DNA from: Mesorhizobium sp. M1D.F.Ca.ET.043.01.1.1
Lineage (GTDB): Bacteria > Pseudomonadota > Alphaproteobacteria > Rhizobiales > Rhizobiaceae
DNA length: 64,000 bases
Reading direction: 5' to 3'
Assembly: GCF_003952385.1 (NCBI RefSeq)
Contig: NZ_CP034444.1
Location: 4,216,001 to 4,280,000, forward strand
The notes below the pieces were generated by a model. The model had not been told where the DNA came from and did no database searches. It saw only the letters and a list, made by a program, of their open reading frames with translations. Positions 1 through 64,000 of this stretch are shown one piece after another; the first letter of the stretch is position 1, and each line of letters starts with the position of its first letter. Position numbers and translations under genes: made by a program.

Positions 1-1
1 C

Positions 2-196
2 AGCGGCGAAGTCGAGGATATGTCGGGCGCGGTCCATCGGATCGAATCCGGCACGATCTACGTTCTCGATGCCCATGACGATCACTATCTGCGTGCCGAT
101 GCGGCCGGCGACATGGTGCTGGTCAGCGTCTTCAATCCGCCACTCCACGGCACAGAACGGCATACTCTCAGCGGCGAAGGAAGCTCTGCTTACTGA
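2..196 (+). CDS. ectC: L-ectoine synthase, C-terminal fragment (cut by window edge)
   Basis: Reading from base 2, 64 codons run to a TGA at 194-196. The peptide contains HRIESGTIYVLDAHDDHYLR followed by VSVFNPPLHGTERH. This matches the end of the EctC cupin barrel, whose family signature is a 'GT.Y.LD.HD.H.LRA' strand followed by 'VFNPPL.G.E.H'. EctC closes N-gamma-acetyl-diaminobutyrate to ectoine, a compatible solute, in the cytoplasm. The start and any ectA/ectB neighbours lie outside the window, so it cannot be said whether this is a full ectoine operon or a solitary ectC. The gene is followed by 420 bp without a gene. Confidence 0.8.
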   Translation, partial: SGEVEDMSGAVHRIESGTIYVLDAHDDHYLRADAAGDMVLVSVFNPPLHGTERHTLSGEGSSAY

Positions 197-616
197 AACT
201 TCGGGCCGGGTGAAGCGCTTCATTGGCGAGGCGAACATTCGCGGCGTCGCCTCGCCGTCACATGACCGTCACACTGAGCAGAATCCTGACCCGGCGGAAT
301 GTGTGGGACGGCAAAATCGAGCGCTCCCGTTGACGCAAGGAATCTTCTCATCAACTTATTTTGACGGCGATTTCTTCGAAACGGCGCGCATCATACGGCT
401 GAATCGTCAAAGACATTGCGTTGTGCCAATGATAGGGTCCGCGATAGTCCAGGGGTCGGGTGCGAAAAAACGGGCAATCGGGTGGCGTGCGTCCAAACCA
501 CGCTCGGCGATTGAAAAATCACGTTGCAATCCGGGCTCGAAACTTTACGACTAGGGGAAATACGAACAAGGAGTGCGACCGGGGAACGGGCGACATTCCA
601 GGGGAGCCGCATAAAT
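197..616. other. Intergenic region upstream of livH
   Basis: About 420 bp separate ectC from livH. Frames open here are short shadows with no recognisable protein. The region must carry the liv operon promoter. An A/T-rich patch at about 345-375 is a candidate, but I see no clear -35/-10 pair. A purine-rich ribosome-binding site (AGGGGA, about 599-604) precedes the livH ATG. Confidence 0.4.
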
Positions 617-1519
617 ATGCAGTACTTCGTCCAGCAGCTTATCAACGGGCTGACGCTGGGATCTATCTACGGGCTGATCGCGATCGGCTACACGATGGTC
701 TACGGCATCATCGGCATGATCAATTTCGCCCATGGCGACATTTTCATGGTCGGCGCCTTCACGGCCCTCATCGTCTTCCTCATCCTCGGCGCGATGTTCT
801 ACTCGGTGCCGGTGGTGGTGGCGCTCCTGATCATGATGATCGTGGGCATGCTGCTCACCAGCCTATACAACTGGACGATCGAGAAGGTGGCCTACCGGCC
901 GTTGCGCGGCTCGTTCCGGCTGGCGCCGCTGATCACCGCAATCGGCATGTCGATCGCGCTGTCCAACTTCGTGCAGGTCACGCAAGGGCCGCGCAACAAG
1001 CCGATCCCGCCGCTGGTCAGCCAAGTCTACACCATCGACGGCATCAGCGTCTCGCTGAAGCAGATCATCATCGTCTTGGTCACCGCCGTGCTGCTGGCGA
1101 TCTTCTGGTACCTCGTCAACAGGACGGCGCTGGGGCGGGCGCAGCGCGCCTGCGAGCAGGACCGCAAGATGGCGGCGCTGCTTGGCGTCGACGTCGACCG
1201 CACTATCTCCATCACCTTCATCATGGGCGCAGCACTTGCCGCTGTCGCGGGCACGCTGTTCCTGATGTATTATGGTGTGGTGGTGTTTTCGGACGGCTTC
1301 GTGCCGGGTGTGAAGGCGTTTACCGCGGCGGTGCTCGGCGGCATCGGCTCGCTGCCGGGCGCGGTGCTCGGCGGGCTCCTGATCGGCTTCATCGAGAGCA
1401 TGTGGTCGGCCTATTTCTCGATCGACTACAAGGACGTCGCAGCCTTCTCGATCCTGGCGATCGTGCTCATCTTCCTGCCCTCCGGCATCCTGGGCCGGCC
1501 TGAAGTCGAAAAGGTCTGA
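617..1519 (+). CDS. livH: Branched-chain amino acid ABC transporter permease LivH
   Basis: This 300-residue inner-membrane permease of the high-affinity branched-chain amino acid (or related amide) uptake system has about eight hydrophobic segments. The N-terminus (MQYFVQQLINGLTLGSIYGL) is typical of LivH, as is the 'GMINFAHGD' loop near residue 35. The open frame extends upstream to 524. The ATG at 617 is preferred because it begins the conserved LivH N-terminus and has AGGGGA upstream. livM starts 5 bp after its stop. Which amino acid is carried cannot be read from sequence. Confidence 0.93.
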   Translation: MQYFVQQLINGLTLGSIYGLIAIGYTMVYGIIGMINFAHGDIFMVGAFTALIVFLILGAMFYSVPVVVALLIMMIVGMLLTSLYNWTIEKVAYRPLRGSFRLAPLITAIGMSIALSNFVQVTQGPRNKPIPPLVSQVYTIDGISVSLKQIIIVLVTAVLLAIFWYLVNRTALGRAQRACEQDRKMAALLGVDVDRTISITFIMGAALAAVAGTLFLMYYGVVVFSDGFVPGVKAFTAAVLGGIGSLPGAVLGGLLIGFIESMWSAYFSIDYKDVAAFSILAIVLIFLPSGILGRPEVEKV

Positions 1520-1524
1520 TCCTC

Positions 1525-2919
1525 ATGGCCGTTACCGTGTCTCCGGAGCGCGACGTCGTCGTCCCTCCCATCCAACGCGCATTCCGCGAAGCGCTCTACG
1601 CCGGCGCCATCGCGCTCGGCCTGTTCGTGCTGTTCATCGGCCTCAGGACCGACCAGAACATCAGCAACGAATTGATCTTGGTGCAACGCTGGGGCCTGCT
1701 TGCCCTGGTGGTCATTGCCACCGCCGTCGGCCGCTTCCTCTATGTCGGCTACGCGCAGCCGGCGATGGAGCGGGCCAAGGCGGAAAAGGCCAAGGCGCCG
1801 GCCGCCGTCGCGGCCGAACCGGGCTTTGTGCGGCGCAACTTCAACAGGATTGGCGTCACGGTGCTGATCGCCTATCCAGTCGTGATGGTCCTGGCGTTCG
1901 GCTTCCAGGGCTCGCTGAAATGGGTCGACAATTTCGGCATCCAGATCCTGATCTACGTGATGCTGGCCTGGGGCCTCAACATCGTCGTCGGGCTGGCAGG
2001 CTTGCTCGACCTCGGTTACGTCGCCTTCTATGCCGTCGGCGCCTATGCCTACGCGCTGCTCGGCACGCATTTCGGCCTGTCGTTCTGGATCCTGCTGCCG
2101 GCCGCTGGCATGATGGCCGCGTTCTGGGGCGTCATGCTCGGCTTCCCGGTGCTGAGGTTGCGCGGCGACTACCTGGCGATCGTGACGTTGGCCTTCGGGG
2201 AGATCATAAGGCTGGTCATCATCAACTGGCGCGAGGTGACCAACGGCTCGGCCGGCGTTTCCGGCATTCCGAAAGTGTCGTTCTTCGGCCTGATGTCGTT
2301 CAACGTCTCTGACCCTAACTACATCGCCAAGGTGCTGCACATCGCCCAGTCGGGCGCCTACTATAAAATCTTCCTGTACTACCTGATCCTGGGCCTCTGC
2401 TTCATCACCGCCTTCGTCACCATCCGGCTTCGCCGCCTGCCGGTGGGCCGGGCCTGGGAGGCATTGCGCGAGGACGAGATCGCCTGCCGCTCGCTCGGCA
2501 TCAACACCACCACCACCAAGCTCACGGCCTTCGCCACCGGCGCCATGTTCGGCGGCTTCGCCGGCTCGTTCTTCGCCGCCCGGCAAGGCTTCGTCAGCCC
2601 CGAATCCTTCGTCTTCCTGGAATCGGCGATCATCCTCGCCATCGTCGTGCTGGGGGGCATGGGCTCGCTCGGCGGCATTGCGGTGGCGGCGCTGGTGATG
2701 ATCGGCGGCACCGAGATCCTGCGCGAGCTCGGCTTCCTCAAGGCCGTGTTCGGTCCTGACTTCACGCCGGAACTCTACCGCATGCTGCTGTTCGGCATGG
2801 CCATGGTCATCGTCATGCTGTGGAAGCCGCGCGGCTTCGTCGGCAGTCGCGAGCCGACAGCCTTCCTCAAGGAGCGAAGAGCGGTCTCAGGCTCCTTCAC
2901 CAAGGAGGGCCACGGCTGA
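1525..2919 (+). CDS. livM: Branched-chain amino acid ABC transporter permease LivM
   Basis: This 464-residue second permease subunit pairs with LivH. The conserved LivM core ([20 protein letters not shown], then the cytoplasmic '[16 protein letters not shown]' motif) lies in the middle. About 110 residues precede it: two extra hydrophobic segments and an Ala/Lys-rich linker (around residues 85-100). Many rhizobial LivM proteins carry such an extension, and the protein is longer than the usual 320-430 residues. The stop codon TGA overlaps the livG start codon (ATGA type), which suggests translational coupling. Confidence 0.92.
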
Positions 2920-4070
2920 TGGACGTGCAAGCTTCCACGAGCGATTTCATCCTCCAGGTCGAGCATCTGTCGATGAAATTCGGCGGCCTGGTCGCCATCG
3001 GCGACCTGTCCTTCCAGGCCAGGCGCGGCGAGATCACCGCGCTGATCGGGCCGAACGGCGCCGGCAAGACGACGGTGTTCAACTGCATCACCGGCTTCTA
3101 CAAGCCGACGGAAGGCATGATCACGCTCAACAAGCGCGACGGCTCGACCTTTCTGCTCGAGCGCCTGCCCAACCACGAGATCCCGGCGCGCGCCAACGTG
3201 GCGCGCACCTTCCAGAATATTCGGCTGTTCTCGGGCATGACGCTGCTCGAGAACCTTTTGGTCGCGCAGCACAACAAGCTGATGAAGGCCTCGGGCTACA
3301 CCTTCCTCGGCCTGTTCGGCTTTCCGAGCTATCGACAGGCTTCCGCCGAATCGATCGAGCTTGCCAGGCATTGGCTGGAAAAGGCCGACCTCGTCGACCG
3401 CGCCGACGATCCGGCGGGCGACCTCCCCTATGGCGCGCAGCGCCGGCTGGAGATCGCGCGCGCCATGTGCACCGGCCCCGAGTTGCTCTGCCTCGACGAG
3501 CCGGCCGCCGGCCTCAATCCGAGAGAGTCGGCGGCGCTCAATGAACTCTTGATGGACATCAAGAACAGCACATCGATCCTGCTGATCGAGCACGACATGT
3601 CGGTGGTCATGCAGATCTCCGACCATGTCGTCGTGCTCGAATATGGTCGCAAGATCTCCGACGGCAATCCGCAATCAGTCAGGACCGACCCGCGCGTGAT
3701 CGCCGCCTATCTCGGCGTCGACGACGAGGAGGTGGAAGAGGTGCTGACCGAAGTCGGCGACGAGGCCGTCATCGAGCAGCTGGATACCGGTCCCGATGCC
3801 GCGCACGGCCCTGGAAGCTCGGCCTCGATGATGGCGGGGCCGGTTTCCGATACCGTCGAACACGCGGACGAAGGCGAGCGGGTCACGGTGTCGAAGGGCG
3901 CCTCGAAAGCGGCTCAGGTCGACGCGCGCGCGAACTCGACAAGAAGCAAGCCGGCCTCGCAATCCGGACAGCCCGCAGTGAAGCCGAAGCCCTCGGCCAA
4001 AAAGTCCATCTCGCCGGCCAAGCCGGCTGCGAAATCCTCGACAGCTAAGCCGCGCGGAGGGCGTAAATAA
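2919..4070 (+). CDS. livG: Branched-chain amino acid ABC transporter ATPase LivG with long basic tail
   Basis: This ATP-binding subunit has 383 residues, against about 255 for a typical LivG. The N-terminal part holds Walker A (GPNGAGKTT), the LivG '[10 protein letters not shown]' region, and Walker B ([13 protein letters not shown]), and the LivG domain ends near residue 265. It is followed by an acidic stretch (DDEEVEEV) and then roughly 60 residues almost entirely of Lys, Ala, Pro, Ser and Arg, like a histone-H1 or PAKK tail. The ATG at 2919 overlaps the livM stop. The frame stays open upstream, but only this start gives the LivG N-terminus. The livF ATG overlaps its TAA. Confidence 0.92.
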
Positions 4071-4798
4071 TGGCCGGCACATCGCTGCTCGATATCAAGG
4101 GCGTGCAGACCTACTATGGCAACATCCGGGCGCTGAACGGCGTCGACGTCAGCGTCAACCAGGGTGAGATCGTGGCGCTGATCGGCGCCAACGGCGCCGG
4201 CAAGTCGACGCTGATGATGACCATCTTCGGCGCGCCGCGCGCCCGGGCCGGCACCATCACCTTCGCCGGCACCGACATCACTCAGTTGCCGACGCATGAG
4301 ATCGCGCGCCTGCGCATCGCCCAGTCGCCGGAAGGGCGCCGCATCTTCCCGCGCATGACGGTGATGGAAAACCTGCAGATGGGCGCCAGCATCGACAACC
4401 TCAAGCATTTTGACGAGGATGCCGAGAAGGTCTTTGCACTGTTCCCGCGGCTGAAGGAGCGCATCAACCAGCGCGGCGGCACGCTGTCGGGCGGCGAGCA
4501 GCAGATGCTGTCCATCGGGCGCGCGCTGATGGGGAGGCCGAAGCTGCTCCTGCTCGACGAGCCGTCGCTTGGATTGGCCCCGCTGATCGTCAAGCAGATC
4601 TTCGACGCCATCCGCGAGCTCAACAGGTCGCAGGGGTTGACCGTGTTCCTGGTCGAGCAGAACGCCTTCGGCGCGCTTAAGCTCGCCAATCGCGGCTACG
4701 TCATGGTCAACGGCAATGTGACGATGAGCGGCACCGGCAAGGAGCTGCTCGCCAATCCGGAAGTGCGCGCCGCATATCTCGAAGGCGGGCATCACTAG
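4070..4798 (+). CDS. livF: Branched-chain amino acid ABC transporter ATPase LivF
   Basis: This 242-residue second ATPase of the Liv transporter is of normal family length. It has Walker A (GANGAGKSTL), the LivF-specific 'SPEGRRIFPRMTVMENLQMG' segment, the ABC signature (LSGGEQQML) and Walker B (LLLLDEPSLGLAP). Its start codon overlaps the livG stop codon, so livM, livG and livF are coupled in translation. A RIME-like repeat lies directly after the stop. Confidence 0.95.
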   Translation: MAGTSLLDIKGVQTYYGNIRALNGVDVSVNQGEIVALIGANGAGKSTLMMTIFGAPRARAGTITFAGTDITQLPTHEIARLRIAQSPEGRRIFPRMTVMENLQMGASIDNLKHFDEDAEKVFALFPRLKERINQRGGTLSGGEQQMLSIGRALMGRPKLLLLDEPSLGLAPLIVKQIFDAIRELNRSQGLTVFLVEQNAFGALKLANRGYVMVNGNVTMSGTGKELLANPEVRAAYLEGGHH

Positions 4799-4810
4799 GG
4801 CAGTTTTGAT

Positions 4811-4854
4811 GCAATTCCGGACGGAAAACCGTTTCACACTTTTCCTGGGATTGC
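4811..4854. repeat. RIME-like palindromic repeat, type A (copy 1)
   Basis: A 44-bp imperfect palindrome with GCAATTCC at the left end and GGATTGC at the right, and internal ACGGAAAACCG and CACTTTTCCTG blocks. Four related copies lie at 18194, 30868, 35478 and 52372. It sits between livF and the DUF6867 gene, inside the presumed operon, so it is probably transcribed. Confidence 0.85.
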
Positions 4855-4878
4855 TCTAGGGTCGGGAGACATCAAATC

Positions 4879-5226
4879 ATGCAAGGCGTTCTCTACGAAG
4901 AAGCCTCGATCTGGCACTTCTTGTTCGTCACGGGCCTGCTCGGCGGCGGGGCGGCTTGGATGACCGGCAAAGCTGTGGCCCAGACCTGGGGCACCCACGT
5001 CCGCCTGTTCATTTACATGCTTGGCCTCGGCATCGGGGTAAGGTTCATCCATCATGCCCTGTTCGGAGGCACGATGTTCTCGCTGCATTATTACATCGTG
5101 GATACCATCGTGCTGATGTTATTCGGCTTCCTCGGCTATCAATACACGCGCACCAACCAGATGGTCACACAGTATAATTGGCTCTACGAAAGAGCTTCCT
5201 TATTGAGCTGGAAGCCGAAGGGCTGA
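4879..5226 (+). CDS. DUF6867-type small membrane protein of the liv operon
   Basis: This 115-residue protein has three to four hydrophobic segments (about residues 12-32, 40-58 and 70-90) and a short polar C-terminus. Its position between livF and the binding-protein gene is one I associate with Hyphomicrobiales liv loci, where it is annotated as a conserved protein of unknown function (DUF6867). Start ATG 4879 follows GGGTCGGGAG. A role beside the Liv transporter is inferred only from position. The family name is from memory and should be checked. Confidence 0.75.
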   Translation: MQGVLYEEASIWHFLFVTGLLGGGAAWMTGKAVAQTWGTHVRLFIYMLGLGIGVRFIHHALFGGTMFSLHYYIVDTIVLMLFGFLGYQYTRTNQMVTQYNWLYERASLLSWKPKG

Positions 5227-5363
5227 AGTTCATGATTAACGTCGTTTCAGGGATGAATCGGCGTGACAAGTGCCTGAAAATCGGCATTCTACGCTTTCTG
5301 CGATAAGGGTGGGCATCGCATGAAAGTATCATCCACGCCCACTCCGTAAATGGGAGCGTTTCA

Positions 5364-6482
5364 ATGAAAAAATCACTTTTGTCCGCCGTGGCGCTGACCG
5401 CGTTCATCGCGTTCAGCGGCAACGCGTGGGCCGACATCCTGATCGGCGTCGCCGGTCCGATCACGGGCCCGAACGCCGCCTTCGGCGCGCAGTTGCAGAA
5501 GGGCGCGGAACAGGCGGTCGCCGACATCAACGCGGCAGGCGGCATCAATGGCCAGCAGCTCAAGCTCGAGATCGGCGACGACGTCTCCGATCCCAAGCAG
5601 GGCATCTCGGTCGCCAACAAGTTCGTCGCGGACGGCGTCAAGTTCGTCGACGGCCACTTCAACTCGGGCGTGACCATTCCCGCTTCGGAAGTCTATGCCG
5701 AGAACGGCATCCTCGTCATGACGCCGGCGGCGACCAATCCGAAGCTCACCGAGCGCGGCCTGTGGAACACATTCCGCACCTGCGGTCGCGACGACCAGCA
5801 GGGCAAGGTGGCGGGCGACTACATCGCCAAGAACTTCAAGGACGCCAAGATCGCCATCATCCACGACAAGACGCCTTACGGCCAGGGCCTTGCCGACGAG
5901 ACCAAGAAGAACCTGAATGCCGGCGGCATCACGGAAGTGATGTATGAAGGCGTGAACGTCGGCGACAAGGACTTCTCGGCCCTCATCGCCAAGATGAAAG
6001 AAAATAACGTCACCCTGATCTACTGGGGCGGCCTGCACACCGAAGCCGGCCTGATCATCCGTCAGTCGGCCGACCAGGGCCTGAAGGCGCCGCTGTTCTC
6101 GGGCGACGGCATCGTCTCCAACGAACTGGCCTCGATCGCAGGCGACGCCGTTGCCGGCACGCTGAATACCTTCGCTCCGGATCCGCGCAAGAATCCGGCC
6201 GCCAAGGAAGTGGTGGAGAAGTTCCGCGCTGCCGGCTTCGAGCCGGAAGCCTATACGCTCTACTCCTATGCAGCCATCCAGATCATCACCCAGGCCATCG
6301 CAAAGGTCGGCTCGGCCGATGACGCTCAGAAGGTCGCCGACACGATCAAGTCGGGCGGTCCGTGGAAGACGGCCATCGGCGAGATCGGCTACGACTCCAA
6401 GGGCGACATCACCCGTCCGGACTACGTCATCTACGAATGGAAGAAGGGCGAGGACGGCAAGTACAGCTACTTCGAGAAATAA
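5364..6482 (+). CDS. livK: Branched-chain amino acid ABC transporter periplasmic binding protein (LivK/LivJ type)
   Basis: This 372-residue periplasmic substrate-binding protein belongs to the type I Leu/Ile/Val fold. A signal peptide ([22 protein letters not shown]) is followed by the usual mature start '[18 protein letters not shown]'. Conserved binding-cleft segments include '[10 protein letters not shown]', '[12 protein letters not shown]' and '[12 protein letters not shown]'. It lies 137 bp downstream of the membrane components, so it probably has its own promoter as well as read-through, as expected for the most abundant subunit. Strong stem-loops follow the stop. Confidence 0.93.
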
Positions 6483-6510
6483 GCCGGCAAACAGAAGCCG
6501 GCTTTTCGGA

Positions 6511-6541
6511 TGCCCGGCGCTAAGCGCCGGGCATTTTTTGT
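6511..6541 (+). terminator. Intrinsic terminator of the liv operon
   Basis: ATGCCCGGCGC, a short loop, then GCGCCGGGCAT and a T6 run. A second, weaker GC stem (AAGCCGGC/GCCGGCTT, about 6482-6505) lies just before it. Confidence 0.85.
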
Positions 6542-6754
6542 TGACGGTGCCGTCGTCCCGGTCGGCGGCGTCGTCCCGCATCGAGGACAACCCGCAAATC
6601 GTCCCTGAACCGCTTTGGGGGAACGGCAGCGGCAGCCCTGGCGCAAACAGAGGATTTAAATCGTTTTAGGTGTCGCGCTATTTTGTTTGCGCTGCAGCAT
6701 TTTCACGCTAATCATTGCCCGTCCATCTCACCTTCCGCTGCTGGAGCCCAGTCC

Positions 6755-10213
<3,459 letters not shown>

Positions 10214-10233
10214 GGTGCGCTGATATTCCAGGT

Positions 10234-10259
10234 GAGGCCGGCCTGCAAACGCCGGCCTC
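10234..10259 (+). terminator. GC stem-loop after pyc
   Basis: GAGGCCGGC, an 8-nt loop, then GCCGGCCTC. There is no T-run after it, so it is a weak terminator candidate or a 3' end-protecting hairpin. Confidence 0.45.
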
Positions 10260-10267
10260 CTGCGCCT

Positions 10268-10438
10268 CCGGCCTTCGCCGGCCGAAGCATCATGGCATGA
10301 GAGCGGTGTGGCAGTTAAGGCTACGGTCGGCGTGGGCCGGTACTGACGTACGTTAAGTACGCTCCGCCCCGGCCTTCGCCGGCCGAAGCCCTCATAAGTG
10401 TTTCCGCTCTATGAAGGCTACGCCCGGCGTAGGCCGGT
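10268..10438. repeat. Degenerate tandem repeat of about 100 bp, two units, pyc-gapR intergenic
   Basis: A 21-bp GC-rich block starting CCGGCCTTCGCC is identical at 10268-10288 and 10369-10389. A second block (AAGGCTACG..CGGCGT.GGCCGGT) recurs at 10317-10341 and 10414-10438. Each block can itself fold (for example CTTCG-CCGG-CCGAAG). The 405-bp gap between pyc and the DUF2312 gene (10214-10618) holds these repeats, the preceding stem-loop, and otherwise nothing I recognise. Confidence 0.75.
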
Positions 10439-10618
10439 TCTCGGAAGCCACCGTTTTCGACTCGGCCTGACCTGAATCTCAGCACACCTCAGGTGCCGCA
10501 ACCCTTTCATGCCGCATCGATAGTGTCTTGACCCGCCGCGCCTGCTCGGGCATCGAACCGGCTCCAATTTTGCCGGCCGGCTTCCGAGTCGCCGGAAGTC
10601 AACGACGCGGAGAGAAAA

Positions 10619-10879
10619 ATGGCCGACGAGATCACCGAGACCAGCCAGACTGTAGCCGCCGGCCAGCTGCGCGCCATCATCGAGCGCATCGAGCGGCTCG
10701 AGGAAGAGAAGAAGACGATTTCCGACGACATCAAGGATGTCTATGGCGAGGCCAAAGGCACCGGCTTCGACACCAAGGCGATCCGCACCATCATCCGGCT
10801 GCGCAAGAAGGACCAAGCCGAGCGCCAGGAGGAGGAGTCGATCCTGGATCTCTATAAGGCCGCGCTCGGCATGGTCTGA
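10619..10879 (+). CDS. gapR: DUF2312 / GapR-like nucleoid-associated protein
   Basis: This 86-residue protein is strongly helical, with a charged coiled-coil middle ([20 protein letters not shown]) and the DUF2312 signature '[25 protein letters not shown]'. The family includes Caulobacter GapR, which binds overtwisted AT-rich DNA ahead of replication and transcription forks. The GapR role is inferred from the family; rhizobia can carry several paralogs, so orthology is not proven. Start ATG 10619 follows a GGAGAG ribosome-binding site. An unknown gene follows after 22 bp and may be co-transcribed. Confidence 0.85.
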
Positions 10880-10901
10880 CCCTCATGGCCGGAGACCGGC
10901 C

Positions 10902-11351
10902 ATGAGTGAGTTCGACTTCGGCGGCCGGCGCGCCTCGGAGTTCCGCCATCGCGGCTTCTGGGCGCTGTTCGCCGAGCGGCATCCGGAAGAAAGGCCCCGG
11001 CTGGCGAGGCGCGGGCCCTGGTTCTGGCAGCGCGGAATGCCGGAGTTCGCCCTGGTGCTTTCCATGTATGTCGCGCCCAGCGAGAACGTGGTCGGCGTCT
11101 TCTTCGGCCGCAATGAGAAGCTTGGCGCGACCGGTGTCTGGACACGGCTGAAGCCGTTCCAGCGGGCGATCGAGGCACGGCTGAAGCTCAGGCCGGAGCA
11201 GAGTGCGCAAAACCTCGGCATCAATTCGCAGTGGCGGGTCAACTGTTTCGCCGAGGACAACTGGCCGGCCATGGCCGACTGGCTGGTGACCGAATGTTCG
11301 CGCTTCGAGCAGGCTGTTCTCGCCGTGCTGGGCGACGAAGACAGGCCATAG
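10902..11351 (+). CDS. Hypothetical protein downstream of gapR
   Basis: I do not recognise this 149-residue soluble protein with certainty. It is rich in Trp, Phe and Arg, with segments 'PWFWQRGMPEFALVLSMYVAP' and 'GVWTRLKPFQRAIEARL'; its charged alpha/beta pattern loosely recalls DUF4268-type proteins. The ATG at 10902 has GGAG 7 bp upstream. The frame continues upstream across gapR, but that part is a shadow. It probably forms a two-gene unit with the DUF2312 gene. No signal peptide or membrane segment. Confidence 0.6.
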   Translation: MSEFDFGGRRASEFRHRGFWALFAERHPEERPRLARRGPWFWQRGMPEFALVLSMYVAPSENVVGVFFGRNEKLGATGVWTRLKPFQRAIEARLKLRPEQSAQNLGINSQWRVNCFAEDNWPAMADWLVTECSRFEQAVLAVLGDEDRP

Positions 11352-11383
11352 AAGCTCAGCGCCTTTACAGGTGGGCGCCCGTT

Positions 11384-11893
11384 TCAGCCCGCTTGCGACT
11401 GGTTGCGGCCAATCTCTTCGAGATGCTGCTGCAGCGCCATCTGATCGAGCGAATGTATCGGCAGGTTCGTGAACAGGCCGATGCGGTTGCTCATCATGCG
11501 GAAAGCCTCGGCGAAGGCCAGATGCTGCTCGGCGTCCCTTCCACCGGCCCTGGCCGGATCCGGCACCGCCCAAAGCGCCGTCATCGGATGACCGGGCCAG
11601 ACCGGACAGCTTTCGTTCGCGGCGTTGTCGCAGACGGTGAAGATGAAGTTCATCTCGGGCGCGTTTGGTCCGGAAAACTCGTCCCAGCTCTTGGAGCGGG
11701 CGAAGGAGGTGTCGTAATTCAGGCTCTCCAGCAGTTGAAGCGTGTATGGGTTGACGGTGCCCCTGGGGTTGGCGCCGGCTGAATAGGCCTTGAAACGGCC
11801 GGCGCCGAGCCGATTGAGAATGGCCTCGCCCATGATCGAGCGGGCCGAGTTGGCGTTACAGAGAAAGAGGACGTTGTAGACTTGACCGCTCAT
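11384..11893 (-). CDS. arsC: Arsenate reductase, low-molecular-weight phosphatase (ArsC) family
   Basis: This 169-residue cytoplasmic enzyme has the CX5R phosphatase loop 'FLCNANSARS' at about residues 11-20 and a late 'PDPA' segment supplying the general acid Asp. It would reduce arsenate to arsenite using downstream Cys residues (VCDNAANESCPVW). The start is ATG 11893 with AGAGAGG upstream; the frame extends further but unsupported. There is no adjacent arsR or acr3 efflux gene, so an orphan reductase or a protein-tyrosine phosphatase-like role is possible. Confidence 0.82.
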   Translation of the reverse strand: MSGQVYNVLFLCNANSARSIMGEAILNRLGAGRFKAYSAGANPRGTVNPYTLQLLESLNYDTSFARSKSWDEFSGPNAPEMNFIFTVCDNAANESCPVWPGHPMTALWAVPDPARAGGRDAEQHLAFAEAFRMMSNRIGLFTNLPIHSLDQMALQQHLEEIGRNQSQAG

Positions 11894-12067
11894 TTTCGAA
11901 CCTCTCTGTGTTTGCTGGTGCAAATGACAGAATACGATGTGGGGGTCACAGATCGGTGATGATACACGTTATGGCGGCCAGCTTCTGTTTCGTCTGCGTC
12001 GGATTCTGCGACATCGAGGTTCGTCGATGGGTTTGAAACTCTCGTTCGGCTCAATGAGGCTCGATTG

Positions 12068-12415
12068 ATGGACAAGCCTGAACCCGCGGCCCCCCAACCA
12101 GCGAAAATCGATCGCGGGGCGGCGGACTTCTTCCGCATGCGCTGGCAAGGTGAAGCACCGCTCGACCGGCTGTTCTGGCGCGACATGCTGCTCGCCGGGA
12201 CGGCGATCAACATCGCCTCGTCGGGGCTGGCGCTGACGCTGCTCGGGCTGAAGCTGCCGCTGTGGCTGGTGCTGACGGTGCATCTTCTGCCGGTACCCTA
12301 CAACATCTTCCTCGCCCTTGCCGTCTGGCGAACGGCGGAGAAGGCGGGCGGCGCCAAGGCCTCGCTGATGATGCTGGGCTCGGCGCTCTGGCTGATCGCG
12401 ACAGTTGTCGCCTGA
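12068..12415 (+). CDS. Small inner-membrane protein, unknown function
   Basis: A 115-residue protein with a polar N-terminal 40 residues (Pro/Ala/Lys/Asp; DRGAADFFRMRW) followed by about three hydrophobic stretches ('DMLLAGTAINIASSGLALTLL', 'LPLWLVLTVHLLPVPYNIFL', 'ASLMMLGSALWLIATVVA'). I see no named family. ATG 12068 lies 8 bp after GAGGCTCG; a TTG directly before it is less likely. It is divergent from arsC (174 bp apart) and convergent with msrB. Confidence 0.6.
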   Translation: MDKPEPAAPQPAKIDRGAADFFRMRWQGEAPLDRLFWRDMLLAGTAINIASSGLALTLLGLKLPLWLVLTVHLLPVPYNIFLALAVWRTAEKAGGAKASLMMLGSALWLIATVVA

Positions 12416-12430
12416 GGGACCGTCCGCAAA

Positions 12431-12456
12431 ACAAAAAGGGCGGCCGAAGCCGCCCT
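12431..12456 (-). terminator. Intrinsic terminator of msrB
   Basis: Read on the minus strand, AGGGCGGC, tetraloop TTCG, GCCGCCCT, then T5GTTTT. It lies 20 bp after the msrB stop and between the two convergent genes. Confidence 0.85.
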
Positions 12457-12476
12457 CCAGTGTGCGTTGTGGCCGT

Positions 12477-12881
12477 TCAGGCCGACGGCTCGAACTGCAG
12501 CGCCACGCCGTTGATGCAGTAGCGCAGGCCGGTCGGCGGCGGGCCGTCCTCGAAGACATGGCCGAGATGGCCGCCGCAGCGCGAGCAATGGCACTCGGTC
12601 CGCACCATGCCGTAGCTGCGGTCGACGGTGGTCTCGATCGAGCCGGGGACCGGATCGTTGAAGCTCGGCCAGCCGGTGCCGCTCTCGAACTTCAGCTTGG
12701 ATTCGAACAGCGGCTGGTCGCAGCCGACGCAGAAGAAAGTGCCGGCGCGCTTCTCGTAAAGCAGGGCGCAGCTGCCGGGGCGCTCCGTGCCGTGGTTGCG
12801 CATGACGGCATATTGCTCCGGCGTCAGCCGGGCGCGCCACTCGGCATCGGTGCGGGTGACGGGGTAGGCGTGGGTGTCCAT
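12477..12881 (-). CDS. msrB: Peptide-methionine (R)-S-oxide reductase MsrB
   Basis: This 134-residue enzyme repairs methionine-R-sulfoxide. It has both zinc CxxC pairs ([11 protein letters not shown] and [14 protein letters not shown]), the 'GTGWPSF' substrate loop and the catalytic Cys in 'RYCINGVAL', so it looks fully active. It has no signal peptide and is therefore cytoplasmic. It is followed by its own terminator. Confidence 0.95.
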
Positions 12882-12975
12882 GAAATCTCCTCGGCCTTGG
12901 CGGCTCGTTGTTGGTTTGCAGCCTGTATTCGCGCAAACATAGGCTTTTGTTACAGGCGCTGCCAGCGGCAGTGGA

Positions 12976-14166
12976 CTAGTGCTTGCGGGACAGCTGCTTC
13001 GTCGCTGCCTCGAGCCCAGCCAGCGTCAGCGGGAACATGCGGCCGCCGAAGATGTCGCGGATCAACTGGATCGAGTGGGTGTAGCCCCAGTTCTTCGGGC
13101 TTTCGGGGTTCAACCAGATTGCATTCGGCCATTGCTGCAGCAGGCGGCCGAGCCAGATGCTGCCGGCCTCCGGGTTCCAGTGCTCGACGGAGCCGCCGGG
13201 ATGGGCGATTTCGTAGGGGCTCATCGACGCGTCGCCGACGACGATCACCTTGTAGTCCGGCCCGTATTTGTGGATGAGGTCGAAGGTCGGGATCGTCTCG
13301 GCAAGGCGGCGGCGGTTGTCCTTCCAGACGCGCTCGTAAAGGCAGTTGTGGAAGTAGAAATATTCGAGCTGGCGGAATTCGGCGCGGGCGGCGGAAAACA
13401 ATTCCTCAACGCCGCGGATATGATCGTCCATCGAGCCGCCGACATCGAAGAACATCAGGAGCTTCACTGCGTTGCGCCGCTCGGGTCGCGTCTTGACGTC
13501 GAGATAGCCGTGCTCGGCGGTGGCGTGGATGGTGCCGGGCAGGTCGAACTCTTCTTCGGCGCCCTCGCGCACCCAGCGCCGCAGGCGCTTCAGCGCCACC
13601 TTGATGTTGCGGGTGCCGAGCTCGACCGCGTCGTCGAAATTCTTGAATTCGCGCTTGTCCCAGACTTTTACCGCGCGACGGTGGCGGCTCTCAGCCTGCC
13701 CGATGCGCACGCCTTCGGGATTGTAGCCATAAGCCCCGAAGGGCGAGGTGCCGCCGGTGCCGATCCATTTCGAGCCGCCCTGGTGGCGGCCCTTCTGCTC
13801 TTCCAGCCGCTGTTTCAGGGTCTCCATCAGCTTGTCGAAGCCGCCCAGTGCCTCGACCAGCTTCTTCTCCTCGTCGGTCAGGTGCTTTTCGGCCAGCCGG
13901 CGCAGCCATTCCTCGGGGAGGTTGGCGACATCGAGGGCGTCCGGCCCGGCAAGCGCCTCGACGCCCTTGAAGACATGCGCGAATACCTGGTCGAAGCGGT
14001 CGAGATGGCACTCGTCCTTCACCAGGGCTGAGCGGGCGAGGTAGTAGAAACCCTCCACGTCATAGTCGACCAGCCCGGCCTCCAGCCCTTCGAGCAGCGA
14101 CAGATATTCCCTGAGCGAAACGGGAACCCGCGCGGCTTTCAGTTCGAGGAAGAAGGGGATGAACAT
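12976..14166 (-). CDS. VWA domain protein, CoxE-like
   Basis: This 396-residue protein has a helical N-terminal half ([18 protein letters not shown]..) and a C-terminal von Willebrand A domain with a MIDAS-like '[13 protein letters not shown]' (DxGxS) near residue 250. Such CoxE-type proteins usually work with a MoxR AAA ATPase as a metal-insertion or protein-remodelling pair. Its MoxR partner is encoded upstream at 15385-16224 on the same strand. The two are separated here by a GNAT gene and a hicAB module. ATG 14166 begins the conserved [15 protein letters not shown]. The substrate is unknown. Confidence 0.85.
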
Positions 14167-14176
14167 GGTCGGATTG

Positions 14177-14581
14177 TTATCTGTGTCCCTCGATCTTTTC
14201 TCTGGCAGCGCTCGCAATGAAAGCGGAGCGCGTGAGTCCACGCCGGCCAGCCTCTTCGTCGATTGCCGCCAAAAGGCCGGCGTCCAACGAAAGGTTGGCT
14301 CGTACAGGTCGCCCGGAATCGATCAGCACAGGAATCATCACCGCCGACTCGCCGGCACTGCTGTCGATTTCGCCCGCCAGCAACAAATCCGCCACGGTAC
14401 GTGGGGCAGGCATGGGCAACTGCTTTGCCATCCGTGTTTCGGCCCATTCCCGCATGGCCGAGGTCGCGTCGGCAATCGCTTCCTCGGGGCTCGCACCGCC
14501 GCCATGGCAGCCGGGAAGATCGGGAACGCGCACGCCCCAAGTATCTTCGGCGCCATCGAGAATTCCAACATAATGCGTCAT
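14177..14581 (-). CDS. hicB: HicB-family antitoxin
   Basis: This 134-residue protein has the partly degraded RNase-H-like HicB N-terminus ('WGVRVPDLPGCHGGGASPEEAIADA') and a ribbon-helix-helix C-terminus ('ANLSLDAGLLAAIDEEAGRRGLTRSAFI'), so it can neutralise HicA and bind DNA. Start ATG 14581 has GAGGA upstream, 11 bp after the hicA stop. The gene order toxin-antitoxin is normal for hicAB. The VWA gene follows after 10 bp. Confidence 0.9.
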   Translation of the reverse strand: MTHYVGILDGAEDTWGVRVPDLPGCHGGGASPEEAIADATSAMREWAETRMAKQLPMPAPRTVADLLLAGEIDSSAGESAVMIPVLIDSGRPVRANLSLDAGLLAAIDEEAGRRGLTRSAFIASAAREKIEGHR

Positions 14582-14592
14582 GCAATTGGTCC

Positions 14593-14796
14593 TCAAAGCC
14601 ATCCGGCAAGCCGCGCGATCGACCGCGCGACGCCCGGAGACTGTTCGCGATGCCTCGGCACGACAATCATGATCTCCGGTTTCTCCGGATGCTCGTACTT
14701 GTCGTGCTTGCCTCCGCCTACGCTAACCCAGCCGTCACGCAACAGCCTCGCGATGATCTTGCGCGTGTTAATCTCGATCAGCGGCATGACCAGCAT
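14593..14796 (-). CDS. hicA: HicA-family mRNA interferase toxin
   Basis: This short double-stranded-RNA-binding-fold protein of 64-67 residues has the HicA motif 'GWVSVGGGKHDKYEHPEKP', with the catalytic His in GGGKHDK, and ends 'GVARSIARLAGW'. Two starts are possible: ATG 14796 (MLVMPLIE) and ATG 14787 (MPLIEINTRK). Neither has a ribosome-binding site. The first lies at the edge of the operator palindrome, so translation is probably leaderless or nearly so. Confidence 0.87.
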   Translation of the reverse strand: MLVMPLIEINTRKIIARLLRDGWVSVGGGKHDKYEHPEKPEIMIVVPRHREQSPGVARSIARLAGWL

Positions 14797-14803
14797 CGAT
14801 CGA

Positions 14804-14821
14804 TGCGCAATATATTGCGCA
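14804..14821 (-). promoter_or_regulatory. hicAB operator/promoter palindrome
   Basis: A perfect 18-bp palindrome, TGCGCAATATATTGCGCA, with a TATATT -10-like core, sits 8 bp before hicA ATG 14796. A second palindrome (GCATCGATCGATGC, 14793-14806) overlaps the start codon. The HicB ribbon-helix-helix domain is the likely ligand. Confidence 0.7.
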
Positions 14822-14848
14822 AACTCGGTGAATTCAACCGGCGCTGCT

Positions 14849-15295
14849 TCACAACAGATCGTACTCGATGAAGCCCGTGCGGCGCGCGACATGGTCGTAG
14901 AGCCGGCGCGCGGTGGCGTTGGTCTCGTGCGTCATCCAGTAGACGTTCTTCACGCCGATCTTGCCGGCCTCCTCTTGCACGGCTTTGATCAGCGCCGCGC
15001 CAATGCCCTTGCCGCGCACTTCGGGGTCGGCGAACAGATCCTGCAGATAGCAGTTGTCGACCAGCGACCAGCAGGAGCGGTGGTAGAGGTAGTGCGTAAG
15101 ACCTACCGCCTTGCCGTCGAGCGTGGCGATGAAGCCCTTCGGCTCGAATTCGCCTGCCGTGAACAGGCGCTTCCAGGTGAGGTCGTAGACCTCGTCCGGC
15201 AGCTTGGTCTCGTAGAAAGTGAGGTAGGCGGTCCACAACCGGCGCCAGTCGGCGTGGTCGGACTGGGCAAGCGGGCGGACGGTGATCTCGGTCAT
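14849..15295 (-). CDS. GNAT family N-acetyltransferase
   Basis: A 148-residue single-domain acetyltransferase. The acetyl-CoA loop is 'LFADPEVRGKGIGAALIKAV' (RGxGxG/A pattern, about residues 88-107), and the C-terminal strand-helix is 'VYWMTHETNATARRLYDHVA'. The ATG at 15295 has GGAGGAAAG upstream. It lies between moxR and the hicAB module, so it is transcribed in the MoxR-to-VWA direction. The substrate cannot be told. Confidence 0.88.
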   Translation of the reverse strand: MTEITVRPLAQSDHADWRRLWTAYLTFYETKLPDEVYDLTWKRLFTAGEFEPKGFIATLDGKAVGLTHYLYHRSCWSLVDNCYLQDLFADPEVRGKGIGAALIKAVQEEAGKIGVKNVYWMTHETNATARRLYDHVARRTGFIEYDLL

Positions 15296-15384
15296 TCTTT
15301 CCTCCAATGCTTTCGCCCCGAAGCTGCGGCAGCGGCTGCTTGGCGGCAACGGTCCACAGCCGAAGAATGCGCTATTGCTGCCGA

Positions 15385-16224
15385 TTATTGTTGCCGTCTC
15401 GCCATGAAGGCCAGGCGCTCGAACAGGTGCACGTCCTGCTCGTTCTTGAGCAGCGCGCCGTGCAGCTTCGGCAGCGCGTTTTTCGGATCGGCGCGCAGGT
15501 CTTCCGGCGCGATGTCGTCGGCGACCAGCAGGCGGATCCAGTCGAGCGCCTCGGAGGTCGACGGCTTCTTCTTCAGTCCGGGCACCTCGCGGATCGCGTA
15601 GAACTGGGTGAGCGCGGCGCGCACCAGGTTCTGCTTGATGCCGGGATAATGCACGTCGACGATCCGGTGCAGCGTCTCGATGTCGGGGAAGCGGATATAG
15701 TGGAAGAAGCAGCGGCGCAGGAAGGCGTCGGGCAGTTCCTTCTCGTTGTTGGAAGTGATGATGACGATCGGCCTCAGCGCCGCGTGAATCGTCTCGCCGG
15801 TTTCGTAGACGAAGAACTCCATCCGGTCGAGTTCCTGCAGGAGGTCGTTGGGGAACTCGATGTCGGCCTTGTCGATCTCGTCGATCAGAAGCACGACCTT
15901 CCTCGGCGCCGCGAAGGCATCCCAAAGCTTGCCGCGCTTGATGTAATTCCTGATGTCGCTGAAACGGTCGTCGCCGAGCTGGCTGTCGCGCAAGCGCGAG
16001 ACGGCGTCATATTCGTAAAGGCCCTGCTGCGCCTTGGTGGTCGACTTGACGTTCCATTCGATGAAATCCAGCCCGAGCGCCGCCGCCACCTGGCGGGCGA
16101 GCTCGGTCTTGCCGGTGCCGGGCTCGCCCTTGACCAGCAAGGGCCGCTCCAGCGCGATCGCGGCGTTGACCGCCACCATCAAATCCCTGTCGGCGACGTA
16201 AGCCGCGGTGCCTTCGAAACGCAT
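15385..16224 (-). CDS. MoxR-family AAA+ ATPase
   Basis: A 279-residue ATPase with Walker A 'GEPGTGKTEL' (about residues 35-44), Walker B 'VVLLIDEIDKAD', sensor 1 'IVIITSNNEKELP' and an arginine finger region 'DAFLRRCFFHY'. MoxR proteins act as chaperones with VWA partners in complex assembly; the VWA partner is at 12976-14166. The start is ATG 16224 after AGGAG. The longer frame upstream overlaps the 6S RNA promoter and is not supported. Confidence 0.92.
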   Translation of the reverse strand: MRFEGTAAYVADRDLMVAVNAAIALERPLLVKGEPGTGKTELARQVAAALGLDFIEWNVKSTTKAQQGLYEYDAVSRLRDSQLGDDRFSDIRNYIKRGKLWDAFAAPRKVVLLIDEIDKADIEFPNDLLQELDRMEFFVYETGETIHAALRPIVIITSNNEKELPDAFLRRCFFHYIRFPDIETLHRIVDVHYPGIKQNLVRAALTQFYAIREVPGLKKKPSTSEALDWIRLLVADDIAPEDLRADPKNALPKLHGALLKNEQDVHLFERLAFMARRQQ

Positions 16225-16400
16225 TTTTTCTCCTGGCCGTTTTGCGGCGACCGTAAGGAGGCGGCTCGGAGCGCGCAAGGGCGGGATGTCGAGGGGGTGT
16301 TTGGACGATCCTGGCGGTTCGAATAACGTCGCCCTCGGCGTCCGTTCCTATGTCGGTTGTTTCTCTGGCGCTTGGCCAGCCATCGGCCTATATTGGCGTT

Positions 16401-16568
16401 GGCGGTCTGCGCTTCCCGGCAGGAGAAACTTATCCCCGGGGCCTTATCGATCCTTAGGGAGCTGTCCCTGGGAAGACCCGTGGGTTTTCTCACACGGCGC
16501 CCACCTACTTTGTAGGCACCCGGGATCGACCTCTCCACCGGTTGTGTGGATCGTCGCACTCCCTTTTT
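16401..16568 (+). ncRNA. ssrS: 6S RNA (alphaproteobacterial SsrS)
   Basis: This is a 160-170 nt GC-rich non-coding stretch between moxR and the 5-formyl-THF cyclo-ligase gene, the position conserved for ssrS from E. coli to rhizobia. Visible features include 'GGAGCTGTCCCTGGGAAGACC', a CCGTG/CACGG hairpin with a TTTTCT loop, CCTACTTTGTAGG, and 'CCCGGGATCGACC', which I recall from rhizobial 6S RNAs. A TATATT -10 box lies at 16389-16394 and a T5 run ends it. 6S RNA sequesters sigma-70 RNA polymerase in stationary phase. The ends are approximate. Confidence 0.8.
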
Positions 16569-16638
16569 GGCAAGCCGTGCGGTAGAAGACGTCGTTCCTG
16601 CAACTTCGCCCGGATACGACCTTCTCTACCATCGTCGC

Positions 16639-17226
16639 ATGACACCTTCCAAAGACCTGAAAAAACAGCTTCGCAAGGACGCCTTGGCGCGCCGGGACGC
16701 GCTGGATGAATTCTGGCGAGTCGAGATCGCGCTCGAGATGGCGGAAACCGCGAAGGAGAAGATCGCCGTCGAGCCGGGCCAGATCGTCTCAGGCTTCTGG
16801 CCGATGCGCTCCGAGGTCGATGTGCGGCCGCTGATGTTCGCGCTGCGCGAAAAGGGCGCCAGGCTCTGCCTGCCGGCGATCCTCGACAAGACCACCATCG
16901 TCTTCCGCGAACTGGTGCGCGGCGCGCCGATGGTCGAGATGGGCTTCGGCACGGTCGGGCCGCATGCAGAGGCGGAAGTCCTGGACCCGTCGATGATGCT
17001 GATACCGCTTGCCGCCTTCGATGCGCGCGGCCATCGCATCGGCTACGGCGCCGGCTACTACGACCGGGCGATCGCGAGGCTGGCCGACAAGGGCCTGACA
17101 CCCCGGCTGATCGGCATCGCCTTCGACTGCCAGGAAGTCGAAATGGTCCCTGACGAGAACCATGACGTCATCATCCCGGAAATACTCACCGAGAGCGGGT
17201 TGCGCCGGTTCACGCCGGAATTGTAG
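16639..17226 (+). CDS. 5-formyltetrahydrofolate cyclo-ligase
   Basis: A 195-residue enzyme (ygfA/fau family) that converts 5-formyl-THF to 5,10-methenyl-THF using ATP. It shows the N-terminal 'KKQLRKDALARRDAL', the substrate loop 'FWPMRSEVDVRPL' and the C-terminal nucleotide motif 'GHRIGYGAGYYDRAIA'. I chose ATG 16639; the frame extends 31 codons upstream into the 6S RNA and is not needed. The ssrS-ygfA linkage is conserved, and the two may be processed from one transcript. Confidence 0.93.
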   Translation: MTPSKDLKKQLRKDALARRDALDEFWRVEIALEMAETAKEKIAVEPGQIVSGFWPMRSEVDVRPLMFALREKGARLCLPAILDKTTIVFRELVRGAPMVEMGFGTVGPHAEAEVLDPSMMLIPLAAFDARGHRIGYGAGYYDRAIARLADKGLTPRLIGIAFDCQEVEMVPDENHDVIIPEILTESGLRRFTPEL

Positions 17227-17228
17227 AA

Positions 17229-17247
17229 ATGCGTTTGAGAAACGCAT
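17229..17247 (+). terminator. Short stem-loop after 5-FCL gene
   Basis: ATGCGTTT-GAG-AAACGCAT followed by GATCTTTT. It resembles the left part of another common rhizobial interspersed repeat, here decayed. It may serve as a weak terminator. Confidence 0.4.
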
Positions 17248-17304
17248 GATCTTTTGCGGAAAGTCATGCAGCTTTTGCTTGGCGGACCTTCGGCGCAGGA
17301 TCGT

Positions 17305-18129
17305 ATGAGACTTTTCTTTCTCGGCGACATGGTTGGAAAAACTGGACGCACGGCGGTGTGGGAACAGCTGCCCGGGCTGATTTCCGACTTCAAGCTCGAC
17401 TTCGTCATCGTCAACGGTGAGAACGCCGCAGGCGGCTTCGGCATCACCGAGGAGATCTTTCGCGAGACGCTCGCTGCGGGCGCCGATGTCGTGACCACCG
17501 GCAACCATGTCTGGGACCAGCGCGACGCGCTGATCTTCGCGCCACGCGAGGAGCGCTTCTTGCGCCCCTCCAATTTCCCGAAGGGCACGCCGGGGCGCGG
17601 CTCGGGCGTCTACATCGCCAGGAATGGCGCGCGGGTGCTGGTCGCCAACATCATGGGCCGCGTCTTCATGCATCCCGAGCTCGACGACCCGTTTCAGGCC
17701 GGCGAGCGCGAGCTTGCGGCCTGCCCGCTCGGCGAGCAGGCGGATGCGGCCGTCATCGATTTCCATGCCGAGGCGACCTCGGAAAAGATGTGCTTCGCGC
17801 ATTTTGTCGACGGCCGCGCCAGCCTGGTGGTCGGCACGCACACGCACCAGCCGACGGCCGATCATCAGATCCTCAACGGCGGCACCGCCTATATTTCGGA
17901 CGCGGGCATGTGCGGCGACTATGATTCCTCGCTCGGCATGGACAAGGAGGAACCTCTCAACCGCTTCCTGTCGAAAGTGCCGAAGGGCCGTTTCGAGGCG
18001 GCGAACGGACCAGCGACGCTGTGCGGCATCGGCGTCGAGATTTCCGATCGCACCGGGCTGGCCGAAAAGATCGCGCCGTTTCGTCGCGGGCCGCGGCTTG
18101 AGGAAACGGCGCCGTCCTTCTGGTCGTGA
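17305..18129 (+). CDS. YmdB-type metallophosphoesterase (TIGR00282 family)
   Basis: This 274-residue protein belongs to the family of Bacillus YmdB, a phosphodiesterase acting on cyclic nucleotides. Metal-binding motifs: 'FFLGDMVGKTGR' at the N-terminus, 'VNGENAAGGFGI', 'TTGNHVWDQ' and 'VGTHTHQPTADHQIL', then 'DAGMCGDYDSSLGM'. The ATG at 17305 gives the conserved MRLFFLGD start; 17 extra upstream codons are unsupported. It lies 78 bp after the 5-FCL gene and may be co-transcribed. Confidence 0.92.
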   Translation: MRLFFLGDMVGKTGRTAVWEQLPGLISDFKLDFVIVNGENAAGGFGITEEIFRETLAAGADVVTTGNHVWDQRDALIFAPREERFLRPSNFPKGTPGRGSGVYIARNGARVLVANIMGRVFMHPELDDPFQAGERELAACPLGEQADAAVIDFHAEATSEKMCFAHFVDGRASLVVGTHTHQPTADHQILNGGTAYISDAGMCGDYDSSLGMDKEEPLNRFLSKVPKGRFEAANGPATLCGIGVEISDRTGLAEKIAPFRRGPRLEETAPSFWS

Positions 18130-18193
18130 CATTGATATGGGCGAGGCCAGTACCTAACTGGCGACGAAACCCGCGAAAACTTCTCTAAACCAC

Positions 18194-18237
18194 GCAATTC
18201 CGGACGGAAAACCGCTACGCACTTTTCCTGGGATTGC
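18194..18237. repeat. RIME-like repeat, type A (copy 2)
   Basis: GCAATTCCGGACGG at the left and TTTTCCTGGGATTGC at the right, with a CGCTACGCA centre. It lies 27 bp before the terC start codon, so it forms most of the terC leader. Confidence 0.85.
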
Positions 18238-18263
18238 TCTCGATCGTAGAGGGGACGACCTTC

Positions 18264-19028
18264 ATGCAGCTTGTCGAATTCCTGGCGCCGCACTTTGCCT
18301 TCGTTTCCGATCCGACCGCATGGATCGCGCTGCTGACGCTGGTGGTGCTGGAGGTGGTGCTCGGCATCGACAACCTGATCTTCATCTCGATCCTCACCAA
18401 CAAGCTGCCGGAAGCGCAGCGTGCACGCGCGCGCCGGCTGGGGATCTCGGCGGCGCTGGTCATGCGCCTCGTCCTGCTCGCCACCATCTCGATCATCGTG
18501 CAACTGACGACGCCGGTGTTCACGGCGCTCGGGCACGGCTTTTCCTGGCGCGACCTGATCCTGATCGCCGGCGGCCTGTTCCTGGTCTGGAAGGCGACCA
18601 AGGAGATACACCACACCGTCGACCCGCAGGACCATCAGGATACAATGGTGGGCACGCTGCAGTTGAGCCTGGCCGGCGCGATCTTCCAGATCCTGCTGCT
18701 CGACCTCGTCTTCTCGATCGATTCCATCATCACCGCCGTCGGCATGACCGACGAGATCGCCATCATGTATATCGCGGTGATCGTGGCGGTAAGCGTGATG
18801 ATGCTGGCGGCGACCCCGCTCGCCAATTTCATCGCCAAGAACCCGACCATCGTCATGCTGGCGCTGGGCTTCCTGCTGATGGTCGGCATGACGCTGATCG
18901 CCGACGGCATGGGATATCATGTGCCCAAGGGCTACATCTATGTCGCCATGGGTTTTTCCGCCCTGGTCGAGGGGCTCAACATGCTGGCGCGGCGGCGGAA
19001 GGAGCAAAGGCCCGGCGAAGGGCATTGA
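18264..19028 (+). CDS. TerC-family integral membrane protein
   Basis: A 254-residue protein with about seven membrane segments and the two TerC signature repeats with membrane-buried acidic residues: '[16 protein letters not shown]' near residue 30 and '[16 protein letters not shown]' near residue 150. TerC proteins are linked to metal (manganese) export and tellurite resistance. Start ATG 18264 follows GAGGGGACG. It stands alone without other ter genes. A MITE-like repeat lies just after the stop. Confidence 0.92.
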
Positions 19029-19042
19029 TGCTGGCACACCTT

Positions 19043-19220
19043 CGTCATTCTAGGGCGGAGCGACGCGAAGCGGAGCGCAGACCCTAGAATCCATGCCGTT
19101 ACCCACGCCGAAGAATGCAGCGTGGCAGAATCTTGCACTGTTGCAACGCCTTAAGGTTACGGCATGGATTCTATGGTCTGCGCCGCGTCGCTTCGCTCCT
19201 TGCTCCGCCATAGAATGACG
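19043..19220 (-). repeat. MITE-like palindromic element (copy 1)
   Basis: A 178-bp imperfect palindrome begins CGTCATTCTAGGGCGGAG and ends CTCCGCCATAGAATGACG. The inner arms are GAATCCATGCCGTTACC and GGTTACGGCATGGATTC. A second copy lies at 43754-43936. Homology extends beyond the right end (to about 19266, CTGCCAACGCAAA) but matches the left flank of the other copy in inverted orientation. There is no open frame for a protein. It fills most of the gap between terC and the convergent SRPBCC gene. Confidence 0.85.
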
Positions 19221-19299
19221 AAGCATAGGCGTTTCGGCCAATCGCCAAAGCATCTGCCAACGCAAACACTGTCCGACCTTATGACCTAGTCGCTTACGG

Positions 19300-19764
19300 C
19301 TAGGCCGATACACCCTTCGGGTGCCGGTCGCCGATAAGGCCGAGCGTCAGGCCCTGTTCCAGCCATGCCTTGGCGCCGGCAAGCACCAGCGCAAAACCGC
19401 CGGTCGAGCCGATCGCCTGGTTCACCTGGGCGTCGCCTGAGCCGGCGAAGCCGAAATTGCGGACCTCGAGAAAAGTCGCGTCGCCCGGCATCCGGGTGAA
19501 AGTCCAGACAACGGTGGTCGGCGGCTCGCTCCATTGCATGACGATCTTTTCGTTGGGGACGATCTCACTGACCTCGACCTTGGTCGAGACACCGTACATG
19601 CGCCATTCCCACTGAACCGGCCTGCCCTCGTCCAGCCGGCCGCTGGAATGCATGAACCAGAACTTCGTCGTGATTGCCGGATCGACAATGGCCTCGAAAA
19701 CTTCGGCGACCGGCCGGCGGATAAGCATGCCGGTCTCGGCGGTAGGGGCGTGGTTGAGTTCCAT
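19300..19764 (-). CDS. SRPBCC (AHSA1-like) domain protein
   Basis: A 154-residue START/Bet v1-like fold protein with the usual opening 'LIRRPVAEVFEAIVDPAITTKFW' and the internal 'YGVSTKVEVSEIVPNEKIVMQWSEP', in which the strand order of AHSA1 proteins can be followed. These bind small hydrophobic ligands; the ligand is unknown. It is the last of three minus-strand genes (SRPBCC, VOC, SRPBCC) that diverge from an arsR-type regulator, 16 bp after the VOC gene. Confidence 0.88.
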   Translation of the reverse strand: MELNHAPTAETGMLIRRPVAEVFEAIVDPAITTKFWFMHSSGRLDEGRPVQWEWRMYGVSTKVEVSEIVPNEKIVMQWSEPPTTVVWTFTRMPGDATFLEVRNFGFAGSGDAQVNQAIGSTGGFALVLAGAKAWLEQGLTLGLIGDRHPKGVSA

Positions 19765-19780
19765 GACATCCTCGAATTGC

Positions 19781-20170
19781 TCAGGGCAGGTTGATCTGCC
19801 AGGAGACGCCGAACTGGTCGTTGAACCAGGCGAAGCGGCGGCTGAAGCCGTAATTGCCGGCCGGCATCAGGAACGCACCACCCTTGGAAAGAACGTCGAT
19901 GATCTGCTCCTGTTCCTCTTCGGACGAACAGTCGACAAAGAACGAGAATGACGGCGTGAAGGTGAAGGCGTGGTGCACCGGGCTGTTGAAGATCATCACC
20001 TCGTGGCCGCCGATCGAGGCGCGTGCCAGCTTGACCGTCCCTTCGGGCCCGTCCTCGCCTGGACCGTAGCGTGTGACGTCGAGGACGCTGCTCTCGGGAA
20101 TGGTCCCGCAATAGAGTGTCATGGCCTCTTCGGCCCGGCCTTCGAACATCAGGAACGGCGTAACTTTCAC
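19781..20170 (-). CDS. VOC-family protein, PhnB/3-demethylubiquinone-methyltransferase-like
   Basis: A 129-residue vicinal-oxygen-chelate fold protein. The motif 'MKVTPFLMFEGRAEEAMTLYCGTIPES' at the start and 'GVSWQINLP' at the end are typical of the PhnB-like branch, which tends to lack a full metal site. It lies between two SRPBCC genes in an ArsR-headed cluster, an arrangement common in rhizobia. Catalytic activity is not proven. Confidence 0.88.
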   Translation of the reverse strand: MKVTPFLMFEGRAEEAMTLYCGTIPESSVLDVTRYGPGEDGPEGTVKLARASIGGHEVMIFNSPVHHAFTFTPSFSFFVDCSSEEEQEQIIDVLSKGGAFLMPAGNYGFSRRFAWFNDQFGVSWQINLP

Positions 20171-20200
20171 AACCGACCTCCTTGGCTAGGATGTTGGGGC

Positions 20201-20683
20201 TCAGATGTTGGTTTCGTTGGCCGGCTCGCCCTTCATCTCGGCGCGGTAGTAGCCGTCGCGCAAATTGATGCCGTGTTCGAGATAGGCCTTCATGCAGGCC
20301 AGCATCTGCGACCAGCCCTCGCAATTGAGGTAGGATTTCTTCAAGCCGAACTCGCCTTCAAGCCAGCCCTCCTCGGCGATGGTGACGAAGGTGCCGCCGT
20401 CGTCCAGCGGCTCGAAATTCATCTCGATGCGGGTCTTGTAGGCCGGCTTGCCGCCGGCGTCGGTCGCGTCCCAGCGCAGCACGATGCGTTTGTCCCTGGT
20501 CACCTCGTCGACCTCGACAGGCACCGTCTTCCACCAGGTGACGGTGGTGCCGGCGACCAGCGGAGCGGAGGCGCCGCCGATGGTGGTGAAGTAACCGCTG
20601 AGCTTCGCCGGATTGACGACAGCGTCGAAGACCTCGTCGACCGGTTTGCCGATGCGTCCGGAAATCCTGAATCCAAGAGACAT
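20201..20683 (-). CDS. SRPBCC (AHSA1-like) domain protein, first gene of ArsR-linked cluster
   Basis: A 160-residue SRPBCC protein (MSLGFRISGRIGKPVDEVFDAV..). The ATG at 20683 is preferred over the in-frame GTG at 20689 because AAGGAG lies 8 bp before the ATG but only 2 bp before the GTG. It diverges from the ArsR regulator, and the palindromic operator at 20717-20736 lies in the shared promoter. Only about 23% identity by eye to the other SRPBCC protein, so not a recent duplicate. Confidence 0.87.
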   Translation of the reverse strand: MSLGFRISGRIGKPVDEVFDAVVNPAKLSGYFTTIGGASAPLVAGTTVTWWKTVPVEVDEVTRDKRIVLRWDATDAGGKPAYKTRIEMNFEPLDDGGTFVTIAEEGWLEGEFGLKKSYLNCEGWSQMLACMKAYLEHGINLRDGYYRAEMKGEPANETNI

Positions 20684-20716
20684 ATCCACAGCTCCTTCCT
20701 TGCTCGTCCAAACGAT

Positions 20717-20736
20717 ATGTTATAGAAATATAACAT
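20717..20736. promoter_or_regulatory. Palindromic operator overlapping arsR-type start codon
   Basis: ATGTTATAGAAATATAACAT is a perfect 8-bp inverted repeat with a 4-bp spacer, the only strongly AT-rich spot in this divergent intergenic region. It covers the first two bases of the regulator's ATG, and on the other strand lies 34 bp before the SRPBCC start. It is probably bound by the ArsR-type protein, controlling both directions. Confidence 0.75.
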
Positions 20737-21058
20737 GTCAAGTCAAACTGCGGACGACCATGTTTTCAAGGCCTTGGCGCATCCGCGCCGGCGCGAGCTG
20801 CTCGACCGGCTGAAGGATCGGCCGCAGACCACCGGCTCGCTCTGCGAGGCATTCCCGGACATGGACCGCTGCACGGTGATGATGCATCTCAAGGTGCTCG
20901 AAGAGGCCGACCTGGTCGTGGCGCGGCGCGAGGGGCGCGAGCGCTGGAACCATCTCAACGCGCTGCCGATCAGGCAGATCCACGACCGCTGGATCAGCCA
21001 GTATGCCGGCCACGCCATCAGCATCCTCGACCGGCTCAAGTCGGATCTGGAGGGATGA
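20735..21058 (+). CDS. ArsR/SmtB-family transcriptional regulator
   Basis: A 107-residue winged-helix repressor: 'VFKALAHPRRRELLDRLKDRPQTTGSL', recognition helix 'DRCTVMMHLKVLEEADLVVARREGRERWNHLN'. No CxC metal motif of classical ArsR is seen, so it belongs to the non-metal branch that usually controls SRPBCC and VOC genes. The ATG at 20735 has no ribosome-binding site and overlaps the operator, suggesting a leaderless or near-leaderless mRNA and autoregulation. Confidence 0.92.
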   Translation: MSSQTADDHVFKALAHPRRRELLDRLKDRPQTTGSLCEAFPDMDRCTVMMHLKVLEEADLVVARREGRERWNHLNALPIRQIHDRWISQYAGHAISILDRLKSDLEG

Positions 21059-21280
21059 TTTCCTGCCATGCGGGCCGTGCTCGTCCGCCGTCTTGCGGGG
21101 TCCACGGCGCGGCTGGACGAATTGAGCCGATTTATCTATAAGCCGGCCATTCCGACAGAGAGCGCCGTGTGCCTTCGCAGGCATGCTTGCAGCGTTCTGA
21201 AATTATGAATTCGAGCATTTGCCGATGCCGGGTGATCGCTCCGGCCGAAAGATGCTCTAGCCGAACACGACAGGGGTGCC

Positions 21281-22030
21281 ATGGCTGGCCATTCGCAGTT
21301 CAAGAACATCATGCACCGCAAGGGCCGCCAGGACGCGGTGCGGTCGAAAATGTTTTCCAAGCTGGCGCGCGAAATCACCGTCGCCGCCAAGACCGGCACG
21401 CCCGATCCGGCGATGAACCCGCGCCTGCGTCTTGCGGTGCAGAACGCCAAGGCGGTGTCGATGCCGAAGGACAACATCCAGCGCGCCATCAACAAGGCCT
21501 CCGCCGGCGATGCCGAGAACTACGAGGCGGTGCGCTACGAGGGCTACGGCCCGGGCGGCGTGGCGCTGATCGTCGAGGTGCTGACCGACAACCGCAACCG
21601 CTCGGCCTCCAATGTGCGCGCCGCCTTCACCAAGGCCGGCGGGGCGCTCGGCGAAACCGGCTCGGTGTCGTTCATGTGGGACCGCATCGGCGAGATCTAC
21701 TATCCGGTCGCTGCCGGCAGCGCCGACAAGGTGATGGAAGCCGCGATCGAGGCCGGCGCCGACGACGTGGAGTCGGACGAGGAAGGCCACACCATCTACT
21801 GCGGCTTCGAAAATCTCGGCGAAGTGTCGAAGTCGCTCGAAGCCGCGCTCGGCGAGGCGGAATCGGTGAAGCCTATCTGGCGGCCGCAGAACAATGTCCC
21901 GGTCGACGAAGAGCGGGCGCAGTCGCTGATGAAGCTGGTCGCCACCCTCGAGGACGATGACGACGCGCAAAGCGTCTACGCCAATTTCGAGGTCGACGAC
22001 GAGACGATGGCCAAGCTCAGCGCGGCCTGA
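21281..22030 (+). CDS. YebC/PmpR-family transcriptional or translational regulator
   Basis: A 249-residue protein of conserved length. It starts [19 protein letters not shown] and holds '[19 protein letters not shown]'-like segments, '[13 protein letters not shown]' and '[14 protein letters not shown]', which are diagnostic of YebC (TACO1 in mitochondria). Family members bind DNA or act on ribosomes stalled at proline stretches. It often lies beside ruvC, but here it is about 18 kb away. ATG 21281 follows AGGGGT. Confidence 0.95.
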
Positions 22031-22041
22031 GCCACGTCGCC

Positions 22042-22353
22042 ATGAGCGAAAAGCCGCTGCCCACCATTCGCATCACCTACTGCACGCAATGCCACTGGCT
22101 CTTGCGTGCCGGCTGGATGGCGCAGGAACTGCTCTCGACCTTCGGCACCGATCTCGGCGAGGTGACATTGGTGCCGGGCACCGGCGGCATCTTCACCATC
22201 ACCTGCAACGAGGTGCTTATCTGGGAGCGCAAGCGCGACGGCGGCTTTCCGGATGCGGCGAAGCTCAAGCAACTGGTCCGCGACGTCATCGACCCGGATC
22301 GCGACCTCGGCCATGTCGACCGCACAACGCACAAGAAGACAGACCCCGCCTGA
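22042..22353 (+). CDS. SelT/SelW/SelH-family (Rdx) thioredoxin-fold protein
   Basis: A 103-residue selenoprotein W-like protein with Cys in place of Sec. The 'ITYCTQCHWLLRAGWMAQELL' redox CxxC lies at residues 14-17, and the 'LVPGTGGIFTITCNEVLIWERK' strand region follows. The family gives small soluble redox proteins of uncertain function. It lies 11 bp after yebC, likely in the same transcript, and is closed by a terminator. Confidence 0.9.
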   Translation: MSEKPLPTIRITYCTQCHWLLRAGWMAQELLSTFGTDLGEVTLVPGTGGIFTITCNEVLIWERKRDGGFPDAAKLKQLVRDVIDPDRDLGHVDRTTHKKTDPA

Positions 22354-22366
22354 TGCGGGGTCTTTT
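22341..22366 (+). terminator. Intrinsic terminator of yebC-selW unit
   Basis: AGACCCCGC, loop CTGAT, GCGGGGTCTTTT. The left arm overlaps the end of the Rdx gene. Confidence 0.85.
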
Positions 22367-22385
22367 ACATTGTGGAGTGCTGTCT

Positions 22386-22862
22386 TCAGATCAATGCCAT
22401 GATGAAGCAGGCCATCGCCACGATGGCGGTGATGGTGCGGACGTGGTTCCACATCACCCATTCGCTCAGATAGTTCGTCCAGATCGCGGCGCCGTTGGCG
22501 TTCGCCGGATCGACGGCGGCTAAAGCATCGTTGAGCGGCACGTTGAAGACCATGGTCACGATCGGATTGCCGACGAGATAGATGATCGCGCCGGCAAGCA
22601 GCCAGTACGAGCCTGACTGACTCCAGCCGAAGAAAACGGCGGCGATCAACACCAGGCAGATGAGGCCGGTGCCGAACAGCGCCGTCATGAAGGTCGGCGT
22701 GATCACCGTGATGTTGATCGAATTCATGGCTGCGATGCCGCCGGCGGCCGGCAGGCGGGCGAGCGCCGGCATGACGAAATTCGAGAAAGCGAAGAAAACG
22801 CCGCCGACAACGCCGGAGCCGATCGCGGCAATGAAGGTGAGGGTGGGAAGAAATTTCATCAT
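22386..22862 (-). CDS. DUF1772 membrane protein
   Basis: A 158-residue protein with four membrane segments, of the DUF1772 (anthrone oxygenase-like) family: 'GVFFAFSNFVMPALARLPAAGGIAAMNSIN' after the first helix, later 'VFNVPLNDAL'. The start is ATG 22862 (MMKFLP) with GGAG 9 bp upstream; the longer frame is not needed. It diverges from the TetR-type regulator and is probably its target. Function unknown. Confidence 0.88.
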   Translation of the reverse strand: MMKFLPTLTFIAAIGSGVVGGVFFAFSNFVMPALARLPAAGGIAAMNSINITVITPTFMTALFGTGLICLVLIAAVFFGWSQSGSYWLLAGAIIYLVGNPIVTMVFNVPLNDALAAVDPANANGAAIWTNYLSEWVMWNHVRTITAIVAMACFIMALI

Positions 22863-22912
22863 GTCGGTTGCTCCAGATTTTGCAGCCAGGATCGCCGGTA
22901 CGGTTGAAATAT

Positions 22913-22955
22913 GAGAAACCCTCATGTTTGCAAAACGTGATAAACCCTCGTATTT
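22913..22955. promoter_or_regulatory. Direct repeats between DUF1772 and TetR genes (candidate operator)
   Basis: GA(G/T)AAACCCTC(A/G)T(G/A)TTT occurs at 22913-22929 and again at 22939-22955, 26 bp apart, in the 136-bp divergent promoter. A TetR dimer usually prefers inverted repeats, so this may instead be a duplicated promoter element. Confidence 0.45.
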
Positions 22956-22998
22956 TTCGAGTCAAGCCAGTTTTCGAAGTATCGTCTCGGAGAGAGTC

Positions 22999-23640
22999 AT
23001 GGATGACAAAGTCGCGGCGAAGATCGAGCAGGCGGCCCTCGCTTCACCGCGGCGGGCGCCGACGCAGCAACGCAGCCGCGAGCGCGTGGAGCGCATGCTC
23101 GCCGCTGCCTCGGCGCTGATTGCCGAGCAAGGCAGCGACGCCATGCGCATGGGCGAGGTTGCGGAAAGGGCGGGCGTCTCGATCGGCTCGCTCTACCAGT
23201 TCTTTCCCGACAAGCGGGCGATCGTCTGGGCGCTGGCCGAGCGCTACACCGCCGAAAGCCAGGCCTGCATTGCATCGGCGCTGAAGGATGTCGACGATGC
23301 CGACGGCCTGAAGCAGGCGTTCTCGGAACTGGTCGATATCTATTACCGGCTGTTCCTGGCCGAGCCAGTGATGCGCGACATCTGGTCGGGCACGCAGGCC
23401 GACAAGGCGCTGCGCGAGCTCGAGCTGGCCGACAGCCGGGCCAACGCCGAATTCCTCGTCGCGGTGCTCAAGCGGCTGAGGCCCAGTGCCGATCCTATCG
23501 CGCTGGAGACGACGGCGTTCCTCGTCTGGCAGATGGGCGAGACCGCCATGCGGCTGGCGATCTCGGTCGACCGGGAAGAAGGGGACCGGCTGGTGGCGGC
23601 CTACAAGCGCATGGCGCTGCGGGAGCTATTGGCTGAGTAG
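22999..23640 (+). CDS. TetR/AcrR-family transcriptional regulator
   Basis: A 213-residue regulator with the N-terminal helix-turn-helix 'RMGEVAERAGVSIGSLYQFFPDKRAIVWALAERY' (about residues 45-80) and a ligand-binding C-terminal domain. ATG 22999 follows GAGAGAG; the open frame starts 75 bp upstream inside the direct-repeat region, and that start is less likely. It is divergent from the DUF1772 gene and convergent with rpmE. Confidence 0.92.
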   Translation: MDDKVAAKIEQAALASPRRAPTQQRSRERVERMLAAASALIAEQGSDAMRMGEVAERAGVSIGSLYQFFPDKRAIVWALAERYTAESQACIASALKDVDDADGLKQAFSELVDIYYRLFLAEPVMRDIWSGTQADKALRELELADSRANAEFLVAVLKRLRPSADPIALETTAFLVWQMGETAMRLAISVDREEGDRLVAAYKRMALRELLAE

Positions 23641-23659
23641 GCGGCCGACACCGGCAACA

Positions 23660-23686
23660 AAAAACCCGCCTCGAGGGCGGGTTTTT
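23660..23686. terminator. Bidirectional terminator between tetR-type gene and rpmE
   Basis: AAAAACCCGCC, loop TCGAG, GGCGGGTTTTT. It is symmetrical and serves both convergent genes. Confidence 0.9.
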
Positions 23687-23710
23687 GATCTGCGACAAAG
23701 CGCGGGAAAC

Positions 23711-23932
23711 TTAAAGGCCGAAACCTTCGAAGCGCTTCTTGAACTTGGAGAGGCGGCCGCCGCGGTCGAGCAGGGTCTGCTGGCCGCCGGTCCAGGCAGG
23801 GTGCGTGGTCGGGTCGATGTCGAGGTTCATCGTGTCGCCTTCCTTGCCCCAGGTGGAGCGGGTCAGGTACTCGGTGCCGTCGGTCATGACGACCTTGATG
23901 GTGTGGTAGTCGGGATGGATATCGGCCTTCAT
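23711..23932 (-). CDS. rpmE: 50S ribosomal protein L31
   Basis: A 73-residue protein beginning [19 protein letters not shown] and ending '[12 protein letters not shown]', of the alphaproteobacterial L31 type. The zinc-binding CxxC pairs of the C+ form are absent, so it is a C- type that needs no zinc. A much longer minus-strand frame runs upstream across the ABC exporter but is a shadow. It diverges from the ABC exporter gene, with 207 bp between. Confidence 0.96.
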
Positions 23933-24139
23933 TGTCTTATTTCCTGGCTTGCCGGCGCTGGTGACGGGCCGATGGCCTGCGTCGATGCGCCCCTTTTTAA
24001 AACTCGAAGCCGCAGCTAATGAAAAGCCACGGCTTCTAAAACGGTCGGCGAGCCTATACATCAGCCGGAATTGAATCACAAGGCCGCGGCAAGCGCATAT
24101 TGAAGCGCATGACCGGCAAAGCGGCCAGAGGAAACGCTC

Positions 24140-25942
<1,803 letters not shown>

Positions 25943-25975
25943 CCACACTACAAAGCGGCTGGTTTTAGCTGCACG

Positions 25976-27460
<1,485 letters not shown>

Positions 27461-27607
27461 GGATGGTTTCCGGCTGCAAATGGGCTGGCGCGAAAAGATA
27501 CCAAGGCATCGAGCTTGGCAACCCTGTTCGATCAGCGGAAAGCAACCGCATCTTGCCTTGCAGCGGCGCCCCGTGATCAATGCCGGGAACAACAGCTGGA
27601 GGGGACA

Positions 27608-27961
27608 ATGATCGGCAACATCGTGACCGCGCTGGTAGCGCTGATCCACTGCTACATCGTCTATCTGGAGATGGTGCTCTGGGACACGCCGCGCGGGCAC
27701 AAGGCGTTCAAGCTGACGCCAGAATTCGCGAGCGCCTCAAAAGTGCTCGCTGCCAACCAGGGGCTCTATAACGGCTTTCTCGCCGCAGGCCTGATCTGGG
27801 GCCTCTATCTCGGCGCCGGCGGGTTTGCGATCAAGATGTTCTTCCTGCTTTGCGTGGCCATTGCCGGCCTTTACGGCGCGGTCACCGTCGGCCGGAAGAT
27901 CCTGTTCATCCAGACCGTGCCGGCGGTGCTCGCCATCGTCGCGGTTTGGCTGGGCTGGTGA
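27608..27961 (+). CDS. DUF1304 membrane protein
   Basis: A 117-residue protein with four helices and the DUF1304 signatures 'LIHCYIVYLEMVLWDTPRGHKAFKL' and 'AANQGLYNGFLAAGLIWG'. ATG 27608 follows GGAGGGGACA. It is divergent from the carboxypeptidase gene (147 bp). The longer frame upstream is antisense to the carboxypeptidase gene. Function unknown. Confidence 0.9.
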   Translation: MIGNIVTALVALIHCYIVYLEMVLWDTPRGHKAFKLTPEFASASKVLAANQGLYNGFLAAGLIWGLYLGAGGFAIKMFFLLCVAIAGLYGAVTVGRKILFIQTVPAVLAIVAVWLGW

Positions 27962-27962
27962 T

Positions 27963-27997
27963 CAAAAAGGGCGCGATCGAAAAAAGGACGCCCTTGG
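27963..27997 (-). terminator. Terminator candidate for the minus-strand gene at 28042
   Basis: On the minus strand AAGGGCG, a 15-nt T-rich loop, CGCCCTT and then TTTGAT. The loop is long, so the signal is moderate. It starts 2 bp after the convergent DUF1304 gene. Confidence 0.45.
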
Positions 27998-28041
27998 GGC
28001 CAGGTCCCTCGGGCGCCAGGCGGTCCCTTCCTCCGAAGACC

Positions 28042-28467
28042 TCAACCGTTCGGGTAATGACCGCCGTCCGAGCCGTCGCCCATCAGGAAGCCGCTGCCGG
28101 TGTCGACCATGAGTTTCTGGTCGACATGGTCGAGACGGCGCAGCAGGTCGTGATACTGCGCGGCGGGAATCCTGCCATGATCCGAAGCGGCGACCTTCTC
28201 TGCGGCCTGGCTGATATGAGCGGCACGCATATGCAACTGCTCGGCCTCGGTGGCCGAGATGGTGTTGGCTTCCCGCGCATCCCTGATGCCCTGGTCCACA
28301 CCCTGGACCTGCTCCATCAGGCTGGTCGCGCGCGGGCCGGTCATGTCGGTTGGAGCGGTTGCGTCGAGAGCGCCCTTATGATGCCCGGCGGCGTGGGCGC
28401 CGGCCAGCGGAGCGGCGATCAGAACCGCGGCGAGGGTTGCAGTCTTGAGAGATGTCGAAGCGCGCAT
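28042..28467 (-). CDS. Exported small helical protein, unknown
   Basis: A 141-residue protein with a clear signal peptide (MRASTSLKTATLAAVLIAAP..AHAA). The mature part is helical ('SLMEQVQGVDQGIRDAREANTISATEAEQLHMRAAHI'), ending Gly/Asp-rich 'GSGFLMGDGSDGGHYPNG'. I do not recognise the family. The start ATG 28467 follows GGAGGA; the longer frame upstream lacks this signal. Between it and the next gene lie about 240 bp with an AT-rich spot near 28616-28640 that could be its promoter. Confidence 0.7.
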   Translation of the reverse strand: MRASTSLKTATLAAVLIAAPLAGAHAAGHHKGALDATAPTDMTGPRATSLMEQVQGVDQGIRDAREANTISATEAEQLHMRAAHISQAAEKVAASDHGRIPAAQYHDLLRRLDHVDQKLMVDTGSGFLMGDGSDGGHYPNG

Positions 28468-28707
28468 GACGGCGCATCCTCCTGCTGGGAAGGGAGCGGC
28501 CATTCCGCTCCGCCTTCCGACCTTGTGGGGCCGTCCGGTTCCGTCGCGTCGCGATGGCGCCATCGCCGGCGGTTCCCGGCCCTGCGCGGCAAGCTAGGAG
28601 CGCCAATTTGCGATGTGTAATTAAAAAAAGATAATATTTTCAGGCCTTGCCGCCGGAACCCCTGCGCCCTAGAGTTGAGCCGGCGAACAAATTCGCGTGA
28701 ACTTGAA

Positions 28708-29736
28708 TCAACGTTCGGTGAGCTTCAGTTCAATGCGGCGGTTCTTGCTGCGCGCGTCGTCCGTGTCGGCGGGATCGAGTGGCTGGAATTCGCCGAAGCC
28801 GGCCGCGACCAGCCGGTTGGCGGGCACGCCGTTCTCGATCAGGAACTTCACCACCGAGGTCGCGCGCGCCGTCGACAGTTCCCAGTTGTCGCGATAGCGG
28901 CCGGCGCCGGACAGCGGCTTGTTGTCGGTGTGGCCATCGACGCGCAGCACCCAACTGATCTCGGGCGGGATTTCCTTCTGCAGCTCGATGACGGCATCGG
29001 CGAGCTTCTTCATCTCGACCTTGCCGGCATCGTTGATCTCGTCGGAGCCGGTCGGGAACAGCACCTCCGACTGGAAGACGAAGCGGTCGCCAACGATGCG
29101 GATGTTCTCGCGGTCGGCGAGGATCTCGCGCAGCCGGCCGAAGAAATCGGAGCGGTATCGGTTGAGCTCCTGGACACGCTGCGCCAGCGCCACGTTCAGG
29201 CGGCGGCCGAGATCGGCGATCTTGGTGTTGGACTCGCGGTCGCGCTGCTCCGATACGTTGAGCGCGTCCTCGAGCGCCGCGATCTGCTTGCGAAGTGCGG
29301 CGATCTGCTGGTTGAGGATCTCGACCTGGCTCAGCGCCTGCTGGCTGATCTGGCGCTGGTTGCTGAGCTCGCCGGAGAGCGCTTCCGCGCGCTTGTTGGC
29401 CGCGTCGCCGGCGCCTGCGCCCTGGTCCAGCAATTGCTGAAGCCGGCTCCTTTCGGCTTCCGCCGCCGACAGCGAGGCCTGCAGGTTGGCGAGCGTATCT
29501 TCCTTGTCCTGACTGTTCGAGCGCTCCAGCGCGAGCAACTGCGTCAGTTCGTTGATCTGCGAGTTGAGGCGGTTGAGCACGGTATCCTTGCCGGAGATCT
29601 CGCGGCTGAGCAGGAACTGCGCCAGCACGAACACCGTCAGCAGGAACATGATGGCGAGCAGCAGCGTCGACAGCGCGTCGACGAAGCCCGGCCAGTAGTC
29701 GATGCGGCGGTCGGCGCGCCGTCTTGCCAGCGCCAC
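28708..29736 (-). CDS. MotB-like peptidoglycan-binding (OmpA domain) protein
   Basis: A 342-residue inner-membrane protein. One membrane helix lies at about residues 20-45 and carries the channel Asp in 'PGFVDALSTLLLAIMF', the position of the MotB proton-binding Asp. It is followed by a long coiled coil (about 50-165; 'LNSQINELTQLLALERSN') and a C-terminal OmpA/MotB peptidoglycan-binding domain ('DGHTDNKPLSG', 'NWELSTARATSVVKFLIENG'). The GTG start at 29736 lies 1 bp after the stop of the upstream MotA-like gene. This is not a flagellar locus; a non-flagellar stator or envelope role is likely. Confidence 0.85.
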   Translation of the reverse strand: MALARRRADRRIDYWPGFVDALSTLLLAIMFLLTVFVLAQFLLSREISGKDTVLNRLNSQINELTQLLALERSNSQDKEDTLANLQASLSAAEAERSRLQQLLDQGAGAGDAANKRAEALSGELSNQRQISQQALSQVEILNQQIAALRKQIAALEDALNVSEQRDRESNTKIADLGRRLNVALAQRVQELNRYRSDFFGRLREILADRENIRIVGDRFVFQSEVLFPTGSDEINDAGKVEMKKLADAVIELQKEIPPEISWVLRVDGHTDNKPLSGAGRYRDNWELSTARATSVVKFLIENGVPANRLVAAGFGEFQPLDPADTDDARSKNRRIELKLTER

Positions 29737-29737
29737 G

Positions 29738-30757
29738 TCAGTGGACCCCTTGCTTCTTCAGCGCGTCGGCGATCTTTTCCAGCGTGTTGCGCATCGCCTT
29801 CTGCTCGTCGGACTGCGCTTCGACCCAGTCGCGCATGATCTGCTGCTCGGAGCGCATGTTCTTGACCAGCCCGGAGATGCCGTCCGCCAGGTTGGCCATG
29901 GCGGTGGCGACGCGCGGGTTGGAGCCGCCGCCATTTTCCTGCAGGCTGCGCAGCCGTTCCGACAGCAGGCGGATCTCCTCCGACGGCTCGGCGCGGGCCT
30001 GGTCGGAGACCACGATGTCGGACGAGAGATCTGTGACCGAGGACAGCCAGTTTTCGAGCTCGGTGTAGAACCGGGTCTGGGCGCGGCCGGCCTGCAGGTC
30101 GAGGAAGCCGAGCACCAGCGAGCCGGAGAGACCGAACAGCGAGGACGAGAAGGCCGTGCCCATGCCGGCGAGCGGCGCCGACAGGCCCTGCTTCAGCGCG
30201 TCAAGCACGGCGGCCGCGTCGCCCGTGCCGGGGTCTAGCGCCTCGATGGTCTCGCGGATCGAGGCGATGGTGCCGAGCAGGCCCCAGAAGGTGCCGAGCA
30301 GGCCGAGGAACACCAGCAGCCCGACGAGATAGCGCGAGGTGTCGCGGCTTTCGTCGAGGCGGGTGGCGATGGAATCGAGCATGGTGCGCATCGAAGAGGT
30401 CGAGAAGGCGATCGTCGACGAACGGCCGATCATCGCCTTCATCGGCGCCAAAAGCACCGGCTCGGTGGTTTCGGAGCCGGCACGGAACGAATTGACCCAG
30501 CGCACTTCCCGGAACAGCCGCCCGACCTGGACAAAGGCGAGCAGGATGCCGACGGCGAGCACGCCGATGATCAGCCCGTTGAGGCCGGGATTGGCGGAGA
30601 AGGCTCTCGATATCTGGCGGGTGAGGATGGCGGCGATGAAGGCGACGATGACCAGGAAGATCACCATGGTGAGCAGGAAGACCTGCGGGCTCGACAGCTT
30701 GTGCGGATCGTAGACCAGGACATCCGAGCGCCTGCCGAAGGATCTGAGAAAAGCCAT
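29738..30757 (-). CDS. MotA/TolQ/ExbB-type proton channel protein
   Basis: A 339-residue membrane protein partnered with the MotB-like protein. Two N-terminal helices (about 24-65) precede a cytoplasmic section. The conserved TolQ-family helix pair 'GLLVFLGLLGTFWGLLGTI' and 'LSAPLAGMGTAFSSSLFGLSGSLVLGFLDL' (about 145-225) is followed by a helical tail. It is longer than TolQ (236 residues) encoded at 46116. The pair is probably a proton-driven, peptidoglycan-anchored motor conserved in rhizobia. Confidence 0.88.
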   Translation of the reverse strand: MAFLRSFGRRSDVLVYDPHKLSSPQVFLLTMVIFLVIVAFIAAILTRQISRAFSANPGLNGLIIGVLAVGILLAFVQVGRLFREVRWVNSFRAGSETTEPVLLAPMKAMIGRSSTIAFSTSSMRTMLDSIATRLDESRDTSRYLVGLLVFLGLLGTFWGLLGTIASIRETIEALDPGTGDAAAVLDALKQGLSAPLAGMGTAFSSSLFGLSGSLVLGFLDLQAGRAQTRFYTELENWLSSVTDLSSDIVVSDQARAEPSEEIRLLSERLRSLQENGGGSNPRVATAMANLADGISGLVKNMRSEQQIMRDWVEAQSDEQKAMRNTLEKIADALKKQGVH

Positions 30758-30867
30758 TCGTGCCCCGTTTCCGATGCCACCCGCCGCAGAATTGCCGCGA
30801 CTCTAAACGGAATTGTGACCAAATTGAATGGCGCTTGGCAATATCGCCGTCGCCGTATTGTTTTGAC

Positions 30868-30938
30868 GCAATCCCGGACGGAAAGGCTATGGCGAAGTCG
30901 CCGACCCCGAACGCTTCACACTTTTCCTGGAATTGCTC
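30868..30938. repeat. RIME-like repeat, type A (copy 3, with internal insertion)
   Basis: Same GCAAT-CCGGACGGAAA left end and ACACTTTTCCTGGAATTGC right end as the other copies, but about 26 extra bases (GGCTATGGCGAAGTCGCC..) fill the centre. A GCGC..GCGC hairpin at 30942-30974 and a type B repeat follow. Confidence 0.85.
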
Positions 30939-30991
30939 CAAAGCGCGTCGCGCCGAAGATTTTCAGGCGAAGCGCTTCGATCTTTTGTTTG

Positions 30992-31040
30992 ATGCATGTC
31001 GTTGTCCCAAAACCGTTGCGCACTTTTGGGCGACATGCAT
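30992..31040. repeat. RIME-like repeat, type B (copy 1)
   Basis: Palindrome with arms ATGCATGTCG and CGACATGCAT around CCCAAAACCG..CACTTTTGGG. A second copy is at 52423. Both lie downstream of a type A copy, giving a mosaic A-B unit. It ends 5 bp from the hlyIII stop codon. Confidence 0.85.
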
Positions 31041-31045
31041 TGGCA

Positions 31046-31738
31046 TCAGAACCGGTTGATGACCAGGCAGTCGACCATCGCGGCCAGGTGCAGCCCGGCG
31101 CCGGTGACGACGAAGCCGTGCCAGACGGCATTGTGGAAGCGCAGGCCTTTCCAGGCAAAGAAGATGACGCCACAGGAATAGACGATGCCGCCGGCAATGA
31201 GCAGCACGACGGAGGTCGTCGGCAGCGTCTCCGCCAGCGGCCCGGCCAGCGCCACGCCGCTCCAGCCGATGGCGAGGTAGAAGACGATCGCCAGCCTGTC
31301 GTAGCGCCCGGGCAGGAACATCTTGATGGCGATGCCCATCGCCGCCGCGCTCCACACGATGACGATCATGGGCAAGGCAAGTGGCGACGTGTCGATCTGG
31401 GCCAGGAAAGGCGTGTAGGTGGCGGCGATCAGGAGATAGATCGCGGCATGGTCGAAGCGACGCAGGATCCACTTCGCCGGCCACGATATCGGCCACAGAT
31501 TATAGGCCAGCGACACCGACAGCACGGTAAGCAGCGACACCACATAGAAGACGGCGGCCACATATTCGCCCGGACCGGAATGGAAGGCGGCCAAAGCCAG
31601 GAAGGCCGAGCCGGCGGCGATCGCCAGCACGATGCCGACGGCATGGACGATGCCGTCGGCGATCATCTCCGCGCGCGAATAATGCCAGCGACCCACAAAG
31701 GGGATCTCGATCTGGGAGATTGGGCGCGCGTCGTTCAT
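31046..31738 (-). CDS. Hemolysin III / progestin-AdipoQ receptor (PAQR) family membrane protein
   Basis: A 230-residue seven-helix protein with the family motifs 'RAEMIADGIVHAVGIVLAI', 'ILRRFDHAAIYLLIAATYTPF' and 'HNAVWHGFVVTGAGLHLAAM' (conserved Ser/His/Asp zinc hydrolase residues). ATG 31738 (MNDARPIS) has AGGATC upstream; the frame runs 16 codons further. Bacterial members are often called hemolysin III but true hemolysis is rarely shown. Alone in its transcript. Confidence 0.9.
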   Translation of the reverse strand: MNDARPISQIEIPFVGRWHYSRAEMIADGIVHAVGIVLAIAAGSAFLALAAFHSGPGEYVAAVFYVVSLLTVLSVSLAYNLWPISWPAKWILRRFDHAAIYLLIAATYTPFLAQIDTSPLALPMIVIVWSAAAMGIAIKMFLPGRYDRLAIVFYLAIGWSGVALAGPLAETLPTTSVVLLIAGGIVYSCGVIFFAWKGLRFHNAVWHGFVVTGAGLHLAAMVDCLVINRF

Positions 31739-31930
31739 GAGTGATCCTGCAACTCTAATCTGGGCAGTCGCGGACCAGTATTTCAAGCTACGATTGCGGA
31801 TTTGCGACGACAGCCGCGCGTCCTTTCGACGCGCAAAGGACGATGCAGTACCTCGATTTGGTTCAGTGCGTCGCGCGCTTCAGCCGGGCCGACCTGTCAG
31901 CCGGACGGACCAGTCAGCGGGGCCGACTTG

Positions 31931-32731
31931 TCAACGGGGCGCAAACGGCTTCTTCACTGTCTTCAAGAGCGCGCGCTGGATGATCTCGTTGCCGGCGACG
32001 ACGGAGCCGGCCTCCAGCATGTCCTGCCCGCCATCCATGTCCGAAACGAAGCCGCCCGCCTCGCGGATGAGCAGCGTGCCGGCGGCGATGTCCCAGGCCG
32101 AAAGGCCGGTTTCCCAGAACCCGTCCATACGGCCGGCCGCGACATAGGCGAGGTCGAGCGCGGCGGAGCCGAGGCGGCGGACGCCGGAGACTTCGGCCAT
32201 GACGTTGCGCAATTCGATCAGGAAATTGCCGTGCTGGCCGCGTCCGAGATGCGGCACGCCGCAGCCGATCACGGCATCGGTGAGCTTGGCGCGCCCGGCG
32301 ACCCGCAGCCGGCGGTCGTTCATGAAAGCGCCGCCGCCGCGCTCGGTGGTATAGAGCTCGTCCATGGCCGGATTATAGATGACGCCGGCGACGATCTGGC
32401 CCTGGCGCTCGAGCGCGATCGAGACCGCGAAGAGCGGTATGCCGTGCAGGAAATTGGTGGTTCCGTCGAGCGGGTCGACGATCCAGCGATGCTGGCCGTC
32501 CTCGCCTTCGACGGCGCCGCGTTCCTCCATCAGGAAGGCGTAGCCCGGCCTTGCCTTGGACAGTTCGGCAAAGACGATCTCTTCGGCCTTGCGGTCGGCC
32601 TGGCTGACATAGTCGCCAGGTCCCTTCATCGAGACCTGCAGGTTCTGCACCTCGCCGAAATCGCGCGACAGGGACCGGCCGGCCTTCATCGCGGCCTGGA
32701 CCATGACATTGAGGAGTGCGGAGCGCGCCAT
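31931..32731 (-). CDS. suhB: Inositol monophosphatase family protein (SuhB)
   Basis: A 266-residue magnesium-dependent phosphatase. Metal motifs: 'MEERGAVEG' (variant of the usual EES/EEG), 'WIVDPLDGTTNFLHGIP' and 'FWETGLSAWDIAAGTLLIREAGG'. SuhB also acts in rRNA processing in some bacteria. It is 22 bp downstream of efp on the same strand, a linkage seen in many alphaproteobacteria, so the two are probably co-transcribed. Confidence 0.93.
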   Translation of the reverse strand: MARSALLNVMVQAAMKAGRSLSRDFGEVQNLQVSMKGPGDYVSQADRKAEEIVFAELSKARPGYAFLMEERGAVEGEDGQHRWIVDPLDGTTNFLHGIPLFAVSIALERQGQIVAGVIYNPAMDELYTTERGGGAFMNDRRLRVAGRAKLTDAVIGCGVPHLGRGQHGNFLIELRNVMAEVSGVRRLGSAALDLAYVAAGRMDGFWETGLSAWDIAAGTLLIREAGGFVSDMDGGQDMLEAGSVVAGNEIIQRALLKTVKKPFAPR

Positions 32732-32753
32732 TTTTCTTCCTGCTTCCGGCCGT

Positions 32754-33320
32754 TCAGTCTGCGCGGCGTACGTAAGTGATTTCGTTGGTGTCGACGATGA
32801 TGCGCTCGCCGGCCGAGATGAATGGCGGCACGAGAACGCGGACGCCGTTTTCCAGAACCGCCGGCTTGTAGGAGGAGGCCGCCGTCTGGCCCTTCACCAC
32901 CGGGTCGGCCTCTGTGATGGTCAGCGTCACCTGATCCGGCAGCGAGATGCCGATCGGCCGCTCCTCATAGAGCTGGACCGTCACCATCATGCCGTCCTGC
33001 AGGAAGGCGGCGCGCTCGCCGACAAAATCCTTCGCCAGCTCCAGCTGCTCGTAGCTTTCGGTGTCCATGAACACCAGCGCGTCGCCCTGCTCGTAGAGGA
33101 AGGAGAAGTCCTTCAGATCGAGCCGGATCTGCTCGACGGTCTCGGCCGAGCGGAAGCGCTCATTGAGCTTGGTGCCGTTGATCAGGTTCTTCAGCTCGAC
33201 CTGGTTGTAGGCGCCGCCCTTGCCGGGCTTCACGGTGTTGGTCTTGACCGCCACCCACAGGCCGCCATCGTGCTCGATGACATAGCCGGGACGGATTTCG
33301 CTGCCACTGATCTTGGCCAT
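32754..33320 (-). CDS. efp: Elongation factor P
   Basis: A 188-residue translation factor that rescues ribosomes stalled at polyproline. The modification site Lys34 lies in 'KPGKGGA', the EpmA/EpmB-type lysine position; whether it is modified here is not shown by the window. C-terminal '[24 protein letters not shown]' is typical. ATG 33320 gives [12 protein letters not shown]; 32 extra upstream codons are unsupported. Confidence 0.96.
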
Positions 33321-33477
33321 GTTGAACTGGTCCGGAATGAGATTTTCTCGCGCGGAACGCGCTTTGGCGCCTCCAAGACCACAAATCGCCCGGAGAGGCA
33401 AGGGAGAGGGTGCCAAGGAGGGCGTCGCGGACGCTCGCGAATCCGGCCGCTGCCGGGGAACGTCTTTTCAGGGCAGC

Positions 33478-34638
33478 TCAGGGCAGCCGGTTCGCCTTCT
33501 GCAGCGCCTGTTTGGTCTGGTCGTCGTCGAGGCCTTGCAGGAAATCGTCCATCTGCGGGTCGATCAGCCCGGCGCGGCGGGCGACGATATACCAGGCCCC
33601 GGCCAGGATCAGGTCGGGGTCGGTGCCGATGCCGCCCATATAGAGCTTGGCGAGGCGGTTCTGGGCGGCGACATTGCCGCCCTCGGCCGCACGCCTCATC
33701 CAGGCGAAGCCCGATTTCAGGTCGCGCCCGCCGCCCCGCCCCTCGATCATCCAGGCGGCGAGATCAAGTTGCGCGGTATCGTAGTTCTGCCGCGCGGCCT
33801 GCGCCAAAAGGGTGCGAGCCTTGGCGTCGTCGCGCGGCTTGCCGCCGGCGCCGTTGGCGTAGATTTGCGCCATCGCATATTCGGCGTCGGCAAGGCCGGT
33901 GCCGGCGGCGCGCTCATAATACGCGGCAGCCTTGGCGATACCGGCATCGCCCGGATCCTGCTGGATGAGCAATTGCGCGAAGTTGAACTGGGCCAGGCGA
34001 TTGCCGGCCTCGGCGGCGGCCTGCATCAGCGCATAGGCTTCCTTGTCGTCCTTCTTCACATAGCGGCCGTCGAGCAGCATCAGCGCATACTGGAACTGCG
34101 CCTCCGGCACGCCCTGCTCGGCGGCGAGCCCATACCATTTCGCGGCTTCGGCCGCGTTGATCGGCACGCCCAGCCCGCGCGACAGGATCTCGGCGACGAG
34201 CGTCTGGGCCGCGGGGTCGCCGTTCTTGGCCCGGACCAAGGCAAGGTTGTAGGCCGTCTTGTAGAGCCCGCGCTGGAAGGCGCCGTAGGCGGCGTCCGGC
34301 GGCTTGGCGCCGAAGCGATCGGGATTGACGGTATCGGCCGATGGCGGCTGAAGCGTCGCCGGCTGGGGCAGCGGAGTTACGATCGGCTTGTCCGTATGGA
34401 CGGCACCGGCATTCGGGGCGCCAGCGTTCTGGGCGCCGGTATTCGGTGTGCTTGTAACAGGGGCGGCTGTATTGGCAGGGCTTGTGGTCGGCGCGCCCGT
34501 GGTCGGCGCGCTAGTGTCCGGCGCGCTCGTGTCTGGCCTCGGCTGCGGCACCGGCACGCTTTCCGTGCCCGCTGCCGCGGCCGCCTGGATGGTCAAGGCA
34601 GCCGCCAGGGCCGTGAAGGAAAGCCGGGACCAGCGCAC
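33478..34638 (-). CDS. Exported Sel1-repeat (TPR-like) protein
   Basis: A 386-residue periplasmic protein. Signal peptide from GTG 34638 (VRWSRLSFTALAAALTIQ..AAA), then about 80 residues of low complexity (Thr, Pro, Ala, Asn) and about six Sel1 repeats from residue 120 ('AAEAAKWYGLAAEQGVPEAQFQYALML', 'GFAWMRRAAEGGNVAAQNRLAKLYMGG'). I chose GTG 34638 because GAGGA lies before it and it starts one base after the thiE stop; the longer frame overlaps thiE. Sel1 proteins are scaffolds for complexes; the partner is unknown. Confidence 0.85.
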   Translation of the reverse strand: MRWSRLSFTALAAALTIQAAAAAGTESVPVPQPRPDTSAPDTSAPTTGAPTTSPANTAAPVTSTPNTGAQNAGAPNAGAVHTDKPIVTPLPQPATLQPPSADTVNPDRFGAKPPDAAYGAFQRGLYKTAYNLALVRAKNGDPAAQTLVAEILSRGLGVPINAAEAAKWYGLAAEQGVPEAQFQYALMLLDGRYVKKDDKEAYALMQAAAEAGNRLAQFNFAQLLIQQDPGDAGIAKAAAYYERAAGTGLADAEYAMAQIYANGAGGKPRDDAKARTLLAQAARQNYDTAQLDLAAWMIEGRGGGRDLKSGFAWMRRAAEGGNVAAQNRLAKLYMGGIGTDPDLILAGAWYIVARRAGLIDPQMDDFLQGLDDDQTKQALQKANRLP

Positions 34639-34639
34639 G

Positions 34640-35287
34640 TCAGTCCTCGAAGCGCGGCGCGCTGTCGTCGAGCAGCGCATTGGCGGCGGCGACCGCCGCG
34701 CGCGGATCGAGTCCCTCGGCGAAGACCGCGCTGGAGAGCGCCACGAACTCGGCTCCGGTGGCCGCGACGGTCTCCACCGAGGCGAGCTCGGACCCGGCCA
34801 TGACGATGCAGGGGATCTGGATCATCTGCGCCCACCATTCGCCGAGCGAGAGGTTGCGCGGATGCGGCTCCGGCTTGTTGTCGTAACCGAAGCGGCCGAA
34901 GAACATATAATCGGGCCGCTCCTCGCCGAGGTCCAGCGCCTCGTCACGGGTCTTGGCGCCGCCGGTGCCGACCATCATCTTGTCCGCCAGGCGCTCGATC
35001 GTCTCGGCGAGTTCCCTGCGATTTGCCTCGACATGGATGCCGTCGGCGTGGACGCGACCGGCGATGCGGCTGTCGCCGGCGATGATGACGGCGATGCCGG
35101 CGGCTTGCGCGAGGGGCACGATCTTCTCGGCGAAGGCCTGGAAGGCGGCATCGTCCATGCCGTTGCCAGGCAGGATCAGCGAGGCGATGTCGCCGCCGTC
35201 GAACGCCGCGCAGATGTGCTCGGCCGTCGCAAGCGGCGGCGCGATCAGCACGATGCGGCTGCGGTTGGGCGGCGTTGCTTCATTCAT
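34640..35287 (-). CDS. thiE: Thiamine phosphate synthase-like protein
   Basis: A 215-residue TIM-barrel of the ThiE/TenI type: 'AAFDGGDIASLILP', 'GIAVIIAGDSRIAGRVHADGIHV', 'MVGTGGAKTRDEALDLGEERPDYMFFGRFG', 'VMAGSELASVETVAATGAEFVALSSAVF'. The core ThiE pyrophosphate and thiazole residues are only partly recognisable, so it may be the diverged ThiE seen in rhizobia rather than the main enzyme. Start ATG 35287 follows an AGACCA patch. Coupled to the Sel1 gene. Confidence 0.8.
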   Translation of the reverse strand: MNEATPPNRSRIVLIAPPLATAEHICAAFDGGDIASLILPGNGMDDAAFQAFAEKIVPLAQAAGIAVIIAGDSRIAGRVHADGIHVEANRRELAETIERLADKMMVGTGGAKTRDEALDLGEERPDYMFFGRFGYDNKPEPHPRNLSLGEWWAQMIQIPCIVMAGSELASVETVAATGAEFVALSSAVFAEGLDPRAAVAAANALLDDSAPRFED

Positions 35288-35477
35288 TGGTCTTCGATCC
35301 CGGTTTTCGCCTATGCCGGGCGAAGATGGTTGCATTGCGGCATAGAACAAAGCGCCCGGTTTGAACAGGGCGACGCAGGATCGTCAGAAGGCCGCGCCCA
35401 GCGCCGTCGCGAGCGGCGGTCTAGAGCGGTTCAGCTTTTCACAGAATGGCCGACCCGCTCTAAGCGTTTGTTCTTGC

Positions 35478-35521
35478 GCAATTCCGGACGGAAAACCGCT
35501 ACGCACTTTTCCTGGAATTGC
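35478..35521. repeat. RIME-like repeat, type A (copy 4)
   Basis: GCAATTCCGGACGG at one end, TTTTCCTGGAATTGC at the other, CGCTACGCA centre. An AGAGCGG..CCGCTCT hairpin (about 35423-35462) precedes it. It lies 9 bp from the cyclase gene's stop codon. Confidence 0.88.
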
Positions 35522-35529
35522 TCAAGGGG

Positions 35530-36654
35530 TCAACCGTCCGGTAGGCCGAAGACGGCGCACGATCTGGCGATTCCGCGCAATTGATGTTCGCCCAGCGGGA
35601 CCAAGGGCGTTGATATTTCGGCTGCGACAGCCCCCGAGATCAGCACACCCCGTCCAAGCGGCCGGCACAGGCCTTCGAGCCGGCTGACGAGATTCACGGC
35701 CGGGCCGATAGCGGTGAAATCCAGCCGGTCGGCTGTGCCGATATTGCCCCACACCATGTCGCCCAGATGCAGCGCCATGCCGAACTGCAGCTCGGGCATG
35801 CCCTGCCTGGCACGGACCTGATTGAGCTGCGCCATCCCCGCCCGCGCCGCTCCGATCGCGCGCAACGCTGCCTCGCAAGCCTCTGAAGCCGAGCGTTCGC
35901 CGACAGGAAAGATAGCCAGCACCCCGTCGCCGATGAATTTCAGCACCTCGCCGCCAAATGCGTGAACGGCCCCGGCGATGCGGTCGAAGCTGGCGTTGAG
36001 CGCCGCCACGACCTGTTCGGCGGCCGTCTCCTCCGACAGGGCGGTAAAGTCGCGCAAATCGCTGTAGAACAGGACGGCGCGGATCGTCTCGCCAACCTCG
36101 CGCCGCGAGCGGCCGGCCAAAACCTGCGCCGCGCTTCGCTGCCCGAGATAGGCCTGAAGCAGGGCCGACAGGGCCGACCTGGCAGCGAGCGCGGCAAGCG
36201 GCGCGGCGGCGAAGCGCGCCACCTGGTCCAGTGTGTTCGATTCGTGCACCGCGAGAGGACGCGCCGCGACCCAATTCAGCTTTGGTTTCTCGGATTGGGC
36301 ATCCTCACGCTCAGGCCCAACCGTGTAATCGTGCACAACACCGGTTCCCAGTCCCGCCAGCCACTCGCGTCCGAGATCGCCCTCGCCGGCTCCAGGCATC
36401 GTGCCGGCGCCAAAACCCAGAGCCTCCATAACGACGCCCGTCTCGGCCCGCCACAGCCAGGCGCGGCGCGTTATGATCGGATGCGGCGCGGCGAGCGTCA
36501 GGGTTCCACCGGCGAGCGGCAGCCCATCGCCAACCAGCCGCGCGCCCAGCGTGGCCAGAAAATCATCCGGTTGGACGGCGCTGCCGGCGCTGTCGACCAG
36601 CCAGGCGAGAGTTGAAGAAAGCCGCATCGACACGATCTTGCTTCGGCGTGCCAT
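35530..36654 (-). CDS. Class III adenylate/guanylate cyclase
   Basis: A 374-residue soluble protein. The N-terminal 185 residues are not recognised. The C-terminal catalytic domain (about 190-365) has 'LFYSDLRDFTALSEE' (first metal Asp), 'GEVLKFIGDGVLAIF' (Lys that selects adenine, second metal Asp), 'LHLGDMVWGNIG' and 'DFTAIGPAVNLVSRLE' (catalytic Asn and Arg). All key residues are present, so it should make cAMP. Start uncertain: ATG 36654 or ATG 36627; GTG 36663 opens the frame. Confidence 0.9.
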   Translation of the reverse strand: MARRSKIVSMRLSSTLAWLVDSAGSAVQPDDFLATLGARLVGDGLPLAGGTLTLAAPHPIITRRAWLWRAETGVVMEALGFGAGTMPGAGEGDLGREWLAGLGTGVVHDYTVGPEREDAQSEKPKLNWVAARPLAVHESNTLDQVARFAAAPLAALAARSALSALLQAYLGQRSAAQVLAGRSRREVGETIRAVLFYSDLRDFTALSEETAAEQVVAALNASFDRIAGAVHAFGGEVLKFIGDGVLAIFPVGERSASEACEAALRAIGAARAGMAQLNQVRARQGMPELQFGMALHLGDMVWGNIGTADRLDFTAIGPAVNLVSRLEGLCRPLGRGVLISGAVAAEISTPLVPLGEHQLRGIARSCAVFGLPDG

Positions 36655-36789
36655 CCCTGTCACCAGCGTGAATCAACTCAACGAGATTTTTGTTGAACGG
36701 AAGGGCGATTTGGCTTCGAATCGAAAGCGCTGGTCCGGCGCCGCCTGCCGGGCAAGCCATGTTGGTGCACGTAAACTCGGGAGGTTTCG

Positions 36790-37224
36790 GTGGCTGAACC
36801 CTTGATCGTTCGTCGCGAGGTGCAGATCGCGGCACCGCCGGCGACAGTCTTCGCCTTCCTGACAGATCCCGACAAGATCGTGCGCTGGATGGGAACGGCG
36901 GCGACGACTGAGCCCAACCCCGGCGGTCTTTACCTGCTCAATTTGGCGGAAAGAGCCACGGCACGCGGCCAATTCACTGAGGTCGTACCCGTCCACCGCC
37001 TTGCCTACAGCTTCGGCTGGGAAGGCAACGACAAGACACCGCCCGGTTCGAGCCTTGTTGAAATCGATCTGGTCGAAGAGTCCGGCGGAACCAGGGTCAA
37101 GCTCACCCATAGCGGCCTTGCCGACCGAGAGATTTGCGACAGCCACGAGAAGGGCTGGACGCACTATCTGGGCCGGCTCGCGATCACCGCCGCCGGTGGC
37201 GACCCGGGACCGGACAAGATGTAG
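36790..37224 (+). CDS. SRPBCC family protein
   Basis: A 144-residue AHSA1/Bet v1-like protein starting with GTG 36790 after GGGAGG. 'VRREVQIAAPPATVFAFLTDPDKIVRWMG' is the common N-terminal strand and helix, and 'THSGLADREICDSHEKGWTHYLGRLA' the C-terminal helix. Third SRPBCC protein of the window, but without an adjacent regulator. The ligand is unknown. Confidence 0.88.
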   Translation: MAEPLIVRREVQIAAPPATVFAFLTDPDKIVRWMGTAATTEPNPGGLYLLNLAERATARGQFTEVVPVHRLAYSFGWEGNDKTPPGSSLVEIDLVEESGGTRVKLTHSGLADREICDSHEKGWTHYLGRLAITAAGGDPGPDKM

Positions 37225-37255
37225 GGCTGCGGCCGCGATCGCGAACAGCCAACCG

Positions 37256-37714
37256 CTAGAGCCCGAGCTTGTAGCCGATGTGGCTCGCCTTGAAGCCGAG
37301 CCGTTCGTAGAAGCGATGCGCGTCGAGCCGGCTCTTGTTGGTGGTCAGCTGGACGATCCTGCAGCCGCGCTCGCGGCATTTCTCGATCGCCCATTCCAGC
37401 AGGCGCTGCCCGAGCCGTTCGCCGCGCCGGTTCGCCGCGACGCGCACCGCCTCGATCTGGCCGCGCCAGGCCCCCTGCAACGACAGCCCTGGGAGAAAGC
37501 TGATCTGGAGAGTGCCGATGACCTCGGCGCCGTGCGTCATCACCGCCAGGAACTGGTCCGGGTTGCCGTCGATCGCCGCGAAGGCATCCTGATAGGCTCG
37601 CGCCAAAGGCAGGCTTGCGTTCTCGCGGGCGCGGCCAAGCGCGTCGTCGGCAAGCATCGCGACGATCGCCTCGAGGTCGGCGTTCTCCGCGCGGCGGATC
37701 AGGATTTCGCTCAT
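37256..37714 (-). CDS. GNAT family N-acetyltransferase
   Basis: A 152-residue acetyltransferase: acetyl-CoA loop 'VRVAANRRGERLGQRLLEWAI' (about residues 90-110), C-terminal 'NKSRLDAHRFYERLGFKASHIGYKL'. ATG 37714 is supported by the conserved MSEILIRRAENADLEAI; the frame extends 37 codons upstream. It is divergent from tauE-type gene and convergent with the SRPBCC gene. Substrate unknown. Confidence 0.88.
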   Translation of the reverse strand: MSEILIRRAENADLEAIVAMLADDALGRARENASLPLARAYQDAFAAIDGNPDQFLAVMTHGAEVIGTLQISFLPGLSLQGAWRGQIEAVRVAANRRGERLGQRLLEWAIEKCRERGCRIVQLTTNKSRLDAHRFYERLGFKASHIGYKLGL

Positions 37715-37904
37715 CGTCAAAACCTCGGCTGGACCCGCGACCTTATGCATGGTCCTGCGCCTGCCGCAAACCGGGAACGTCGGGTTACGGACAGTTGATC
37801 GCGGCGGCCGGCTGGCGGAACGCATCGGCTATCGCGGTCTTCCGCTTTGTGGTCTATAGCGGGTCTTCCGCCATCTGCCATCCGCTTCTGATCCCCGTTC
37901 CCCC

Positions 37905-38675
37905 ATGTCAGGCCTGCTCAGCGATCCCTGGTTCTATGCCGCCGCCATTCCGGCGGTCATCCTCGTCGGCCTGTCGAAGGGCGGTTTCGGCGGCGCCGTC
38001 GGCTTCGTCGGCGTGCCGCTGATGGCGCTGGCCATCCCGCCGGTGCAGGCGGCGGCCATCCTGCTGCCGATCCTTTGCCTGATGGACATCGTCTCGGTGT
38101 GGACATGGTGGGGCGTCTATGACCGCAGGATGCTGGTCGACATGATGCCCGGTGCCGTCATCGGCATCGGCCTCGGCTGGCTGACGGCGGCCCTGGTGAC
38201 CGAGGAAATGGTGCGGCTGATCGTCGGCGCGGTCGCGCTGGCCTTCGTCCTGCGCTGGATCTATCTGCAGTTCCGCCATGGCGCACACCACGCGGCGGAG
38301 CCGAACCGCATCGCCGCGGCCTTCTGGGGCACGGTCGCTGGCTTCACCAGCTTCGTTGCCCATGTCGGCGGCCCGCCCTTCCAGGTCTATGCGCTGCCGA
38401 TCCGGCTCGATCCGAAAGTGCTGTCGGGGACGGCGGCGATCTTCTTCGCCGCCACGAATGCGCTGAAGCTCGTTCCTTATTTCGCGCTCGGCCAGTTCGA
38501 CAGCACCAACCTCATCGCCTCTTTTGCGCTGATGCCGCTGGCGCCGCTCTCCACCATCGCCGGCGCCTGGCTGGTGCGCCGCATGCGGCCGGAAGTGTTT
38601 TATCCGTTCACCTACGCGACGGTGGCGGTGGTGGCGGTCAAGCTGCTCTGGGACGGCATCGCAGGGCTCATGTAG
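37905..38675 (+). CDS. TauE/SafE-family sulfite exporter-like protein
   Basis: A 256-residue protein with about eight hydrophobic segments and the duplicated 'GLSKGGFGGAVGFVGVPLMAL' and 'GFTSFVAHVGGPPFQVYAL' motifs typical of TauE/SafE anion carriers. It would move an organic or sulfur anion out of or into the cell; the substrate is unknown. It stands alone between two genes on the other strand. Start ATG 37905. Confidence 0.9.
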   Translation: MSGLLSDPWFYAAAIPAVILVGLSKGGFGGAVGFVGVPLMALAIPPVQAAAILLPILCLMDIVSVWTWWGVYDRRMLVDMMPGAVIGIGLGWLTAALVTEEMVRLIVGAVALAFVLRWIYLQFRHGAHHAAEPNRIAAAFWGTVAGFTSFVAHVGGPPFQVYALPIRLDPKVLSGTAAIFFAATNALKLVPYFALGQFDSTNLIASFALMPLAPLSTIAGAWLVRRMRPEVFYPFTYATVAVVAVKLLWDGIAGLM

Positions 38676-38692
38676 CGGGGGGCATGACGCCA

Positions 38693-39244
38693 TCAGGCCG
38701 CGCTCGGCACCATCTGGCGGCCGGCGCCGAGGGCCAGCGCAGCGCCGGCCGCCATCACCAGCACCATGCCGGCGAGGATGCCGATGTCGTTCATGGTGGG
38801 CTTGAGCACCATGTCGGCAATGATCACCAGCATCACCGCATAGTCGAAACGCGCCCAGCTCATCATGCGCTGGCCGACGGCGAGAACCGCCGGCGTCACG
38901 CCTTCCTTGGCGACCATGGCGCCCATCCGCTCGCCGGTCGGCTTGAAGACCAGCATGCCGATCGAAAAGGTCGTGGCGTAGCCGGCGAGGCCGATGACGA
39001 TCCACAGCTCGGAAAAGCCGACCCAGAAGCCGCACATGATGAGGCCGAAGATCAGCGTGAGCATCGACATCGGCGCGAAGAAGCGGCCACCGAGCTCACC
39101 GCTGGCGCGCAGCGCCTGCAGCTTGTCCTCGATTTTGCGGGAGCGCTCGGCAAGCACGCCGAGCAGGAACAGCACGAAGCCGCCACCCACCCACAGGATG
39201 GCCGAGACGACGTGAAGGAATTTGACGATCGAGTACCAATCCAT
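38693..39244 (-). CDS. DUF2269 membrane protein
   Basis: A 183-residue protein with about four helices: 'FLHVVSAILWVGGGFVLFLLGV' (conserved His in helix 1), 'LIFGLIMCGFWVGFSELWIVIGL', and a C-terminal pair. It matches the DUF2269 family. The start ATG 39244 has AGGAG 6 bp upstream; the in-frame ATG 39259 is possible. Frame upstream is not supported. Function unknown. Confidence 0.85.
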   Translation of the reverse strand: MDWYSIVKFLHVVSAILWVGGGFVLFLLGVLAERSRKIEDKLQALRASGELGGRFFAPMSMLTLIFGLIMCGFWVGFSELWIVIGLAGYATTFSIGMLVFKPTGERMGAMVAKEGVTPAVLAVGQRMMSWARFDYAVMLVIIADMVLKPTMNDIGILAGMVLVMAAGAALALGAGRQMVPSAA

Positions 39245-39478
39245 GCTGTGCTCCTGCATATCTTCCTGATTGGCGACGGCGCGGATTTGCGCCAGCCGCT
39301 GAGAGGAGCGGCGTTTTGCGCGGGACGTGTTTCGGAACGATGTCGCAGCGGCGGCCGGCATGTTTCGGCGCCGCGATCAGCACGGGAGAATCCGGTCTTC
39401 GTACGAGCCGGCGGAGACAAACCGACCCGTCCCGTTCCGGCACAGGAAGGCCGGTTCGGTTAAAAATTCCGTCCGGCG

Positions 39479-39493
39479 TTAAGGCTTCATTAA
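39479..39493 (+). promoter_or_regulatory. CtrA-type box upstream of candidate sRNA
   Basis: TTAAGGCTTCATTAA fits the full CtrA consensus TTAA-N7-TTAA. It lies 24 bp before the first predicted sRNA hairpin, roughly at the -35 position of a promoter whose -10 may be TACGAT (39511-39516). Confidence 0.75.
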
Positions 39494-39517
39494 GCTTTAC
39501 AGGCGTTTACTACGATC

Positions 39518-39617
39518 ATCCAGTTTTGCTGGATTCTTACCGAGTGGTTGGAGCCACTTTGTTTGACGCCTCCCTGTTAAACTCCTGAGAGCCGCCTTAT
39601 CCGCGGCTCTTTTTTTG
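39518..39617 (+). ncRNA. Candidate small RNA with intrinsic terminator
   Basis: Three stem-loops in 100 nt: ATCCAG/CTGGAT (39518-39534), AGTGG/CCACT (39543-39558), and the terminator AGAGCCGC/GCGGCTCT followed by T8 (39588-39617). Between the last two is an unpaired pyrimidine stretch (CGCCTCCCTG..ACTCCTG), able to pair with Shine-Dalgarno sequences. No gene is served by this terminator, and no convincing protein frame covers the region. The ends are estimates. The Rhizobiales cell-cycle sRNA EcpR1 has a similar size and could be the same family; this is inference. Confidence 0.6.
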
Positions 39618-39651
39618 TCCGCCGGCGGAAGGCCGGCAGCGCGGGCCGGCG

Positions 39652-39666
39652 TTAACCGTTTGTTAA
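39652..39666 (+). promoter_or_regulatory. CtrA-type box upstream of rcdA
   Basis: TTAACCGTTTGTTAA, a full TTAA-N7-TTAA site, 115 bp before the rcdA start. A further GTTAAA half site lies near 39716. In Caulobacter rcdA was found as a CtrA-controlled gene, so a CtrA site here is biologically consistent. Confidence 0.75.
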
Positions 39667-39781
39667 ACATGCGCTTGCCTTCGTGGGCATCGAAGCGCAT
39701 TTTCAAGCCTCAGTCGTTAAAGGGTGCAGGGCGTATCGGCAAGGATGCCGAATCGGCTTGCGGCAGTGCAGGGGCGTATCG

Positions 39782-40312
39782 ATGACCGAGCCTTCGAAAG
39801 GCAGCGCGAAAACCATAAAACTCGCGGAACGCCGGGTGTTCTCCCAATCCTTCAAGCCGCTCTATCAGGAGGGCATGGGCCTGGTCGAGCAGGCGGCCGA
39901 GTATCTCGACGGCAAGGGCAGGCTCGAGGCCAAGAAGCTGTCGCGCACGGCGGCGACGCTCTATGCGGCCGAATCGATGCGGCTGACCACCAGGCTGATG
40001 CAGGTCGCCTCGTGGCTGCTTCTGCAGCGGGCGGCCAATTCCGGCGAGATGACCCGCGACCAGGTCGCCTCGGAGAAATCCAAGGTGCGGCTCGACACCG
40101 CCTCCGCGCATGACGAGGCGCTGGGCTGGAATGAGCTGCCGAAGGAATTCCTGGACCTGGTGAGCCGGTCGCTGCGGCTGCAGGCGCTGGTAAAGCGCAT
40201 GGACGAGGAAATCTATGGCGGTGCCCTGAACGACGCGCCTTCCGCCGTCCGCCGCGCCAATCCGGTGTCCGACCAGATCAGCCTGTTGAACACGGCTTTC
40301 GCACGCGGCTGA
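39782..40312 (+). CDS. rcdA: RcdA-like adaptor (DUF1465), regulator of CtrA degradation
   Basis: A 176-residue helical protein of the DUF1465 family. The 'YQEGMGLVEQAAEYLDGKGRLEAKKLSRTAATLYAAESMRLTTRLMQVASWLLLQRA' region (in part) is the family core, as in Caulobacter RcdA, which delivers substrates including the cell-cycle regulator CtrA to ClpXP. The tail is Ala/Arg-rich and may be disordered. ATG 39782 begins MTEPSKGSAKTI; the frame opens 33 codons earlier over the promoter. It is the first gene before ruvC on this strand, but 96 bp separate them. Confidence 0.9.
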   Translation: MTEPSKGSAKTIKLAERRVFSQSFKPLYQEGMGLVEQAAEYLDGKGRLEAKKLSRTAATLYAAESMRLTTRLMQVASWLLLQRAANSGEMTRDQVASEKSKVRLDTASAHDEALGWNELPKEFLDLVSRSLRLQALVKRMDEEIYGGALNDAPSAVRRANPVSDQISLLNTAFARG

Positions 40313-40408
40313 CGGCAGGTTCCTTATTGCGGCGGGTTGTCCGCAAAGCTGTTTCTGGTTTGTTCACATTTCGCTGGCATCGCCATGCGCCGAGGTTAGA
40401 CTTGGCGC

Positions 40409-40918
40409 ATGGGGGAAGCGATTCGCATCATCGGCATCGATCCGGGCCTTAGGCGCACCGGCTGGGGCATTATCGAGAGCCTCGGCAATTCTTTGCGCTT
40501 CGTCGCCTCGGGCACCGTGCGCTCCGACGACAAGGCGCCGCTGGCAACAAGGCTCTGCCAGTTGCATGACGGGCTGGCCGAAGTGCTGCATCAGGCCATG
40601 CCGCATGAGGCCGCGGTCGAGCAGACCTTCGTCAACAAGGATGCGACGGCGACGCTGAAGCTCGGCCAAGCCCGCGGCATCGCCATGCTGGTGCCGGCGC
40701 GCGCCGGGCTGGTGGTCGCCGAATATGCCCCCAATGCGGTCAAGAAGGCGGTGATCGGCGTCGGCCACGGCGAGAAGAAGCAGATCCATATGATGGTGAA
40801 AGTGCTGATGCCGAAGGCGGTCTTCGAGACCGACGATGCCGCCGACGCTTTAGCCATCGCCATCTGCCATGCGCATCACCGCCCGAGCGTCGCCTACCGG
40901 ATGGCGGCGCTGGCGTGA
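40409..40918 (+). CDS. ruvC: Crossover junction endodeoxyribonuclease RuvC
   Basis: A 169-residue Holliday-junction resolvase. Conserved metal carboxylates are seen in '[14 protein letters not shown]', '[23 protein letters not shown]' and '[15 protein letters not shown]'. Length is normal. ruvA starts 10 bp later and ruvB 43 bp after ruvA, giving the usual ruvCAB unit. Confidence 0.97.
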
Positions 40919-40928
40919 GGGGACAGTC

Positions 40929-41549
40929 ATGATCGGCAAGCTGAAGGGAACGCTGGACGAGATCGAGGAGGACTTTTGCGTCGTCGACGTGCATGGCGTC
41001 GGCTATGTCGCCCATTGCTCGGCGCGCACGCTGGCCTCCCTGCCGGCGCCTGGCGAGGCGGTGGTGCTGTTCATCGAGACCTATGTGCGCGAGGACATGA
41101 TCCGGCTCTACGGCTTCCAGTCGGCCCTTGAGCGCGAATGGTTCCGCCTGTTGCTGAACAATGTGCAGGGCGTCGGCGCCAAGGTGGCGCTGGCGGTGCT
41201 GTCGACCATGGCGCCGGCCGATCTCGCCAACGCGATCGCGCTGCGCGACATCGCCATGGTGTCGCGCGCGCCAGGCGTCGGCAAGAAGGTGGCGGAGCGC
41301 ATCGTCACCGAATTGCGGACCAAGGCGCCGGCCTATGCAGGCGCCGCCAGCGGCACGATCGGCCTCAAGCAGGAGCTCGGCGAAGGTGTGGCGCCGGCCC
41401 CCATCACCGACGCCGTCTCGGCGCTGGTCAATCTCGGCTATTCGCGCGACATCGCCGCCAACGCGGTTTCGGCGGCGCTGAAGTCGGCCGGCGAAGGCGC
41501 CGACGCTTCGAAGCTGATCCGTTTTGGCCTGAAGGAGCTGGCACGGTGA
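40929..41549 (+). CDS. ruvA: Holliday junction branch migration protein RuvA
   Basis: A 206-residue DNA-binding subunit of the RuvAB motor: OB-fold N-terminus ([26 protein letters not shown]), helix-hairpin-helix motifs '[17 protein letters not shown]' and '[19 protein letters not shown]', and a C-terminal domain III ([14 protein letters not shown]). Start ATG 40929; the frame that opens at 40869 overlaps ruvC and is not real. Confidence 0.96.
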
Positions 41550-41592
41550 GGCGACGCTTGTTCGGTCCTTTGGCGTATGCGAGGAAGGCGGC

Positions 41593-42630
41593 ATGAGCCT
41601 TTCGCCCCGCCTCATTGCCTCCGACAAGCGCGGCGAGGATGCCGACCAGACCCTGCGGCCGCAGTCGCTCGACGAGTTCGTCGGCCAGGCGGCGGTTCGC
41701 GCCAACCTCAAGGTCTTCGTCGACGCCGCCAAGAGCCGCGGCGAGGCGCTCGACCATGTGCTGTTCGTCGGCCCGCCGGGGCTCGGCAAGACGACGCTGG
41801 CGCAGATCATGGCGCGCGAGCTCGGCGTCAACTTCCGCTCGACCTCGGGGCCGGTCATCGCCAAGGCGGGCGATCTGGCCGCGCTGCTCACCAATCTCGA
41901 AGAGCGCGACGTGCTCTTCATCGACGAGATCCATCGGCTCAATCCCGCGGTGGAGGAGATCCTCTATCCGGCGATGGAGGATTTCCAGCTCGATCTCATC
42001 ATCGGCGAGGGGCCTGCGGCGCGCTCGGTCAAGATCGATCTCGCCCGCTTCACGCTGGTCGCCGCGACGACCCGGCTCGGGCTTCTGACCAATCCGCTGC
42101 GCGACCGGTTCGGCATTCCGGTCAGGCTCAATTTCTACACGGTCGAGGAGCTGGAGCAGATCGTGCGCCGCGGCGCGCGCATCCTCTCGATGCCGCTCGG
42201 CGACGACGGCGCGCTGGAGATCGCCAGGCGGGCGCGCGGCACGCCGCGCATCGCCGGCCGGCTGTTGCGCCGCGTGCGCGACTTCGCCTCCGTCGCCGGG
42301 AACGGCCATGTCGACAGACGCATCGCCGATGAGGCGCTGACCAGGCTGGAGGTCGACGGGCTCGGCCTCGACGCGCTCGACCGCCGCTATCTCTCGATGA
42401 TCGCCCGCAACTTCGGCGGCGGCCCGGTCGGCATCGAGACGATCGCGGCAGGCTTGTCGGAACCGCGCGACGCCATCGAGGACATCATCGAGCCCTATCT
42501 CATCCAGCAGGGCTTCATCCAGCGTACCCCGCGCGGGCGCGTGCTGACCGCCAATGCCTGGCGGCATCTCGGCCTCGAGCCGCCGAAGGACTTCGCGCAG
42601 CAGCAGATCAGCCTGTTCCAGGAAGAGTAA
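41593..42630 (+). CDS. ruvB: Holliday junction branch migration ATPase RuvB
   Basis: A 345-residue AAA+ motor: Walker A '[15 protein letters not shown]' (about residues 60-70), Walker B '[13 protein letters not shown]', sensor 1 '[20 protein letters not shown]' with the arginine finger, and the winged-helix C-terminal domain '[15 protein letters not shown]'. It closes the ruvCAB unit. Start ATG 41593. Confidence 0.97.
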
Positions 42631-42718
42631 CGGAGATTTGTTCGCCGTTGGGCAGGGACGCGGCCTTCCTGCGCAGAATCTGCTCGCCTCGGCCTAGGTA
42701 AGGGCGCAATTGCCGGCT

Positions 42719-42733
42719 TTAAGGCAAGCTTAA
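42719..42733 (+). promoter_or_regulatory. CtrA-type box upstream of phosphoesterase gene
   Basis: TTAAGGCAAGCTTAA, a full TTAA-N7-TTAA site 31 bp before the start codon at 42765, with TTGACG following. The close spacing to the gene suggests either activation of a leader with TSS very near the ATG, or repression. Confidence 0.65.
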
Positions 42734-42764
42734 TTGACGCGACCCCAGGGGCTTGGGCCGATAG

Positions 42765-43667
42765 ATGATCAGCAGACGCGGCTTTTTGCGCCTCATTGGC
42801 GGCTCGTTCCTGTCGATGGTGTCGCTCAGTGCCTATGCGGTCGGCGTCGAGCCGATGCTGCTGACCCATGTGAAGCGCTATTCCTTTACGCCATCGCACT
42901 GGCCTGCAGGCTTCAAGCTGCGTGTTGTTGCATTGGCCGATATTCATGCCTGCCATCCCTGGATGACGCCGGAGCGGATCGCTTCGCTCGTCGAAAAGAC
43001 AAATGCCTTGCAGCCGGACCTGATCGTGCTCCTTGGCGACTATGTCGACGGAATGCGCCTGGTGACTGCCGACGTGCCCGCGCCGGATTGGGCCTCCGTT
43101 CTTTCAGGGCTGAAGGCGCCGCTCGGTGTGCTCTCGATCCTCGGCAATCACGACTGGTGGCACGACTATGCCGCCCAGGTGGCCGGAGCCGGACCAACGG
43201 TCGCGCGCGAGGCGCTGGAGGGCGTCGGCATTCCGGTGCTGGAGAACGACGTCGTGCGGCTGGAGAAGGACGGCCATGGTTTCTGGATCGCGGGGCTTGC
43301 GGACCAGCTGGCGATCCGGCCAAGCAAAGCCTTGGGCCGCCACGGCTTCAAGGGCCTGGACGATCTTGACGGCACGCTCGCCAAGGTGAACGACGACGCG
43401 CCCGTCATACTGCTTGCGCATGAGCCGGACATCTTCCCGAAAGTTCCGTGGCGGGTTTCGCTGACGCTGTCCGGCCACACCCATGGCGGGCAGGTGCGGC
43501 TGTTCGGCTATTCGCCGGTCGTGCCTTCCGATTTCGGCAACCGCTATGCCTATGGCCATGTCGTCGAGAACGACCGCAACCTGATCGTCTCGGGTGGTCT
43601 CGGCTTCAGCATCGCGCCAGTCCGTTTCGGAGTGCGGCCGGAGATACTCCAAATCGATCTGGGATAG
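42765..43667 (+). CDS. Exported metallophosphoesterase
   Basis: A 300-residue calcineurin-type phosphoesterase, similar to YkuE/YaeI (lipid or UDP-sugar phosphatase group). Tat-like signal (SRRGFLRLIGGSFLSMV). Metal motifs are complete: 'VALADIHACHP', 'LLGDYVDGM', 'LGNHDWW', 'LAHEPDIF' and 'GHTHGGQVRL'. A CtrA-type box lies 31 bp upstream. It is 134 bp after ruvB and probably a separate transcript. Confidence 0.9.
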   Translation: MISRRGFLRLIGGSFLSMVSLSAYAVGVEPMLLTHVKRYSFTPSHWPAGFKLRVVALADIHACHPWMTPERIASLVEKTNALQPDLIVLLGDYVDGMRLVTADVPAPDWASVLSGLKAPLGVLSILGNHDWWHDYAAQVAGAGPTVAREALEGVGIPVLENDVVRLEKDGHGFWIAGLADQLAIRPSKALGRHGFKGLDDLDGTLAKVNDDAPVILLAHEPDIFPKVPWRVSLTLSGHTHGGQVRLFGYSPVVPSDFGNRYAYGHVVENDRNLIVSGGLGFSIAPVRFGVRPEILQIDLG

Positions 43668-43753
43668 CTCCACAGCACCGGGATTTTGACCGGTCGGCTC
43701 AGTTTGCGTTGGCAGGCAGCATGCCTTGGAGATTGGCCGAAACGCCGCCCCGT

Positions 43754-43936
43754 CGTCATTCTAGGGCGGAGCAGGAGGCGAAGCTCCGTCGCGATGACCC
43801 TAGAATGCATGCCGTTACCTTCGCCAAGGAGTGCAACGGAGCAGAATTCTGCACCGCAGCAACGCTTCCAGGTCACGGCATGGATTCTATGGTCTGCGCC
43901 GCGTCGCTTCGCTCCTTGCTCCGCCATAGAATGACG
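43754..43936 (+). repeat. MITE-like palindromic element (copy 2)
   Basis: 183 bp with terminal CGTCATTCTAGGGCGGAGC and GCTCCGCCATAGAATGACG; inner arms GCATGCCGTTACC and GGTCACGGCATGGATTC. Related to 19043-19220. Left flank (43702-43753, TTTGCGTTGGCAG..GATTGGCCGAAACGCC) matches the reverse complement of copy 1's right flank. The 381-bp gap 43668-44048 contains this element and otherwise nothing seen. Confidence 0.85.
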
Positions 43937-44048
43937 ACCTTGGGGCGGTTTCAACCAATCCCCGGCGTTGAATGGAAAATCTTGCACCAAGACAAACGGC
44001 AACCTTCAAAATCCCTGTGTCGAGGAACTGGTTCGCCCCCCAAGCGCC

Positions 44049-45320
44049 TCAGCGCAGCGACCTGATCGCGTCCATCACATCGGGTTCCGCTCTCTCGCCG
44101 TCGAAGGCGTCGACGATGCCGAAGGCGCCGCCATAGCCCCACACCGACCAGGAAAAGCCATGCGCCTCGGCGCGCGCGATCATGTCCCTGACATAGGCGG
44201 CGCGGTATTTTGCCGGCATCACATAGGGATTGCCATATTCCTGGCGGATCATGCCGAACTCGCCAAGCGTGATGTCTTGCGGCTTGATGCCGTTGGCCCT
44301 GGCCCAGTCGTCGACGGTCTTGAAAGGCGCATCCATCACGCCGACGAGCTTGTCGGGGCTGTCCATGCTCGCGACCTGCTCATCGAGATAGGCAAGCATG
44401 CCGCTGCGGCGCGTCCACGGCGCCTCAGCCTTGATGTGGGCGCGGATCGTGTCCAGCGCCACGTCGAGCTGCGCCTGCGGTACGGCTGTCAGCGGAAAGG
44501 GCAGGCCGGTGACATAGCGGATGAAGTCGCCGGCCCAGGTCGCGCCCTGGTGCGTCAGCAGGAACGGATCGTAGGAGTGGAAGGCCCAGATGATGTTGTC
44601 GTCGGGGATAGCCTTCGGGTCGATCTTCGCCAGCGAGGCCGCGTTCGAATAGCAGCCCCCGGTGAGGATGAGCGTCAGCCTGGTGGCGGAAGACCGCGCC
44701 GCCGCGAACAATGTCTTCTGGCGGTCCGGCCAGAGGTTGGTGCCCTTCTCGTCGCAATCGACGATCGGCTCGTTCATCAGCTCGAGGGCGACCTGGCCCG
44801 GGTCTTCCTGCGACAGCGTACGCGCCATCTTGCGCACGAGCTCGGCATAGGCGTCGAAGGTCTCCGGATCGTCCAACACCTCGCTCATGCCGATCTTGCG
44901 GCTGCCGCCGGCCGGAATGAGATGCAGGTCGACGATCACTTTCAGCCCGGCGCGGTTGATCATGCGCGCCGAGTCCCGCACGCTGGCGTAGAGGTCGTCG
45001 CGCAGCGCAAGCGTCTCGTCGGACAGGAAGGGCGCGGGGTCGACCGGCATGCGCAGGAAGTCGAAGCCGGCATCCTTCAGCGCCTTGAGGTCATCCTCCT
45101 TGAGGAACTTTCGCCATTCCGGATAGGGCAGGATGGCGTTCGGGTCGTTCCATTTCTCCTCGCCGGTCCAGGTCGTCCACTGGTCGAGATTGAGGCCGCG
45201 CTTCATCGCGAACGTCGCCGCCTCGGCCGGCAACGCCACAGCGACAAGCGTCAGCAGTGCCGCCATCGAGGTCTTGATCATCGAGCCCAACAGTGCCATC
45301 CGGTTCCAGCGCGAAAACAC
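44049..45320 (-). CDS. Glycoside hydrolase family 5 (cellulase-like), exported
   Basis: A 423-residue secreted or periplasmic glycosidase. GH5 acid/base Glu in 'QVALELMNEPIVD' and nucleophile Glu in 'ITLGEFGMIRQEY' are both present; 'AGFDFLRMPVDP' and 'VIVDLHLIPAG' are the usual GH5 strands. It probably acts on beta-glucan or cell-wall polysaccharide. Start uncertain: GTG 45320 opens the frame, and a clear signal peptide starts at internal ATG 45281 (MIKTSMAALLTLVAVALPAEAA). ybgC diverges 31 bp away. Confidence 0.85.
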   Translation of the reverse strand: MFSRWNRMALLGSMIKTSMAALLTLVAVALPAEAATFAMKRGLNLDQWTTWTGEEKWNDPNAILPYPEWRKFLKEDDLKALKDAGFDFLRMPVDPAPFLSDETLALRDDLYASVRDSARMINRAGLKVIVDLHLIPAGGSRKIGMSEVLDDPETFDAYAELVRKMARTLSQEDPGQVALELMNEPIVDCDEKGTNLWPDRQKTLFAAARSSATRLTLILTGGCYSNAASLAKIDPKAIPDDNIIWAFHSYDPFLLTHQGATWAGDFIRYVTGLPFPLTAVPQAQLDVALDTIRAHIKAEAPWTRRSGMLAYLDEQVASMDSPDKLVGVMDAPFKTVDDWARANGIKPQDITLGEFGMIRQEYGNPYVMPAKYRAAYVRDMIARAEAHGFSWSVWGYGGAFGIVDAFDGERAEPDVMDAIRSLR

Positions 45321-45351
45321 CTGCCTGTTTGGACCTGAAAAGGAAAGCGCG

Positions 45352-45825
45352 ATGGACGATCATGGTGAATCGGCGGCGCTCAGCGCCGGACTTTCCGGAG
45401 CGCTGACGGCATTCGGCCATCGCCTGTTGGCCCGGGTCTACTATGCCGACACCGACTTCTCCGGCGTCGTCTATCACGCGCGCTATCTCGAATTCCTCGA
45501 GCGCGGGCGCTCGGATTACCTGCGGCTCGCCGGCGTCCATCACACCGAGCTGTTGGATGGCAAGCATGGCGAGCGCATCGTCTGGGTGGTGCGGCGCATG
45601 GAGATCGACTTCCGCTCGCCGGCGCGCATGGACGACATCGTCACCATCGACACGCGCACCGAAGACATTTCCGGCGCCCGCATCTTCATGGCGCAGCAAC
45701 TGAAGCGCGGCGGCGAGGTGCTGGTCGAGGCGAAGGTCGAGGCGGCGATCGTCGGCGAGGGCGGCCGGCCGAGGCGCTTCCCCAAAGAGTGGATCGCTGC
45801 ATTCATGCCGAAGGCAAGCGATTGA
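45352..45825 (+). CDS. ybgC: YbgC-type acyl-CoA thioesterase
   Basis: A 157-residue hot-dog fold thioesterase. 'ARVYYADTDFSGVVYHARYLEFLERGRSDYL' carries the catalytic Asp and conserved Tyr/His of the family. Start ATG 45352 after AAAGGAAAG. It heads the Tol-Pal locus as in many proteobacteria; 290 bp then lead to tolQ, so tolQ probably has its own promoter. Confidence 0.95.
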   Translation: MDDHGESAALSAGLSGALTAFGHRLLARVYYADTDFSGVVYHARYLEFLERGRSDYLRLAGVHHTELLDGKHGERIVWVVRRMEIDFRSPARMDDIVTIDTRTEDISGARIFMAQQLKRGGEVLVEAKVEAAIVGEGGRPRRFPKEWIAAFMPKASD

Positions 45826-45982
45826 TTTCGGGGCGTTAACGGGACGATCGCAGGCATAAAGCTTGTTGCCCAGGCGCGGCAATGCGCCGCGCTTCATATC
45901 CTAACCCATCCTTAACCATAACGGTTCATGAAGGAATTGGTGAAGATTGCCGCAATTCGTGCGCCTTCCTTTCACCAATATT

Positions 45983-46020
45983 TGCCCCGAAAAGGCCGCG
46001 AAACGGTGCATTTCGGGGCA
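45983..46020 (+). promoter_or_regulatory. Inverted repeat in tolQ leader
   Basis: Perfect 10-bp arms TGCCCCGAAA and TTTCGGGGCA around an 18-nt loop, 96 bp before tolQ. It has no T-run, so it is not a terminator. It may stabilise the leader RNA or bind a protein. A near-CtrA site (TTAA-N7-GGTT) lies at 45912. Confidence 0.5.
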
Positions 46021-46115
46021 AGTCCCGCAAAGCTCCAAGCTTCGCGCGATGTGACCAAAGGGATGCCCATGGGCCAGCCGCTAGCGATGCCCGGAAAATC
46101 TTAAGGACTTAAGTC

Positions 46116-46826
46116 ATGGAAAACATCGCACTCGCCGATCCGGCTGCGCATTTGTCGATCTGGGCCTTGTTCATGCAGGCCGGCTGGGTGGTCAAACTGG
46201 TCATGATCGGCCTGCTTTGCGCCTCGATCTGGACCTGGGCGATCATCATCGACAAGCTCGTCGCCTACAGCCGTATGCGGATGGCGCTCAACCGCTTCGA
46301 GCAGGTGTTCTGGTCGGGACAGTCGCTCGAGGAGCTCTATCGCACGCTGTCCGACCGCAAGACCACCGGCATGGGCGCGATCTTCGTCGCCGCCATGCGC
46401 GAATGGAAGAAGAGCTTCGAGAAGGGCGCCAAATCGGCGCTGGCGCTGCAGACGCGCATCGACAAGGCGATGGACCTGGCGCTGACCCGCGAGATGGAAA
46501 GGCTGGAGGGCCGGCTCGGCTTCCTCGCCACCACGGGTTCGGCCGCGCCGTTCATCGGCCTGTTCGGCACCGTCATCGGCATCATGACGTCCTTCCAGGC
46601 GATCGCCGCCTCGAAGAACACCAGCCTGTCGGTCGTGGCGCCCGGCATCGCGGAAGCGCTGCTCGCGACGGCCATCGGCCTGCTCGCGGCCATTCCCGCC
46701 GTCATCGCCTACAACAAGCTGTCATCGGATGCGAACAAGCTTGCCGTGCGCATGGAAGGGTTTGCGGACGAGTTCTCCGCCATACTCTCGCGCCAAATCG
46801 ATGAAAAAGTCGCGCAGAAGGCCTGA
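46116..46826 (+). CDS. tolQ: Tol-Pal system proton channel protein TolQ
   Basis: A 236-residue inner-membrane protein with three helices; conserved 'GFLATTGSAAPFIGLFGTVIGIM' and 'VVAPGIAEALLATAIGLLAAIPAVIAYNKL' are the TolQ/ExbB core. It forms the proton-driven motor with TolR and TolA that pulls the outer membrane inward at division. ATG 46116 has AAGGACTTAAG upstream. tolR starts 9 bp after. Confidence 0.97.
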   Translation: MENIALADPAAHLSIWALFMQAGWVVKLVMIGLLCASIWTWAIIIDKLVAYSRMRMALNRFEQVFWSGQSLEELYRTLSDRKTTGMGAIFVAAMREWKKSFEKGAKSALALQTRIDKAMDLALTREMERLEGRLGFLATTGSAAPFIGLFGTVIGIMTSFQAIAASKNTSLSVVAPGIAEALLATAIGLLAAIPAVIAYNKLSSDANKLAVRMEGFADEFSAILSRQIDEKVAQKA

Positions 46827-46835
46827 GGTACGATC

Positions 46836-47297
46836 ATGGGGATGTCTGCTGCTAGCGCGGGTGGCATAGGGCGAGGCGGACGCGGCCACAGGCGCCGTGG
46901 CCGCCATCATGGCCTGATGTCGGAAATCAACGTCACGCCGATGGTCGACGTGATGCTGGTGCTTTTGATCATCTTCATGGTCGCGGCGCCGCTGCTGACC
47001 GTCGGCGTGCCAGTCGACCTGCCGGAAACGAAAGCCAAGGCGATGAATGCCGACACGCAGCCGATCCAAGTCTCGATCGACGCCGCCGGCAAGATTCACC
47101 TGCAGGAGACCGAAATCCCGCAGGAAGAGCTGGTCGCCAAGCTGCAGGCGATTTCCAAGACCGGCTATGACGAGCGCATCTTCATCCGCGGCGACAAAGC
47201 GACCAATTACGGCACCGCGCTGAAGGTGATGGGCCTCATCCAGGCCGCCGGCTACAAGAATATCGGCCTGATCTCGCTGCAGGAACAGGATCAATAG
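46836..47297 (+). CDS. tolR: Tol-Pal system protein TolR
   Basis: A 153-residue single-helix protein: basic N-terminus (GRGGRGHRRRGRHHG), then 'MVDVMLVLLIIFMVAAPLL' with the proton-binding Asp, and a periplasmic domain. Partner of TolQ. It is 6 bp ahead of tolA. The start is ATG 46836. Confidence 0.97.
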   Translation: MGMSAASAGGIGRGGRGHRRRGRHHGLMSEINVTPMVDVMLVLLIIFMVAAPLLTVGVPVDLPETKAKAMNADTQPIQVSIDAAGKIHLQETEIPQEELVAKLQAISKTGYDERIFIRGDKATNYGTALKVMGLIQAAGYKNIGLISLQEQDQ

Positions 47298-47303
47298 AAG
47301 CGA

Positions 47304-48458
47304 ATGCGGACCGGCCTCACCTCATCGGTGATCTTGCATGCGGTGGCGCTGGCCTTCGGGCTGTTCACGCTGTCCTCGCCGCCGGCGATGCCCGCTTCAG
47401 ACGTGGAGTCGGTGGCGGTCGACATCGTGCCGATGGAGGCGATCGCGCAGACGCTGCAGGGCGACAAGAAAGCCGTCATGCATGACAAGCCGGCGCCGCT
47501 GCCGACCAAGCGCCCGGATATCGTTCCCGATGCCCAGAAGGTCGGCGAGAACAGCGTCGACACCGAGAAGCCGGTGACGGACGAGGCCAAGCCGAAGCCG
47601 GTCGAAAAGACTTCGGCGCCGCCGCCGGCGCCGACGCCGACCGAAAAACCGGCCGTCGAGGACGTGCCGAAGCCGCAGGAAAAGCCGAAGCCGGTGCCCG
47701 CGACCGAAGTGGCGCCGACGCCTGCGCCCAAGGAAGAGGTCAAGCCCGAGCCGGTCAAGCAGACGGACCCCAAGCCGACGCCGGCCAAGGAGTCCACGCC
47801 GGCGCCGCCGAAGGACACGACCGCCGCCATCCAGAAGGAGGAGGTGAAGCCGGACGCCGTCGCCGAGGCGATCGCCAAGGAACAGCCGACCGAAGAGGCC
47901 AAGCTTCCGGACTCCGCTCCGGCGCCCGAGGCGCGGCCGAAGCCGCAGCCGGCCCAGGCCGAGAGCGCCAAGGCGCCGGAACGCAAGGACGCGGAAAAGC
48001 CGGTCAAGGAGGCCTCCTCGAAGCCGAAGTCGGATGAGAAGCAGTTCAACGCCGACGAGATAACGGCCCTGCTCGACAAGCAAAAGCCGTCCGGCGGCGG
48101 CGCCAAGCGCTCGACCCAGCAGGCTTCGCTCGGCGGCGAAAAGAACCAGGGCCAGAAGCTCTCCAAGTCGGAGCAGGGGGCCCTGGAGGATCAGCTCAAG
48201 GGCTGTTGGTCAATTCCAGCCGGTCTTGAGGGTGCCGAGAACTTTGTGGCAGTCATCCAGTTCAATCTGAATGCCTCCGGCAAGCTCGATGGCCGACCGA
48301 ATGTCGAAAAGTCGAGCGGCAACCCCCAATTCGACGCCAGCGCGGTGCGGGCCATCCAGAAATGCGACATGGCTGGCCTACAGGTTCCTGCCGGCAAGCA
48401 GGACATCTGGAACGATGTCGAAGTCACGTTCGATCCACGAGCGATGTTTGGCCTCTAG
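47304..48458 (+). CDS. tolA: Tol-Pal system energy transducer TolA
   Basis: A 384-residue protein with an N-terminal membrane helix (VILHAVALAFGLFTL), a long Pro/Lys/Glu/Ala-rich periplasmic arm (about residues 45-270, for example 'KPKPVPATEVAPTPAPKEE') and a C-terminal folded domain ('LKGCWSIPAGLEGAENFVAV', 'FDASAVRAIQKCDMAGL') that contacts Pal or TolB. The arm is Pro-rich rather than the helical Ala/Lys arm of E. coli, typical of alphaproteobacteria. EF-P in this window could matter for its translation. Confidence 0.95.
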   Translation: MRTGLTSSVILHAVALAFGLFTLSSPPAMPASDVESVAVDIVPMEAIAQTLQGDKKAVMHDKPAPLPTKRPDIVPDAQKVGENSVDTEKPVTDEAKPKPVEKTSAPPPAPTPTEKPAVEDVPKPQEKPKPVPATEVAPTPAPKEEVKPEPVKQTDPKPTPAKESTPAPPKDTTAAIQKEEVKPDAVAEAIAKEQPTEEAKLPDSAPAPEARPKPQPAQAESAKAPERKDAEKPVKEASSKPKSDEKQFNADEITALLDKQKPSGGGAKRSTQQASLGGEKNQGQKLSKSEQGALEDQLKGCWSIPAGLEGAENFVAVIQFNLNASGKLDGRPNVEKSSGNPQFDASAVRAIQKCDMAGLQVPAGKQDIWNDVEVTFDPRAMFGL

Positions 48459-48496
48459 GCCGAGTCTGAACAATCGAAGAAGAAAAGCGAGAAGAC

Positions 48497-49810
48497 ATGA
48501 GATCTTTCCTCAATCCGCTCCTGGTGATCGCAGCGATGGCACTGGGCACGACTTTGGGCTCTGCCTTGCCGGCATTGGCTAAGGTTGAACTGAAGGTCAC
48601 CCAGGGCAATGTTGAGCCGCTGCCGATCGCCATCCCCGATTTTCAAGGGGGGCTTGGGCCACAGATATCGGAAATCGTAACCGCCGATCTGAAACGGTCG
48701 GGACTGTTCGCGCCGATCGACAAGGCTGCCTTTGTCGAAAAGATCACGAATCCGGACGCCGCGCCCCGCTATGAGGATTGGAAAGTCATCAACGCCCAAG
48801 CGCTGGTGACCGGCGCCGTGAGCAAGGAAGCCGATGGCCGCATCCGCGCGCAGTACCGGCTGTGGGACATTTTCGGCAACCAGCAGATGGCCGGCGAGCA
48901 GTTTTTCGCCAACGACGCCAATCAACGCCGTGTCGCGCACATCATCGCCGATGCGATCTATGAGAAGATCACCGGCGAGAAGGGTTATTTCGATACGCGC
49001 GTCGTCTTCGTCGACGAGTCCGGCGCCAAGAACGCGCGCAAGAAGCGGCTTGCCATCATGGACCAGGACGGCGCCAATGTGCGCTATCTCTCCGACGGTC
49101 GCTCGATCGTGCTGACGCCGCGCTTCTCGCCGAACCGGCAGGAAATCACCTACATGTCCTATGAGAGCGGGCAGCCGAAGGTCTATCTCTTGCAGATCGA
49201 GACCGGCCAGCGCGAGCTGGTCGGCAACTTCCCCGGCATGACGTTCGCGCCGCGCTTCTCGCCTGACGGCCAGAAGGTGATCATGAGCCTGCTGCGCGAC
49301 GACGGCAACTCCAACATCTTCGCCATGGATCTGAGAAGCCGCTCGACGACGCGGTTGACCGATTCGGTCGCCATCGACACCTCGCCGTCCTATTCGCCGG
49401 ACGGCTCGCAGATCGTGTTCACCTCCGACCGCGGCGGCGGCAGCGGCCGTTCGCAGATCTATGTCATGGGCGCCGACGGCTCCAACCCGCGCCGCATCTC
49501 GTTCGGCGACGGCGTCTACTCCACGCCGGTATGGTCGCCGCGCGGCGACCTCATCGCCTTCACCAAGCAGTCCGGTGGCGAGTTCCAGATCGGCGTCATG
49601 AAGACCGACGGTTCGGGCGAGCGCATCCTGTCCTCCGGCTTCCAGCAGGAAGGCCCGACCTGGGCGCCGAACGGTCGCGTTCTAATGTTCTTCCGCGACT
49701 CCGCCGGCGGACCGAAGCTCGTCTCCGTCGACCTCACCGGCCGCAACGAGCAGCAGATTCCAACCGCGAATTTTGCTTCGGACCCGGCCTGGTCGCCGCT
49801 GCTGGAATGA
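48497..49810 (+). CDS. tolB: Tol-Pal system beta-propeller protein TolB
   Basis: A 437-residue periplasmic protein: signal peptide ([25 protein letters not shown]), N-terminal domain, and a six-blade WD40-like propeller ('[25 protein letters not shown]', '[16 protein letters not shown]'). It binds Pal. Start ATG 48497. Directly after its stop the pal gene would be expected, but an IVP element intervenes. Confidence 0.97.
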
Positions 49811-49827
49811 GCGGGCGGGGAAGAAGA

Positions 49828-50281
49828 GGAATTGAAGAACTGGAGAATTGAAGAACTGAAGAATGGAGAAAGAAAGCAGCTACATCAAGCGCGCGAAGGA
49901 CTTGGAAGTCTATAGGCGCGCTTATGCAGTTTCCCTCGACGTTCATCGGGCCACGCTTGTCTTTCCGAAAATCGAGCAATACGCGTTGGCCGACCAAATG
50001 CGTCGATCCAGCAAGGCCATCTGCGCCAATCTGGCCGAGGGCTTCGCCAAGCAGACCCATTCCAAACCCGAATTCGCGCGGTTCATTTCGATGGCTATGG
50101 GATCCTGCAGCGAAGTTGAAACGTGGATTTCTTACGCGTTCGATCTTGGCTACATCACACAAGCGCAGCGCGACGAATGGCAGCAGTCCTATGTTCACAT
50201 TTATGGAATGCTGGTGAATCTGAGGGAGAAGCTGAAGTAAGCCTTTTCTTCAATTCCTCAATTCTCCAATTCTTCAATTCC
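49828..50281 (+). mobile_element. IVP cassette: four-helix-bundle gene between 36-bp inverted repeats
   Basis: Left arm 49828-49863 and right arm 50246-50281 are 36 bp each, inverted and identical except at 3 positions (left GGAATTGAAGAACTGG.., right ..CCAATTCTTCAATTCC). All three differences would be G-U pairs in the minus-strand RNA. The gene fills the space between the arms: its ATG starts on the last base of the left arm and its stop is 5 bp before the right. The arms themselves contain a repeated GAATTGAAGAA unit. The layout resembles an intervening sequence of 23S rRNA, but it sits between tolB and pal. Confidence 0.7.
49863..50240 (+). CDS. Four-helix-bundle protein (23S rRNA IVP / S23 family)
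   Basis: A 125-residue protein with the family pattern 'DLEVYRRAYAVSLDVHRAT', 'YALADQMRRSSKAICANLAEGFAK', 'EFARFISMAMGSCSEVETWISYAFDLGYIT' and 'LREKLK'. The family (PF05635/TIGR02436) is encoded by intervening sequences of 23S rRNA and includes Avd of diversity-generating retroelements. Its function is unknown, but it forms a basic homopentamer in characterised relatives. It is a foreign insertion in the tolB-pal junction and lies in the same direction as tol transcription. Confidence 0.9.
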   Translation: MEKESSYIKRAKDLEVYRRAYAVSLDVHRATLVFPKIEQYALADQMRRSSKAICANLAEGFAKQTHSKPEFARFISMAMGSCSEVETWISYAFDLGYITQAQRDEWQQSYVHIYGMLVNLREKLK

Positions 50282-50469
50282 CCTTTTTCACAGCTCGTCG
50301 CGTTTTGGCCGCATTTCCGCCTACGGTCCCCGCGCATTGTGAGCCTAGCGAAATCGGCCGAGGACGGCGGCTCGAAACGAAAAATTAACTGTGTTTCTTG
50401 AATGCCGGTTAACCCAAACGTGGTTACTGGGTGATCAACGAAATCACTCGAATGCGAAGGAGAGGCGGC

Positions 50470-50976
50470 ATGGGCCGTATCGCAGCACTTACCAGAAACC
50501 CGGCGATGATCGCGCTGGTGGCGGCGCTCGCCATCACCGGTTGCGCCTCGAAGAAGACGCCGAACAGCGCGGCCGATCTTGGCCTGAACGGCGCCGGCGC
50601 CGCCACGCCCGGCTCGGCGCAGGACTTCACCGTCAACATCGGCGACCGCATCTTCTTCGACACCGACTCCTCGTCAATCCGCGCCGACGCGCAGACGACG
50701 CTTGGCCGCCAGGCACAGTGGCTCAACCAGTACAGGCAATATGCCATCGTCATCGAGGGCCATGCCGACGAGCGCGGCACGCGTGAGTACAATCTGGCGC
50801 TGGGCGCCCGCCGCGCCGCCGCCACCCGCGACTTCCTGGTTTCCAAGGGCGTCGCGGCCAACCGCCTGAAGACCATCTCCTACGGCAAGGAACGCCCGGT
50901 CGCCGTCTGCGACGACATCTCGTGCTGGTCGCAGAACCGCCGCGCCGTCACCACGCTCTCGGGCGCCGGATCCTGA
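50470..50976 (+). CDS. pal: Peptidoglycan-associated lipoprotein Pal
   Basis: A 168-residue outer-membrane lipoprotein: lipobox 'LAITGC' after MGRIAALTRNPAMIALVAA, a flexible linker, and an OmpA-like domain ('ADERGTREYNLALGARRAAATRDFLVSKGV') binding peptidoglycan. Start ATG 50470 with AAGGAGAGG upstream; the frame opens 13 codons earlier. It has a strong terminator, so cpoB is a separate transcript or depends on read-through. Confidence 0.97.
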   Translation: MGRIAALTRNPAMIALVAALAITGCASKKTPNSAADLGLNGAGAATPGSAQDFTVNIGDRIFFDTDSSSIRADAQTTLGRQAQWLNQYRQYAIVIEGHADERGTREYNLALGARRAAATRDFLVSKGVAANRLKTISYGKERPVAVCDDISCWSQNRRAVTTLSGAGS

Positions 50977-51014
50977 CGCCTCGTCTGGCTGCAAAAATAC
51001 AACATCGCGGAACG

Positions 51015-51040
51015 AAAGGCGGCCTCAGGGCCGCCTTTTT
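51015..51040 (+). terminator. Intrinsic terminator after pal
   Basis: AGGCGGCC, loop TCAG, GGCCGCCT, T5. Confidence 0.88.
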
Positions 51041-51166
51041 CATATGCGAGCGCTTGAAACAAAATTTGGCCGAAGTCTCGCGTCCTGCTAAGAGCGCGAG
51101 GGCGCTTCCTCCCATTCCGATTTGGAAAGGCGCATCAGGCCAACAGATTTCACGGCGAGAGACAGA

Positions 51167-52318
51167 ATGCATTTCAGAACGGTCCTGAGCGGCACGCTTG
51201 CGCTGCTGCTCGTATCAAGCATCGCAGGCGTCGCCGCCCCGGCGGACAGCGGGCAATCCTCGGACAGCGGGTTCACTTTCCATCTGCCGACGCTCGGCAT
51301 CTTCGGCGACAAGAAGAAGGCCGAGCCGGCGCAGATGGCGCAGCAGGACAATGCCGGCATGACCGGCCTGGAAGATCAGCTGCGCCAGATGAACGGCAAG
51401 ATCGAGGAGCTCAATTTCCAGATCCTGCAAATGCAGGAGCAGATGCGCAAGCAGCAGGAAGACAACGAGTTCCGCTTCCAGCAGCTCGAAGGCGGCTCGC
51501 AGGGCGCCAAGCCCACCGGGCAGAAGAAGTCCGAGGCCGCGCCGCAGGACGGCAACACCAGCGTTGGCGACGCAAATACAGGGGACTCGAGCACCGGCGG
51601 CGGCGGTGCCGACACCGGCGTCGCCCAAGCCCCGGCGACGCAAGCCCCGTCCGACGCTGGCGCGCAGGACGGCGGCGGCAAGAGCGTCGGCGACGTCATC
51701 GTCGAATCGCAGAGCGGCGATCCGGGCAAGCTGATCACCGGCGCGCCGCCGAAGAACTTCGGCACCATCACGGTCGACAAGAACGGCAATGTCGTCAATG
51801 CCGAGTCCGACCCGCAGGCGGGCTCGCAAGCGGAAGCTCCCGCGGCCACGGCAAACGCGCCTTCCGCCGAGACCGGCGCAAAGAGCGGCAAGGGCAAGGC
51901 CGGCGGCACGGTGATGGCTTCGCTGCCGTCGACGAACAATCCGGACGAGCTCTACCGCAACTCCTACCAGTTCATCCTGTCGGGCGATTATCCCACCGCC
52001 GAGCAGGGTTTCCGCGACCATATCTCCCGCTTCCCCAAGGACGCCAAGGCGGCGGATGCGCATTACTGGCTGGGTGAATCCCTGCTCGGCCAGCAGAAAT
52101 ACCGCGACGCGGCGGAGGTCTTCCTGGCGGCCAGCAAGGATTATCCGAAGGCCAAGAAGGCGCCCGACATGCTGCTCAAGCTCGGCGTGTCGCTGGTCGG
52201 CCTCAAGCAGAACGACGTGGCCTGCGCCACCTTCAACGAGATCGGCAAGCGCTATCCGGATGTCTCCGGCACGCTGAAAGAACGCATCAAGCAGGAAAAG
52301 GCGCTGGCGTCGTGCTAG
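51167..52318 (+). CDS. cpoB: Cell division coordinator CpoB (YbgF)
   Basis: A 383-residue periplasmic protein: signal peptide (MHFRTVLSGTLALLLVSSIAG..A), N-terminal coiled coil (about 65-105; 'LEDQLRQMNGKIEELNFQILQMQEQMRKQQE' in part), a long Gly/Ala/Asp/Ser low-complexity linker (about 115-255), and three C-terminal TPR repeats ('LYRNSYQFILSGDYPTAEQGFRDHISRFP', 'KYRDAAEVFLAASKDYPKAKKAPDMLLKLGVSLVGL'). It couples Tol-Pal to peptidoglycan synthesis. The linker is long. Start ATG 51167. Confidence 0.95.
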   Translation: MHFRTVLSGTLALLLVSSIAGVAAPADSGQSSDSGFTFHLPTLGIFGDKKKAEPAQMAQQDNAGMTGLEDQLRQMNGKIEELNFQILQMQEQMRKQQEDNEFRFQQLEGGSQGAKPTGQKKSEAAPQDGNTSVGDANTGDSSTGGGGADTGVAQAPATQAPSDAGAQDGGGKSVGDVIVESQSGDPGKLITGAPPKNFGTITVDKNGNVVNAESDPQAGSQAEAPAATANAPSAETGAKSGKGKAGGTVMASLPSTNNPDELYRNSYQFILSGDYPTAEQGFRDHISRFPKDAKAADAHYWLGESLLGQQKYRDAAEVFLAASKDYPKAKKAPDMLLKLGVSLVGLKQNDVACATFNEIGKRYPDVSGTLKERIKQEKALASC

Positions 52319-52371
52319 TGCGTTTCACCGTTTCACGGAAACGGCGAAATGCCCTATCTTCTTGTCTTTAC

Positions 52372-52414
52372 GCAATTCCGGACGGAAAACCGCTCACACT
52401 TTTCCTGGAATTGC
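52372..52414. repeat. RIME-like repeat, type A (copy 5)
   Basis: GCAATTCCGGACGG left, TTTTCCTGGAATTGC right, CGCTCA centre. A hairpin CCGTTTC-ACG-GAAACGG (52328-52344) lies between the cpoB stop and this copy, and a type B copy follows. Confidence 0.88.
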
Positions 52415-52422
52415 TCTAGCCT

Positions 52423-52468
52423 TGCATGTCGGTATCCTGAAACCGGGACCGCTTTTGGACGACATGCA
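52423..52468. repeat. RIME-like repeat, type B (copy 2)
   Basis: Arms TGCATGTCG and CGACATGCA, core CCTGAAACCGGGACCGCTTTTGG. It ends 3 bp before the tilS start codon. Confidence 0.85.
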
Positions 52469-52471
52469 CTG

Positions 52472-53863
52472 ATGCTCGACACCGAGCCTGATCTTTCGGA
52501 CCGCCTTTTTTCAGACTTCGACTTTTCCAACGGCGCCATTGCAGCCGTGTCCGGCGGCAGCGACTCGACCGCCCTTCTCTTTCTCCTCAAGCAGCACCTC
52601 GATCGAACCCTGCCCGCGGCAAGGCTGCTTGCGGTGACGATCGATCACGACCTGCGCCCAGGTTCGGCGGCCGAAGCGCAAGCGGTGGCCCGGCTCTGCG
52701 CCGGGCACGGCATCGCGCATCGCACGCTCGTCTGGTCCGGCCGCAAGCCGTCGACCGGCCTGCCCGCCGCCGCGCGCGAGGCGCGTTACCGGCTGCTCGC
52801 CGAGGCAGCGGAAGCGGAAGGCATCCGGCTCATCCTGACCGGCCACACCGCCGACGACCAGGCGGAGACCGTGCTGATGCGGCAAGCCCGTGACGAGGGG
52901 GCAAGCGAGGACGATACGCACGACGGCCGGGGCCTGGCCGGCATGGCGCCCGCCACGCTCTACGATTGGCGTACATGGATCGCCCGGCCGCTGCTCGGCA
53001 CGCGCCGCGCGGCATTGCGCGAGATGCTGAAGCGCCGCGGCATCGGCTGGGCCGAGGATCCGACCAATGTCGACCAGCGTTTCGAGCGGCCGCGCCTGCG
53101 CATGTCGCTTGCAGGCGGCGACGGCGAGGCGCGCGCTGAGCAGGCAATCGCCAAGGCCGGGCAGGCGGCCGCCGAGCGCGAGGAACTCGGCCGGCGCGCG
53201 GCCGCGCTGATCGGCGCCGTTGCCAGCAGCCCGGCCCCAGGGCTCATCCGCCTCGATCGCGCTTTCGCCGATGGCGAGGACAGCGAAGCGGCCGTCTATG
53301 CGCTGCGCATCCTGCTTGCCACGGTCGGCGGCGTCTCGTTTCTCGTCGATGAGGCGCGTTGCCGGACGCTGTTCGAGCGCCTGCGGTCCGGGGCGCTTTG
53401 CGCCACATTGTCGCGGACGGTGGTCGATGCGCGCCGGATCGGCATCTTTCTTCACCGCGAGGCCCGCGACCTGCCCGCCGTTCAGGCAGCGGACCAGGCC
53501 GTTTGGGACGGCCGGCGCAGGATCACATTGAGCGACAGATCGGACGGGTTGGTGATCGCTCCGGCGGGGTCCGCGGCGGCCAGCCGATATGCCCCGGAAG
53601 GCGATGTTCCAGCAAGCGTGCTGCGCAGGGCGCTGGCCGCGGAACCCGCGCTGTGGCGCGGCGGTGAACGCCTTGATTTTGCTGGCGGCGGCGTGACGCC
53701 GCCGGCAGCGGCGATCATCCCGGTGGTGTCACCTTTCGCGCGCTTCCTGCCGTCCTTCGATCTCAAGCCCGCGGCGGCAGTCGCCGCGCTGATCGGCGCA
53801 CCGCCGCTGCTGCCCTTGCCTTGTCGCGGCCATGATCGCGACGGAGCATGGGCGAAAGCTTAA
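52472..53863 (+). CDS. tilS: tRNA(Ile)-lysidine synthetase TilS
   Basis: A 463-residue enzyme that modifies the wobble C34 of tRNA-Ile(CAU) to lysidine, essential for AUA decoding. PP-loop ATPase motif 'AVSGGSDSTALLFLL' (SGGSDS at 27-32), then 'TIDHDLRPGSAAEA', 'GHTADDQAETVLMR', 'RPLLGTRRAALREMLKRRGIGWAEDPTN'. A C-terminal domain is present. The start is ATG 52472. The frame also runs back through the repeats, but that part is repeat-derived. No ribosome-binding site is visible, because repeat B occupies the leader. Confidence 0.93.
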   Translation: MLDTEPDLSDRLFSDFDFSNGAIAAVSGGSDSTALLFLLKQHLDRTLPAARLLAVTIDHDLRPGSAAEAQAVARLCAGHGIAHRTLVWSGRKPSTGLPAAAREARYRLLAEAAEAEGIRLILTGHTADDQAETVLMRQARDEGASEDDTHDGRGLAGMAPATLYDWRTWIARPLLGTRRAALREMLKRRGIGWAEDPTNVDQRFERPRLRMSLAGGDGEARAEQAIAKAGQAAAEREELGRRAAALIGAVASSPAPGLIRLDRAFADGEDSEAAVYALRILLATVGGVSFLVDEARCRTLFERLRSGALCATLSRTVVDARRIGIFLHREARDLPAVQAADQAVWDGRRRITLSDRSDGLVIAPAGSAAASRYAPEGDVPASVLRRALAAEPALWRGGERLDFAGGGVTPPAAAIIPVVSPFARFLPSFDLKPAAAVAALIGAPPLLPLPCRGHDRDGAWAKA

Positions 53864-53968
53864 CCGAGGCGTGCTGTTATGCTTGGCAAGGGGAGGCGCT
53901 CTCCCTATGTTAGGCCCAAGCCTCCATCACCATCGTGGGTCCGCGTGCGGACGCCAACAGGACAATAG

Positions 53969-55903
<1,935 letters not shown>

Positions 55904-55930
55904 GGTTGGTGCGCGAAAGACTGACCGAGA

Positions 55931-55959
55931 AACGCCGCGGCTTGGTCCGCGGCGTTTTT
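55931..55959 (+). terminator. Intrinsic terminator of ftsH
   Basis: AACGCCGCGG, loop CTTGGT, CCGCGGCGTT, T-run. Confidence 0.88.
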
Positions 55960-56103
55960 GTTTGGAAATTGGAGACAAGGCAAGACTTCCCTCGTCCTGG
56001 CGCCCAGATATCGCCCGACAGCAGATCCTCGGACACGCCCGAGGATGATGGCTCAACGTCTGCGGGAAAAACGGTGAACCGCCTTATCCGCCGTATTCGA
56101 TTT

Positions 56104-56562
56104 TTATGATTCAGCTTTCAGCCGCGCATTGCAGAGGCTGTAGTAACCGCCGCCCTTCTGGATCCAGCGAAGGCCGTTCAATGTACCCGCCTCCTTGTTG
56201 TCGTGGTAACCCTGCAGGCAGGTCTTCATCCGGGCCTTCGCGGGCTTTTCGGTCTTGAACTCGGCGGCGAGGGTGGTCGGGAATGTCACGCCCGCCGGCG
56301 CTACAGTGGGGGCGACCGCCGCGCTGGTTTCCTTTTTCTGCTGCTCTGCGGTTTTGACCGTATCCGCGCTGACGCTCTCCGCGGCGGACGTCGCGCATTT
56401 CTCCTTGCGAAAAGCGGCCCAGTCCATGCCGTTCAGAGTGCCGCCTTCCTTGGCTGCACGATAGGTCTCGCCGCATTCCTTCATCGTCAGTGCGCTTGCA
56501 GGTGCGGTGCTCCAAGCGACTACTGCCGTCACAGCCAACGCCGCCAATTTCAAACTGAACAT
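56104..56562 (-). CDS. Exported Cys-repeat protein (two repeats), paralog of 56803 gene
   Basis: A 152-residue exported protein: signal peptide (MFSLKLAALAVTAVVAWSTAPASA), then a repeat 'LTMKECGETYRAAKEGGTLNGMDWAAFRKEKCA' (in part) and a C-terminal variant 'MKTCLQGYHDNKEAGTLNGLRWIQKGGGYYSLCN'. The repeat has two Cys about 30 residues apart, likely disulfide-bonded. Family unknown to me; it loosely recalls PsiF-type repeats. ATG 56562 follows GGGAGGG. The neighbour upstream is the larger paralog with two extra repeats. Confidence 0.75.
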   Translation of the reverse strand: MFSLKLAALAVTAVVAWSTAPASALTMKECGETYRAAKEGGTLNGMDWAAFRKEKCATSAAESVSADTVKTAEQQKKETSAAVAPTVAPAGVTFPTTLAAEFKTEKPAKARMKTCLQGYHDNKEAGTLNGLRWIQKGGGYYSLCNARLKAES

Positions 56563-56744
56563 AAGACCCTCCCGATTGATAATAGGTTGATGTCTTTTTG
56601 TATACTGTTTGTTCCCGATATGTTCAACTAGAATCTTTGCGACTACCGATAAGCCTGGCGGTGGGCAGTGTGGGAGAGAATCGATGATGCCGACAGTCCC
56701 GCGATATGCAGATGCGAGCAAGGCCGCGGGCGTCTTCGCGCGCA

Positions 56745-56782
56745 ACAAAAAGCCCGCGCATCTTGCGATGCGCGGGCCTTTT
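56745..56782 (-). terminator. Terminator of the 56803 gene
   Basis: On the minus strand GGCCCGCGCATC, loop GCAA, GATGCGCGGGC followed by TTTTTG. It separates the two paralogs into different transcripts. Confidence 0.85.
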
Positions 56783-56802
56783 CTCTTCGAATAATTAGGC
56801 GA

Positions 56803-57654
56803 TCAGCTCTTCAGCTTGGCGTTGCAGAGGCTGTAGAAGCCGCCGCCCTTCTGGATCCACTTCAGGCCGTTCAGCGTGTTGGCGTCCTTGTTGGCATAGT
56901 ACTGCTCGAGGCAGGTATGCATGCGGCCCTTGGCCGGGGTCTCGGTGGCGAACTTGGGCGAGATGGCGGTCGGGAAGGTCACGCCCTTCGGCGCAGCTGC
57001 GGTCGGCTTCGCCGGCTCCTTGGTGAAAGTCGCCTCGGTCGGGGCCGGCACGGTGTCGTCGTCGGCGGCGTCGGCACCGCATTCGGCCTTGCGGAAGTCG
57101 TTCCACTTCATGCCGTTCAGCTTGTTGGCGGTCTTGGCTGCCTGATACTTGGTGCTGCACTCGGCCATGCTCAGGCCCTTGCCGCCTTCAGCCGCCGTCG
57201 TGGCGGTCTTGGTCGCCTTGGCAGGCTTGGTGTCGGTCGCCGCCGCGGTGGCGCCGGCCGCGCATTCGGTCTTGCGGAAGTCGTTCCATTTCATGCCGTT
57301 CAGCGTGCCCGCGGCCTTCGCGGCCTGGTACTTGGCGCTGCATTCCTTGGCGGTCAGCCCCTTGGCGGAGCTGTCGGCGGTTGCCGCGGCGGTCGACTCC
57401 TTGGCCTTCTTGGCCGGCTTGGTTTCAGCCGCCTTGGTGTCGGTCGCGGCCTTGGTGTCGGTCGCTGCGGAGGCGTCGCTGCCGCACTCGGCCTTGCGGA
57501 ACTGGTTCCAGGTCTGGCCATTCAGCGTTCCGGCGTCCTTGGCCGCGTTGTACTTGGTGCTGCACTCGGCCATGGTCAGCGCGTTGGCCGGCGCCGCCAC
57601 GAAAAAGGCTGCGACGGCGAGGCCCGTCAATGTTGCAAGTCTATGAATAAGCAT
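56803..57654 (-). CDS. Exported Cys-repeat protein (four repeats)
   Basis: A 283-residue exported protein. Signal peptide from ATG 57654 (MLIHRLATLTGLAVAAFFVAAPANA) with AAGGGAGAA upstream. Three repeats of the form 'L(T/S)MAECSTKYQAAK..LNGMKWNDFRKAEC' and a terminal 'MHTCLEQYYANKDANTLNGLKWIQKGGGFYSLCN' are separated by Lys/Ala/Thr-rich linkers ('ATDTKAATDTKAAETKPAKKAK'). Each repeat carries two Cys. The linkers resemble wall-associated tails. Unknown function; extracytoplasmic, possibly binding peptidoglycan or metal. Confidence 0.75.
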   Translation of the reverse strand: MLIHRLATLTGLAVAAFFVAAPANALTMAECSTKYNAAKDAGTLNGQTWNQFRKAECGSDASAATDTKAATDTKAAETKPAKKAKESTAAATADSSAKGLTAKECSAKYQAAKAAGTLNGMKWNDFRKTECAAGATAAATDTKPAKATKTATTAAEGGKGLSMAECSTKYQAAKTANKLNGMKWNDFRKAECGADAADDDTVPAPTEATFTKEPAKPTAAAPKGVTFPTAISPKFATETPAKGRMHTCLEQYYANKDANTLNGLKWIQKGGGFYSLCNAKLKS

Positions 57655-58022
57655 GGCGTTTCTCCCTTGCTGCCGCCAGGTGGTGTCCCTATACCAAATC
57701 AATAGCTCTCAACTTCCGACTGCGCCAGATGCTTCCGGCACGGATGGCGTCACAAAGTGTGTTCCTCCCGACAAGGTGATGAATTGCTTGGCGTCGGCTG
57801 CGAAAACAAGGTTTTGCCCGGCGACCTTGGGCAGAAAAGCTCGCTCCGGCTGGTATATTGCCGCTACAGTCAGAGGTCGTGGTAGGCTGTCGAATCACTT
57901 GAACCGCCCGCGACAATGATTTTCTAAGGAATGGTAATATATAATCACGAAATGTGATGATCGGATGCGGCCCAATTGTGGCAATACGGACGGCTGAAAA
58001 ACCGACGGGGACATTGGCAGGC
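57655..58022 (+). other. Intergenic region upstream of glmM
   Basis: 368 bp with no gene. It holds the promoter of the divergent Cys-repeat gene and of glmM. A consensus TATAAT lies at 57940-57945, partly overlapping a small inverted repeat ATCAC-GAAAT-GTGAT (57944-57958). No clear -35 is seen. Confidence 0.4.
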
Positions 58023-59375
<1,353 letters not shown>

Positions 59376-59404
59376 CGAAGGCCGAAGCAAAGCTGGTCGC
59401 CTGG

Positions 59405-59429
59405 AAGCCCGCCGCCCGGCGGGCTTTTT
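59405..59429 (+). terminator. Intrinsic terminator of glmM
   Basis: AAGCCCGCC, loop GCCC, GGCGGGCTT, T-run. Confidence 0.88.
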
Positions 59430-59499
59430 CGTGCGCGCACGCCGGCCGGACAACGGAATGCTCTCTAAAATTGTATAGATTCGTGGTTAATCGGTACGG

Positions 59500-59514
59500 T
59501 TAAACGGCTTTTAA
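59500..59514 (+). promoter_or_regulatory. CtrA-type box upstream of first outer-membrane protein gene
   Basis: TTAAACGGCTTTTAA (TTAA-N7-TTAA), 74 bp before the start codon, preceded by a further TTAA 9 bp upstream. CtrA is the likely ligand. Confidence 0.7.
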
Positions 59515-59588
59515 CCTTTGCAATTCATTATCCACGCCGAGGTTCATCTTCGGGCGGTGTCGTCCCGAGGCTTCTTAGGGGTGACAGC

Positions 59589-60407
59589 ATGTTGAATACA
59601 GCAAGAATGGCATTGTTTGCCGCGCTGTTTGCGGGGGTGGCCGGACCGGCGCTCGCCGCCGACCTCGCGGAACCGCCTCCGGTCGAGGAGGCGCCGCCGC
59701 CCGTCGTCGAGGCTCAGCCGGTCGATGTCGGCGGCTGGTACATCCGCGGCGACATCGACTATCACTGGTCGAATTTGGGCAGCATCGACTACATCACCTA
59801 CGGCCCGCCGCCCGGCACCAACGATTTCGATTTCGGCGACCTGAAGAGCGGGTTCTCGGTCGGCGCCGGCGTCGGCTACAAGATCAATGATTATCTCCGT
59901 ACTGATCTGACTGCCGACTACTGGTTCAAGTCGGATTTCAACGGCCAGACCTCGGATCTCGTCACGACATCGACCGAGGTGTCGAGGATGAGCGCCTTGC
60001 TGCTGCTGGCCAATGCCTATGTGGATATCGGCACGTGGCACGGCATCACGCCTTATGTCGGCGCCGGCATCGGCGGCGCAAGGATCAAGTGGGATACGGT
60101 GCGCGATCCCAATACCACCGAAACCAACCCCGGGTCGTCCAACTGGCGCTTCGCCTACGCGCTCATGGCAGGCGCTTCCTACTGCCTCACAGACAAGATC
60201 ATCCTCGATGCGGGCTATCGCTTCACTCACATCCAGGGTGGGCGCATGTTCGAATTCGATACGACCAGCTCCGGACCGGGTTTCGACCACGGCCTCAACA
60301 CGCATGAAGTGCGCGGCGGTCTGCGCTATCAGTTTGGCGGCAATAATGGCTGCGCCGCGCCGGTGGTTGCCTATCAGCCTGAGCCGGAGCCGATCTACAC
60401 CAAGTAG
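59589..60407 (+). CDS. Outer-membrane beta-barrel protein (Omp25/Omp31-like)
   Basis: A 272-residue protein: signal peptide (MLNTARMALFAALFAGVAGPALAA), Pro/Glu-rich spacer (EPPPVEEAPPPVVEAQP), then an 8-stranded barrel ('GGWYIRGDIDYHWSN', 'SVGAGVGYKINDYLRTDLTADYWF', 'ITPYVGAGIGGARIKW', ending 'HEVRGGLRYQFGG'). It ends with a Pro-rich tail (YQPEPEPIYTK), so the last residue is not the usual Phe. It is probably a surface-exposed rhizobial Omp. A second similar gene follows. Confidence 0.85.
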   Translation: MLNTARMALFAALFAGVAGPALAADLAEPPPVEEAPPPVVEAQPVDVGGWYIRGDIDYHWSNLGSIDYITYGPPPGTNDFDFGDLKSGFSVGAGVGYKINDYLRTDLTADYWFKSDFNGQTSDLVTTSTEVSRMSALLLLANAYVDIGTWHGITPYVGAGIGGARIKWDTVRDPNTTETNPGSSNWRFAYALMAGASYCLTDKIILDAGYRFTHIQGGRMFEFDTTSSGPGFDHGLNTHEVRGGLRYQFGGNNGCAAPVVAYQPEPEPIYTK

Positions 60408-60430
60408 TCTCTTCCGCGTCCTGAAATTTG

Positions 60431-60464
60431 CGAGCCGCCCGGCGCCAGCCGGGCGGCTTCCGTT
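60431..60464 (+). terminator. GC stem-loop after first Omp gene
   Basis: GAGCCGCCCGGC, short loop, GCCGGGCGGCTTC. No T-run, so a weak terminator. Confidence 0.5.
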
Positions 60465-60518
60465 TGTGAGCCGCCGGTAAAATCTCATCGAAATCAATTC
60501 GGTAACCGCTTGTTATCC

Positions 60519-60533
60519 TTAACCGGCACTTAA
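60519..60533 (+). promoter_or_regulatory. CtrA-type box upstream of second outer-membrane protein gene
   Basis: TTAACCGGCACTTAA (TTAA-N7-TTAA) followed after 9 bp by another TTAA (60543-60546). 80 bp before the start codon. The spacing mirrors that at 59500. Confidence 0.72.
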
Positions 60534-60613
60534 CCACTATGGTTAACAATGCTCCCTGAAACGGCAGCTGTGCTCGCGTTCGCGACTGGCGCCAACTTCA
60601 GGAGCCGGGGACC

Positions 60614-61474
60614 ATGACATCAAAATCGCGTATCGCACTGGCGCTCGCCGCAATCGTGCTGATGCCGGCGACACAGGCGGTGTCGGCCGACTACGACCCG
60701 CCGATCTATGTCGACCAGGCGCCGGACTACCAGCCGGTCGAGGTGGGCTCGGGCTGGTACCTGCGCGGCGACGTCGGCTACGCCTTCAGCAATCCGTTCA
60801 AGCACGAGGAAGTATCGTCAGGTCCGCTCAACACATTTTCCGACGAGTCCAGCCTGTTCAGCGGCAGCATCGGCATGGGCTATCACTTCAACGACTATCT
60901 TCGGGTCGAGTTGAACGGCGGAATCCTGCCGACCGACAAATTCGCGGCGAGTGAAAAGCTCGGAGCAACCTGCGACGGGCACACGCTTGTCGACGACGGT
61001 TTCGGAACGATCAATTCCGTGCCGGCCAGCCAGGCCTGCGATCTCTCCGACAACGCCTCCAACAAGGGCTACAGCATCATGGCCAACGGCTATGTTGACC
61101 TGGGCACCTATGTCGGGCTCACGCCCTATATCGGCGGCGGCATCGGTGTCGCCTACAACAAATACTACAGAAGCATCGGCGCACGCGACTGCGTGGAAGT
61201 CCCGACCAACAACGCCGGCACGGGGGGATTCTTCTGCGACGATCCTGCCGGCTATGAAGGACAGACCGACACTGCGGCCAAGTTCAATCTCGCCTATTCG
61301 ATCGGCGCGGGCCTGTCCTACCAAGTCACCAAGAATGTCTCCGTCGATCTCGGCTACGAGTATTTTTCGGTGCCGGGCGCCAAATACGTCGCCTATGACG
61401 GCGGCGCTTTCAACATCCGCAAGGGCATCGATTATCAGACGGTCAAGCTCGGGCTGCGCTACGATCTCTGGTGA
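60614..61474 (+). CDS. Outer-membrane beta-barrel protein
   Basis: A 286-residue barrel: signal peptide (MTSKSRIALALAAIVLMPATQAVSA), N-terminal 'SGWYLRGDVGYAFSN', repeating amphipathic strands ('GMGYHFNDYLRVELNGG', 'VGLTPYIGGGIGVAYNKYY'), and a terminal strand 'VKLGLRYDLW' ending in Trp, as expected for BAM-recognised barrels. Cys-containing loops (TCDGHT, ACDLSD, FFCDD) suggest a disulfide. Related to but diverged from the preceding gene. Confidence 0.87.
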   Translation: MTSKSRIALALAAIVLMPATQAVSADYDPPIYVDQAPDYQPVEVGSGWYLRGDVGYAFSNPFKHEEVSSGPLNTFSDESSLFSGSIGMGYHFNDYLRVELNGGILPTDKFAASEKLGATCDGHTLVDDGFGTINSVPASQACDLSDNASNKGYSIMANGYVDLGTYVGLTPYIGGGIGVAYNKYYRSIGARDCVEVPTNNAGTGGFFCDDPAGYEGQTDTAAKFNLAYSIGAGLSYQVTKNVSVDLGYEYFSVPGAKYVAYDGGAFNIRKGIDYQTVKLGLRYDLW

Positions 61475-61497
61475 GAAACGAAAGTCCGGAAATGTCG

Positions 61498-61521
61498 ACG
61501 GCGGATCCAGCGATCCGCCGT
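61498..61521 (+). terminator. Stem-loop after second Omp gene
   Basis: ACGGCGGATC, loop CAGC, GATCCGCCGT, followed by TGTCGTTTC. Moderate terminator. Confidence 0.65.
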
Positions 61522-61617
61522 TGTCGTTTCACCGTGTAGTGAAAAACCTGACGAATATCCTGCCAGCGACAAAAACTTTGCTCTTGACGCCGAAAGGCTG
61601 AAAGAATATCGCCGTCC

Positions 61618-61668
61618 GTGGGCCACCCCTCCCCAACGAGGGGCCACTATCTGGAAGGATAGACCACG
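61618..61668 (+). promoter_or_regulatory. serC leader RNA (serC motif)
   Basis: Two hairpins directly before the serC ATG: CCCCT..AGGGG (about 61626-61643) and CTATC-TGGAAG-GATAG (61647-61662), the latter with the Shine-Dalgarno GGAAGG in its loop. This matches the alphaproteobacterial serC RNA motif, a predicted cis-regulatory element. How it senses its signal is not known. Confidence 0.8.
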
Positions 61669-62844
61669 ATGACGACGCTTACCAAGCCCGGACTCCGTCC
61701 GGCAAATCCCAATTTCTCCTCAGGTCCCTGCGCAAAACGTCCCGGCTGGTCGGCCGAGGCGCTGAAAGACGCTGCGCTCGGACGCTCCCACCGTGCCAAG
61801 ATCGGCAAGGGCAAGCTCGAGCAGGCAATCGAGCTGACGCGCGAAATCCTCAAGGTTCCCGCCGGCTACCGGATCGGCATCGTGCCAGCGTCCGATACCG
61901 GCGCGGTCGAGATGGCGCTGTGGTCGCTGCTCGGCGAGCGCGGCGTCGACATGGTCGCCTGGGAAAGTTTCGGTTCCGGCTGGGTGACCGACGTGGTCAA
62001 GCAGCTCAAGCTCGCCGACGTGCGCAGGTTCGAGGCCGGCTACGGCGTCTTGCCTGACCTGACGCAGATCGACTTCGACCGCGACGTGGTCTTCACCTGG
62101 AACGGCACGACCTCGGGCGTGCGCGTGCCGAACGGCGACTTCATCCCGGCCGATCGCCGCGGCCTGACCATTTGCGACGCCACCTCGGCTGCCTTCGCGC
62201 AACGGCTCGATTTCGAAAAACTCGATGTCGTCACCTTCTCCTGGCAGAAGGTGCTGGGCGGCGAGGGCGCGCATGGCATGCTGATCCTCTCACCGCGCGC
62301 CGTCGAGCGGCTGGAGACCTACAAGCCGGCCTGGCCGCTGCCGAAGATCTTCCGCCTGACCTCGGGCGGCAAGCTGATCGAAGGCATCTTCAAGGGCGAG
62401 ACCATCAACACGCCGTCGATGCTGTGCGTCGAGGACTATCTCGATGCGCTCAACTGGGCGAAGTCGACCGGCGGCCTGGAGACGCTCATCGCCCGCGCCG
62501 ACGCCAACGCCGCGGTGCTCGACCGGTTCGTGGACAAATCATCGTGGCTCGGCCATCTGGCCGTCGATTCGGCGACGCGCTCGAACACCTCGGTCTGCCT
62601 GTCCTTCACCGATCCGGATGTCGCGGCGCTCGATGCCGACGCTCAGGCGGCTTTCGCCAAGGGCATCGTGTCGTCGCTCGACAAGGAAGGCGTCGCCTAC
62701 GACATCGGCTCCTATCGCGATGCGCCGCCCGGCCTGCGCATCTGGTGCGGCGCGACCGTCGAGACCTCCGACCTCGAAGCGTTGCTGCCCTGGCTCGACT
62801 GGGCCTTCGCCACGCAGAAGGCGTCGCTCAAGGCAGCGGCCTGA
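61669..62844 (+). CDS. serC: Phosphoserine aminotransferase
   Basis: A 391-residue PLP enzyme in serine biosynthesis converting 3-phosphohydroxypyruvate to phosphoserine. N-terminal '[22 protein letters not shown]' and the PLP Lys in '[18 protein letters not shown]' identify the alphaproteobacterial type. Start ATG 61669. serA follows after 64 bp and performs the step before it. Confidence 0.96.
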
Positions 62845-62908
62845 GTTCCGTGGCGGCCCCGCGGGCCGCCATTTCCCCGACCCATCCAATTCCATCAAGG
62901 AGGCCGCC

Positions 62909-64000
62909 ATGGCGCCCCGCGTTCTCGTCTCGGACAAACTTTCAACCACCGCCGTGCAGATCTTCAAGGACCGTGGCATCGAGGTCGACTACTTGCCCGA
63001 TCTCGGCAAGGACAAGGAAAAGCTTCTCGAAGTGATCGACCAGTACGACGGCCTCGCCATCCGCTCGGCGACCAAGGTCACTGAGAAGCTGATCAATGCC
63101 GCAACCAGGCTCAAGGTCGTCGGCCGCGCCGGAATCGGCGTCGACAATGTCGATATCCCGGCGGCAAGCCGCAGGGGTATCATCGTGATGAACACCCCCT
63201 TCGGCAATTCGATCACCACGGCCGAGCATGCCGTGGCGATGATCTTCGCGCTGGCGCGCCAGATCCCGGAGGCCAATGCCTCGACGCATGCGGGGAAATG
63301 GGAAAAGAACCGCTTCATGGGCATCGAGATCACCGGTAAGACGCTGGGTGTGGTCGGCTGTGGCAATATCGGCTCGATCGTTGCGACGCGCGGCGTCGGC
63401 TTGAAGATGCATGTGATCGCCTTCGATCCGTTCCTGTCAGACAGCCGCGCCGAAGAGCTCGGCGTCGTGAAGGTCGAGCTCGACGAGCTCTTCGCGCGCG
63501 CCGATTTCATCACCTTGCACACGCCGCTGACCGACAAGACGCGCAACATCATCGACGCGGCCGCGATCGCCAAGATGAAGGACGGCGTGCGCATCATCAA
63601 TTGCGCGCGCGGCGGGCTGGTCGTCGAGGCCGATCTGGTCGCCGCGCTGAAGAGCGGCAAGGTGGCCGGCGCCGGCATCGACGTCTTCGAGGTGGAGCCG
63701 GCGGAGAACAATCCGCTGTTCGGCATGGAGAATGTCGTGGCAACCCCGCATCTCGGCGCCTCGACCACCGAGGCGCAGGAGAATGTCGCCCTGCAGGTCG
63801 CCGAGCAGATGGCCGACTATCTGATCAAAGGCGCCGTTTCCAACGCCATCAACATGCCCTCGATCACGGCGGAAGAAGCGCCGCGGCTGAAACCCTTCGT
63901 CAAGCTGGCCGAGGTGCTCGGCGCCTTTGTCGGCCAGGTCACCGAGGATCCGATCAAGGAGGTCGAGATTCTGTTCGACGGATCGACCGCGACGATGAAC
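62909..64000 (+). CDS. serA: D-3-phosphoglycerate dehydrogenase (cut by window end)
   Basis: 364 codons are present, open to the window edge. It catalyses the first step of serine synthesis. NAD-binding 'VVGCGNIGSIVA' and catalytic residues in 'NCARGGLVVEADL', 'DVFEVEPAENNPLFG' and 'TPHLGASTTEAQENVA' are visible; the C-terminal part (intervening and ACT regulatory domains) lies mostly beyond the window. ATG 62909 has AAGGAGG upstream. Confidence 0.96.
   Translation, partial: MAPRVLVSDKLSTTAVQIFKDRGIEVDYLPDLGKDKEKLLEVIDQYDGLAIRSATKVTEKLINAATRLKVVGRAGIGVDNVDIPAASRRGIIVMNTPFGNSITTAEHAVAMIFALARQIPEANASTHAGKWEKNRFMGIEITGKTLGVVGCGNIGSIVATRGVGLKMHVIAFDPFLSDSRAEELGVVKVELDELFARADFITLHTPLTDKTRNIIDAAAIAKMKDGVRIINCARGGLVVEADLVAALKSGKVAGAGIDVFEVEPAENNPLFGMENVVATPHLGASTTEAQENVALQVAEQMADYLIKGAVSNAINMPSITAEEAPRLKPFVKLAEVLGAFVGQVTEDPIKEVEILFDGSTATMN

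What the first reader, a model, noticed from the sequence alone, without database searches (positions are those of the whole stretch)
49828..50281. IVP gene packaged between 36-bp inverted repeats, inserted in the tolB-pal junction
Seen: the four-helix-bundle gene fills the space between two nearly identical inverted arms, its ATG beginning on the arm's last base. The three arm mismatches would all be G-U pairs in minus-strand RNA, as if the RNA duplex were kept by selection. Known: this protein family is encoded by 23S rRNA intervening sequences with complementary flanks. Inferred: this is a free-standing, probably mobile relative that landed outside rRNA in an essential operon. Its mobility mechanism and why it keeps the duplex are not described to my knowledge.
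Basis: partly seen in the sequence, partly recalled or inferred. Interest (0 to 1): 0.85.

Follow-up and report, generated by a model that had tools for sequence, protein, structure and literature searches.

The report
Repeat-armed IVP gene cassette
A small gene of unknown job sits between two mirror-image runs of a short repeated DNA word; many bacteria carry relatives built the same way, and some also carry scattered gene-free copies of the repeats, which suggests a little-noticed kind of miniature mobile element.

Summary
The IVP gene (PF05635; 49863-50240) fills the space between two 36-nt inverted arms (33/36 identical) in the tolB-pal junction. This looks general: of 102 scored IVP loci from four phyla, 93 have inverted arms beating 60 shuffles, and in all 93 the best period is 7 or 8 (random segments: 12/300 pass; their periods peak at 6, 9 and 12). 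Units differ by lineage. One IVP inside a 23S rRNA has heptamer arms too. Gene-free convergent arm pairs are scattered in Mesorhizobium, and empty sites exist. In an unnamed proteobacterial family, GGGAATC/GGGATTC repeats, published for Xanthomonas, match the arms of accB-accC IVPs; 100 or more pattern hits occur only in genomes with an IVP (25/64 versus 0/85). The tolB-pal gene itself has not moved within the genus (50/51 at this site). Selection on an RNA duplex is not supported beyond a weak minus-strand G.U excess. Best reading: a REPIN/RAYT-like system in which a vertically inherited IVP recognises repeat arms that spread in trans. Recognition, movement and RNA processing are inferred, not shown.

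The parts
49828..49863 (+). 5' arm: about 4.5 tandem copies of an 8-nt unit GAAYTGRA, purine-rich on the sense strand
49863..50240 (+). IVP / four-helix-bundle gene, 125 aa, ATG to TAA
50246..50281 (+). 3' arm: inverted array of the same 8-nt unit
50280..50290 (+). CCCCTTTTTCA tract that looks shared with element-free alleles, where it is the 3' end of an intrinsic-terminator-like hairpin (read by eye)
48497..49810 (+). tolB, upstream neighbour; its stop codon lies 17 nt before the arm
   Evidence: TolB_N, PD40
50470..50976 (+). pal, downstream neighbour
   Evidence: OmpA family; 23; the name pal by position and recall

Best explanation
The locus is the gene-bearing form of a compact interspersed element: one PF05635 (IVP) gene between two convergent arrays of a 7- or 8-nt tandem unit. 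Shown: this anatomy is usual for IVP genes in the phyla sampled, the unit differs by lineage, an rRNA form shares it, gene-free convergent arm pairs of the same unit are dispersed in genomes, and sites have empty, gene-free, intact and broken alleles. Inferred: the IVP (the solved relative 2gsc is reported as a ring of five) recognises its own unit in RNA or single-stranded DNA and so helps the arm-loop-arm hairpin to be copied to new sites in trans, as is proposed for RAYT and REPINs, while the gene copy stays at one site and is inherited vertically. Also inferred: when co-transcribed, the arms close a long stem that RNase III can cut, as published for 23S IVS, and stop codons in the inward-facing units end translation entering from either side, so insertion at gene ends in operons and in rRNA is tolerated.
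For: Arms in 93/102 loci, period 7 or 8 in all 93 against 12/300 passing and periods peaking at 6, 9, 12 in controls. Arm pairs convergent in 22 of 22 and 26 of 26 pairs, none divergent; inner gaps 10-66 nt (one 158) or 376-414 nt. Empty alleles at a gene-free site (18 of 20 fetched) and at tolB-pal. GGGAATC/GGGATTC: 100 or more hits in 25/64 genomes with and 0/85 without an IVP, 30 or more in 35/64 and 4/85; accB-accC IVPs there carry that unit or near variants. All 51 genomes with a whole or broken tolB-pal-type IVP have the 8-mer arms, 52 of 95 others do (Fisher p 1e-10; partly built in, since the gene's own arms count). IVP in 23S rRNA with heptamer arms. 29 of 38 distinct units hold a stop read inward (21.3 expected, reached in 2 of 1000 permutations), 6 read outward (the 38 include related variants). 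Fold matches 2gsc (E 2e-7) and 2rld, and weakly (E 0.03) the Avd of DGRs.
Against: No movement seen: the tolB-pal gene is at one site in 50/51 carriers; twin copies on two Calothrix plasmids are a segmental duplication. No nuclease is known for this fold (recalled); the enzyme that would move the element is unidentified. 52 of 95 Mesorhizobium genomes without this IVP still have the arms, and 20 of 85 IVP-less genomes of family f36 have at least one hit. Hits are overlapping 21-nt windows, so one long array counts many times (G421: 6 forward, 206 reverse). Arm variant and genome variant correlate only weakly (rho 0.42, p 0.03, 26 genomes) with clear exceptions (G436, G421). Tests are not corrected for phylogeny. 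9 of 102 loci lack detectable arms. The stop-codon trend is not universal (e.g. GGGAACA, GGCGAAT). The reversed-pattern control is clean but not wholly in 66 (G449 1, G502 3) and 81 (G466 4).
Confidence: 0.5

Rival explanations
1. Static cassette plus ordinary microsatellites: the IVP gene was placed long ago, the arms grow and shrink by slippage, and the dispersed 7/8-mer arrays arise on their own without help from IVP.
For: Gene at one site in 50/51 carriers; arm copy numbers vary freely between species; arrays persist in genomes without the IVP; some high counts look like single long arrays; no transposition event seen.
Against: Dispersed arrays come mostly as convergent pairs with two gap classes, which slippage does not make; empty and filled alleles differ by a whole arm-loop-arm unit; high counts go with IVP presence.
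Confidence: 0.22
2. Trans-regulator: the IVP ring binds tandem units in 5' or 3' UTRs, controlling its own mRNA and a regulon marked by dispersed arrays; spread is secondary.
For: Homopentameric ring reported for the Xanthomonas protein (PMC4990558 passages); 5' arrays have a median of 4.6 units close before the start codon; Beggiatoaceae heptamers most often end 1 nt before a start codon (PMC4679880 passages).
Against: A gene-free pair also lies between what read as convergent genes (by eye), a poor place for 5'-UTR control; binding never tested here.
Confidence: 0.15
3. One reading: a stray 23S-rRNA intervening sequence whose RNA duplex is kept by selection for processing.
For: Same protein family and same kind of arms inside 23S rRNA; the element's RNA is strongly folded; a weak excess of minus-strand G.U, 124 to 93, p 0.04; IVS excision by RNase III is published (PMC4990558, passages).
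Against: The excess is not on the sense strand, which the operon transcribes; no locus-specific pairing; among the loci fetched only L250 (G357) was shown to lie in rRNA, and the others were not scanned for rRNA.
Confidence: 0.11

Closest known systems
23S rRNA intervening sequences with S23p/IVP ORF (Coxiella, Leptospira)
   Same: PF05635-type ORF between complementary arms; in Coxiella tandem heptamers stand directly before the ORF and vary in number between strains (PMC4990558, passages); L250 here is an rRNA case
   Different: The window element lies between protein genes; gene-free copies are dispersed; the passages seen do not present heptamer arms as a rule of the family
REPIN/RAYT (PMC3116915, abstract and outline)
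   Same: Inverted doublets with short loops dispersed in the genome, linked to a protein gene
   Different: Protein is a four-helix bundle, not a tyrosine transposase; arms are tandem 7/8-mers, not REP palindromes
Dispersed heptamer repeats: GGGAATC in Xanthomonas and GGGGA(C/T)T in Nostoc (PMC4692102, passages); TAACTGA in Beggiatoaceae (PMC4679880, passages)
   Same: Tandem heptamers, mostly intergenic, 70 and 75 convergent pairs in two Xanthomonas genomes; same unit as some accB-accC IVP arms found here
   Different: The passages seen give no link to an IVP gene; the Xanthomonas paper generally found no link to mobile elements; its supplements were not seen
Avd of diversity-generating retroelements (PDB 4dwl, 8ub7)
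   Same: Similar fold (E 0.03 or worse); kinship to PF05635 argued in PMC10053308 (passages)
   Different: Seven neighbouring ORFs are Tol-Pal and other household genes, none a reverse transcriptase

Membership tests
PF05635 / IVP (S23p) protein family | profile match over the curated cut-off and four-helix fold | tested here: met
   107.8 bits against a cut-off of 33.8; four helices, pLDDT 92.5; 2gsc E 2e-7, TM 0.87
23S rRNA intervening sequence | lies inside a 23S rRNA gene | tested here: not met
   lies between tolB and pal; only IVP in the genome
23S rRNA intervening sequence | complementary arms around the ORF | tested here: met
23S rRNA intervening sequence | excised from the transcript by RNase III | not testable with these tools
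   needs RNA data
REPIN/RAYT | RAYT tyrosine transposase | tested here: not met
   the element's only protein matches PF05635 alone in Pfam; four-helix bundle
REPIN/RAYT | inverted repeat doublets with short loops dispersed in the genome, plus a gene flanked by the repeats | tested here: met
MITE / insertion sequence | target-site duplication at insertions | tested here: inconclusive
   filled and empty alleles, read by eye, show replacement of the spacer rather than a clear duplication
Diversity-generating retroelement accessory protein (Avd) | reverse transcriptase gene next to it | tested here: not met
   seven ORFs between 46116 and 53860 were scanned: TolQ/ExbB, ExbD/TolR, TonB_2, TolB, OmpA, TPR and PP-loop families, no RT; the rest of the window was not scanned

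The most novel reading that the evidence does not exclude
The IVP family is the missing cause of the dispersed tandem heptamers of bacteria: each IVP lineage recognises and spreads its own 7- or 8-nt unit as arm-loop-arm hairpins, through an RNA or single-stranded DNA step with host enzymes, making a class of mobile element whose only protein is a nucleic-acid-binding ring with no nuclease; rRNA intervening sequences are the copies that landed in rRNA.
Probability: 0.38. Interest if true: 0.93.

Novelty: new variant of a known kind. Interest (0 to 1): 0.8.

Why it matters
It would join three loose ends with one rule: rRNA intervening sequences, free-standing 'four helix bundle' genes of unknown function in many bacteria, and heptamer repeats in Xanthomonas, Nostoc and Beggiatoaceae for which the passages seen name no cause. 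It turns 'what does the IVP protein do' into a direct test: does it bind its own repeat unit, and do new repeats appear only where it is present.

Tried and rejected
Rejected: base-by-base upkeep of an RNA duplex as the main cause, though a weak minus-strand G.U excess remains. Rejected: recent movement of the tolB-pal gene within Mesorhizobium. Tried without result: phage records (no match at E 1e-5); Calothrix twin plasmids as evidence of transposition (segmental duplication); neighbour orientation by mechanical ORFs (both neighbours confident in only 17 of 41 diverse loci, 14 ++ and 3 --; it called '-' downstream of 10 of 30 tolB-pal loci, where pal is known to run the other way, so it is weak and not used). 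Arm-variant specificity inside family f36 came out weak. Paper searches on IVP genes with repeats or heptamers: searches found no paper; of the rest I saw listings and read passages or outlines of five papers; none of what I saw states the rule. The library holds open-licence PMC papers only. Two scripts failed and were rerun (as 27, as 54); one search used a wrong pattern and was redone.

Full report
1. The observation. The window holds an IVP gene, 49863-50240, between a 36-nt arm (49828-49863) and its inverted copy (50246-50281), with three mismatches, in the tolB-pal junction of a Tol-Pal cluster. The protein is PF05635 at 107.8 bits; its model (pLDDT 92.5) is four helices and matches PDB 2gsc from Xanthomonas campestris (TM 0.87), 2rld, and more weakly (E 0.03) the Avd protein of diversity-generating retroelements. 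The sense RNA of 49808-50300 folds at -196.6 kcal/mol, z -6.2, with the arms as closing stem. The genus is Mesorhizobium by the record titles of 30 of 31 related loci.

2. Each arm is itself a tandem array of an 8-nt unit, GAAYTGRA. I scored 102 IVP loci with non-identical flanks: 30 Mesorhizobium loci, the 30 closest tolB-pal-type loci, 25 loci fetched, one Pedobacter locus and 16 plasmid loci, mostly cyanobacterial. L145 was dropped for a short flank. In 93 of 102 the best match of the upstream flank with the reverse complement of the downstream flank beats all of 60 shuffles: 30/30, 30/30, 19/25, 1/1 and 13/16. The nine misses are L137, L147, L148, L149, L156, L159, L197, L199 and L205. Of the 93, the best tandem period from 5 to 12 is 7 in 55 and 8 in 38, and no other. 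Of 300 random segments 12 pass; over all 300 the best periods peak at 6, 9 and 12, with 48 at 7 or 8. Many of the 93 are vertical copies: collapsing the tolB-pal group (30) and the group nearest to L003 (22) leaves 43 groups, 34 with period 7 and 9 with period 8, still not all independent. A further 20 and 30 loci were read by eye, not scored; many show such arrays, L256 gave no hit to my queries, and in several no 3' array lay in the printed stretch.

3. Units differ by lineage: CAGTAGG between an acyl-CoA dehydrogenase-like gene and a downstream dehydrogenase, AGTGAGT at nuoC-nuoD, GCAGTAGG, GGGATTC at accB-accC, GGGACTC at carA-carB, GGGAACA and GGTGACA on cyanobacterial plasmids (the names of these neighbours are by eye and recall). 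In genome G357 one IVP lies in a stretch that is 23S rRNA (Rfam RF02541, 1323.8 bits) and its arms are heptamers too; the same genome has others not in that stretch (L155, L248). Published work on the Coxiella IVS notes tandem heptamers directly before the ORF, variable in number between strains (PMC4990558, passages).

4. The arms occur without the gene. The own genome has one IVP but three places with the arms; the other two are inverted arm pairs with a short loop and no gene. In the genus the 8-mer pattern occurs in 103 of 146 genomes and the CAGTAGG pattern in 98 of 146, with no hit of either pattern read backwards. Of 30 loci fetched for each pattern, 26 (8-mer) and 22 (CAGTAGG) are pairs, all convergent and none divergent, with inner gaps of 10-66 nt (one 158) or 376-414 nt; the rest are single arrays or were missed by my motif. 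Several of these loci are the same site in different species. At the L042 site the 30 best-matching genomes carry the hairpin; of 20 fetched because the match split there, 18 have 37-39 nt between the same anchors and two carry an unrelated insert. By eye, in the empty alleles two convergent genes end stop codon to stop codon, and the element lies at that point.

5. tolB-pal alleles. Of the 30 junctions next to the pal genes most like the window's, 15 hold a gene-length insert (not all with an open frame), 12 have arm or gene remnants without the gene, 3 have neither; of 20 further genomes chosen to look for empty sites 17 clearly show an intrinsic-terminator-like hairpin in place of the element and 3 are unclear (read by eye). 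Filled alleles lack the spacer and the 5' half of that hairpin but keep a CCCCTTTT-like end. IVPs of this type, whole or broken, sit within 1.5 kb of pal in 50 of 51 genomes; several are broken. So the gene looks like an old, vertically inherited and in places decaying resident.

6. Link between gene and dispersed repeats. All 51 genomes with this IVP have the arms, as do 52 of the 95 others; this is partly built in, as the gene's own arms are counted. In family f36 (unnamed; I take it to be Xanthomonadaceae or close, an inference) 64 of 149 genomes have an IVP. GGGAATC or GGGATTC hits: at least one in 50/64 genomes with and 20/85 without an IVP, 30 or more in 35/64 and 4/85, 100 or more in 25/64 and 0/85. 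Hits are overlapping windows, so long arrays weigh heavily; the backward control gave a few hits in G449, G502 and G466. Of 30 loci examined there 26 stand directly before an accC-like start, with such units or near variants on both sides. Arm variant against genome variant: rho 0.42, p 0.03, with exceptions. None of these tests is corrected for phylogeny. Rehm et al. described the GGGAATC repeats in Xanthomonas, including 70 and 75 convergent pairs in two genomes, and generally found no link to mobile elements (PMC4692102, passages); its main text does not name XCC0516, the protein of 2gsc.

7. Function of the arms. Complementarity is at the level of the unit, not base by base: own-locus arms are no better partners than those of other species at the same site. 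G.U pairs: 93 on the sense strand, 124 on the minus strand, p 0.04 with related loci counted as independent. Read inward, 29 of 38 distinct units contain a stop codon (21.3 expected from permuted letters; some units are close variants of each other), read outward 6. Since 7 and 8 are not multiples of 3, the 5' array closes all three frames in 57 of 93 loci, the 3' array read in the sense direction in 1 of 93. That would let an element sit at gene ends without run-on translation from either side. It is a tendency, not a rule.

8. Reading. I favour a REPIN/RAYT-like relation between a resident IVP ring and dispersed arm hairpins, with RNase III processing of transcripts. Anatomy, its breadth, empty sites and the association are shown; recognition of the unit by the protein, movement, and RNA processing are inferred. 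The enzyme that would do the moving is unknown.

Noticed in passing
L195 (Anabaena sp. 90 pANA02) and L199 (Pseudanabaena galeata pPg_01): IVP gene between cas6 and cas4 of a CRISPR-Cas operon (cas1d annotated in L195) on plasmids of two cyanobacterial genera; heptamer arms in L195, none that beat the shuffles in L199.
   Followed up: no
L385 and L386: At the site of the gene-free hairpin two genomes carry a different insert instead, so this intergenic spot takes different small elements.
   Followed up: no
L042 1890-2010: In filled alleles the convergent GNAT-like gene seems, by eye, to end inside the arm, its last codons and stop being supplied by the repeat.
   Followed up: partly
G421 and G542 (contig C32): Strongly one-sided GGGAATC counts (6 forward, 206 reverse) in G421, and long GGGATTC arrays in G542.
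   Followed up: no
L204 (Azospirillum lipoferum 4B AZO_p2): IVP-like reading frame with heptamer arms where the PLSDB gene table, which is incomplete, lists no gene.
   Followed up: no
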